From an uncultured Opitutaceae bacterium (GTDB lineage: Bacteria; Verrucomicrobiota; Verrucomicrobiia; Opitutales; Opitutaceae), in the NCBI GenBank assembly GCA_903891325.1, contig CAITEC010000084.1, positions 1 through 42,482 on the forward strand: a DNA stretch of 42,482 bases, given 5' to 3'. The notes under the pieces are model-generated. The model was given only the letters and a program-made list of their open reading frames with translations, was not told the origin of the DNA and searched no databases. Both the position numbers and the translations under genes were made by a program. This document shows positions 1-42,482 of this stretch, piece by piece (within the stretch, counting starts at the first letter, position 1; the number at the start of each line of letters is the position of its first letter).

Positions 1-52
1 ATCTCCGAGTGCGCTTCTCCGGCAACTGAGTCAAGCAAGCGCGCTCGGAGAT
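1..52 (-). terminator. Long hairpin downstream of the MdtABC-type efflux operon
   Basis: Bases 1-14 pair with bases 39-52 in a 14-bp stem with one G-T wobble, closing a 24-base loop. The hairpin lies 19 bases past the stop codon of the outer-membrane channel gene, on its downstream side, so it could end or protect that operon's transcript. Any T-run would lie outside the window, so a factor-independent terminator cannot be confirmed. The stem touches the window edge and may be longer. Confidence 0.4.
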
Positions 53-71
53 CGCGCTCCACCTCGATCCG

Positions 72-1511
72 CTATTTCAGCTGCGAATCATCCCAGCCGC
101 CGCCCAGGTTCACGATCAGGTTGACGCTCGCGGTCACCCGCCGCAGCTCGGCCTGGAGCTCGGCCTCGCGATTGGTCAAAAGCGTGTTCTGCGCGGTGAT
201 CACGTTCACATAGCTGTCCAGCCCGTTGTGATACCGGTTCATCGTCAGCTCGAGCTGGTGCTGGGCGGACGCCCGGGCCGCGTGCTGCTCACCAACCTCC
301 GTTGAAAGCACGTTCAGGTTGCTCAGGTTGTCCTCGACCCCCTCGAATGCCGCCAGGACGGTCTCCCGGTAGTTGGCGACGGCCGCATCGTACTGGGCCC
401 TCGCCTGGTTGAGGATTGCCCGGAGGCTCCCACCCTCGAAGAGGGGCTGGAACAGGCTGGGACCGAACGACCAGAAAAAGTTGGGATACTTGAAGAGCTT
501 GGAGGTCGCCGTGGATTCGTACCCGGCGGAGGCCGCGAGGGTCAGGTTCGGGAAGAAGGCGGACCGGGCGATCCCGATCCCCGCATTCGCCGAGGCCACC
601 TGGCGCTCCGCCGCGGCGATATCGGGGCGGCGCTCGAGCAGCGCTGACGGCAGCCCGACCGGCACGGTCGGCGGCGTTGGCTTGAAGGCACGGACGGGTA
701 TGGTGAGACCCGAGGGCGGCACGCCCACAAGGACGGCGATCGCGTGCTCGACCTGGGCGCGGGTGGCCTGGATGTCGGTGGCCTGCGCCCGGGCGCTATC
801 CCGCTGCGTCTCCGCCGCGGCGAGGTCCTCGTCCGAGGAGATGCCGTTGTCGAAGAGCGTCTTCATGATGCGGTAGCTCGCCTCGTAGTCGGCGAGCGTC
901 TCCTCCAGGATCTGGCGCTGCTCGTCCACGGCGCGGAGCTGGAAATAATACTGCGCGAGTTGGCTGTGCGTGCTCAGGAGCGCTGTCGCCAGCTCGGCGG
1001 CGCTCACCTGTGCGCCGAAATTGCTCTGGGCAACCGTGTTCCTGATCCGTCCCCAGACGTCCAGCGTATAGGAGGCCTCGACGGGAAGCGTGTAGAGCGT
1101 GCGCGTCACCGGGTTGCTGTTGGACGCCGTCGCGGCGCCGGTCCGCGACCGGATCACCGAGGGGTCGAGGCTGACCGCAGGAAACAGGGCCGCCTGCGCC
1201 TCGGATGCCAGGGCACGGGCATTCCGGTAATTGGCCTCGGCGGCGGCGATCGTCTGGTTGGAAATGGCCACGCGCTCCTCCAGGGCGTTGAGATCCGGGT
1301 CGGCATAGGCCTCCCACCACTTGCCCCCCAGGGCCGTGTCGTTGGGTTCCGCGGGCTTCCACCCCTGCCCCGTATTCGCGGCCCCGGGAGCGGCCTCCTT
1401 GAAATGATCGGGCGCTGCGGGCGTCGCGGGGCGCTTGTAATGGGGGGCCATGTTGCATCCCGCCGCGGCGGCGAGCATGCAGGCGGCAATGAGCGTTGAG
1501 GGTGTTTTCAT
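72..1511 (-). CDS. RND efflux outer-membrane lipoprotein channel (NodT/OprM family)
   Basis: Trimeric outer-membrane channel that should complete the tripartite pump encoded just upstream. The 479-residue protein begins with a lipoprotein signal peptide ending in AAGC, which makes Cys19 the lipidated residue, followed by two outer-membrane efflux (OEP) repeats. The family motif ALLERRPDI, shared by NodT/OprM proteins, is present near residue 290, and the length is normal for the family. It starts only 4 bases after the stop of the upstream pump gene, so it is the last gene of the adaptor-pump-pump-channel operon. The inner-membrane partners fix its role as an efflux channel; the exported substrate cannot be read from sequence. 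Confidence 0.93.
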   Translation of the reverse strand: MKTPSTLIAACMLAAAAGCNMAPHYKRPATPAAPDHFKEAAPGAANTGQGWKPAEPNDTALGGKWWEAYADPDLNALEERVAISNQTIAAAEANYRNARALASEAQAALFPAVSLDPSVIRSRTGAATASNSNPVTRTLYTLPVEASYTLDVWGRIRNTVAQSNFGAQVSAAELATALLSTHSQLAQYYFQLRAVDEQRQILEETLADYEASYRIMKTLFDNGISSDEDLAAAETQRDSARAQATDIQATRAQVEHAIAVLVGVPPSGLTIPVRAFKPTPPTVPVGLPSALLERRPDIAAAERQVASANAGIGIARSAFFPNLTLAASAGYESTATSKLFKYPNFFWSFGPSLFQPLFEGGSLRAILNQARAQYDAAVANYRETVLAAFEGVEDNLSNLNVLSTEVGEQHAARASAQHQLELTMNRYHNGLDSYVNVITAQNTLLTNREAELQAELRRVTASVNLIVNLGGGWDDSQLK

Positions 1512-1515
1512 CGGG

Positions 1516-4500
1516 TCACGTTGCGGCGGGATTCCGGGCGCCGGCGACCGGATGAATGCCGGGGGTCGCGCGGAACTTTCCGAGCCAGGTGCGAAGGCGG
1601 TCCATGTAAAGATAGATGACGGGTGTGGTGTAAAGGGTGAGGATCTGGCTCACAAGCAGTCCGCCGACGATCGTGATTCCCAGGGGGCGACGCAGTTCAG
1701 AGCCCATTCCCGTTCCCAGGGCGAGCGGCAGGCCGCCCAGGAGGGCGGCCATGGTCGTCATCATGATCGGCCTGAAGCGCAGCATGCACGCCTCAAACAC
1801 CGCGTCCTTCGGGTTGCTGCGGCCGCCGCGCTCGGCGGCAATCGCAAAGTCGATCATCATGATCGCGTTCTTCTTCACGATCCCGATCAGGAGGAGCATG
1901 CCGACCAGGGCGATCACCGTCAAGGAGGTGTGGGTCACCACGAGGGCGAGGAGGGCCCCGACGCCGGCCGAGGGCAGCGTGGAGAGGATCGTGATCGGAT
2001 GAATGTAGCTTTCGTACAGGATGCCGAGGACCACGTAGACGGCGGCGATCGCCGCAGCAATCAGCAGCGGTTCGTTCGCGATGGACGCTTGGTAGGCCTG
2101 GGCGGTGCCCCCGAAGTTGCCGCTGATCGTCGTCGGCATCCCGGCCGCCTCCTCGGCCTGGCTGATCAGGTCCACGGCCTCGCCGAGGGCCACGCCCGGG
2201 GCCAGGTTGAAGGATATCGTCACGGAGGGGAAGACGCCGGAGTGGTTGACCGCCAGCGGCGCCGTCGAGGCGCGGAAATGGGAGAAAGCCGACAGCGGGA
2301 CCAGCCCCCCGCCGGCGGAGGTGACGTAAACCTTGGCCAGGGCGCCGGGGTCCTGCCAGAAGCGCGGGTCCACATCCATGACGACGTAGTACTGGTTGAT
2401 GTTCTTGTACATCGTGGCGATCTCGCGCTCGCCGAAGGCGTCGTAGAGCACGCTGTCGATCGCCGCGGCGGTGATCCCCATCCGCGCCGCGGTCGGGCGG
2501 TCGATCTCAAGGTTGGCCGCCAGGCCGCTGTTCTGGGCATCGGTCGTGACGTCGGTCAACTGCGGGATCTTCCGCATCGTCCTGAGCAGGAGCGGCCCCC
2601 ACTTGTTCAGTTCCTGGAGATTGTCGCTTTGGATGGTGTACTGGTACTGGGCGGCGCTGAAGCGCCCCCCGGTGCGCACATCCTGCTGGGCCTGGAGGAC
2701 GAGCGTTGCCCCGGGGACGACGGCGAGCTTGGGGCGCAGCCGGTTGATGATTTCCATCACGGTCGACTTGCGCACACTCAGCGGCTTCAGCGACATGAAG
2801 ATCCGTCCGGTGTTTGTCGTCGTGCCCGCGCCCCCGCCGGTGAATCCGACCACGTTCTCCACGTCCTTGTCCGCCTTGGCGATGGCCGCCAGCTGCCGGA
2901 TCTTCAGGGACATCGACTGGAACGAGGTGTCCTGGTCGGCAAGGACGAGCCCGTTGGCGCGTCCGACATCCTGCTGGGGAAAGAAGTCCTTCGGGACCAC
3001 CATGAACAGGTAGACGTTGAGGGCAAGCGTGGCGACCGCCACTCCCAGGACCAGCAGCGAGTGGTCGAGCACCCAGTGGAGGCTGCGCCGGTAGACGGAG
3101 AGGATCCAGTTGAACGCATCCTCGGTCACACGGTAGAGCCGGCCGTGGGCCTTCCCGGCGGTCAGCATCCGCGAGCACATCATCGGGGTCGCGGTGAGGG
3201 AAATCGCCAGCGAGATCAGGATCGTGACCGAGAGGACCACGGCAAACTCCCGGAAGAGCCGCCCGATGATCCCACCCATGAGGAGAATGGGCGTGAAGAC
3301 GGCGACCAGGGAAAGGCTCATCGAGATGACGGTCGAGCCGATCTCGGAGGCACCCTTGAGGGCCGCATCCATCGGGCTCATTCCGTGCTCGCGGTAGCGG
3401 GTGATGTTCTCGAGGACGACGATGGCGTCGTCCACCACGAACCCCGTGGAGATCGTCATCGCCATGAGCGAGAGGTTGTCGATGCTGTAGCCGAAGAGGT
3501 ACATGACCCCCAGCGTGCCGATGATGGACACGGGGACGGCCACGACGGGGATCAGGGTGGCCCGGATCTCCCGGAGGAAGGCGAAGACGACCAGGACGAC
3601 CAGGAGCACGGATATGACCAGCGTCGCCTCGACGTTCGACAGGGACGCCCGGATGGTCGCGGTCTGGTCGATGACGATCGATGTCACGATCGAGGGGTTG
3701 ATCGCGGCCCTGAGCCGCGGCAGCGCCGCCTTCACGCCGTCGACCGTGGCGATGATGTTTGCCCCGGGTTGGCGGAAGACGATCAGGAGCGCCGCGGGGC
3801 TCCCGTTCTCCAGGCCAAGGGAGCGGACGGTCTGGACGGAGTCCGTCACGCTCGCGATGTCCGAGAGCCTGACCGGCGCCCCGGAGCGGTAGCTGACGAT
3901 GATTTTCCGGTAGTCGGCGGCCCGCGTGAGCTGGTCGTTGGCGCTGATCATCCAGTGGCGCGTCGGCCCGGAAAAGCCGCCCTTCGCCTCGTTGGCCGTC
4001 TGCGAGGCGACCGCCTTGCGGACATCCTCAAGCTGCATGCCGTAGCCGTTGAGCCGCGTGGGATTGACGTCGATCCGGACGGCCGGCGAGGAGCTCCCGC
4101 CGACGATCACCTGGCCCACCCCGGAGATTCGCGAGAGCTTCTGGGAAAGGACGCTCGATGCGGCGTCGTAGAGCGCGGAGGGGGGCAGCGAGGTCGAAGT
4201 CAGGGCGAGGACCATGATCGGCGAATCCGCCGGGTTTACCTTCGAGTAGGTGGGATTGGCCGGCAGGTTCGCCGGCAGGTTGCTGCGGGCCGCGTTGATC
4301 GCCGCCTCGACGTCGCGCGCCGCCGCGTCGATGTTCCTGCTCAGGTCGAATTGCAGCGTGACTGAGGCCTGGCCGAGCGTGCTCTGGGCTGTCATCTCGA
4401 CGACGCCGGCGATCCGGCCGAATTCCCTCTCCAGCGGGGTTGCAACCGAGGAAGCCATGATCTCCGGGCTCGCGCCGGGGAGCTTGGCGTTGACGTTGAT

Positions 4501-4632
4501 CGTGGGATAGTCGACCTGCGGCAGCGGGGAAACCGGCAGGAACGGGAAGGCGACAATCCCGGCCAGGGCGACAGCCGCGGTGAGCAGCGTCGTGGCGACC
4601 GGCCGGCGGATGAAGGGGGCCGAAAGGTTCAT
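1516..4632 (-). CDS. mdtC: RND multidrug efflux pump subunit, MdtC-like
   Basis: Inner-membrane proton-drug antiporter of the HAE1 RND family, 1038 residues, full length. It opens with MNLSAPFIRRPVATTLL, the usual cytoplasmic N-terminus leading into TM1. The TM4 proton-relay pair is present in TGFVVDDAIVVLEN, and the TM10 lysine in GIVKKNAIMMIDFA. Its start overlaps the stop of the preceding pump gene by 4 bases (ATGA). Two different pump genes in tandem, preceded by one adaptor, is the mdtABC arrangement, in which MdtB and MdtC form a mixed trimer. The assignment to MdtC rather than MdtB rests on gene order and overall resemblance. Substrates are unknown. Confidence 0.9.
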   Translation of the reverse strand: MNLSAPFIRRPVATTLLTAAVALAGIVAFPFLPVSPLPQVDYPTINVNAKLPGASPEIMASSVATPLEREFGRIAGVVEMTAQSTLGQASVTLQFDLSRNIDAAARDVEAAINAARSNLPANLPANPTYSKVNPADSPIMVLALTSTSLPPSALYDAASSVLSQKLSRISGVGQVIVGGSSSPAVRIDVNPTRLNGYGMQLEDVRKAVASQTANEAKGGFSGPTRHWMISANDQLTRAADYRKIIVSYRSGAPVRLSDIASVTDSVQTVRSLGLENGSPAALLIVFRQPGANIIATVDGVKAALPRLRAAINPSIVTSIVIDQTATIRASLSNVEATLVISVLLVVLVVFAFLREIRATLIPVVAVPVSIIGTLGVMYLFGYSIDNLSLMAMTISTGFVVDDAIVVLENITRYREHGMSPMDAALKGASEIGSTVISMSLSLVAVFTPILLMGGIIGRLFREFAVVLSVTILISLAISLTATPMMCSRMLTAGKAHGRLYRVTEDAFNWILSVYRRSLHWVLDHSLLVLGVAVATLALNVYLFMVVPKDFFPQQDVGRANGLVLADQDTSFQSMSLKIRQLAAIAKADKDVENVVGFTGGGAGTTTNTGRIFMSLKPLSVRKSTVMEIINRLRPKLAVVPGATLVLQAQQDVRTGGRFSAAQYQYTIQSDNLQELNKWGPLLLRTMRKIPQLTDVTTDAQNSGLAANLEIDRPTAARMGITAAAIDSVLYDAFGEREIATMYKNINQYYVVMDVDPRFWQDPGALAKVYVTSAGGGLVPLSAFSHFRASTAPLAVNHSGVFPSVTISFNLAPGVALGEAVDLISQAEEAAGMPTTISGNFGGTAQAYQASIANEPLLIAAAIAAVYVVLGILYESYIHPITILSTLPSAGVGALLALVVTHTSLTVIALVGMLLLIGIVKKNAIMMIDFAIAAERGGRSNPKDAVFEACMLRFRPIMMTTMAALLGGLPLALGTGMGSELRRPLGITIVGGLLVSQILTLYTTPVIYLYMDRLRTWLGKFRATPGIHPVAGARNPAAT

Positions 4633-7600
4633 TTCCTGCGCCGGGCGGCGATGCGCGCCGAGAGGTTGTCGAAGAACAGGTAGATGACCGGCGTCGTGTA
4701 GAGGGTCAGGAGCTGGCTGAAGATCAGCCCGCCGATGATCGTGATCCCCAGGGGACGCCGCAGCTCGGAACCCACGCCCTGCCCCAGGGCCAGCGGGACC
4801 GCCCCGAGCATCGCGGCCATCGTGGTCATGATGATGGGCCGGAAGCGCAGGAGGCAGGCCTGGTGGATCGCCTCCAGCGCCGACTTTCCCTCGGTCCGCT
4901 CGGCGGCGAGCGCAAAGTCGATCATCATGATCGCGTTCTTCTGGACGATGCCGATCAGGAGCACGATCCCGATGATCGCGACCACCGTGAGCTCCGACCG
5001 GCAGACCAGCAGGGCGAGGATGGCCCCGACGCCGGCCGATGGGAGCGTCGAGAGGATCGTGATCGGGTGGATGTAGCTCTCATAGAGCACCCCGAGGACG
5101 ATGTAGACGGTCACCAGCGCGCTGAGGATGAGGATGGGCTCGTTCGTAAGCGAGGTGACGAATGCCTGCGCCGTTCCCTGGAAGGAGCCCTGCATGGCCG
5201 CCGGCTGGGGCATTTCCTTCAGGACTTTCCCGATTGCGGTGACCGCGGCGCCCAGCGAGGCGGAGGGGCTCAGGTTGAAGGAGATCGTGGTCGCGGGGAA
5301 CTGCCCCATATGGCTGATGAGGATCGGCGAGGTTACCTGGGTGATCCGGGAGAAGGCCCCGAGCGGCACGGCCCCTCCCGAGGGGGACTGCAGGTAGATG
5401 TCGTTGAGGTTCGCCGGGCTCTGCTGGAAGCGGGGGTCGACCTCGAGGATCACGTGGTACTGGTTCAACTGCGTGAAGACGGTCGCTATCTGGCGCTGGC
5501 CGAAGCTGTCGTAGAGGCTGTCGTCGATGTTCTGCGGGGTGAAGCCCAGCCGGGCGGCCGTCGGCCGGTCGAAGGTGATCGCCGCCTCCCTGCCCTGCGT
5601 CTGCAGGTCGGAGGCCACGTCGGCCAGTTCCGGGACCGACTTGAGCCGGGCCACGAACTTCGCCGCGTACCGGGCGAGCTCGTCCCCGTCCGGATCCTGG
5701 ATGCTGTACTGGTACTCGGTCCTGCTGACGACGTCCTCGACGGTGATGTCCTGGACGGGCTGCATGAAGAGCGTGATTCCATCGACCCGGCCCAGGGTGG
5801 ACTGCAGCCGCCGGATCACGTCTGTCGCGGACTTGCCGCGCTTCGAGAGGGGCTTGAGGTTGATCTGGATTCGTCCGCTATTGAGCGTCGTGTTCGTCCC
5901 GTCCACGCCGATGAACGACGAGAGGCTCTCCACGGCCGGATCCTTCAGGATGACGGCGGCCACCTGCTGCTGGAGGCGGGACATCTCGGCAAACGAGACG
6001 CCCTGATCGGCCTCGGTGACGCCCTGGATCTCGCCTGTGTCCTGGACGGGGAAGAATCCCTTGGGAATGGCGACGTAGAGAAGGATCGTGACCGCCAGGG
6101 TGCCGAACGCGACAGCGAGGGTGAGCCGGCGGTGCTCCAGCACCCAGTCCAGCGTCCTCCCGTAAAACCCGATCGTCCGGTCAAAGACCCGCTCCGAGGC
6201 TTTGTAGAAGCGGCCCTGCTCGGAGGCCGGCGTGTGCCGCAGGAGCTTGGCGCAGAGCATCGGCGTGAGGGTCAGCGAGACCACCGCGGAAATCAGGATC
6301 GTCGCGCTGAGCGTCACCGCGAACTCGCGGAAGAGCCGACCGGTGATGTCGCCCATGAAGAGGAGCGGGATGAGGACGGCGATCAGGGACACGGTCAGCG
6401 ACATGATCGTGAACCCGATCTGCTCGGCGCCCTTCAGCGCGGCGGCGAGGGGCTCTTCCCCCAGCTCCACGTAGCGGGTGATGTTCTCGATCATGACGAT
6501 CGCGTCGTCGACGACGAAGCCCGTCGAGATCGTCAGCGCCATCAGCGTGAGGTTGTTCAGGCTGAACCCGAGCGCGGACATCGCCGCGAAGGTGCCGATC
6601 AGCGACAGGGGCACGGCGACGCTGGGAATCAGGGTGGCCATGAAGGTGCGCAGGAAGACGAAGATGACCGCCACGACCAGCGCGATGCACAGGAGCAGCT
6701 CGAACTCGACGTCGGCCACCGAGGCGCGGACCGTCGTCGTCCGGTCGGTGAGCACCTGGATCGAGATCGCCGGGGGGATCGTGGCCCTGAGCTTGGGAAG
6801 GACCGCGGTGATCCGGTTGACCACCTCGATGATGTTCGCGCCGGGCTGCCGCTGGATGTTGACGATGACCGCCGGTGTCGTGTTCATCCACGCGGACTGC
6901 TGGCCGTTCTCGACGCCGTCGACGACGCGGGCGACGTCCCTGAGCATGACCGGGGATCCCTTCCGGTAGGCGATCACCAGGCGGCTGTAGTCGGCGCTGG
7001 TCGTGAGCTGGTCGTTGGCGTCGATCTGGTAATTCTGGTGCGGCCCGTCGAAGCTCCCCTTGGCCGCGTCGAGGCTCGCCGCCGTCAGGGCGGCCCGCAC
7101 GTCCTCCGCCTGCAGCCCGTAGGCGGCAAGCTGGGTGGGATTGATCTGGATGCGCACCGCGGGCTTCTGCCCGCCGCTCATCGTCACCGCCCCGACCCCG
7201 GGGAGCTGCGAGATCTTCTCGGCCAGGCGCGTGTCCGCGAAATCCTCCACCTTGGAGAGCGGCATCGAGGTCGAGCTCAGGGCCAGCGTCATGATCGGCG
7301 CGTCGGCCGGGTTCACCTTGTTGTAGATCGGCGGCATCGGCAGGTTCGCCGGCAGGAAGCTCTGCGCCCCGTTGATCGCCTCCTGCACGTCCTGCTCGGC
7401 GATGTCGATGTTCAGGCTGAGGGCGAACTGCAGCGTGATGACCGAGGCCCCCTCGGAGCTGGTCGAGAGCATCTGGTTCAGGCCGGGGACCTGCCCGAGC
7501 TGCCGCTCCAGCGGAGCCGTCACCGCCGAGGCGACCACGTCAGGGCTGGCGCCCGGGTAGAAGGTCAGCACCTGCATCGTCGGGTAGTCCACCTGCGGCA

Positions 7601-7709
7601 GGGCCGCGATCGGGAGCTGCCGGTAGGCGATCGCGCCGATCAGCAGGATCGCCGCCATCAGCAGCGAGGTGGCCACCGGCCGCAGGATGAACGGGCGCGA
7701 CGGATTCAT
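4629..7709 (-). CDS. mdtB: RND multidrug efflux pump subunit, MdtB-like
   Basis: Second inner-membrane RND pump of the operon, 1026 residues. The start chosen is the ATG of MNPSRPFILRPVATSLLMA, which matches the family N-terminus. The reading frame stays open for 42 more codons upstream, but that extension is arginine-rich shadow sequence inside the adaptor gene. The start overlaps the adaptor stop by one base (TGATG), a layout that favours translational coupling. The TM4 motif GFVVDDAIVMIEN and TM10 motif GIVQKNAIMMIDFA carry the proton-relay residues. Likely partner of the following MdtC-like subunit in a heteromeric trimer. Confidence 0.9.
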   Translation of the reverse strand: MNPSRPFILRPVATSLLMAAILLIGAIAYRQLPIAALPQVDYPTMQVLTFYPGASPDVVASAVTAPLERQLGQVPGLNQMLSTSSEGASVITLQFALSLNIDIAEQDVQEAINGAQSFLPANLPMPPIYNKVNPADAPIMTLALSSTSMPLSKVEDFADTRLAEKISQLPGVGAVTMSGGQKPAVRIQINPTQLAAYGLQAEDVRAALTAASLDAAKGSFDGPHQNYQIDANDQLTTSADYSRLVIAYRKGSPVMLRDVARVVDGVENGQQSAWMNTTPAVIVNIQRQPGANIIEVVNRITAVLPKLRATIPPAISIQVLTDRTTTVRASVADVEFELLLCIALVVAVIFVFLRTFMATLIPSVAVPLSLIGTFAAMSALGFSLNNLTLMALTISTGFVVDDAIVMIENITRYVELGEEPLAAALKGAEQIGFTIMSLTVSLIAVLIPLLFMGDITGRLFREFAVTLSATILISAVVSLTLTPMLCAKLLRHTPASEQGRFYKASERVFDRTIGFYGRTLDWVLEHRRLTLAVAFGTLAVTILLYVAIPKGFFPVQDTGEIQGVTEADQGVSFAEMSRLQQQVAAVILKDPAVESLSSFIGVDGTNTTLNSGRIQINLKPLSKRGKSATDVIRRLQSTLGRVDGITLFMQPVQDITVEDVVSRTEYQYSIQDPDGDELARYAAKFVARLKSVPELADVASDLQTQGREAAITFDRPTAARLGFTPQNIDDSLYDSFGQRQIATVFTQLNQYHVILEVDPRFQQSPANLNDIYLQSPSGGAVPLGAFSRITQVTSPILISHMGQFPATTISFNLSPSASLGAAVTAIGKVLKEMPQPAAMQGSFQGTAQAFVTSLTNEPILILSALVTVYIVLGVLYESYIHPITILSTLPSAGVGAILALLVCRSELTVVAIIGIVLLIGIVQKNAIMMIDFALAAERTEGKSALEAIHQACLLRFRPIIMTTMAAMLGAVPLALGQGVGSELRRPLGITIIGGLIFSQLLTLYTTPVIYLFFDNLSARIAARRRK

Positions 7710-8932
7710 CAGGCCTTGGGCGCCGCCGGCGCCCCGGCCTTCGGCGCGCGGACATTGATCCTCGCGCCATTTTGCAGCTTGTCGAATCCGTCGGTCACGA
7801 CCTGGGAGCCCGCCTCCACGCCGGTGACTGCGCACACGTCGGCCTCTGTCGCGGTGACAGTGACGTTCTGGAGCTTCACCGTCCCCCCGGGCTGCACCAC
7901 GTAGACGTAGGCCTGTTCGCCGTTGCGCTGGATCGCCGCCGAGGGCGCAAGGTTCACTCCGGAGATCGTCCGGACGAGCAGCCGGGCGTTGACGAACTGG
8001 TTGGGGAAGAGCTCATTGCCGGAATTTGGAAAGACGGCCCGGGCCCGCACCGTCCCCGTGGCCGGATTGATCTCATTGTCGAGGGTCGCGAGCGTCCCCG
8101 CGGCGATCCGCTTCTCGTCCGTCCGGTCGTAGGCGTAGACGGGGAGCTTCGCCCCCCCGGTCGCCTGCCGGGCGACCGCCCCGATGTCGTCCTCCGCTAT
8201 GGTAAAGATGACGGTTATCGGCTGGAGCTGGGCCACGGTGGCAAGCCCGGTCGCCGCGTTCGCGGTGATGATGTTGCCCGGATCCACCCCGCGCAGCCCG
8301 ACACGACCGTCGATCGGCGAGACGATTCGCGTGTAGTCGACATTGACCTGCGCGGCATCGAGGTTGCCCTGGTCGAGCTTGACCGCACCGGCGTACTGGT
8401 CGACCAGCGCCTGCTGCGTGGCGACCTGCTGCTCGGGAACGGCATGCTGGAGGAAGGCGTTCCCGTAGCGCGCGAGGTCGATCTTCGCGTTCCGAAGCAG
8501 CGCCTCGTCCCGCGCGAGCTGCCCCTGGGCCTGGAGCAGGAGCGCCTGGTAGGGCCTCGGGTCGATGACGGCGAGAAGGTCGTCCTTCTTGACCATCTGT
8601 CCCTCCTGGAAATCGACCTCGGTCAACTGGCCGGTCACCCGGCTTCCGACCGTCACGGTCGTGACCGGCGTGACCGTGCCGAGCGCATCCAGGAACAGGT
8701 CGATGTTCCCCACCCTGACCGCGCCGGTCGAGACCGGCACTGGCGGGGGCTGGAAGGCGGGCGGCTTCGACCCGGAGCAGCCGCGGATGACCAGCGCCAC
8801 TCCCACGAGCAGGAGCGCAAGGATGACCAGGGAGCGGGTGCGCCTGCGCCGGCCGGCCGAATCGGGGCGCGAATCGCTTCCGGCACGGGGATTGCTTGGT
8901 CTTCCTGTGTCCTTGGGGTCCTCTTCGTTCAT
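7709..8932 (-). CDS. mdtA: RND efflux periplasmic adaptor (membrane fusion protein), MdtA-like
   Basis: Periplasmic adaptor linking the two RND pump subunits to the outer-membrane channel. The 407-residue protein has a short charged N-terminus, one membrane segment near residues 31-48 (SLVILALLLVGVALVIRG), a barrel-sandwich (biotinyl-lipoyl-like) hybrid with EGQMVKKDDLLAVIDPRPY, a coiled-coil hairpin, and the IVSPIDGRVGLRGVDPG stretch typical of HlyD/MdtA adaptors. First gene of a four-gene minus-strand operon. A Cys follows the membrane segment, but the residue before the Gly is Arg, so a lipoprotein is doubtful and a signal anchor is more likely. Confidence 0.92.
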   Translation of the reverse strand: MNEEDPKDTGRPSNPRAGSDSRPDSAGRRRRTRSLVILALLLVGVALVIRGCSGSKPPAFQPPPVPVSTGAVRVGNIDLFLDALGTVTPVTTVTVGSRVTGQLTEVDFQEGQMVKKDDLLAVIDPRPYQALLLQAQGQLARDEALLRNAKIDLARYGNAFLQHAVPEQQVATQQALVDQYAGAVKLDQGNLDAAQVNVDYTRIVSPIDGRVGLRGVDPGNIITANAATGLATVAQLQPITVIFTIAEDDIGAVARQATGGAKLPVYAYDRTDEKRIAAGTLATLDNEINPATGTVRARAVFPNSGNELFPNQFVNARLLVRTISGVNLAPSAAIQRNGEQAYVYVVQPGGTVKLQNVTVTATEADVCAVTGVEAGSQVVTDGFDKLQNGARINVRAPKAGAPAAPKA

Positions 8933-8967
8933 AAAGTCAATTGGCTGATGCTGTCTATTAAAGGTTT

Positions 8968-8996
8968 TATGTAATCCGCCGCCTCACACCCGTCAA
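8968..8996 (-). promoter_or_regulatory. Candidate promoter of the MdtABC-type operon
   Basis: Read on the minus strand, TTGACG (8996-8991) is followed after 17 bases by TACATA (8973-8968), 36 bases before the adaptor start codon. The -35 is near consensus and the spacing ideal, but the -10 matches poorly. This is a pattern match only. Confidence 0.3.
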
Positions 8997-9108
8997 CCCC
9001 GGCTGACGCGCTGCCGGCCGAAGGGTTGCGGACTTTGCGGGCATTATTTTTTTGAGGCCGGTCTTGCGAAGCGGGTCCGGCCTTCATAGATTTTTCTACA
9101 ACCACACC

Positions 9109-10173
<1,065 letters not shown>

Positions 10174-10181
10174 TGCGGGCC

Positions 10182-10201
10182 GGCCCCCCTCGCGGGGGGC
10201 C
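10182..10201. terminator. GC-rich hairpin between convergent genes
   Basis: GGCCCCCC pairs with GGGGGGCC around a TCGC tetraloop, a perfect 8-bp stem in the 37-base gap between the convergent aldolase and isocitrate dehydrogenase genes. It would form in both transcripts and could act bidirectionally. There is no T-run on either side, so it is not a classic intrinsic terminator. Confidence 0.45.
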
Positions 10202-10210
10202 CCCGCCGGG

Positions 10211-11528
<1,318 letters not shown>

Positions 11529-11536
<8 letters not shown>

Positions 11537-12728
11537 GATGTTTGAGTTTTTGGCAGAACCGCGCGATGCGCCTCACGCCCTCGGCGATCACCTCATCGGA
11601 GGTCGCGTAGCTCAGGCGGATGTATCCCTCGGCCCCGAACGCGCTCCCGGGGACGGTCGCCACCTTCTCCTCCTGCAGGAGCCGGGCGCAGAATTCATTC
11701 GATGGCAGCCCGAGGCCGCTGATGTTGGGGAAAAGGTAGAACGCACCCTGCGCCAGGAGGCAGGTGACCCCGTCGATGGCCGTGAGCCCGGAGTGCAGGA
11801 GCTTCCGGCGGCGGTCGAAGGCGGCGAGCATCTTCTGCAGCGCGGCCTGGGTCAGGGCTGTCTCCTTGAGCGCGGCGAGCGCGCCGTACTGCGCGAAGGT
11901 GGTCGTGTTCGACGACATCTGGCTTTGCAGCTCGGAGGCGGCCTTGGCGATCGCCGGGGGGGCGACCAGGGTCCCCAGGCGCCAGCCGGTCATCGAGTAG
12001 GTCTTTGAGAATCCCGAGACGACGATCGTCCGGGCCTCCGCCGCCGCGCCGAGGCTGGCCGGGGACACGTGGGTGACCCCGTCGTAGATGAGGTGCTCGT
12101 AGATCTCGTCGGAAAGGATGATGAGGTTGTGGCGGATCGCGACCGCGACAATCTCCTCGAGCCGCGCCCGGGAGTAGACCGCCCCGGTGGGGTTGGACGG
12201 CGAGTTGAGGATGAGCATCCGGGACTTCGGCGTGATCGCCGCCTCAAGCTGTGAGGCCGAGAGTAGGAACCCCGAGGCGTCGCCCGCGAGGATCGGCCGG
12301 GGAACCGCCCCGGCCAGCTTCACCATCTCCGGATAGCTGACCCAGTAGGGCGCCGGGATGATCACCTCGTCGCCGGGGGAGCAGGTTGCCAGGATCGAGA
12401 GGTAGCAGGAAAACTTTCCGCCGGGGCTGACGACGACCTGGGAGGCCGCCGCCTTGACGCCCCGTTCGGCCGAGTGCCGCGCGGCGATCGCCTCGCGCAG
12501 GGGCTCGATCCCCGGAGTGGGACCGTACTTGGTCTTTCCGGCCCTCAGTGCCGCGATCGCGGCATCCTTGATGTGCTCCGGCGTGTCGAAGTCGGGTTCG
12601 CCCGCGGCGAAGCTGCAGACATCGTGCCCGGCCGCCATCATCGCCTTGGCCTGCGCGTCGATCGCGAGGGTTGGCGAAGGCGATATGCCGCGGGCCCAGG
12701 TGGACAGGAGATCGGAGGGTGAGGACAT
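11529..12728 (-). CDS. PLP-dependent aminotransferase, class I/II (aspartate aminotransferase-like)
   Basis: Fold-type I aminotransferase of 399 residues. The PLP-binding lysine lies in [16 protein letters not shown], and the cofactor-contacting segments [13 protein letters not shown] and [13 protein letters not shown] are intact. [13 protein letters not shown] near the N-terminus is typical of subgroup Ib aspartate and prephenate aminotransferases, so aspartate:2-oxoglutarate transamination is the likeliest activity; exact specificity cannot be settled by eye. The stop overlaps the icd start by 8 bases. Upstream lies a 269-base gap holding a palindromic element and then a divergent methyltransferase gene. 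Confidence 0.9.
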
Positions 12729-12818
12729 GAGACGCGTGGAGGTTCAGACAAAGGAAACCCAGCGCCAAAGGCAAGCCATCGGGGGGAACGGCCGTGGAAC
12801 AGTCTCGGAGGAATACCT

Positions 12819-12928
12819 TTTGAGCAGGAAGGCCGGGAAGTTCGGAAAGGCCCTGAAGGAAGAGACGGACTCGCTTGCAAGGCATTGAGATCGGACCTTC
12901 CCGCTTCTTCCCGATCTTCCTGTTCAAA
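12819..12928. repeat. Palindromic element copy A (~110 bp, long imperfect inverted repeat)
   Basis: The left arm (12819-12852) reads TTTGAGCAGGAAGGCCGGGA and continues AGTTCGGAAAGG. The right arm (12889-12928), reverse-complemented, begins TTTGAACAGGAAGATCGGGA. The arms can fold into an imperfect hairpin around a ~36-base centre. A second copy with nearly the same arms and almost the same length lies at 15457-15567. It sits between the divergent aminotransferase and methyltransferase genes and encodes nothing convincing. Two copies 2.6 kb apart indicate a dispersed non-coding repeat, such as a REP/REPIN- or MITE-like element. Confidence 0.75.
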
Positions 12929-12997
12929 TTCCGGATAAGCCCCGGCTATTCACTTGACAACCCGCTGACCGGACGGGCTCTGTGGCGGGAATTTTTC

Positions 12998-13714
12998 ATG
13001 AACTATTTCAGGCGGAGCGAGATTACACCGGCTGAGCTGGAGCGGCTGGCGGCGTACGACCGGGTTGTCGCCGCGGCGATCGGGGCGGCGACGCCTCCTG
13101 TCCGCATGAGGGATTGGGAATTGAGCCGCGTGCTCGACGGAATGGAGGGTGCCGGTCCCGACGAGCCGATCCTCGAGCTGGGCTCCTTCAACACCTACCT
13201 GGGGGCCTTCCTCAAGACGCGGTTTTCGGAGGTGACGGTTTCCGACCGGCTCGGGCAGCGGCGGCTTAAGAGCCTCTGGCGCAGCCTCGGGCTGGCCCCG
13301 GCGAAGCCGCACGAGGCATCCTACGGCGGCTGGATGCGATCCATGCGGCGGGCGGGGCTTTCGCCGCGCGACATCGACGGGACGGACATCCCTTTTCCCG
13401 ACCGCTCCTTTTCGCGCGTGATCGCCCTGTCGGTGATCGAGCACATCCCGGCGGTGGAGCGGGCGATCGCGGAGATTTACCGGGTCCTGCGCCCGGGTGG
13501 CAGGGGGCTGGTCACGATGGACTGCGCGCCCGAGCCCAAGCCCTACGGGGAGGGTGTCCGGTATTTCTCGCCCGTGGAGCTCGAGGGGCTCTTCGCCCCG
13601 TATCGGGTCACCTCCGCGCGCAATGCGCCGGACTTCTCGCGCGAAAACTGGTGCTACAACCGCAACCGGCCGATCGTGCCGGCCTTCATCGAGATAACAA
13701 GGGCCGCCACCTAG
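12998..13714 (+). CDS. Class I SAM-dependent methyltransferase
   Basis: A 238-residue methyltransferase of unknown substrate. A SAM-binding motif I-like stretch (ILELGSFNTYLGAFL) lies around residues 60-75, and the later FSRVIALSVIEHIPAVERAI and YRVLRPGGRGLVT match motifs II and III of the Methyltransf_11 group. The start is the ATG of MNYFRRSEITPAEL, which follows GGCGGGA at about 8 bases. The frame is open for 41 codons more, but that would run into the palindromic element and is unlikely to be coding. It is the only plus-strand gene in a long minus-strand block and converges with the RHH gene, their stop codons overlapping in CTAG. Confidence 0.8.
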   Translation: MNYFRRSEITPAELERLAAYDRVVAAAIGAATPPVRMRDWELSRVLDGMEGAGPDEPILELGSFNTYLGAFLKTRFSEVTVSDRLGQRRLKSLWRSLGLAPAKPHEASYGGWMRSMRRAGLSPRDIDGTDIPFPDRSFSRVIALSVIEHIPAVERAIAEIYRVLRPGGRGLVTMDCAPEPKPYGEGVRYFSPVELEGLFAPYRVTSARNAPDFSRENWCYNRNRPIVPAFIEITRAAT

Positions 13715-14034
13715 CGGCGCGGCTTCCGCGAGGCCGGCCTGACGGGCAGGCTCTCCAGCGCCAGGCGCAGGAGCTCGCCCACGCTCGCGTGCTTCTTGCG
13801 GGCGAAGCGCTTGAGCATCGCCCGCTGGCGGGCGCCGATCCGGACGGAGATCTGCCGGTGGTCGTCCCGCGACGGCCTGTAGTGCTCAAAATTATACTCG
13901 TCGATCGCCAGGCGGATCACGTCGCTCACGCTTTTCAGGCCGCGCCCGCGCCGGCAGGCCTCGATCCGGTCGACAAATGCGAGCGGCAGATCAAAGGTAA
14001 GCGGCGCGGATGCAGAGCGGGAACGCGTAGCCAT
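13711..14034 (-). CDS. Tandem ribbon-helix-helix (CopG/Arc-like) DNA-binding protein
   Basis: A 107-residue basic protein with two successive RHH-like units. The first is about residues 10-48 (strand APLTFDLP, then a helix-turn-helix with GLKSVSDVIRLAIDEYNF). The second is about residues 60-97 (strand HRQISVRIG, then HASVGELLRLALESL). Two RHH units in one chain could form a pseudo-dimer able to bind a palindrome alone. A perfect inverted repeat lies 15 bases upstream of the start codon, suggesting self-repression. No toxin gene follows, so it does not look like an antitoxin. Its stop overlaps the stop of the convergent methyltransferase gene. Targets beyond its own promoter are unknown. Confidence 0.75.
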   Translation of the reverse strand: MATRSRSASAPLTFDLPLAFVDRIEACRRGRGLKSVSDVIRLAIDEYNFEHYRPSRDDHRQISVRIGARQRAMLKRFARKKHASVGELLRLALESLPVRPASRKPRR

Positions 14035-14049
14035 TACGAGGGAAAGTTA

Positions 14050-14065
14050 GCAGCTGGACAGCTGC
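14050..14065. promoter_or_regulatory. Candidate operator: 7-bp inverted repeat with 2-bp spacer
   Basis: GCAGCTG-GA-CAGCTGC is a perfect palindrome ending 15 bases upstream of the RHH gene start codon, where a repressor would block transcription or translation. Its two-fold symmetry and short spacing suit an RHH protein. Binding is inferred. Confidence 0.4.
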
Positions 14066-14126
14066 CAAAAGGCACGAGAGGGGGCTGGCCGCAACAATAT
14101 TTTCGATACGGGCGCGAGGGGCCGGC

Positions 14127-15008
14127 TCAGCGGTCCAGCCGGGTGATCCGGGCGGCCGGGGGGGGCGCCGTGTCGGCAGCCAGGCCGGCCGGGGAAAGCG
14201 CGCCCACGGGGACATCCTGGCCGAGGGCCACGGCCGTGAGCTGGAAGCGGGTGTAGTCGCGGGTGACCTCGTTCCGCTCGTCGAACTCCTCGAGCATATA
14301 CTGCCCGTCAACCTTCTTGAGCTCCACGATGGAAAGGGTCTTCACGACCCGCCCGTCCCTGCCGATGATCTCGACCTGGAGAGGCCGGTCAAATTCCGTG
14401 TCGATGAAGGCGCGCACGGCGGCAAGGTCCGGCCTTTCCGCCGCCAGGGCCGCTGGGGGCCGGAAGACAAAGGCGTACGCCGGCCTGCCCCTTATTCGGT
14501 TCAGGCCGACGACCCGCGCGTCGGCCCAGAAAAGGTAGGGCATTTGCAGGTCGAAGGCCGTGATGTCCACGGTGTCGACGAGGGGCTCGAAAAGCGACTT
14601 GCCAGCAACAGCCTCGGTCCGGCCGCCGGACCGGCGCCAGGCGGCGGGTTCCGGGCCGCTCAGGATCAGCAGGCGCCGGGACTCGCCGGTGGGCGTCGAA
14701 AGCGCCAGGCGCAGCATCATCCCCTGCCCGACCGGTCCGCCCCAGGCGCGCCCGGGATAGATCCCCTCGGCGCCGTGCCGGGGCCGGTGGAGGAGGGCGA
14801 ATTCAAGGTAGTAGCCGCCCGGCGCAAACCCGGATCCGCGAAATCGGCTGAGAAGCGCCTGCGCGGCGATTGGGTCGGGCAGCCCGACCTGGGGATACTC
14901 CGGCGGGGTGATTCCCGACCGGGAATCCGCCGCCGCCCGATCCTGCGAAAATTGAAACAGCCCGGCAAGGGCAAGGAGCAGTCCCGCGAGCCGGACCCGC
15001 CGTCTCAC
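14127..15008 (-). CDS. LolA-like exported protein (outer-membrane lipoprotein-sorting family)
   Basis: A 293-residue protein with a cleavable signal peptide (MRRRVRLAGLLLALAGLFQF, cleavage probably after DRAAA). The body fits the family of exported proteins annotated as outer-membrane lipoprotein-sorting proteins. These have a half-barrel fold related to LolA, with strands such as GRPAYAFVFRPP and FDRPLQVEIIGRDGRVVKTL and the ELKKVDGQYML region near the C-terminus. The start overlaps the end of secG by 4 bases, so the two are coupled. Function is inferred from fold resemblance; the classic LolA gene is shorter (~200 residues), so this is probably a relative and not LolA itself. Confidence 0.6.
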   Translation of the reverse strand: MRRRVRLAGLLLALAGLFQFSQDRAAADSRSGITPPEYPQVGLPDPIAAQALLSRFRGSGFAPGGYYLEFALLHRPRHGAEGIYPGRAWGGPVGQGMMLRLALSTPTGESRRLLILSGPEPAAWRRSGGRTEAVAGKSLFEPLVDTVDITAFDLQMPYLFWADARVVGLNRIRGRPAYAFVFRPPAALAAERPDLAAVRAFIDTEFDRPLQVEIIGRDGRVVKTLSIVELKKVDGQYMLEEFDERNEVTRDYTRFQLTAVALGQDVPVGALSPAGLAADTAPPPAARITRLDR

Positions 15009-15370
15009 GGCTTCGAAGTCGGCTTGGCCGGTGCCCCGGCCGAGGGAAACTGCGTTGCGGGGGCCTTGGGCGCTGCCGCCGGCGCCGCGATCGAGGGAAG
15101 GGCCGCGCTGGTCTCGGCGGCGTGCCTGCGCTCATAGACCCGGCCGAGAAAGAGGGCGCAACTGAGGATGAAGAAGGCGATCGCGGCGTTTATCGTGGCC
15201 TTGCTCAACACGTTGCCGGCCTCCGCCCCGAAGGTGGCCTCCGCGACGCCCCCGCCCATCGCCGAACCCATGCCGCCGTCGGACTTCGCCTTCTGCGCCA
15301 GGACCACAAGGATCAGGAAAAGCGAGATGAGGACGAGGATGAAGGTGAGAATGCCCAGGAAGATGCTCAT
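15005..15370 (-). CDS. secG: Preprotein translocase subunit SecG
   Basis: Small inner-membrane subunit that assists SecYEG protein export. The 121-residue protein has two membrane segments, about residues 3-25 (LGILTFILVLISLFLILVVL) and 58-77 (INAAIAFFILSCALFLGRVY). They are joined by the conserved glycine-rich cytoplasmic loop KSDGGMGSAMGGGVAEATFG. The C-terminal tail of ~40 residues is rich in Ala and Pro, longer than in E. coli SecG but common in this family. It overlaps the LolA-like gene by 4 bases. A palindromic element separates it from parB upstream. Confidence 0.93.
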   Translation of the reverse strand: MSIFLGILTFILVLISLFLILVVLAQKAKSDGGMGSAMGGGVAEATFGAEAGNVLSKATINAAIAFFILSCALFLGRVYERRHAAETSAALPSIAAPAAAPKAPATQFPSAGAPAKPTSKP

Positions 15371-15456
15371 CGGAATGAAGGGTCAGTAGATGAAAAAATG
15401 GCAGGGGGTGTCAATCGCCGAGATATCAGTGTGCGTACGGTCCGGAAGGGATGATT

Positions 15457-15567
15457 TTTGAACAGGAAGGTCGGGAAGATCGGAAAGGCCAGACCGGTAA
15501 GAATTTGGCTGGGTGTGAAGTCCATGAGGTCGGAACTTCCCGATCCTTACCGACCTTCCTGTTCAAA
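15457..15567. repeat. Palindromic element copy B (~111 bp, long inverted repeat)
   Basis: The left arm reads TTTGAACAGGAAGGTCGGGA and continues AGATCGGAAAGGCC. The right arm, reverse-complemented, begins TTTGAACAGGAAGGTCGG and continues TAAGGATCGGGAAGTTCCGA. The first 18 bases of the two arms are identical. Same architecture and length as copy A at 12819-12928. It ends 7 bases from the parB stop codon and lies 86 bases upstream of the secG start, so in the parB-secG transcript it would form a large hairpin. Confidence 0.8.
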
Positions 15568-15574
15568 TCCGAAT

Positions 15575-16507
15575 TCAGGCCTCCACGCCGAGGATCCCCA
15601 GCAGACGTTGGAGGTCCTCGTTGCCGCGGTACTCGATGACGATGCGGCCCTTTTTGGCGGAGTGAAGCAGCGCCACCCGGGCGCCGAGGCGGGAGGTGAG
15701 CTTGTTCTCGATGCCCTCGAGGACGGCTGCGTCCTGGGCCGGGATGCCCCGGCGGGCCGGCCTGCCGCGCTTGCCGCGCTGGGTGCGGGCTCCGGCGGCC
15801 AGCTTTTCCGTGGCGCGGACGCTCAGGCCCTCGGCGACCACGTTCCGGGCGAGAAGTCCCCGCTGGGCGCCATCCTCGACCCCGAGGAGGACCTTCGCGT
15901 GACCGGTGCTCAGGAGGTTCTTGGCCAGGAATCCCTGGATCTCGTCGTCCAGCGAAAGGAGCCGCAGCGTGTTTGCGACGGCGGTGCGGCTCTTCCCCAC
16001 CCGTTCGGCGGCCGTCTCCTGGGTCAGGTCGAAGTCGCGGATGAGGCTCGCGTATCCCCGCGCCTCCTCAATCGGGTTCAGGCCCTCCCGCTGGAGGTTC
16101 TCGATCAGGCTCAGGGAGGCGGCGGACGCGTCGCTCGCATCGACAATCCGGGCCGGTATGGCCTTGATGCCGAGCCGGCCAAACGCGCGCCAGCGACGCT
16201 CGCCAGCGATCAGTTGGAAGCGCTCGCCGCTCCTGCGGACGACAATGGGCTGGAGGAGGCCCTCGCTGCGGATGCTCTCGGCCAGCTCCTCGAGCTGCTC
16301 GGGCACGATGTCGCGCCGGGCCTGGTAGGGGCTCGGGTCGATGAGGGTGACACCGATCTCCTGGTAGCCGGCCAGCGAGCCGGCGGCGGGCGCCGCGGCG
16401 GGAGGAGCGGCGGGGACCGCATGGGCAGTTGGGGTTGTCGCCGGCTTGGCGGCGGCGATCAGGCCGCCGAGACCGCGGCCGAGCCTGGATTTTGAGGGAG
16501 CAGCCAT
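15575..16507 (-). CDS. parB: ParB/Spo0J chromosome-partitioning protein
   Basis: CTP-dependent DNA clamp that loads at parS sites and works with ParA in chromosome segregation. The 310-residue protein has an Ala/Pro-rich N-terminus, the ParB/sulfiredoxin core with the CTP-binding motif LIAGERRWRA, the conserved SLIENLQREGLNPIEEA, a helix-turn-helix (LTQETAAERVGKSRTAVANT) and a C-terminal dimerisation segment. The N-terminal GRGLGGLI motif, the usual ParA-contact region of Spo0J proteins, is present near residues 9-16. No parA is adjacent and no perfect parS was seen. It starts one base after the LysM gene stop. Confidence 0.93.
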   Translation of the reverse strand: MAAPSKSRLGRGLGGLIAAAKPATTPTAHAVPAAPPAAAPAAGSLAGYQEIGVTLIDPSPYQARRDIVPEQLEELAESIRSEGLLQPIVVRRSGERFQLIAGERRWRAFGRLGIKAIPARIVDASDASAASLSLIENLQREGLNPIEEARGYASLIRDFDLTQETAAERVGKSRTAVANTLRLLSLDDEIQGFLAKNLLSTGHAKVLLGVEDGAQRGLLARNVVAEGLSVRATEKLAAGARTQRGKRGRPARRGIPAQDAAVLEGIENKLTSRLGARVALLHSAKKGRIVIEYRGNEDLQRLLGILGVEA

Positions 16508-16508
16508 G

Positions 16509-17003
16509 TTATTTGCCTCCGGGTATGAAGAGGGCCTGGCCTGCGATGATTCGCGAGGGATCGGCGATCTTGTTGGCGTTGATGATGTCGGAAATCCGGG
16601 CGCCGGTCTTCTTGGCGATCATGGCGAGGGTGTCGCCGGGCTGCACCGTGTAATTGAGCCCCTCCTTGGGGAAGTCGCCGTCCGCGCGCCGGGGGGCGTC
16701 CTCTGCGGCAGGCGCGGGCGTTGCGGCAGAGGCCGCCGCCTGGATCGCCCGGTTCAAGTCGGCGACGGCGCTGTTCAACTGCGACACGGTGGCGGTGTTT
16801 TGCGTCGCCGCCTTCAGTTGGTCTCGAAGGGCCGCGTTCTGGGCCTCGAGCTGTTCGACCCGCAGGCCCAGGTCGGACACCTTCTGCGACAGTCCGCTCA
16901 CGTCCTCGCGCAGGTTGGCTATTTCGACCTCCGGGGCCGCGGTCTGGCCGCGGAGTCCGCCCGCAATCGCGAGCGCAGCCAGAAAGGGTAACCGCTTCAA
17001 CAT
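16509..17003 (-). CDS. Exported LysM-domain protein with coiled coil
   Basis: A 164-residue exported protein: signal peptide ([20 protein letters not shown]), a coiled coil at about residues 30-80 with heptad pattern (LREDVSGLSQKVSDLGLRVE), an Ala/Pro linker, and a C-terminal LysM domain (NYTVQPGDTLAMIAKKTGAR ... IIAGQALFIPGGK) that should bind peptidoglycan. The start chosen is the ATG of MLKRLPF, which gives a normal signal peptide; 12 extra upstream codons exist. It overlaps nothing and ends one base before parB. The periplasmic coiled-coil plus LysM layout suggests a structural or scaffold role at the cell wall; there is no catalytic domain. Confidence 0.8.
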   Translation of the reverse strand: MLKRLPFLAALAIAGGLRGQTAAPEVEIANLREDVSGLSQKVSDLGLRVEQLEAQNAALRDQLKAATQNTATVSQLNSAVADLNRAIQAAASAATPAPAAEDAPRRADGDFPKEGLNYTVQPGDTLAMIAKKTGARISDIINANKIADPSRIIAGQALFIPGGK

Positions 17004-17041
17004 GAGGGGCAGCTTGGAAAAATGAGGGGCGGAAAACAATC

Positions 17042-17050
17042 TGTTATATT
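17042..17050 (+). promoter_or_regulatory. Extended -10 promoter element for the structured RNA
   Basis: TGTTATATT matches an extended -10 (TG-N-TATAAT with one mismatch). Transcription would start near 17057, just before the long helix begins at 17065. No good -35 is visible, as is common for extended -10 promoters. Confidence 0.35.
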
Positions 17051-17056
17051 AGCGGG

Positions 17057-17220
17057 TCGTGTCGGCAACCGGGCCGGGAGGCTCCCCTCCACTGCACGGG
17101 CTGCGCAATGCCCGATCTGGTCGCCCTGCCGCCGTCCCGCCTCATGGGGGGACGGCCAGAGGCGACCAATGAGCTTCGCTAGTGCGTTACGGGAAGCCTC
17201 CCGGCCCGGTTGCGCACACT
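17057..17220 (+). ncRNA. Candidate structured small RNA, 6S-like architecture
   Basis: The 252-base gap between fmt and the LysM gene folds strikingly. Bases 17065-17087 pair with 17191-17213 in a 23-bp helix with a single C-A mismatch. Inside are two unpaired flanks (17088-17117 and 17169-17190) and an apical arm: 17118-17125 with 17161-17168 (8 bp), an internal loop, then 17131-17138 with 17149-17156 (8 bp) and a 10-base loop. The 5' flank can form a small hairpin (CGGGC with GCCCG). A long closing stem, a central bubble and an apical arm are the design of 6S RNA, which binds RNA polymerase by imitating an open promoter. Strand is inferred from the promoter-like element; the fold is nearly symmetric on the other strand. 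No SRP or tmRNA motif was found. Confidence 0.5.
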
Positions 17221-17255
17221 CCTGGGAGGGGGATGGTGGAGGCGCTGCGCGCCGG

Positions 17256-18260
17256 CTACATTCCAATCGCGGTCATCGTGTGCGAGGCGATCACATCGCC
17301 GGGGGGGATGGGGAAACCAAGGAGAAAGGGGCCGGCGGGAAGCATACGGCCGCCGGGGCGCTGGAGCCGGCGGAGGCGCAGGACGCCTGCGCCGGTTGCA
17401 ACAAGGAGACCCTCGGGGTCGGCTCCCAGCACCGCGCCGGGAGCAGGGGTCCCAGGCTCCATTCTCCCCGGGGGCGCCACGCCGGGCGCGGGGCTCGTGC
17501 CGACGTCGGCGAGCCCGAGCCTGATCGCCTGTCCCTTCAGCTCGATCGTGCAGCCCGGCCAGGGGAAGAAACCGTTGATCCGTGCCGCCAGGGCGGCGGC
17601 GGGGGCCGAGAAATCCAGGAGCCCGTCGGCCTTGGCCAGCTTGCGGCAGTGGGTCGACTGCGCCTCGTCCTGCTCGCGGAACTCGAGCTCGCCGCGCGCC
17701 AGCCGCGGCAGGCTGCGGGCGAGGAGCGGGATGCAGGCGGCCGCGATCCGGGACTCGGCGTCAAGCGCTGTGTCGAGCGGGCCGATGGCGACTTGCTCGC
17801 TGTCGGCGACCGGGCCGGCGTCGAGCCGGCGGACGATCCGCATCAGGGAGACGCCGGTGACCCGCTCACCCGCGGCGATGGCCGACTGGATCGGCGAGGC
17901 GCCCCGGTAACGGGGAAGGATCGAGGCGTGAAGGTTGACCGTGCCGAGGCGGGGCGCCGCGATGAAGTTCTCCCGCAGGATCTGGCCATAGGCCATCACC
18001 AGGGTCAGGTCGGGTGCGAGCGCGCTCATCCAGGCGACGTCCGCGTCCGAGAGCTTCGCCGGCTGGTGGACCGGAATCCCCCGCCCGTGCGCCCAGACCT
18101 TGATCGCATTTGCGGCGACGGCCTGTCCCCGGCCCGACGGCCGGTCGGGCTGCGTCACGACCGCGATCAGCGAGGCGACACCGCTCCCCTCCCCCGCAAT
18201 CCACTCCAGGGCGGGGAGCGCAATCGGATCGGAGCCAAGAAAGACGATCTTCAAGGGCAT
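17256..18260 (-). CDS. fmt: Methionyl-tRNA formyltransferase
   Basis: Formylates initiator Met-tRNA using 10-formyltetrahydrofolate; cytoplasmic. The 334-residue protein carries an N-terminal formyl-transferase domain beginning MPLKIVFLGSDPIALPALE and a C-terminal OB-like tRNA-binding domain from about residue 205. The folate-site motif NLHASILPRYRGASPIQ is present with Ala in place of the usual Pro, a tolerated variant. The catalytic Asn-His-Asp set appears intact (Asn/His in this motif, Asp in GERVTGVSLMRIVRRLDAGP). It follows der by 25 bases on the same strand. Confidence 0.93.
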   Translation of the reverse strand: MPLKIVFLGSDPIALPALEWIAGEGSGVASLIAVVTQPDRPSGRGQAVAANAIKVWAHGRGIPVHQPAKLSDADVAWMSALAPDLTLVMAYGQILRENFIAAPRLGTVNLHASILPRYRGASPIQSAIAAGERVTGVSLMRIVRRLDAGPVADSEQVAIGPLDTALDAESRIAAACIPLLARSLPRLARGELEFREQDEAQSTHCRKLAKADGLLDFSAPAAALAARINGFFPWPGCTIELKGQAIRLGLADVGTSPAPGVAPPGRMEPGTPAPGAVLGADPEGLLVATGAGVLRLRRLQRPGGRMLPAGPFLLGFPIPPGDVIASHTMTAIGM

Positions 18261-18285
18261 GCCAGGACTCCGGAAGGCTTTGTTC

Positions 18286-19686
18286 TCAGCTGTCGGACTT
18301 CGAGGACTTGTCCGGCTTGCCGACGAGGTCGAAATAGATCGGGCAGCCGTCGAGCTTGAATTCCTTCACAAGCCCCGCCTCGAGGTAGCGTCGGTAGCTC
18401 TCCGTCAACTTCTCCTCCCGGTTGCAGAACATCTTGATCCGAAAGGGGCGGTTTCCCGTCTGGGTCGCGTAGTAGATGCGGAAGCGTCTCCCGCCGATCG
18501 AGGGCGGGGGCGTGCGGTCGGTGAGCCGGGCCAGCGTGGCGTTGAGTTTCCCGGTCGGCAGCGTTCGGTCCAGGGATCGGTTGAGCCACACGGCAGCGTT
18601 GAGCATCCGGTCGATCGCATGGCCGCTGCGGGCCGACGCGAAAACGAGCGGCGCCCCGGGCGTGAAGAAAAGGCACTCGAAGACCGCGTGCTCGTACTTC
18701 TCCCGGTAATCGCGCTCGGTCTCGTAGCCGTGGATTCCCTCGGGCTCCTTGAAGGCCTTGTGGACAAGGTCCCACTTGTTGACGACCACGACAATCGGCT
18801 TCCTCTCCTTCACCGCCTCCCCGGCGATCGCCTTGTCCTGCTGGGTGACACCCTCCAGGGCGTCCAGGACGATGAAGATCACGTCGGCCCGCATGATCGC
18901 GTCGAGGGAGCGGAGGCGGGAAAAGTACTCCACCGGGGAGGCGAGCTTGGGCGAGGCCTTGATCCCGGCGGTGTCGATGAGCCGGAACGGGTAGATGCTT
19001 CCGTCGCGGCCCTTGAAGTTGAAGGGCAGCTCGACCGAGTCCCGGGTCGTCCCCGGCGTCTTGTCGACGATCAGGCGGTTGCTCCGCAGGAGCCGGTTGC
19101 TCAGCGAGGACTTGCCGACGTTCGGGCGGCCGATGAAGCAGAAGCAGAGCGGATCGGCGGCGGTCTTGGGAGCAACCTCCGGCGCAGGGCCGAGGTGGTT
19201 GGCGATGGCCTCGCGCAGGTCCTGCTCGCCGCGCCCGTGCTCGGCGGAAACGGTGAGCGGCTCCCCCAGCCCGAGCCGGTAGGCCTCGGCCAGGTCGACC
19301 TTCTCGTCGCCGAAGTCGGCCTTGTTGACCACGAGGATCACCTTCTTGCCCCCGGTGCGCAGGCGGTTGGCGATTCGCGAGTCGAGCGCCGTGATGCCGT
19401 CCAGCCCGTCGACCACGAAGAGGATGAGGTCGGCCGCGTCGATCGCGAAACCGGCCTGGCTCTCCGAGGCGGCGGTTATTTCCGCGGGGGTCTGGCTGCC
19501 CGTGAGCCCGAGCCCGCCGGTGTCGAGCAGCGTGTAGGCGCCGTCCTCGATCTCCGTGGCGATCACGTCCCTCGTGATCCCCGGCTGGTCGTGCACGATG
19601 GAGATCCGCTTTCGCGCCAGGCGGTTGAAGAGGCGGCTCTTGCCGGTGTTGGGCCGGCCGACGATGGCCACGGTGCGGGAAGACAT
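18286..19686 (-). CDS. der: Ribosome biogenesis GTPase Der (EngA)
   Basis: Essential double GTPase acting in 50S ribosomal subunit assembly. The 466-residue protein has two G domains in tandem. The first has P-loop GRPNTGKSRLFNRL near residue 10, DTGGLG and NKAD. The second has P-loop GRPNVGKSSLSNRLL near residue 195, DTAGI and NKWD. A C-terminal KH-like domain follows. Length is normal for Der. It lies between an aminotransferase gene (30 bases upstream) and fmt (25 bases downstream), all on the minus strand and possibly one transcript. Confidence 0.95.
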   Translation of the reverse strand: MSSRTVAIVGRPNTGKSRLFNRLARKRISIVHDQPGITRDVIATEIEDGAYTLLDTGGLGLTGSQTPAEITAASESQAGFAIDAADLILFVVDGLDGITALDSRIANRLRTGGKKVILVVNKADFGDEKVDLAEAYRLGLGEPLTVSAEHGRGEQDLREAIANHLGPAPEVAPKTAADPLCFCFIGRPNVGKSSLSNRLLRSNRLIVDKTPGTTRDSVELPFNFKGRDGSIYPFRLIDTAGIKASPKLASPVEYFSRLRSLDAIMRADVIFIVLDALEGVTQQDKAIAGEAVKERKPIVVVVNKWDLVHKAFKEPEGIHGYETERDYREKYEHAVFECLFFTPGAPLVFASARSGHAIDRMLNAAVWLNRSLDRTLPTGKLNATLARLTDRTPPPSIGGRRFRIYYATQTGNRPFRIKMFCNREEKLTESYRRYLEAGLVKEFKLDGCPIYFDLVGKPDKSSKSDS

Positions 19687-19716
19687 GGGAGGATGGGTGC
19701 CGGAGGGCGGTCCGGC

Positions 19717-20898
19717 TCAGGTGCCGGTCCGCGCGCCCTGGCGCTGCACGTAGCGGTCGATGCGGTTGCAGGCCTCGGCGAGCTGCTCGTAGCCGGTGGC
19801 GAAGCTGGCGCGGACATATCCCCGGCCGCTGGGGCCGAAGGCGGTCCCGGGGACGACCGCGACCTTCTCGGCCTCGAGGAGCCCGTAGGCGAACTCGCGC
19901 TCGGTCTGGCCGGTCGCCGCGATGCTCGGGAAGGCGTAGAAGGCGCCGTTGGGGGTGCTGCAGGCCAGGCCCGCGCCGTTGAGCCGGCGAACGATCAGGT
20001 CCCTGCGGCGGCGGTAGTTGTCGCGCATCGCCTTCATCGCGTCCTCGCCGCGGGCCAGCGCCTCGATCGCCGCCTCCTGGGCGACGATGGGGGCGCAGAG
20101 CATGGAATACTGGTGGACCTTCATCATCGCCTCGATGAGCTCGGCCGGGCCGCAGGCGTAGCCGATGCGGAACCCGGTCATGGCAAAGGCCTTCGAGAAG
20201 CCGTGCAGGAAGATCGTGCGCTCCTTCATCCCCGGCAGGGCGGAAATGCTGAAGTGCGGGGTGTCGTAGACCAGCTCCGAGTAGATCTCGTCGGTGAGGA
20301 CGATCAGGTCCTTCTCGATTGCAAAGCGCGCGATCGCCTCGAGGCGCGCGCGGTCGCAGGTCCCGCCGGTCGGGTTGCACGGCAGATTGATCATCAGGAC
20401 CTTGCAGCCCGGCTCCCATGCCCGGGCGATGTCCTCGACATTCAGGGAGAAGCCGTCGGCCGCGCGCGTGGTCACCGGGATCGGCACGCCATGGGAAAGG
20501 ATCACGCCGGGGTGGTACGAGACGTAGCAGGGCTCGTGGTAGAGGACCTTGTCGCCGGGATTCAGGAGAGCGCGCAGGGCCAGGTCCAGGCCCTCCGAGA
20601 CGCCGACCGTGACGATGACCTCATCCTCGGGCCGGTAGGCCGGCCCGTAGTGCCGCTCCACGTACTTTGAAATCTCACGGCGCAGCTCGAAGAGTCCCAG
20701 GTTGGAGGTGTAATGGGTCTTCCCCTTCTCCAGCGCGTAGATCGCCGCCTCGCGGATATGCCATGGCGTGTCGAAGTCCGGCTCCCCGATGCCCAGGGAG
20801 ATCACGTCCTTCATCTTCGCGACGATTTCGAAAAAATCGCGAATGCCGGACTTCGGCAGGTCGACGACGTGCCGGGCTATGTGGCGCCTTGTGTCCAT
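19717..20898 (-). CDS. PLP-dependent aminotransferase, class I/II
   Basis: Fold-type I aminotransferase of 393 residues, with the PLP lysine in LHGFSKAFAMTGFRIGY, the pocket motif INLPCNPTGGTCDR, and LTDEIYSELVYD. It begins MDTRRHIARHVVDLPKSGIR and continues to [14 protein letters not shown]. It belongs to the aspartate/aromatic group but is clearly distinct from the aminotransferase at 11529-12728. It sits 6 bases downstream of an Lrp/AsnC regulator gene, a pairing that suggests the regulator responds to its amino-acid substrate or product. The specific amino acid cannot be assigned. Confidence 0.9.
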   Translation of the reverse strand: MDTRRHIARHVVDLPKSGIRDFFEIVAKMKDVISLGIGEPDFDTPWHIREAAIYALEKGKTHYTSNLGLFELRREISKYVERHYGPAYRPEDEVIVTVGVSEGLDLALRALLNPGDKVLYHEPCYVSYHPGVILSHGVPIPVTTRAADGFSLNVEDIARAWEPGCKVLMINLPCNPTGGTCDRARLEAIARFAIEKDLIVLTDEIYSELVYDTPHFSISALPGMKERTIFLHGFSKAFAMTGFRIGYACGPAELIEAMMKVHQYSMLCAPIVAQEAAIEALARGEDAMKAMRDNYRRRRDLIVRRLNGAGLACSTPNGAFYAFPSIAATGQTEREFAYGLLEAEKVAVVPGTAFGPSGRGYVRASFATGYEQLAEACNRIDRYVQRQGARTGT

Positions 20899-20904
20899 GT
20901 CCGG

Positions 20905-21387
20905 CTACGGTGCCACCTTCAGGCGCCCGGTCGACTCGGCGGGGAGATCGAGCGGGAAGCCGCCCTCCTTGTAGGAGCGCAGCATGAAATGGGTGCTGGT
21001 CGAGACTACGCCCTCGATCGGGGCCAGTTTCTCGGACACGAAGCTGGCCACCTTCTGGAGGCTGGATCCCGTGGCCAGGATCAGCAGGTCGTAGGCCCCC
21101 GACATGAGGAAGCAGGACTCGACCTCCTCGAAGCGGCTGATCCGCTCCGCCAGCCGGTTGAATCCGCCGCCGCGCTCCGGGGTGATCTTCACCTCGATCA
21201 CGGCGCGAACGGCCGCGGCTCCCTCGCGCGACAGGTCGAGCACCGGGCGCCAGCCGAGCAGGATCTTGTCCTTCTTCAGTTGTTCCAGGTGGGCGGTCAC
21301 CTCGGCCTCGGACAGGCCGGCGATCTGCGCGACCTGCGCCGTTGTCAGGCGGCCGTCTTCGATCAGGAGCTTGAGTACGGGGTTCAT
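20905..21387 (-). CDS. Lrp/AsnC-family transcriptional regulator
   Basis: A 160-residue feast/famine regulator: N-terminal winged helix-turn-helix (LTTAQVAQIAGLSEAEVTAH) and C-terminal RAM/AsnC ligand-binding domain (from about residue 65, AVIEVKITPERGGGFNRLAE ... GAYDLLILATG). The start used is the ATG of MNPVLKLLIEDGRL; 17 further upstream codons are open but atypical for the family. First gene of the regulator-aminotransferase-der-fmt run, ending 6 bases before the aminotransferase start. Probably controls the adjacent aminotransferase and itself. Confidence 0.88.
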   Translation of the reverse strand: MNPVLKLLIEDGRLTTAQVAQIAGLSEAEVTAHLEQLKKDKILLGWRPVLDLSREGAAAVRAVIEVKITPERGGGFNRLAERISRFEEVESCFLMSGAYDLLILATGSSLQKVASFVSEKLAPIEGVVSTSTHFMLRSYKEGGFPLDLPAESTGRLKVAP

Positions 21388-21511
21388 GGGAATTGGAGCA
21401 GTGATCCTCGCAGATCGCGCCGGGGTAAGGCCATACAAATTTGCGCTATGTAATCCATTGGGCCGCAGAAGCTATTGACAGGGCATTTGGGCCGGGAAAA
21501 GGATTGTCCCC

Positions 21512-21767
21512 ATGCGCAGCCCCTTGTGCTTCGTTTTGGCGTCGGCAATCACCTCGCTCTCCGGGGTCGCCCTCAGGGCTGCGGAACCGCCGCCAATTTC
21601 ACAGTGCCGTGGACAAGACCGATGAATTCGCCGCCGCGCCGAAGCGCGCCGGCCGCCCTTGCGAGTTGCACGTGCTTCCGTGGGCCAAGGGCAATGCCGA
21701 AACCGCGAAGTAGGTCGACGAATTCTACGCCCTGCTCGAGGACTTCATCGGCCGGAACCTGAGATAG
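21512..21767 (+). pseudogene. Remnant of a secreted alpha/beta-hydrolase gene (internal deletion)
   Basis: The stretch between the Lrp gene and ffh is decayed coding DNA. From ATG 21512 a good signal peptide is read (MRSPLCFVLASAITSLSGVA, then LRAAEPPP), ending after 37 codons at a TGA (21623). In another frame, from about 21609, comes VDKTDEFAAAPKRAGRPCEL then HVLPWAKGNAETAK, a stop at 21711, and in the same frame VDEFYALLEDFIGRNLR with a final stop at 21765. The second part resembles the C-terminal end of alpha/beta hydrolases (dienelactone hydrolase, BD-FAE or prolyl-oligopeptidase-like), where 'FAAALKAAGVPCELHV' is common. The nucleophile region is missing, so most of the gene was deleted. 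A TTGACA at 21475-21480 may be the old -35. The 124 bases between the Lrp start and this remnant hold nothing else I recognise. Confidence 0.55.
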
Positions 21768-21822
21768 GGGAAAACGTTGGATTGCGGGGGCGCCCGGTTC
21801 CTGCTGAGCTGGCTGGCTAACG

Positions 21823-23169
21823 ATGTTCGAAGCACTCACCGACAAGTTCAGCCTGGCCCTGCGCAACCTGCGGGGGGTCGCGCGGCTCACCGAGGACAAC
21901 ATGGCCGAGACCCTCGAGGAGGTCCGCACGGCCCTGGTCGACGCCGACGTCAACGCGGGCGTCGCCCGCGAGTTTGTCGCCCGCGTGCGCTCGCAATGCG
22001 CCGGCCAGGACGTCCTGAAGGGCGTCGCCCCGGGCCAGCAGGTGGTCAAGATCATCAACGACGAGCTCGTGCGGCTCCTCGGCGAGGGAACCCCCTCCCT
22101 CAGCACCGCCCGCCCGCTCAAGATCCTCATGGTCGGGCTCCACGGCTCCGGAAAGACCACCTCGACCGCAAAGCTCGGCCGCCTCCTCAAGAAGCGCGGC
22201 TATCGCCCCCTCCTTGTCGCCTGCGACGTCCAGCGCCCGGCAGCCATCGACCAGCTTGAGATCCTGGCCCGCAATGAGGACCTGGCCTTTTATGCCGACC
22301 GGGAGTCCAAGGACGTCCCGGCGATCGGCACAGCCGCGCTTCGGTCCGCCGAAAAGCCCAACGGGCCCGACGCGATCCTCTTCGACACGGCCGGCCGGCT
22401 CCAAATTGACAAGGACCTGATCGAGGAGGTCAAGTCCCTGCGGGCGCGGATCCAGCCCGACGAGGTGCTCCTCGTGGCCGACGGCGCGCTCGGCCAGGAG
22501 GCCGTGAACGTGGCCAAGGCCTTCAACGAGGCCCTCCAGCTCACCGGGATCATCCTCACCAAGCTCGACGGCGACGCGCGCGGCGGGGCGGCCCTTTCCA
22601 TCAAGTCGGTGACCGGCGTGGCGATCAAGTTCGTGGGCACCGGGGAGAAACCCGAGGACTTCGACACCTTCCATCCCGACCGGCTTGCGTCCCGGATCCT
22701 GGGAATGGGCGACGTGGTCTCCCTGGTCGAGAAGGCGCAGGAGTCGATCGACCTGAAGGAGGCCGAGAAGATCGAGGCGGCGCTCAAGAAGGCCGACTTC
22801 AACCTCGAGGATTTCCTCGCCCAGCTCCAGCAGATCAAGCGGATGGGCTCGATGCAGAACCTGCTGGGCATGGTGCCGGGCATGAGCGGGGTGAAGGTCG
22901 GAGACCTGCCCGAGCGCCAGATGAAGATGACCGAGGCGATCATCAAGTCGATGACCATCCAGGAGCGCCGCAAGCCGGACCTCATCAACGGCAGCCGCCG
23001 GCAGCGGATCGCGATGGGCGCCGGCGTGAAGATCGTGGACGTCAACCAGATCCTGAAGCAGTTCCAGCAGATGCAGAAAATGATGAAGATGATGAAGGGC
23101 GGGAACCAGGCGAAGATGATGCGCCAGATGGACGCGCTCCAGAAGCAGGGCCGCTCCCCCTTCGGCTGA
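21823..23169 (+). CDS. ffh: Signal recognition particle protein Ffh (SRP54)
   Basis: GTPase subunit of the signal recognition particle, which targets nascent membrane proteins to the translocon. The 448-residue protein has the N domain, the G domain with P-loop [14 protein letters not shown] near residue 107, DTAGRLQID and [10 protein letters not shown], and a methionine-rich M domain ([15 protein letters not shown], then [14 protein letters not shown]) that binds 4.5S RNA. Length and start are normal for the family. It stands alone on the plus strand after a decayed gene and converges with the second efflux operon, 16 bases apart. Confidence 0.96.
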
Positions 23170-23185
23170 CCGGTCCATTTGCCCG

Positions 23186-24583
23186 TCAGGGCCGGGTTGG
23201 GACCTGCCAGCCCTCTCCGAGGGCGCGGTACAGCTGCACGACGGCGAGAAGCTGGCCGATCTGAAACTGCACCCGCGCGGTTTCCGCCGGAAAAAGCAAT
23301 TGCTGCTCCTGCAGGACGACATAGTAGTCCACGGTGCCGAGGCGGTAGCGCTCCATCGAGATTTTGACCGCCTCCCGGTAGGCGTCCACAGCCCGGTCCT
23401 GCCGCTCCAGGGCGGCGGCCGTCTTCTCGCGGGTGATCAGCGCATCGGAGACTTCCCGAAATGCATTCAGCACGACGGCCTGATACTGCAGCACCGCCTG
23501 ATCGCGCACCGCGCGCGCTTGCGCGTATTGCGCCCTCAGCTGCCCGCCATGAAAAAGGGGGCCGGTCAAGCCGGCGCCGATGCTCCATGCAGCCTCCCCG
23601 CCGGAGGCGAACGACGAAAGCTCCGTGCTCACCCGGCCGAACAAGGCCGTCAGGCCAAATTGCGGAAGCAAATTGGCTTCCGCCACGCCCACCAGCGCGT
23701 TGGCCGAACGCAACTGCTGCTCGGATTCCCTGATGTCGGGGCGCCGTTCCAGCAATGCGGACGGCACCCCGGCCGGGATTTCCGGCAGCGACGGGTCCCC
23801 GTGCGATGCCCCACCGCGCACAATGGTGGCGGGATTTTCGCCGATCAAAACGCCCAGTTGATTTTCCTGCAGGGCGATCTGTTGCTCGAGGCCGGGAATT
23901 GTCGCGTCGGCCGCCTCCATCAGCGCCGCGGCCGAGGACGTCTCCAATCGGGATCCGACCCCGCCGTGCAGCCGCTCGTTGAAGATCGTCAGGCTCTCGC
24001 CGAAGGCGCTCACGCTCCGCCGGGCGATCCCGAGCTCCCTGTCCAGGGCGATCAGTTGGAAGTAGTCCTGCGCGACCTGTGCGATGAGCGAAATCATGAC
24101 ATCGCGCCGCGCCTCCTGGCTCGCAAGAAATTGGGCGCGTGCAGATTCATTGAGCCGGCGGATCCGGCCCCACAGGTCGATTTCCCATGAGGCGTTTGCG
24201 TCGGCGGCGAACGCCTTTCCCTCGGTGCCGGTCGGCGCCGGGGAATTGTTGGCGACGTTCCGGTCGGCGCCGGCGAGCAGCGCGTAGTCGACCTGGGGGA
24301 AAAATTGGGAGCGCGCCTGCGCGGCGATCGCGCGCGCCTGCTCGACGCGGGCGACCGCCATGCGCATGTCGTAGTTGTTTGCCACCGCCGCGCGAATCAG
24401 GCGCTGCAGGTCGGGGTCGTGGAACACGAGCCACCACGGGAGACTTTTGAAGGGGTTTGCCGCGGCTTCGCCGTCGCCGCGAAAGACCGCGGGCGCCTCG
24501 ATCGGCGGGCGCACGTAGTCGGGACCCAGGGCGCATCCCGCCAGGGACAAAAGCAGGCAAAGGGGTGCGAAAATCCGCCTCAT
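23186..24583 (-). CDS. RND efflux outer-membrane lipoprotein channel (NodT/OprM family), second system
   Basis: Outer-membrane channel of the second efflux operon, 465 residues. The start is the ATG of MRRIFAPLCLLLSLAGC, giving a lipoprotein signal peptide with lipobox LAGC (Cys17). The long upstream open frame is shadow sequence inside the pump gene. The start overlaps the pump stop by 4 bases (ATGA). Two OEP domains follow, with SALLERRPDIRESEQQLRSA as the family signature and a C-terminal LYRALGEGW ending. It differs from the channel at 72-1511 in sequence, so each pump has its own channel. Confidence 0.93.
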   Translation of the reverse strand: MRRIFAPLCLLLSLAGCALGPDYVRPPIEAPAVFRGDGEAAANPFKSLPWWLVFHDPDLQRLIRAAVANNYDMRMAVARVEQARAIAAQARSQFFPQVDYALLAGADRNVANNSPAPTGTEGKAFAADANASWEIDLWGRIRRLNESARAQFLASQEARRDVMISLIAQVAQDYFQLIALDRELGIARRSVSAFGESLTIFNERLHGGVGSRLETSSAAALMEAADATIPGLEQQIALQENQLGVLIGENPATIVRGGASHGDPSLPEIPAGVPSALLERRPDIRESEQQLRSANALVGVAEANLLPQFGLTALFGRVSTELSSFASGGEAAWSIGAGLTGPLFHGGQLRAQYAQARAVRDQAVLQYQAVVLNAFREVSDALITREKTAAALERQDRAVDAYREAVKISMERYRLGTVDYYVVLQEQQLLFPAETARVQFQIGQLLAVVQLYRALGEGWQVPTRP

Positions 24584-27500
24584 GCGCCTCCCTCCGGCTC
24601 CTTTGGCGCGCCGGCACCGGGCCGCTTCCCGCCAAAACGGGCGGCCAGGCGCTCGACGACCGAGAAAGTGACCGGCACAATCAGGACGTCCACGAGCGTT
24701 GCGCCCAGCATGCCGCCGATCACCACCGTCCCAAGCGTGCGCCGCGAGGCCCCGCCGGGACCGGACGCGATCCACAGGGGTGAGCACCCGAGGATGAAGG
24801 CAAAGGAGGTCATCAGGATCGGCCGCAGCCGGATGCGCGCGCCCAAAAGCGCCGCCTCGGAGATCGATTTGCCCTTTTCGTACTCCGTCTTTGCGAACGA
24901 GACGATGAGGATGGCGTTCTTTGCGGCGAGGCCGATCAGCATGATCAGGCCGATCTGGACGTAGACGTTGTTCTGGAACCCGCGCAGCGTCAGCGCCAGG
25001 AATGCGCCGAAGATGGCCGTGGGTGTCCCGAGGAGGACGCTCATCGGCAGGGTCCAACTCTCAAATTGCGCCGCGAGAATCAGGAAGACACACACGATCG
25101 AGAACGAAAATACGAGCGCGGGCGTCAGGCCGGCCGCCGCCTGTTGTTCCTGGAACGACATGCCGAAATAGTCGTGGCCGACTCCCGGGGGCATCGTTTT
25201 CGAAAAGACCTCCTCAAGCGCCCGGGTCGCCTGGCCGTCGCTGTATCCCGGGGCGGAGGCGCCAATGATCTGCGCGGACGCGTACCCGTTGTAATGCATG
25301 ACGAACTCCGGCCCGTTGCGTCGCTCGATTTGCGTGAACGCGGACAGCGGAACGGGCTGTCCCTGATTGCTGCGCACGTAAAACTTCAGGAGATTGTCCG
25401 CGCGGGAGCGGTACTGATCCTCGGCTTCCAGATAAACCTGCCATTGCCGCCCAAAGCGCGTGAAATAATTCACGAAATATCCGCCCATGAACGTTTGCAG
25501 CGTGCTGTAGACATCGTTTAGGGGGATGCCCAGCTTGAGAACCTTCGCGCGGTCGACCTTGACGAATACTTGCGGCACGCTCGGCAGATACGTTGTCATC
25601 AGTCCGGCCAGTTCCGGGCGTTTCCTGGCGGCAGCCATGAATTTTCCCAGGTTTTGCGTGAGGAAGGAGGGATCCTGTTTGCCCGAGCGGTCCTCCAGTA
25701 TGAATGTAAACCCGCCGGATGTGCCCACCCCGGGAATGGAGGGGGGAGAAAAGGCCGCGACCTGCGCCTCGGGCATCTTTGAAAAAATCGCGTTCAGGCG
25801 GGCCTGGATGGCCGCCACCTGCAGGCCGGCCTTCTTCCGATCCCCCCATGGGGTGAGCGTCACAAAGAAGAAGGCGTTGTACGTCGCCTGGACCTGGCTC
25901 AGCAAGCTGAAGCCTTCGACCGTGGTGTAATGCCTCACGCCCGGCGTTTTCTTGAGAATGGCCTCGATTTTCCTGCAAACGGCGTCGGTGCGCTCAAGCG
26001 AGGCGGCCAGGGGCAGTTGCGCGACGACGTAGGCGTATCCCTGGTCTTCCACCGGCAAAAAGGCGGATGGCAGGCGCCCGCCGAGCAGGATCGCAAACGC
26101 GGCGATCGACACGAGCACGCACACGGCGAGAACGCTCCTTTTGATCAGCCAGCCGGCCAGCCTCAGGTAGGCGGCCTGGGCCCGGTCGAACAGGCGATTG
26201 AAGCCGGCGTAGAACCTTCCCAGGGGCCCGGCGGAGCGGTTCTTTTCCTTCGCCCTCAGCAGCAGAGCGGCGATCGCGGGGCTCAACGACAACGCGTTGA
26301 ACGCGGAGAGCATGACCGAGATGACAATCGTCAGCGCGAACTGCTGGTAAAGCCTGCCCGTGATCCCGGCGATGAAAACCGTCGGAATGAACACGGCCGC
26401 AAGGATCAGCGCGAGCGCGACCACCGGGCCGGCGACTTCCTCCATCGCCTTGAGCGCCGCGTCCTTGGGAGCCATGCCCTCGTCGATGTGGCGCTCGGTG
26501 GCCTCCACAACCACGATGGCATCGTCCACCACCAGCCCGATGGCCAGGACGAGGCCAAAGAGCGTGAGGGTGTTCAGTGTGAAGCCGAAGACCGGGAAAA
26601 AGACGAACGTGCCGATGAGCGCAACCGGGACTGCAAGCAGCGGGATCAGCGACGCCCGCCAGCCCTGCAGGAAAATGAAGACCACAAGCGCGACCAGAAC
26701 CAGCGCGATGACCAGCGTGCGCAGGATGTCGTGCATTCCCTCGGAAACGGCGAGGGTCGTGTCCAGCGACACCACGTAGGCCAAGTCGGCGGGAAACCCC
26801 GGCTTGAGGCGGGCCAGGAGCTTGAGCACGGCTCCCTGGTCATCGAGCGCGTTCGATCCCGGGAGCTGGTAAATCGCCAGGACCGCAGCCGGTTCGCCGT
26901 CCAATTTTCCGACCATGTTGTAGAGTTGCGCGGCGAGTTCGACGCGCGCCACATCCCTCAGGAGCACGGCGGAGCCGTCGGGATTCTCACGAATGATGAT
27001 CTGGCCGAACTGCTCCGCGGACACGAGCCGCCCCTGGGCGGTGATCGCGTAGGTGAATTCCTGGCCGCGCGGCGACGGCGCCCCCCCGACCTGCCCGGCG
27101 GGATTCACGGAGTTCTGCGCGGCCACCGCGGTGAGAATGTCGTTGACCGTCAGGTTCAGGGTGGCGAGCCGGTCCGGCTTGACCCAGATGCGCATCGCGT
27201 ACTGGCCGGCGCCAAAGACATTGACGTTGGAAATGCCCTTCACCTGGGTGATCTGGTCCACCAGGTTGATGTAGGCGTAGTTCGCGAGAAACGTAGCGTC
27301 ATGCGTACCCTTGGGGGAAGTAAGGGCGATGAGCATCATCGGGCTCGACGGCGACTTTAGCAGGGTGACGCCGTAATTTTGGACGGATGCGGGCAGTTGC
27401 GAGGCCGCCTGGGTTTCGCGCAGTTGGGCGAGCACCTGGTCGACATTGGGATCGGTTTTGACATCGAAGTTCACGCCCATCCGCATGACTCCGTTGTTCG

Positions 27501-27747
27501 CGCTGATGGAGTACATGTAGTTCATGTTGTCCACCCCGCTCATTTGCTCCTCGATGGGGGTCGCGACGGAATCGGCGAGGGTTTGCGCGTCGCCACCCAG
27601 GAAGGTCGTCTGGACGCGGATTTCCGGCGGAACGATGTTGGGAAATTGCGCGACCGGAAGGGTCAGCATCGAAACCACCCCGATCATCACCAGCAGGATG
27701 GCGATGACCATCGCGACGATGGGGCGATTGATGAAGAACCGGTACAT
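24580..27747 (-). CDS. RND efflux pump, HAE1 family (AcrB/MexF-like)
   Basis: Homotrimeric-type inner-membrane drug/proton antiporter, 1055 residues. The start is MYRFFINRPIVAMVIAILLV, the standard AcrB-family opening; 33 upstream codons in frame are shadow. The TM4 pair is in GLVVDDAIVVVEATERH and the TM10 lysine in GLAAKNAILIVSFAKTEY. It belongs to the single-pump AcrB/MexB/MexF branch, unlike the paired MdtB/MdtC-like pumps earlier in the window. Gene order is adaptor, pump, channel, with a histidine kinase gene upstream. By eye the operon uses more A/T-ending codons than its neighbours, a possible sign of different ancestry. Confidence 0.93.
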   Translation of the reverse strand: MYRFFINRPIVAMVIAILLVMIGVVSMLTLPVAQFPNIVPPEIRVQTTFLGGDAQTLADSVATPIEEQMSGVDNMNYMYSISANNGVMRMGVNFDVKTDPNVDQVLAQLRETQAASQLPASVQNYGVTLLKSPSSPMMLIALTSPKGTHDATFLANYAYINLVDQITQVKGISNVNVFGAGQYAMRIWVKPDRLATLNLTVNDILTAVAAQNSVNPAGQVGGAPSPRGQEFTYAITAQGRLVSAEQFGQIIIRENPDGSAVLLRDVARVELAAQLYNMVGKLDGEPAAVLAIYQLPGSNALDDQGAVLKLLARLKPGFPADLAYVVSLDTTLAVSEGMHDILRTLVIALVLVALVVFIFLQGWRASLIPLLAVPVALIGTFVFFPVFGFTLNTLTLFGLVLAIGLVVDDAIVVVEATERHIDEGMAPKDAALKAMEEVAGPVVALALILAAVFIPTVFIAGITGRLYQQFALTIVISVMLSAFNALSLSPAIAALLLRAKEKNRSAGPLGRFYAGFNRLFDRAQAAYLRLAGWLIKRSVLAVCVLVSIAAFAILLGGRLPSAFLPVEDQGYAYVVAQLPLAASLERTDAVCRKIEAILKKTPGVRHYTTVEGFSLLSQVQATYNAFFFVTLTPWGDRKKAGLQVAAIQARLNAIFSKMPEAQVAAFSPPSIPGVGTSGGFTFILEDRSGKQDPSFLTQNLGKFMAAARKRPELAGLMTTYLPSVPQVFVKVDRAKVLKLGIPLNDVYSTLQTFMGGYFVNYFTRFGRQWQVYLEAEDQYRSRADNLLKFYVRSNQGQPVPLSAFTQIERRNGPEFVMHYNGYASAQIIGASAPGYSDGQATRALEEVFSKTMPPGVGHDYFGMSFQEQQAAAGLTPALVFSFSIVCVFLILAAQFESWTLPMSVLLGTPTAIFGAFLALTLRGFQNNVYVQIGLIMLIGLAAKNAILIVSFAKTEYEKGKSISEAALLGARIRLRPILMTSFAFILGCSPLWIASGPGGASRRTLGTVVIGGMLGATLVDVLIVPVTFSVVERLAARFGGKRPGAGAPKEPEGGA

Positions 27748-27754
27748 CAGCCCT

Positions 27755-28954
27755 TTAGTTGGCCGGCGGGCCGGCGGCGTCCCCCACGAACGGCTTTGGA
27801 TCGGTCGCCACGCCCTCCACCGCGTCCTGTGTGCCTTCGACCACAACGCGGTCCCCCGACTTGAGGCCGCTTGCGATGATCCAGTTCGAGCCGACCTGCT
27901 CTCCCACCTTCACGAACTGCACATGCACGTGATTCGTCGCGTCCACAACCGCGACCTGATAGGCGCCCTGGAGTTGCGTCACGGCGCGTTGCGGCACAAG
28001 CAGCGCGTTCTCAATCGTCCGGGTCCTGGCGCGCACCCGCCCGTACTGGCCCGGGCGCAGGATCAGGTCCTTGTTGGGGAACAGCCCGACCACCTGCAGT
28101 GTGCCGGTATTGGTGTTGATCTGCCGGCCGGCGAAGGAAAACACACCCGTTTCCGGGTACACCGTGCCGTCTCCAAGGATGAGTTGCAGGGAAAGCTCCC
28201 CGCCCGCATTGCCGGAACCGACCAGGCGCCTCCAAAAGCCGGGATTCGTCTGCTCGCTGACTTGAAAATACGCCTTGATCGGATTGAGGGTCGAGACGGT
28301 CGTCAACACTGTGCCCGATTGCCCGACCAAGTCGCCGATCTGGGCCAGCGCGATCCCGGCCAGGCCGTCGATCGGCGAGGTGATTCTGGTGAAGCTGAGA
28401 TTGAGCCGGGCGTTTTCAATCGCGGCTTGGTCGGCGTCGTCCTGGGCTTGCGCCGCAAAATTCGCCTGGATGGCGTCATCCAATTGCTCCTGGCTGATGG
28501 CCTCCTCCTTTGCGAGCGGCGTGTAGCGCCTTACATCCAATGCGGTTTTGCGCAGTTGCGCCCGGTCCTGCGCGAGTTTCGCCTTTGCCTGGTCGAGCAA
28601 TGCTTGAAACGGGCGCGGATCGATCTGGAATAGCAAGGCCCCCTTTTTGACCTCGCTGCCTTCCGCGTAATTCTGCGCAAGGAGATATCCGGTCACCTGC
28701 GCGTGGATTTGGGCGTTCACATCGCCGTCGAGCGTTGCGATCCATTCCTCAAAAATTGGCACATTGGCGGGCGCGAGCGTGACCACTTGAACCGCCAGCG
28801 GCTGTGGCTTCGGCACGACCGCCTTTTTGCACCCATGGGCGAATAAAATCGGAATCAGGAGCAAAACGGTGCGGAAATGCCGACTGTAGGACGGCGGCGG
28901 GGGCGGAATCCCCACGCGTGAGCCCGGCCGCCGTGTTTCGGTCTTCATTTTCAT
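27755..28954 (-). CDS. RND efflux periplasmic adaptor lipoprotein
   Basis: Membrane fusion protein of the second efflux system, 399 residues. The signal region TVLLLIPILFAHGCKK carries lipobox AHGC, making Cys42 the likely lipidated residue. The N-region is unusually long and includes a run of five prolines. The lipoyl-like half-motifs NYAEGSEVKKGALLFQIDPR and RITSPIDGLAGIALAQIGDL are typical of AcrA/MexE adaptors. An alternative ATG lies two codons downstream (MKTETRRP). It starts 69 bases after the histidine kinase stop and ends 7 bases before the pump start. Confidence 0.92.
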   Translation of the reverse strand: MKMKTETRRPGSRVGIPPPPPSYSRHFRTVLLLIPILFAHGCKKAVVPKPQPLAVQVVTLAPANVPIFEEWIATLDGDVNAQIHAQVTGYLLAQNYAEGSEVKKGALLFQIDPRPFQALLDQAKAKLAQDRAQLRKTALDVRRYTPLAKEEAISQEQLDDAIQANFAAQAQDDADQAAIENARLNLSFTRITSPIDGLAGIALAQIGDLVGQSGTVLTTVSTLNPIKAYFQVSEQTNPGFWRRLVGSGNAGGELSLQLILGDGTVYPETGVFSFAGRQINTNTGTLQVVGLFPNKDLILRPGQYGRVRARTRTIENALLVPQRAVTQLQGAYQVAVVDATNHVHVQFVKVGEQVGSNWIIASGLKSGDRVVVEGTQDAVEGVATDPKPFVGDAAGPPAN

Positions 28955-29023
28955 GGGTTTCGTCGGCGCACGGGCATGCGAAGCCTCCGCTCCTCCCTTG
29001 CAGCGCAGACACGTGAGGGTGCC

Positions 29024-30502
29024 CTAAAGGGCGACCGGCGGCCATGGGGTATTACCCGCGGCGGCGGCGGGGGCATGCAGGATCATTTTCGCCTCGAAGC
29101 CGCGGGGCTCGAGGTTCCGGAAGGCGACCGTCCCGCCGCAGGACTCGGTGCAGCTCCGCACGATTGCCAGCCCCAGCCCTGTGCCGCCGGTCTCGCGCGT
29201 TCGCGCCGACTCCGGGCGGAAGAAGGGCTCGCCGAGGCGCGCGAGCGCTTCCGGGGGCACCCCCGGACCCGCGTCCCTTACGGCAATCTCCACACCGGCT
29301 CCAGTCCGGGCGGCCGAGACCATCACGGCCCCGTCTCCGCCGTAGCGAAGCGCATTGCGGACAAGGTTGCCCAGCGCGCGGGAAAGAAGATCCGGCGCCG
29401 CGGCGGCATGCAGTTCCTCATCGAGGCTCAGGGCGGTCCGCATTCCGGCCGACTCCCGGGCGATGACGCGGCGGATGAGCGGGGCGAGCGCGACGTCCTC
29501 GATCGGGGTGGATTTCCCGCGCACCCCCGCCTTCGAGAATTCGAGAAGTTCGTCCACAAGCGCCGCCATCTGCTGGACCTCCTCGCGGAGGTCCGCGACG
29601 ACGGGCGCGAGCGCGGGTTCGGCCCGCTCCTCGAGAATGCCCGTTGCCATCTGGAGGCGCCCGAGGGGCGAGCAGAGCTCGTGGGCCGCGTCGCCCAGGA
29701 AACGCCGCTGGCCGTTCACGAGGGTGTCGAGGCGGCCGGCCATCCGGTTCACGGATCCGCCGAGCCGGCCGAGCTCGTCGCGGCGCTCAAGCTGGACGCG
29801 GGTCTTGAAGTCCCCCTCGGCGATCCGCTCGGTCGCCTTCGCAAGCTTTCTCACGGCCGCCGTGAGGCTGCCGACGAAGGGCAGCCAGAAGAGGATGGAA
29901 AACACGAGGACGACGGCCGCGGCCGCAATCCAGGGATACCAGTCGAGCAGCTTGGCCACCCCGAGCAGCGAATGGGTGCGCGCGACGAGGGTCGCCGCCC
30001 GGCGCTCGCCCGTGTCGGGGTCCTCGTAGGGCACCCGTATCCCCAGCCACAGGTGCGCGGGCCAGCCGGTCGCAAGAAGGAAGCGTCCGCGGGGCAGGCC
30101 CTCGGGTCGATCCCCGGGCGGCGGCCGGCCGGGTTCGCCCCCGTCGGTCTCGGGCGGCGGCGGGCGGCGCTCGGCCAGCCTTCGGGAGACTTCAGCGGGA
30201 AGCGTGACGGGATCGCCGGCGATTTCCCCACCGCGGTTGCTGAAAAGGTAAAAATCGGCGCCGTAGGCCGCGCTGAACCGGCGGAGCACCGCCCCGCGCT
30301 CGCCGCCGGGGGCGTCGGAAGTGTCGGAAGCAATCAGGCCTCCGAGGGCCTGGAGGCGCTCCCCTGCCCTTCCGGTGACCAGCGAGTCCCACCTCGCCGG
30401 TCCCCGCGAGACGGAGTAAACGAGCGCGCCGGCCGCGAGCAGCAGCAGGTTGAGGAGCAGCCAGAGCGACACCTTGAGGGAAAGCGGGACGAGAAGTTTC
30501 AT
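29024..30502 (-). CDS. CpxA-like sensor histidine kinase
   Basis: Membrane-bound two-component sensor, 492 residues. TM1 spans about residues 9-30, a periplasmic sensor of ~150 residues includes a proline-rich stretch (112-136), TM2 is about 188-208, and HAMP about 209-262. The phospho-acceptor His274 lies in FLGDAAHELCSPLGRLQMA. The ATPase domain has the N box (LGNLVRNALRYG, 378-388), G1 (DAGPGVP, 410-416) and G2 (GGTGLGLAIVRS). The H-box and arrangement most resemble CpxA. The gene heads the second RND operon (69 bases to the adaptor) and is separated from its probable regulator partner by the YHYH gene on the other strand. The signal sensed is unknown. Confidence 0.92.
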   Translation of the reverse strand: MKLLVPLSLKVSLWLLLNLLLLAAGALVYSVSRGPARWDSLVTGRAGERLQALGGLIASDTSDAPGGERGAVLRRFSAAYGADFYLFSNRGGEIAGDPVTLPAEVSRRLAERRPPPPETDGGEPGRPPPGDRPEGLPRGRFLLATGWPAHLWLGIRVPYEDPDTGERRAATLVARTHSLLGVAKLLDWYPWIAAAAVVLVFSILFWLPFVGSLTAAVRKLAKATERIAEGDFKTRVQLERRDELGRLGGSVNRMAGRLDTLVNGQRRFLGDAAHELCSPLGRLQMATGILEERAEPALAPVVADLREEVQQMAALVDELLEFSKAGVRGKSTPIEDVALAPLIRRVIARESAGMRTALSLDEELHAAAAPDLLSRALGNLVRNALRYGGDGAVMVSAARTGAGVEIAVRDAGPGVPPEALARLGEPFFRPESARTRETGGTGLGLAIVRSCTESCGGTVAFRNLEPRGFEAKMILHAPAAAAGNTPWPPVAL

Positions 30503-30560
30503 CGTTGGGAAGGGCTGTGTGGGGGCATCCTACCCGAGCGGACGGGAGAAATCTGCAATG

Positions 30561-30577
30561 TTTACACTGCCTTAACA
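30561..30577. promoter_or_regulatory. Candidate OmpR-family response-regulator site (direct repeat)
   Basis: TTTACA-CTGCC-TTAACA is a direct repeat of two near-identical hexamers with an 11-bp period, the usual geometry of tandem half-sites bound by OmpR/PhoB/CpxR-type regulators. It lies in the 144-bp divergent gap, 58 bp upstream of the histidine kinase start and 69 bp upstream of the YHYH gene start. It could serve either or both. Only one such site was noticed. Confidence 0.4.
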
Positions 30578-30646
30578 AAAATCCCGCACCGCTTCACACG
30601 GGCTTTACTCTGCATCCCCAGATTGGGGGCAGTGAATCAACCATCA

Positions 30647-32989
30647 ATGAAGACATCCTTAAAAATCATCCACGCCGCCCGCGCCGGCCTCGCCCTCGGC
30701 TGCCTCGCCCTCCTTGCACCGGGGGCATTCGCCGAGCCGATCCTCAGTTCCTGGCAGGTGGCCGATTCCCGCCACTACGCGCGGGTCTACGAGACGGCGG
30801 CCGAGCAGACGGCCGGAACACCCGTTACGATCTGGCCGAATGCGGGCTTAAGCAACGACGGCGGCGGGCAGTCCTCGGTCGCCTACTCGGACGTCCAGCG
30901 CGTGAGCTACTCGGGCAGCTACGTCTACGTCTATTCGACCGGCGTCGCCAGCTACACGATGGGCCCGTGGTTCCTGGACGCCGCCAAGACCGTTCTTTTC
31001 CCCAACTGGCCCTCGGCCTCGGGGGACCTGATGCGCTTTCCCCGCTCGCCGTCGGTGGCCGCGACCAAGACGACGACCGGGCTGGGTCCGATCGGCCTGG
31101 GGGTCAACGGCGTTGCCATCTACAATGGCAGTGACGCCAATTCGTACGCGAGCGGCTCGGGCCAGGACTCGCCGATGGGCAGCGGCATCTGGAACCGCGA
31201 CGCCCTCCTGAACGAGGGCGCAACCTTTGACCCGGCGAACGCCCACCAGCCGCCCACCGGCCAGTACCATTACCACGTGAACCCGATCGCGCTCCGGTAC
31301 CAGCTCGGCGACCACGTGACCTACACGGCGTCGGGCAACACCTACGCGGAGGCGACCTCCTCGCCGGCGCACTCCCCGATCCTCGGCTGGGCATTCGACG
31401 GCTACCCGATCTATGGACCCTACGGATACTCAAATCCCCTTTCGGCGGCCGGCGGGGTCCGGCTGATGACCAGCGGCTTCGCCAAGCGAAATGGGAGCAA
31501 CGGGACCGACAACCTCGCAACAACGGGCCGCGTCTCGCTGCCCCAGTGGGCGGCGACCGCCCAGGGCCGCTCGACGTCGCTTTCCTCGGGCCAGCAGGGC
31601 CCCGGGGTCAGCACGTCCCGCCCGATCGGCTACTATATGGAGGATAACGCCTATCTCGGGGACCTCGGCAAGGTCCAGGGGGTGGACTTCGACCTGAACC
31701 AGTACAACGCACGGTATTGCGTGACCCCGGATTACCCCAATGGAACCTACGCTTATTTCGTGACGCTTAACAGTTCCGCGACCCCGGTATTTCCCTATCT
31801 TGTCGGCCCCCAGTACCTGGGTAACGTGAGCGGTGGGTCGGTCTCTTCGGTTACGGAGAGCGTGACCGATTACGTGCGCGGCGGCCAGGCATCGCCCTTG
31901 TCGGTGACCGCTTACAACTTGGGAAGCAGTGCCGCGCTCACCTGGACGTCGGTCGAGGGGGCGACCTACCGGATCGACACCTCCGCCGACGGCTCCGCGT
32001 GGATGGTTCTCGCTTCCGCGGTCACCAGCGCCGGAGGCGCGACAACGGGCTATTCAACGACCACGATTGCCGCCTATTACCGGGTGACGCTCACCGCCCT
32101 GGCCACCTATTCCACCGAGGGTACCGGCGGGATCTCCGGGATCGGAAACGCGGCGAACGCCCCGGCGGCGGTCGGGTCGAGCGGCACGGCCGCCCTGGTC
32201 AACATATCCGCGCGGGTGTCCTGCGGCGGGACCGCAGGCACGCCGATTCCCGGATTTGCCCTGAGCGGCAGCGGGACTACGCCGATGCTTGTCCGTGGCG
32301 TGGGCCCGACCCTGGGCACGCTCTTCGGAATTGCGAACCCGTTACCGGACCCGAGCGTCAACCTCATCAGCAACAACGCGGTTCTCGCCTCCAACAACGC
32401 GTGGCTCTCCGCCGATGCGGCCACGATGGCCGCCGTCGGTGCCTTTGCCCTCAATAGCGCAAGCAACGACGCGGCGATCCTGGTTTCGCTGCCCGCCGGA
32501 TCCTACACCGCCCCTGTGACATCCACGGGCGGAAACAGCGGGGTCGTCCTGGTCGAGGCCTATGACGCCGCGCTCGGGGCCGCCGGCCCCGCGCTGGTGA
32601 ACGCGTCCGCCCGGGGATTTGTCGGCACGGGCGATGGCGTCATGATCGCCGGATTTGTCATCAGCGGGTCGGGAAACCAGCAGCTCCTGATCCGCGGGGT
32701 CGGCCCGACGCTCTCCACGCTCGGGCTGACCACGGGCCTCCTCGCCCAGCCCACCCTGTCCATCTACCAGGGAGGAACCCTCCTGGCCACCAGCGCCAAT
32801 TGGGGCGGTGCCTCGAACGCCGCGCAGGTCGCCGCCGCCGCGGTGCGCGTCGGCGCCTTTGCGCTGCCCTCCGGGAGCACCGAAGGGGCGCTCCTGGTCA
32901 CCCTTCCCGCCGGGATCTACTCCGCCGAGGTCTCCGGGGTTGGCAACACCACCGGCACCGCGCTGGTCGAACTCTATGCAATCCAGTAG
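30647..32989 (+). CDS. Secreted YHYH-domain protein with two C-terminal verrucomicrobial-type repeats
   Basis: A 780-residue exported protein. The start is MKTSLKIIHAARAG, giving a signal peptide cleaved near AFA-EP (residue 29); the open frame extends far upstream but runs antisense to the kinase gene. The N-terminal half is a YHYH domain: its namesake motif is at residues 207-210 (TGQYHYHVNP), with the companion GWAFDGYPIYGPYG at 247-260. A linker follows, then two tandem ~125-residue units (about 516-639 and 649-779), each running from LVN-SAR through LIRGVGPTL to LVE-Y, a repeat I associate with Opitutaceae and relatives. The function of the YHYH domain is not firmly known; its clustered His and Tyr could bind metal. 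The gene lies opposite to, and between, the kinase and regulator genes. Confidence 0.85.
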   Translation: MKTSLKIIHAARAGLALGCLALLAPGAFAEPILSSWQVADSRHYARVYETAAEQTAGTPVTIWPNAGLSNDGGGQSSVAYSDVQRVSYSGSYVYVYSTGVASYTMGPWFLDAAKTVLFPNWPSASGDLMRFPRSPSVAATKTTTGLGPIGLGVNGVAIYNGSDANSYASGSGQDSPMGSGIWNRDALLNEGATFDPANAHQPPTGQYHYHVNPIALRYQLGDHVTYTASGNTYAEATSSPAHSPILGWAFDGYPIYGPYGYSNPLSAAGGVRLMTSGFAKRNGSNGTDNLATTGRVSLPQWAATAQGRSTSLSSGQQGPGVSTSRPIGYYMEDNAYLGDLGKVQGVDFDLNQYNARYCVTPDYPNGTYAYFVTLNSSATPVFPYLVGPQYLGNVSGGSVSSVTESVTDYVRGGQASPLSVTAYNLGSSAALTWTSVEGATYRIDTSADGSAWMVLASAVTSAGGATTGYSTTTIAAYYRVTLTALATYSTEGTGGISGIGNAANAPAAVGSSGTAALVNISARVSCGGTAGTPIPGFALSGSGTTPMLVRGVGPTLGTLFGIANPLPDPSVNLISNNAVLASNNAWLSADAATMAAVGAFALNSASNDAAILVSLPAGSYTAPVTSTGGNSGVVLVEAYDAALGAAGPALVNASARGFVGTGDGVMIAGFVISGSGNQQLLIRGVGPTLSTLGLTTGLLAQPTLSIYQGGTLLATSANWGGASNAAQVAAAAVRVGAFALPSGSTEGALLVTLPAGIYSAEVSGVGNTTGTALVELYAIQ

Positions 32990-32993
32990 GGAA

Positions 32994-33737
32994 TCACTCC
33001 GCCCCGGCGTCGACGGCGAGCATGTAGCCGGCCGAGCGAAGCGTGCGAATGTATCTGGGATTCTTGACGTCGTCCCGGAGCTTCTTGCGCAGGGAGGAAA
33101 TGTGCACGTCGATCGAGCGGTCAAACACGTCGTAGTTCCGGTCCCGGATCTCGTCGAGCAGCGCCTCGCGGCTCTTAACCCGGCCCCGGGCCCGGGCCAG
33201 GCATGCGAGCAGGTCGAATTCCACGGGCGTGAGACCGAGCACCTCGTCGCCGAGGACCGCGGAGCGCGCTCCCGGGTTCACGCGAAGTTCCCCCACGACG
33301 ATTTCGTCCGCCGGGGCGCCGGGGACGGCCGCGGTCCCGGGCGTGCTGCGGCGCAGGACCGCGCGAAGCCGCGCGAGCAATTCGCGCGTCGAGAAGGTCT
33401 TGGGGAGATAGTCGTCCGCACCGACCTCCAGCCCGACGATCCGGTCGGTCTCGTCGCCCCGGGCGGTCAGCATGAGCACGGGCACGGTGGATTTTGCGCG
33501 GATCCGGCGCAGCACCTCGAAGCCGTCCATTCCGGGAAGCATGAGGTCGAGGATGACGGCGTGCGGGGACTCGTCGCCCTGCTGCGTCGCCTTTTCGAGT
33601 CCGTCGGGTCCCGTGTGCGCCGCGGTCACCCGATAGCCGAGCGGGCCGAGGTAGTCCGCGACAAGCCGGCACAGCTTCCTGTCGTCGTCGATCATCAGCA
33701 GGCGGGTTCCGCCGAGGTCTTGGGCCGGGGAGCTCAT
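32994..33737 (-). CDS. OmpR-family response regulator (CpxR-like)
   Basis: DNA-binding regulator of 247 residues. The receiver domain has the acidic pocket (DDD, 17-19), phospho-acceptor Asp64 in VILDLMLPGMDG, switch Thr near 91 and Lys113. The Pro that normally follows the Lys in 'K-P-F' is Thr here (YLPKTFSTREL). The C-terminal winged-helix domain spans about 148-240 (LTPVEFDLLACLARARGRV, SIDVHISSLRKKLRDD). The frame is open far upstream, but the ATG of MSSPAQDLGG gives the family-typical length. Likely partner of the CpxA-like kinase at 29024-30502, from which it is now separated by the opposite-strand YHYH gene ending 4 bases away. Divergent from the MbnP-MbnH fusion gene. Confidence 0.92.
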   Translation of the reverse strand: MSSPAQDLGGTRLLMIDDDRKLCRLVADYLGPLGYRVTAAHTGPDGLEKATQQGDESPHAVILDLMLPGMDGFEVLRRIRAKSTVPVLMLTARGDETDRIVGLEVGADDYLPKTFSTRELLARLRAVLRRSTPGTAAVPGAPADEIVVGELRVNPGARSAVLGDEVLGLTPVEFDLLACLARARGRVKSREALLDEIRDRNYDVFDRSIDVHISSLRKKLRDDVKNPRYIRTLRSAGYMLAVDAGAE

Positions 33738-35513
33738 CAATCGGCGAAGCCTAGATGGTCGCGACTGCCGTGGGCAATCCCCGTCGCAGCCTGCCTGTCG
33801 ATGATCGTCCCCCCGGTGTCCGCAGCGGACATCTCGCTGTTTTTCACGCCTCGCTGGCATGGGCAGCCGATCGCTATCCCCTCGCCCGCAGTGATGAACG
33901 ACCATGGCCAGGCAATCCGCTTTACCCGGCTCGCCGCCCTCCTTTCCGGTTTCGTCCTTCAGCGCGCGGACGGGGCGACCGTACGGCTGGACGGGCAGTA
34001 CGGGCTGATCGACCTGTCGGCGGGCCGGGCGGGCTTTGTCCTTGGGGGAGTGCCGCCCGGCGACTACACCGGCCTGTCGTATTCGATCGGGCTTCCCCCC
34101 GCGGTCAACCACTCCGACCCGGGGATGTGGCCGGCGGGGCATCCGTTGAATCCGATCGTCGATCACCTGCGCTGGGACTGGCAGGGGGGCTACGTCTTCC
34201 TCGCGCTTGAGGGACGGTGGCGGGAATCGGCCGGCGAACCCGGCGACGAGCAGGGCTTCTCCTATCACCTTGCCACGGATGCCCGCGTCATGCCGCTGCG
34301 GTTCATCTCCTTTTTCACGGTTGCAGGGCCGATGAAGGTCTCATTTGCGGTCGACCTGGACCGGATTGTTGCCGCGCAGCGACTGTCGGTGGACGACGGG
34401 AGCGAGAGCACGCACTCGGGCGACGGCGACAAGCTGGCCCCGCGGCTTGGCGCCGCGGTGGGTCGCGCGGTTTTCTGGCTCCAGGCGGAGTCCACGGCGG
34501 TGGAGACCGGCGAGCCCGGAGCTGCGGGTCCGGCCCTGCCCCGTGCGGGGACTGCATTGGCCTTCCGGGTACCACCGGGATTTCCGCAACCGGCGCTCCC
34601 CTCGGACAATCCCCTGACCGTTGAAGGCGTTGCCCTCGGCCGGCGGCTCTTCACCGACCGCCGGCTTTCAACCGGGGGCGGCCAGTCCTGCGCCTCCTGC
34701 CACGCGCCCGATCACGCCTTCAGCGACTCCGTCGCCCTCAGCCTGGGTGTTGCGGGGAAGCCGGGAAAGCGCAACGGGATGCCGCTTTTCAACCTGGCGT
34801 GGAGCCCCGCCTATACCTGGGACGGGGGCAAGCCCCGCGTCCGGGACCAGGCGCTCTCTGCGATGACCGGTCCCCTGGAGATGAACGCCAACCTGCCCAC
34901 CGTTGTCGCCGCCCTGTCTCGGGATCCGGATGTCCGGACCCGGTTCGAGGCCGCCTTTGGAACCGACGAGGTGACCGCGGTTCGCATCGGGCTCGCGCTT
35001 GAACAATACCTCCTGACGATCGTCTCCGCGGACTCCCGGTTCGACAGGGCCGCCCGCGGGCAGGCCGTTCTCACCCCGGAGGAGCGGCGCGGGTTCAGGC
35101 TCTTCGTGACCGAATACGATCCAGCCCGGGGCCGGCGGGGCGCCGACTGCTTCCACTGCCACGGCGGCGCGCTCTTCAGCGACTACGAATACCGAAGCAA
35201 CGGTCTCGAAATGCGGTCCGCAGACCCTGGACGAGGCGGGGTGACGGGCCAGTCCTACGATGCGGGCCGGTTCAAGACCCCCTCTCTTCGCAACGTGGCG
35301 CTGACCGCTCCCTACATGCACGACGGCCGTTTCGCGACGCTCGACGACGTTGTCGCCCACTACGACCACGGCGTCCGCCGCGGCCCGAACCTGGACCCCA
35401 ACCTCGCCAAGCACCCCGCTGAAGGGATGCACCTTGGCGCCACCGACCAGAAGGCGCTCGTCGCCTTCCTGCGCACGCTCACCGACGAGTCGCTCGCGGA
35501 GAGATTTCGGTAA
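33720..35513 (+). CDS. MbnP-like copper-protein domain fused to MbnH/MauG-like diheme peroxidase
   Basis: Periplasmic two-domain protein, 597 residues from a TTG start. Residues ~15-36 form a signal peptide (h-region LPWAIPVAACLSMIVPP, cleavage near SAA-DI). Residues ~37-200 match MbnP: ISLFF strand, GVPPGDYTGLSYSIGLP, VNHSDPGMWPAGHPLNP, RWDWQGGYVFLALEG, then SYHLATDA. Residues ~285-590 are a diheme cytochrome c peroxidase/MauG domain with heme motifs CASCH (324-328) and CFHCH (477-481), TGPLEMNANLP, and PSLRNVALTAPYMHDGRF. In known systems MbnH is a separate enzyme that oxidises a Trp of MbnP to kynurenine, creating a copper site; here both sit in one chain. The start is uncertain: ATG 33801 would cut the signal peptide, and TTG 33720 overlaps the divergent regulator gene by 18 bases. 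No methanobactin genes are nearby. Confidence 0.8.
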   Translation: MGRGAHQSAKPRWSRLPWAIPVAACLSMIVPPVSAADISLFFTPRWHGQPIAIPSPAVMNDHGQAIRFTRLAALLSGFVLQRADGATVRLDGQYGLIDLSAGRAGFVLGGVPPGDYTGLSYSIGLPPAVNHSDPGMWPAGHPLNPIVDHLRWDWQGGYVFLALEGRWRESAGEPGDEQGFSYHLATDARVMPLRFISFFTVAGPMKVSFAVDLDRIVAAQRLSVDDGSESTHSGDGDKLAPRLGAAVGRAVFWLQAESTAVETGEPGAAGPALPRAGTALAFRVPPGFPQPALPSDNPLTVEGVALGRRLFTDRRLSTGGGQSCASCHAPDHAFSDSVALSLGVAGKPGKRNGMPLFNLAWSPAYTWDGGKPRVRDQALSAMTGPLEMNANLPTVVAALSRDPDVRTRFEAAFGTDEVTAVRIGLALEQYLLTIVSADSRFDRAARGQAVLTPEERRGFRLFVTEYDPARGRRGADCFHCHGGALFSDYEYRSNGLEMRSADPGRGGVTGQSYDAGRFKTPSLRNVALTAPYMHDGRFATLDDVVAHYDHGVRRGPNLDPNLAKHPAEGMHLGATDQKALVAFLRTLTDESLAERFR

Positions 35514-35597
35514 GGCATCCCTGGGACAGATCGATCTATACTGGCTGATTGTGTCTTGCACGGATCTGCCTCCCGGGGACACTCTGCCCTGCCCCAA

Positions 35598-36824
35598 ATG
35601 CGAGTCCCGCCCTACTCCCGGCACGCGATCGTTTTTCTCATGTCCCTCATGCCCATTCTTCCCACGGGCGCGGCGGGTGCGCCCGACGCCTCTCCCCTTC
35701 ATGCGGCGGCGCAAAAACTGGTCGATGCGCACCTGGTTTCCGGCGTGGTCGCGCTGGTCGGCTCCGGCGACAATGTGATCCAAGTCGAGACCGCCGGCTA
35801 TGCCGACATCGCGGCCCGCCGGCCGATGACGCCGGACTCGCTTTTCTGGATCGCCTCGATGTCCAAGGCTTTCACGGGCACCGCGGTGATGATGCTCGTC
35901 GACGAGGGCAAGATCAGGATCGACGACCCGGTGGCCAAGTATCTCCCCGAGTTCGGAGTGCAGATGCTCGTGGTCGAGCGGGATGCCGATCACGTGCTCC
36001 TCCGAAAGCCGCCCCACCCGATCACGATCCGGGACATTCTCACCCACACCAGCGGCCTGGGACACCGGACACCTCTGGAGGAGGAGCACATCGACCTTCT
36101 CTCGCTGCGGGAGAACGTGATGACCTACCCGCTGTTGCCCCTGACTTTTCCCGCAGGACAGCGCTATGATTACAGCAACGAGGGGATCAACACGGCCGGC
36201 AGGATCGTTGAGGTGGTGAGCGGCGTCCCGTTCGACGTGTTTCTGCGGGAGAGGATCCTCGGGCCGCTGGGGATGAAGGACACGACCTTCCACCCCGACG
36301 CCGGGCAAATTGCGCGCCTGGCCAAGTCCTATGGACCGGATCCGGGGCCCAGCGGGCTGGCCGAGCTGCCGATCGACCAGCTCAGCAGTCCGCTTGACAA
36401 CCCCTTGCGCGGCATCAGCCCGGCGGGCGGGCTCTTTTCGACCGCGGACGATATCTACCGTTTCTGCCGGATGATCTACCACGAAGGCAGTTACGGCGGC
36501 CGTCGCTATCTCTCCCGTTCGGCCGTCGACATGATGACCGCAACCCAGATTGGGCAGCTCCCGATGGACAACACCATGGACTACGGCTACGGCTTCGGCT
36601 GGCTGACCCGGCGGAAGGTGTCCCGCGCGAACGACCCGGTGAACCTGGGAAGCTTCGGGGCGGGCGGTGCGTACAACACGAACATGTGGATCAATCGCCC
36701 GAGGAACTTGATCACCGTGTGGCTCGTCCAGCAGGAGAACTATCCGGAGTCGAAGCGGAAGATCGTGCGAAACACGCTGATGAAGGCTGCCGTGGGCGCC
36801 TACGGCAAATCGCCCCCTATTTGA
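35598..36824 (+). CDS. Exported serine hydrolase (beta-lactamase/class C-like family)
   Basis: A 408-residue exported enzyme of the beta-lactamase/D-peptidase family. The start MRVPPYSRHAIVFLMSLMPI gives a signal peptide ending near GAAGAP. The catalytic SxxK motif is SMSK (Ser87, Lys90) in FWIASMSKAFTGTAVMML, and the YxN motif is YSN (192-194). ILTHTSGLG is conserved. The third box, usually KTG or HxG, seems to be replaced by GAGGAYNTNMW near residue 355, as in many esterase-type members. It may act on an ester, amide or D-peptide; resistance to beta-lactams should not be assumed. It lies 84 bases after the MbnP-MbnH fusion and overlaps the next convergent gene by 8 bases. Confidence 0.88.
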   Translation: MRVPPYSRHAIVFLMSLMPILPTGAAGAPDASPLHAAAQKLVDAHLVSGVVALVGSGDNVIQVETAGYADIAARRPMTPDSLFWIASMSKAFTGTAVMMLVDEGKIRIDDPVAKYLPEFGVQMLVVERDADHVLLRKPPHPITIRDILTHTSGLGHRTPLEEEHIDLLSLRENVMTYPLLPLTFPAGQRYDYSNEGINTAGRIVEVVSGVPFDVFLRERILGPLGMKDTTFHPDAGQIARLAKSYGPDPGPSGLAELPIDQLSSPLDNPLRGISPAGGLFSTADDIYRFCRMIYHEGSYGGRRYLSRSAVDMMTATQIGQLPMDNTMDYGYGFGWLTRRKVSRANDPVNLGSFGAGGAYNTNMWINRPRNLITVWLVQQENYPESKRKIVRNTLMKAAVGAYGKSPPI

Positions 36825-38607
36825 CCGGCGTGGCGGCCGCCGATATCCCTTCCAGCCGGCGGAGGGCGGCGGCGGCCGGGGTAAATTTCGGATCGAGGGT
36901 GAGCGCGCGCCGGAGGAGCTCGATCGGCTCGCGGGTTTCGCCCCGCTGCGCGAGGAACAGGGCGAGGTTGTAGCAGGTGATCGAATCGCCCTTGGAATCG
37001 AGAGCGAGGGCCAGCCTGAACTGCGCGACGGCCTGGTCCGCCCGACCGGAGCGCGCCAGGGCTACGCCGAGGTTGTCGCGGGCCGAGGTGTATTTCGGCT
37101 GGAAACGCAGGGCCTCCGTATTGTCGGCTATCGCCTCCGGGAGCCGCCCCTCCTCCAGCATGAGGCGGCCGTGCTCGAAGGACTGCTCGGGATAATGCTG
37201 CAGGCTCGCGCACAAATTAAACGCGATCGAAATTGCCAGGAGGCAGCCCCACCCGGTGCGCGTGATCCGGCGGGCGGCGGGCCTTTCGGCGAGGGCTGAC
37301 TCCAGCCCGAGGATCCCGAGCACGGCGAGAAGCACGAGGGGGGGAAGGAAGTCGACCTCGTAGCGGGAGCACGCCCCCCAGAAGAGGCAGAGCGTCAGGG
37401 CCGGCACGGCGAAGGCGAGCGCCGCGGCCCAGGTCAATCCACGGAGCCCTGGGCGGTCCGTGGGGAGAAGCGCGCGGATGCCCAGCGGAGCGGCGAGTGC
37501 CAGCAAGGTGACGGGGGTATTGACGAGGACGCCGAAGGGGCTCTCGATCGCGGCGTGGCCCCGGGGCATCGGCCCGGCCGAAATGTCGGCGACAAAGGGG
37601 AATCGTCCGGCCAGGTGGACCGGCTCGATGAAATTGACCCGCAGGTTGTAGAGCAGGTAGCGGAGGCTGAAGGTCGGCTCGGCGCCCCGGTAGCTGCCAA
37701 CCAGAAGCTGGTAATGCTGGCCGAATTCCAGCGGACTGCCGAATCGAAGCACGTTGTAGGCGAGCATTCCGGCGATAACCAGCGAGATGGGAATGACCGC
37801 CGCAGCCGCCAGGCGTTGCCTCCCCCCCGCGCCGGGCGAGAACGGTTGAAGCGCAAGCGGAACGGCGAGGATGACCGCGCCGAAGAGCAGTGAGGGCCGG
37901 GAGGCCACGGCCAGGCCGTAGACAAGGCTTGCTGCGGCGAGCCAGGCGCCGCGCCGCGCCGGCACGAGGATCGACAGGAGAATCGCCAGGATCGCGAGCA
38001 TGACCAGGGCGTGTGCGCAGCAGATCGGGATTTCGCAGACGCCCGGGCGTTGGAGGAGCACGGGAACCCCGTCGGCCAGGCCGAGCGCAAGGGCGCAGGC
38101 GGCGACGACGCCCGCGCCGGTGGCTGGAAAGAAACGCCGCCAGGTCATCAGCAGGATTCCCGTGGCGGCGAGGAATCCGATTGCGGCGAAGCCGATGGCG
38201 GCACCCTCGTTGCCGAGGAAATGCCCGGTCAGCGCCTTCCAGGGCCAATAGGCGAGCAGCACGGGCGTAGCCCCGAAGTAGAGATAGAATTTTCCCCGGT
38301 AGTAGCTCATGTCATGGAGCCTGTAGGGGTGGAAACGGTAGGGTCCGTTGGCGACCGGGTCATAGGGATCGGGAAGGCGCGCAAAACCGGCGGGAACCTC
38401 CTTGAGCAGGTTGAGATGGCCGGACTCGAATCCCTGGAGGAGCAGGTTGTAATTGGCATGCGCCGGATCGGGATCGGCCTCCAGGGTCCGCCCGACGAGG
38501 ACCGCGATGGAGGAGAGGATCGCGATCACGGCGGCGCAGGACGCAGCGATGAGCGCAAGCCTCAGGCCGCCGACGCGTCGCGAATTGTCGGTTTCTCCGG
38601 GAGTCAT
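36817..38607 (-). CDS. Polytopic membrane protein with C-terminal TPR repeats (GT-C-like)
   Basis: A 596-residue inner-membrane protein. After TM1 (about residues 17-38) comes a periplasmic loop with FHPYRLHDMSYYRGKFYLYF, then roughly nine more hydrophobic segments up to about residue 475. The C-terminal ~120 residues form three TPR units (GRLPEAIADNTEALRFQPKY, GRADQAVAQFRLALALD, GETREPIELLRRALTLDPKF). The membrane layout resembles lipid-linked-sugar glycosyltransferases of the GT-C fold, but I see no definite catalytic motif, so the function is open. The start MTPGETDNSRR is followed by a basic stretch before TM1. It is convergent with the serine hydrolase and divergent from the kdp operon by 169 bases. 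Confidence 0.7.
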   Translation of the reverse strand: MTPGETDNSRRVGGLRLALIAASCAAVIAILSSIAVLVGRTLEADPDPAHANYNLLLQGFESGHLNLLKEVPAGFARLPDPYDPVANGPYRFHPYRLHDMSYYRGKFYLYFGATPVLLAYWPWKALTGHFLGNEGAAIGFAAIGFLAATGILLMTWRRFFPATGAGVVAACALALGLADGVPVLLQRPGVCEIPICCAHALVMLAILAILLSILVPARRGAWLAAASLVYGLAVASRPSLLFGAVILAVPLALQPFSPGAGGRQRLAAAAVIPISLVIAGMLAYNVLRFGSPLEFGQHYQLLVGSYRGAEPTFSLRYLLYNLRVNFIEPVHLAGRFPFVADISAGPMPRGHAAIESPFGVLVNTPVTLLALAAPLGIRALLPTDRPGLRGLTWAAALAFAVPALTLCLFWGACSRYEVDFLPPLVLLAVLGILGLESALAERPAARRITRTGWGCLLAISIAFNLCASLQHYPEQSFEHGRLMLEEGRLPEAIADNTEALRFQPKYTSARDNLGVALARSGRADQAVAQFRLALALDSKGDSITCYNLALFLAQRGETREPIELLRRALTLDPKFTPAAAALRRLEGISAAATPVK

Positions 38608-38776
38608 GTTAAGCGGGATGGGGCGTGGGCCACTGCGCCGGAGTGGCGCTTGTTAACGCAAAAATTATGTCTTCGGTGCGAAATGGCGGCTAATTGGGCG
38701 CGGGTTTACGTATTATTGATGCTTTCGGGGGGGCAATTTATTTGGCCATTTCCGACGGGACGATAACGTGTCTCTC

Positions 38777-38863
38777 ATGCAAGACATCGCTTTCATCCTT
38801 CTCAGCGTCGGTTTTTTTGCCGTTTCCATAGCGTACATCCACTTTTGCAGGGGCATTCGCTGA
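38777..38863 (+). CDS. 28-residue single-span membrane protein at the head of the kdp operon
   Basis: MQDIAFILLSVGFFAVSIAY then IHFCRGIR: a start codon, one hydrophobic segment (residues 4-23) and a short basic tail, ending in TGA. It lies 31 bases before kdpF and keeps the pattern of tiny ORFs I recall upstream of kdpF in other phyla. The opening MQD is shared with KdpF. It may be a second small accessory peptide of the Kdp complex. The role is unknown, and coding status rests on composition and position. Confidence 0.55.
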   Translation: MQDIAFILLSVGFFAVSIAYIHFCRGIR

Positions 38864-38894
38864 TTTGCGGAGCAAGAACCCTGCAATCCCCCCC

Positions 38895-38978
38895 ATGCAA
38901 GACAACTTTGTAGCCCTCGTCGCGCTGGCCTGCCTCGTCTACCTGGTGATCGCCGTCCTCAAGCCGGAGAAATTCTGA
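38895..38978 (+). CDS. kdpF: Potassium-transporting ATPase small subunit KdpF
   Basis: A 27-residue hydrophobic peptide, MQDNFVALVALACLVYLVIA then VLKPEKF. One membrane span followed by a '-KPEKF' end is the KdpF signature. KdpF stabilises the KdpABC complex in the inner membrane. It sits 10 bases before kdpA on the same strand. It is too short for routine gene calling but well supported by motif and place. Confidence 0.85.
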   Translation: MQDNFVALVALACLVYLVIAVLKPEKF

Positions 38979-38988
38979 GGGCCGCACC

Positions 38989-40815
38989 ATGAACTCCATG
39001 AACGGCTGGCTCCAGTTTGCCCTGTACGTCGGGGCCCTGCTTCTCATCACGAAGCCCCTCGGGGTGTACCTGGTCCGCGTGCTCGATGCCCGCGGGCGCA
39101 CCTGGCTCGATCCCCTGCTCAAGCCGATCGAGCGCCTGACCTACCGGCTGTCGGGCATCAACCCGGAGCGGGAGCAGGATTGGGTCGGGTACACGGTCTC
39201 GATGCTCCTCTTCAGCCTCGCCGGCATGCTCTTCACCTACCTGGTGCTCCGGTTCCAGGACAGGATCCCGCTCCAGGGGCTCCTCAATCCCCAGAAGTTC
39301 CCCGGCCTGACGCCCCAGCTCGCCTTCAATACGGCGGCCAGCTTCACGACCAACACCAACTGGCAGAACTACGGCGGGGAATCGACCATGTCGTACTTCT
39401 CGCAGATGGCCGCCCTGGCGCTGCACAATTTCACCTCCGCGGCCGTGGGCATCGCCGTCGCCGCGGCCCTGGTCCGGGGCATCGCCCGGCAGAGCGCGAA
39501 GACGGTGGGCAATTTCTGGGTGGATACGGTCCGGGTCACCTACTACCTGCTGGCGCCGATCTGCCTGGTCCTTGCGCTGGCACTGGTCTCCCAGGGCATG
39601 ATCCAGAACTTCAAGCCGTACACCGTCGCGAAGACCCTGGAACCCTATGTAACCTCGGTCCAGAAGACCGATGACGCGGGCAAGCCGGTGAGCACGCCGG
39701 ACGGCAGGCCGGTCATGGTGGCCCAGACCGTGGACTCGCAGACGATTGTCCAGGGGCCGATGGCCTCGCAGGTCGCGATCAAGATGCTCGGCACAAATGG
39801 CGGCGGGTACACGAACGCAAACGCGGCCCACCCCTTTGAGAATCCCACCCCGCTCTCCAATTTCCTCCAGATGCTGGCGATCTTCGCCATTCCCAGCGCC
39901 CTGACCTACTATCTGGGCCGCAGTGTCGGCAACCAGCGCCACGGATGGGCGGTGTGGGCGGCGATGTTCATCATGTTCGTGGCGGGGGTCCTCGTCTCCT
40001 GGAAGTCGGAGGCCGCCGGAAACCCGATCCACCAGGCAATGGGCGTGGCGGCTGCGGACGGGAACATGGAGGGAAAGGAGGTCCGGTTCGGAATCTTCAA
40101 CTCGGCCCTCTTTGCGACGGTGACCACGGATGCCTCGTGCGGCGCGGTGAACGCGATGCACGACTCCTTCACCCCGCTGGGCGGGCTGGTGCCCCTCTTC
40201 AATATTGAGACCGGCGAGGTCATCTTCGGCGGAGTCGGCGCCGGCCTTTACGGCATGCTGATCTTTGTCGTGCTGGCCGTCTTCATCGCCGGCCTGATGG
40301 TCGGGCGAACCCCTGAGTACCTGGGCAAGAAAATAGAGTCCTATGACGTCAAGCTGGTGATGCTCGTCCTCATGGTCCTGTCGACCACGATCCTGGGCTT
40401 CACGGCCTGGGCGTGCGTCTCCGACTGGGGCCTCGCGGGGCTGGGCAACAGCGGGCCCCACGGATTCAGCGAAATCCTCTACGCCTTCAGCTCCTGCGTC
40501 GGGAACAACGGCAGCGCGTTCGGCGGCCTCACCGGGAACCCGGCCGACGGCAATCCGCACTGGAATACCACCCTGGCCCTGGCGATGCTCATCGGCCGCT
40601 TCCTTATGATTGTCCCGATCCTGGCGCTGGCGGGCAACCTGGCCGGCAAGCGGCTTATCCCGATTAGCGCGGGCACGTTCCGCGTCGAGGGACTCACCTT
40701 CGTGGTCCTGCTGATCGGCACGGTCCTTCTGGTCGGGGCCCTCACCTTCCTGCCCGCCCTCGCCCTCGGGCCGGTCATCGAGCACTTCCTCATGAACGCG
40801 GGGACCCTGTCTTAA
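38989..40815 (+). CDS. kdpA: Potassium-transporting ATPase subunit KdpA
   Basis: Potassium-translocating, channel-like subunit of the high-affinity KdpFABC pump; inner membrane, about ten spans, 608 residues (slightly longer than the ~560 of E. coli). The four selectivity-filter loops are visible: [35 protein letters not shown] and [11 protein letters not shown]. The start [14 protein letters not shown] is used; a second ATG lies three codons on. The gene is followed after one base by kdpB. Confidence 0.96.
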
Positions 40816-40816
40816 C

Positions 40817-42482
40817 ATGAGCACCAAAGCCGTATCCCTTTTCGACCGGGCTATCATGACCAAGGCGGTCGTCGATTCCCTCAGGAAGCTCGACCCGCGG
40901 CACCAGGTGTCGAACCCGGTCATGTTTGTCACGCTGGTCGGCTCCCTCCTCACCTTCTGGCAGGTGTTCGTGTCGAAGGAGCCCGTCGGCTACGTCCTGC
41001 AGGTGGCGCTCTGGCTTTTCTTCACGGTCGTCTTCGCCAATTTCGCCGAGGCGGTGGCGGAGGGTCGCGGCAAGGCGCAGGCCCGGGCGCTGCGCGCGTC
41101 GCGGAAGGCGCTCATGGCGCGACGCCGGCTCAAGGACGGGACCTTCGAGGAGGTCGACGCGTCGGTCCTCAGGAAGGACGACATTGTCTTTGTCCCGGCG
41201 GGCAGCGTGATTCCCGGCGATGGCGAGGTGATCGAGGGGGCCGCGTCGGTCGACGAGTCGGCCATCACCGGGGAGTCCGCCCCGGTTATCCGGGAGGCGG
41301 GCGGGGACCGCAGCGCGGTGACGGGCGGCACGGGCGTCCTTTCCGACCAGCTCACGATCCGGATCACGGCCAATCCGGGCGAGGGATTCCTCGACCACAT
41401 GATCAGCCTGGTGGAGGGCGCCTCGCGGCAGAAGACGCCCAATGAGATCGCGCTCACGATCCTGCTCTCCGCCCTCACCTTCATCTTTCTGCTGGTCATC
41501 ATCACCCTCAAGCCCTTCGGCGTCTACGCCGGGGTTGCATTCTCGCTCACCGCGCTGATCGCCCTCCTGGTCTGCCTGATCCCCACGACGATCGGCGGAC
41601 TCCTCAGTGCGATCGGGATTGCGGGAATGGACCGGCTCCTGCGACGCAACGTCCTGGCCATGAGCGGCCGGGCGGTGGAGGCGGCCGGCGACATCGACGT
41701 GCTGCTGCTCGACAAGACCGGGACGATCACCCTCGGGAACCGGATGGCCTCCGAGTTTGTGCCGGCGCCGGGTGTCTCGATTGAACGGCTCGCGGAGGCG
41801 GCCCAGCTTGCGTCCCTGGCCGACGAGACCCCGGAGGGTCGCTCGATCGTCGTGTTCGCCAAGGAGCGGTACAACCTCAGGGCGCGCGACCTCGAGCCGT
41901 CCCAGGCTTCATTTGTCGCCTTCACCGCCCAGACCCGGATGAGCGGGGTTGATATCGGCGCGACGGCCGATCACCCGGCCCGCTCGATCCGAAAGGGCGC
42001 CGCCGCCAGCGTGAAGGCGTGGGTGGAGTCCGGCGGGGGGTCGCATCCCGCGGCGGTAAGCGATGCCGTGGACCGGATCGCGCGCCAGGGCGGAACCCCC
42101 CTCGTGGTCGCCGAGGCGCGCGAAGTCCTGGGCGTCATCCACCTCAAGGACGTCGTCAAGGGCGGCATCAAGGAGCGCTTCGCGCAGCTTCGGGCCATGG
42201 GCATCCGGACCGTCATGATCACCGGCGACAATGCGCTGACGGCCGCCGCGATAGCGGCGGAGGCCGGCGTGGACGATTTTCTCGCCCAGGCCACCCCGGA
42301 GATGAAGCTCGCCCGGATCAGGGACGAGCAGGCCGGGGGACACCTCGTGGCCATGACCGGCGACGGCACCAACGACGCTCCCGCCCTGGCGCAGGCCGAT
42401 GTCGGGGTGGCCATGAACACGGGGACGCAGGCCGCCAAGGAGGCCGGCAACATGGTCGACCTGGACTCCAACCCGACGAAGC
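40817..42482 (+). CDS. kdpB: Potassium-transporting ATPase ATP-binding subunit KdpB (3' end outside window)
   Basis: P-type ATPase that powers Kdp potassium uptake. The first 555 codons are present; the window ends inside the gene (E. coli KdpB is ~680 residues). The start ATG at 40817 lies one base after the kdpA stop. Visible motifs are the actuator TGES (151-154), whose Ser corresponds to the inhibitory phosphorylation site of E. coli Kdp[18 protein letters not shown] in the membrane core, the phosphorylated Asp299 in DKTGT, and [20 protein letters not shown] (from 514). kdpC and a kdpDE sensor pair may follow outside the window. Confidence 0.96.

Follow-up and report, generated by a model that had tools for sequence, protein, structure and literature searches.

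An MbnP-type copper-binding protein fused to its MbnH-like diheme enzyme in Verrucomicrobiota: a single exported chain that may finish its own copper site

The closest described system is the MbnP/MbnH pair of Methylosinus trichosporium OB3b, which belongs to the same two families as the protein analysed here, is encoded by two genes, and is represented by an MbnP structure (7L6G). A 2021 paper on this MbnP reportedly found copper bound by histidine and methionine, with a kynurenine derived from the first tryptophan of a WxW motif nearby. Split pairs with the same domains in the same order are found in Bacteroidota and Gemmatimonadota, again as two proteins; the diheme partner usually carries its own export signal, and 17 of 98 pairs have a second diheme gene. 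The substrate of MauG, methylamine dehydrogenase, is likewise a separate protein, and complexes of the two are among the solved structures; MauG-type enzymes perform other chemistry too. In PMC3912023, MauG is described as making a quinone cofactor; the same source describes the CorA/CorB and MopE/SACCP proteins of methanotrophs, encoded by separate genes, in which Cu(I) is held by two histidines with a kynurenine nearby and the co-transcribed diheme protein is the suggested maker of that residue. PMC3621798 presents the MbnP/MbnH pair as conserved far beyond the methanobactin producers studied; its text contains neither 'fusion' nor 'fused', and a fused MbnP-MbnH is not mentioned in the accessible portions of the literature covered, most subscription journals lying outside that scope.

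In the window, by which we mean the whole stretch of 42,482 nucleotides that was analysed, the two domains are not encoded by two separate adjacent genes but lie in a single frame, which in this member of the Opitutaceae joins a copper-binding-type protein to a heme enzyme of the kind that is a separate modifying partner in related bacteria. Residue conservation is counted over an alignment of 58 fusions, all distinct (the most similar pair is 94.1% identical), in which the sequence from locus L077 is shortened by a masked stretch; locus L076 was dropped as a repeat of genome G024. The gene, its features and the divergent gene that borders it are as follows.

32994-33737, reverse strand: OmpR-type response regulator, divergent from the fusion
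33720-35513, forward strand: single-chain MbnP-MbnH-like fusion, 597 amino acids, with the putative TTG start given by the earlier note
33720-33824, forward strand: likely signal peptide, residues 1-35, from a hydrophobic stretch and our own threshold test (residues 1-28 are modelled with pLDDT below 50)
33828-34370, forward strand: MbnP domain (Pfam), residues 37-217; the modelled domain extends to about residue 258
34140-34142, forward strand: H141, histidine in 56/58 fusions and lost in 2/58
34173-34181, forward strand: WxW motif W152-D153-W154 (numbering of the earlier note), W152 being the candidate kynurenine precursor
34266-34268, forward strand: H183, present in 58/58 fusions and aligned with a histidine of 7L6G; candidate copper ligand
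34413-34430, forward strand: H232 and D237 in the STHS..GD stretch, both in 58/58 fusions
34584-35495, forward strand: diheme MauG/MbnH-type domain, residues 289-592
34689-34703, forward strand: first heme motif CASCH, residues 324-328, in 58/58 fusions
34800-34820, forward strand: W361 to W367, both tryptophans in 58/58 fusions
35148-35162, forward strand: second heme motif CFHCH, residues 477-481, in 58/58 fusions
35361-35363, forward strand: Y548, tyrosine in all 57 fusions with a letter at this position, with one gap

The earlier note, made from the letters of the window alone, had proposed that MbnP and a diheme domain are fused in one chain, and this is borne out: positions 33720-35513 of the forward strand contain 597 open codons with no stop separating the domains, both Pfam domains are found, and the fusion recurs in many genomes. 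A TTG start at 33720 is possible; the sole in-frame ATG from 40 codons before to 30 codons after it is at 33801, where initiation would truncate the signal peptide, and the ATG of the divergent regulator (33737) overlaps the TTG start. A lipobox-like VAAC inside the signal peptide makes a lipoprotein a possible alternative. The predicted model of the full chain has a pLDDT of 88.0 and a pTM of 0.85, the latter of which suggests that the two domains adopt a fixed mutual arrangement.

The N-terminal region had been assigned to the MbnP family, and profile and fold comparisons both uphold this. Pfam PF20243 (MbnP) matches residues 37-217 with 91.4 bits against a cut-off of 27 (E 8.6e-26). A search of solved structures with the single N-terminal sequence gave no match; a profile built from 42 fused and split N-terminal domains had 7L6G as its sole PDB match up to E 10 (E 7.3e-5), with the WxW of the fusion aligned on that of 7L6G. 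The N-terminal domain is modelled with a pLDDT of 96.4 and a pTM of 0.92, and a Foldseek search with this model returned six 7L6G chains at ranks 1-6 (E 2.9e-9 to 1.7e-8, TM-score by query 0.62-0.68), the next match being at E 0.039. The PF20243 and 7L6G matches rule out an ordinary cytochrome c peroxidase whose N-terminus is unrelated to MbnP. The NCBIfam model TIGR04052 (MbnP_like_WxW) is matched at E 1e-5 by 52/58 fusions; the protein of the window scores 38.7 bits, below the equivalog cut-off of 140.

The reading of the C-terminal part as a diheme MauG/cytochrome c peroxidase domain with the motifs CASCH and CFHCH was also confirmed. PF03150 (CCP_MauG) matches residues 302-448 with 160.3 bits against a cut-off of 25.6 (E 6.5e-47), both motifs are invariant, and the nearest solved structure is 6E1C, an MbnH-like structure of a MauG-like protein tied to copper homeostasis. 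The best NCBIfam model is TIGR04039 (MbnH family di-heme enzyme, E 3.4e-65), whose equivalog cut-off of 362.85 bits is higher than the score of 220.3. Since the NCBIfam equivalog cut-offs for MbnP and MbnH are both missed, the fusions represent a diverged, fused branch. W367 aligns with the tryptophan of the FWDG stretch in bacterial peroxidases, and W361 corresponds to a tryptophan in 6E1C and Methylobacterium MauG and to a tyrosine in the Paracoccus diheme partner. Q377 and E387 are each found in 58/58 fusions, and the Tyr, Gln, Glu and Trp positions of Methylobacterium MauG all align with the diheme domain of the fusion. The column of Y548 is tyrosine in 6E1C and in Methylobacterium MauG and methionine in the classical bacterial peroxidase 2c1u; we take the tyrosine at this position to bind heme iron in the MauG/MbnH class.

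Both tryptophans of the WxW motif had been named as candidate targets of the diheme enzyme. W152 is favoured, as it is conserved in 58/58 fusions; W154, with 56/58, is the weaker candidate, and as the main target it is less likely given the loss of the tryptophan in 2/58. In a second alignment the aspartate at D237 is present in 59/59 fused rows versus 2/31 split rows and is thus characteristic of the fused group, and the histidine at H232 in 59/59 versus 18/31. No methionine column reaches 40% in the MbnP domains of the 58 fusions, and a four-cysteine motif, known to us from the name that the depositors gave to 7L6G, is absent, the 58 N-terminal domains having 0 (38 domains), 1 (14) or 2 (6) cysteines. 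The fusions differ from the OB3b pair in their ligand candidates as well as in their single chain, their scores below the NCBIfam cut-offs and the lack of MbnB described below. Because they have two invariant histidines and no conserved methionine column, their copper site is probably no copy of the OB3b MbnP site; if the ligands reported for OB3b are right, the fused proteins would use a different set. Two histidines with a kynurenine, as in CorA (PMC3912023), are our simplest guess for the fused copper site. The two invariant histidines would fit such a site, with the difference that CorA/MopE-type proteins have a Kyn-x-His order (Kyn62, H64) where the fusion has Trp-x-Trp.

The location of the gene outside any methanobactin cluster had been presented as a distinguishing feature. 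MbnB was the one methanobactin synthesis gene sought, and its best match in the genome of the window reaches 39.7 bits against a cut-off of 325 and lies on another contig, so a methanobactin operon elsewhere in this genome was rejected as an explanation. The observation thus stands but is neither new nor unusual in itself, since, according to PMC3621798, the pair extends well beyond the methanobactin producers studied there.

The fusion is real, conserved, and composed of two known families. At E 1e-5, every one of the 58 fusions in the alignment is matched by both Pfam models. Among 189 relatives, including the genome of the window, 23 encode unbroken full-length fusions, amounting to 24 proteins (genome G020 has two), and one further relative, G181, has a copy broken between reading frames. 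When 387 genomes were sampled from the phylum, 22 had a PF20243 match (27 rows): in 24 rows MbnP and the diheme domain share a frame, two rows belong to the broken G181 copy and one (G292) is in pieces. We also scanned named genomes and considered the best 80 of 588 confirmed loci. The 22 Verrucomicrobiota loci among them (one titled only 'bacterium') comprise 20 fusions and two loci near a contig end without the N-terminal domain; the other 58, which by title are Bacteroidota except for one Phycisphaerales and one Gemmatimonadetes record, include no fusion, and in 54 of them the MbnP and diheme frames are apart. Across 247 genomes of the Bacteroidota phylum, 67 had matches (89 rows) and no fusion was seen: the 33 rows inspected are separate frames, and the other 56 lie in open frames of at most 352 amino acids, too short for both domains. 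From the phylum to which the Gemmatimonadetes record belongs, 64 genomes likewise gave no fusion among 15 rows in 14 genomes, the single long frame (527 amino acids) having no diheme domain and the rest being at most 345 amino acids long. In the sampled Bacteroidota and Gemmatimonadota, MbnP and diheme proteins are mostly encoded by neighbouring genes. Pseudomonadota were covered through plasmids alone, where none of 353 records with a match spanned 80% of the query in one place; this is a weak substitute for genomes because distant MbnP domains can escape tblastn. Plasmid p599725 of Paracoccus seriniphilus encodes the two in separate adjacent genes, after which come genes for a copper uptake protein, PCu(A)C and two SCO proteins.

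The fusions apparently have a single origin and form one clade. In a tree of the joined domains (74 thinned rows, 36 fused and 38 split, with the second diheme gene used where split pairs have two) they fall on one side of a branch with SH-aLRT support of 99; the value is 98 for the diheme part alone and 42 for the MbnP part alone. A FastTree of 161 MbnP domains requires one change between fused and split states (support 94), and one of 185 diheme domains requires three, which is explained by diheme frames without the N-terminal domain that fall among the fused sequences (L024 and L073, which are the same contig, included). The rows nearest to the fused clade are five Bacteroidota split pairs. 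In 25 of the 98 split pairs the diheme frame begins immediately behind the stop codon of MbnP without a change of frame, so the loss of one stop codon and of the second export signal could yield a fusion. Within the genus of the window the fusion is present in 2 of 13 genomes (G000 and G001; the 13 are 64-98% complete), the two copies sharing 45% identity, and losses or transfer are thus likely.

Several observations bear on how the MbnP domain would be matured. PF20243 and PF03150 each have a single match in the genome of the window (94.72% complete), and the fusion gene contains both; no other enzyme of the CCP/MauG type was thus found that could mature the MbnP domain, and self-modification would be the only maturation route visible in this genome. 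In 13 of 23 fusion-bearing genomes the query matches nothing but fusions, with up to seven candidates scored per genome. Export signals were assessed with a threshold of our own (a hydrophobic 12-mer above 1.8). Split diheme partners pass it in 121/125 cases, with a lipobox-like motif in 87/125, and the N-termini of fusions in 55/61; no linker of the 61 fusions does, the highest lying just under 1.8 and eight exceeding 1.6. As the fused linker has no export signal, the chain is probably exported as one, and the attachment of the hemes, the export step and the encounter with the MbnP domain would probably all take place on one chain.

From these sequence comparisons, W152 is likely oxidised to kynurenine by its own protein. 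In the mechanism that we propose, a single exported chain would contain both the oxidase, the C-terminal MauG/MbnH-type diheme domain, and its substrate, the N-terminal MbnP domain. Charged by peroxide or oxygen, the diheme domain would oxidise W152 of the attached domain to kynurenine, which would complete a Cu(I) site whose ligands are H183 and H232, with D237 or H141 close to them, and maturation could proceed within one chain or between two copies. The mature protein would hold or pass on copper outside the cytoplasm, forming a module with a neighbouring YHYH protein or a giant radical-copper-oxidase-like protein.

The evidence for these partners comes from the genomic neighborhood. In the window the gene order is kinase (reverse), YHYH protein (forward), response regulator (reverse) and fusion (forward), the two outer neighbours being:

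29024-30502, reverse strand: sensor histidine kinase
30647-32989, forward strand: YHYH-family protein (PF14240), 780 amino acids, linked to the fusion in relatives

New here is the observation that the fusion is often found beside a YHYH gene or, at other loci, before a gene for a giant radical-copper-oxidase-like/diheme protein. Neighbouring frames at 59 fused loci were called with a simple gene caller made for this analysis. A YHYH gene lies upstream on the same strand at 28/59 loci and a giant protein downstream at 12/59, and the two occur together at 0/59 within the available stretches (the giant locus L060 has only 361 bases upstream). The remaining 19 loci include two with YHYH downstream, three with YHYH upstream on the other strand, and 14 with neither by profile search, some of them cut by contig ends; at one of the 14 (L077) visual inspection reveals a YHYH stretch beyond the masked part, in the same frame. 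A scan of 107 flanking frames gave 21 with a YHYH match and 12 with a match to the glyoxal-oxidase N-terminus. The giant of locus L166 is hit by the model for the radical copper oxidase GlxA (E 5.6e-45) at 153.7 bits against a cut-off of 800, and the giant of L063, scanned nearly in full, contains Pfam CCP_MauG. An RNYHS stretch is kept in 12/12 giants and two CxxCH motifs in 11/12, the exception being the cut L060; in galactose oxidase the YHS stretch holds copper ligands. At the genome level, a YHYH match is present in 23 of 24 fusion-bearing genomes (G181 included) versus 25 of the 165 others among the 189 relatives (Fisher p 3e-15, kinship ignored), and for 16 of these 24 genomes the YHYH match and the fusion share a contig and are no more than 5 kb apart. 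YHYH is not among the 25 of 89 families listed for 126 frames beside split pairs, which were scanned from the first 149 of 197 such frames.

Other neighbours are less specific. No copper-transport or chaperone family is found among the 25 of 83 families listed for fusion neighbours; the two-component pair stays below the cut-off of every NCBIfam model listed and comes nearest to general models of the OmpR/CpxA type, and the scores of the RND pump point to the multidrug type and not to Cus. Copper-specific regulation by the flanking two-component pair or the pump is unsupported by these general and multidrug-type scores.

The two gene linkages suggest a client of the fusion protein, and they are also what one would expect if the fusion were a maturase or copper donor, its diheme domain modifying the YHYH protein or the giant and its MbnP domain recognising that client or handing it copper. 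We consider this unlikely, as W152 is invariant, which would be needless in a pure recogniser, and as the loci with neither partner by profile have no such client beside the fusion, allowing for contig ends and for L077. It is a little less likely again that the fusion is a peroxidase or copper(I) oxidase, in which electrons would pass between the copper domain and the diheme centre to detoxify peroxide or copper and no tryptophan would be oxidised. The C-terminal domain does belong to the diheme peroxidase superfamily, but Y548 is the MauG-type tyrosine in place of the methionine of 2c1u, and W152 is kept throughout the fusions whereas 18 of the 79 split pairs that have a single diheme gene have lost the first tryptophan of WxW (the 17 pairs with two keep it). 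A sequencing or gene-calling artefact, for which the broken G181 and G292 copies could be cited, has a negligible probability: an artefact by a missed stop is ruled out by the many distinct fusions, the great majority of MbnP rows in the sampled genomes of the phylum are in one frame with the diheme domain, and fusions also occur in the single-contig genomes G059, G060 and G085.

A self-maturing kynurenine copper protein that acts within a copper module is, on balance, the explanation that we hold to be probable, with the kynurenine, the copper, its ligands, the self-action and the cargo being the parts that we infer. The fuller picture, of a Verrucomicrobiota clade with a self-maturing oxidase-substrate chain whose two-histidine kynurenine site supplies copper to a YHYH or radical-copper-oxidase/diheme partner, is put forward tentatively and is more doubtful.

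In these proteins the enzyme is tied covalently to its presumed substrate, and there would be no short-lived complex to catch. With a single construct to express, one could see how a copper protein has its tryptophan oxidised by a diheme enzyme, and whether the reaction occurs in cis. The role of such copper proteins in bacteria to which the methanobactin explanation does not extend could be tested starting from the linked YHYH and radical-copper-oxidase-like genes.

The start of the fusion in the window is crowded by the divergently transcribed regulator gene, which encodes an OmpR-type response regulator. Within 33695-33737 the proposed TTG start of the fusion (33720, + strand) is overlapped by the ATG of the regulator (33737, - strand); little promoter space lies between the two starts, and one of them, either that of the fusion or that of the regulator, may be wrong.

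At 12 fused loci the gene directly 3' of the fusion encodes a giant protein with a radical-copper-oxidase-like domain. Two of these genes, both directly downstream of the fusion, are located as follows:

L063:7710-13721, giant protein
L166:9611-16999, giant protein

The frames are 2,003-2,746 amino acids long in 11 of the 12 loci, with some of them reaching the end of their stretch, and the frame at L060 is cut. Two CxxCH motifs are present in 11 of the 12 giant proteins, and the protein at L063 additionally carries Ig-like, PKD and PA14 domains.

Two copies of the fusion are broken: in genome G292 about 2.6 kb separates the MbnP part from the diheme part (L174:5728-9543), and in genome G181 several frames share the pieces (L175). 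A diheme frame of 389 amino acids stands alone at locus L026; with a score of 401 bits it comes fairly near the fused C-terminal domain. No MbnP match was found in the single-contig genome that carries it (G016), and it is possible that the MbnP domain was lost here.

Of the 20 plasmid matches listed, 6 (H1, H7, H11, H16, H17 and H19) fall, with their diheme match, on a gene annotated as "methanobactin export MATE transporter MbnM". Since the Paracoccus example aligns as a diheme cytochrome, this label looks wrong.

One MbnP gene is accompanied by two different diheme genes in the operons of 17 of the 98 split pairs, for the most part in Bacteroidota (L079, L083, L084, L086, L088, L090-L092, L095, L097, L101 and others), and all 17 of these MbnP proteins retain the first Trp of WxW. 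The same residue is absent from 18 split MbnP proteins that are nonetheless adjoined by a MauG-like gene (L087, L089, L093, L096, L112, L118, L119, L121, L129, L132, L137, L214, L215, L217-L219, L223 and L226). Overall, WxW is absent in 28 of 96 split pairs, and 23 of those 28 contain GGYHYM; this motif could possibly provide an alternative copper site in WxW-less split MbnP, for which kynurenine would be unnecessary.
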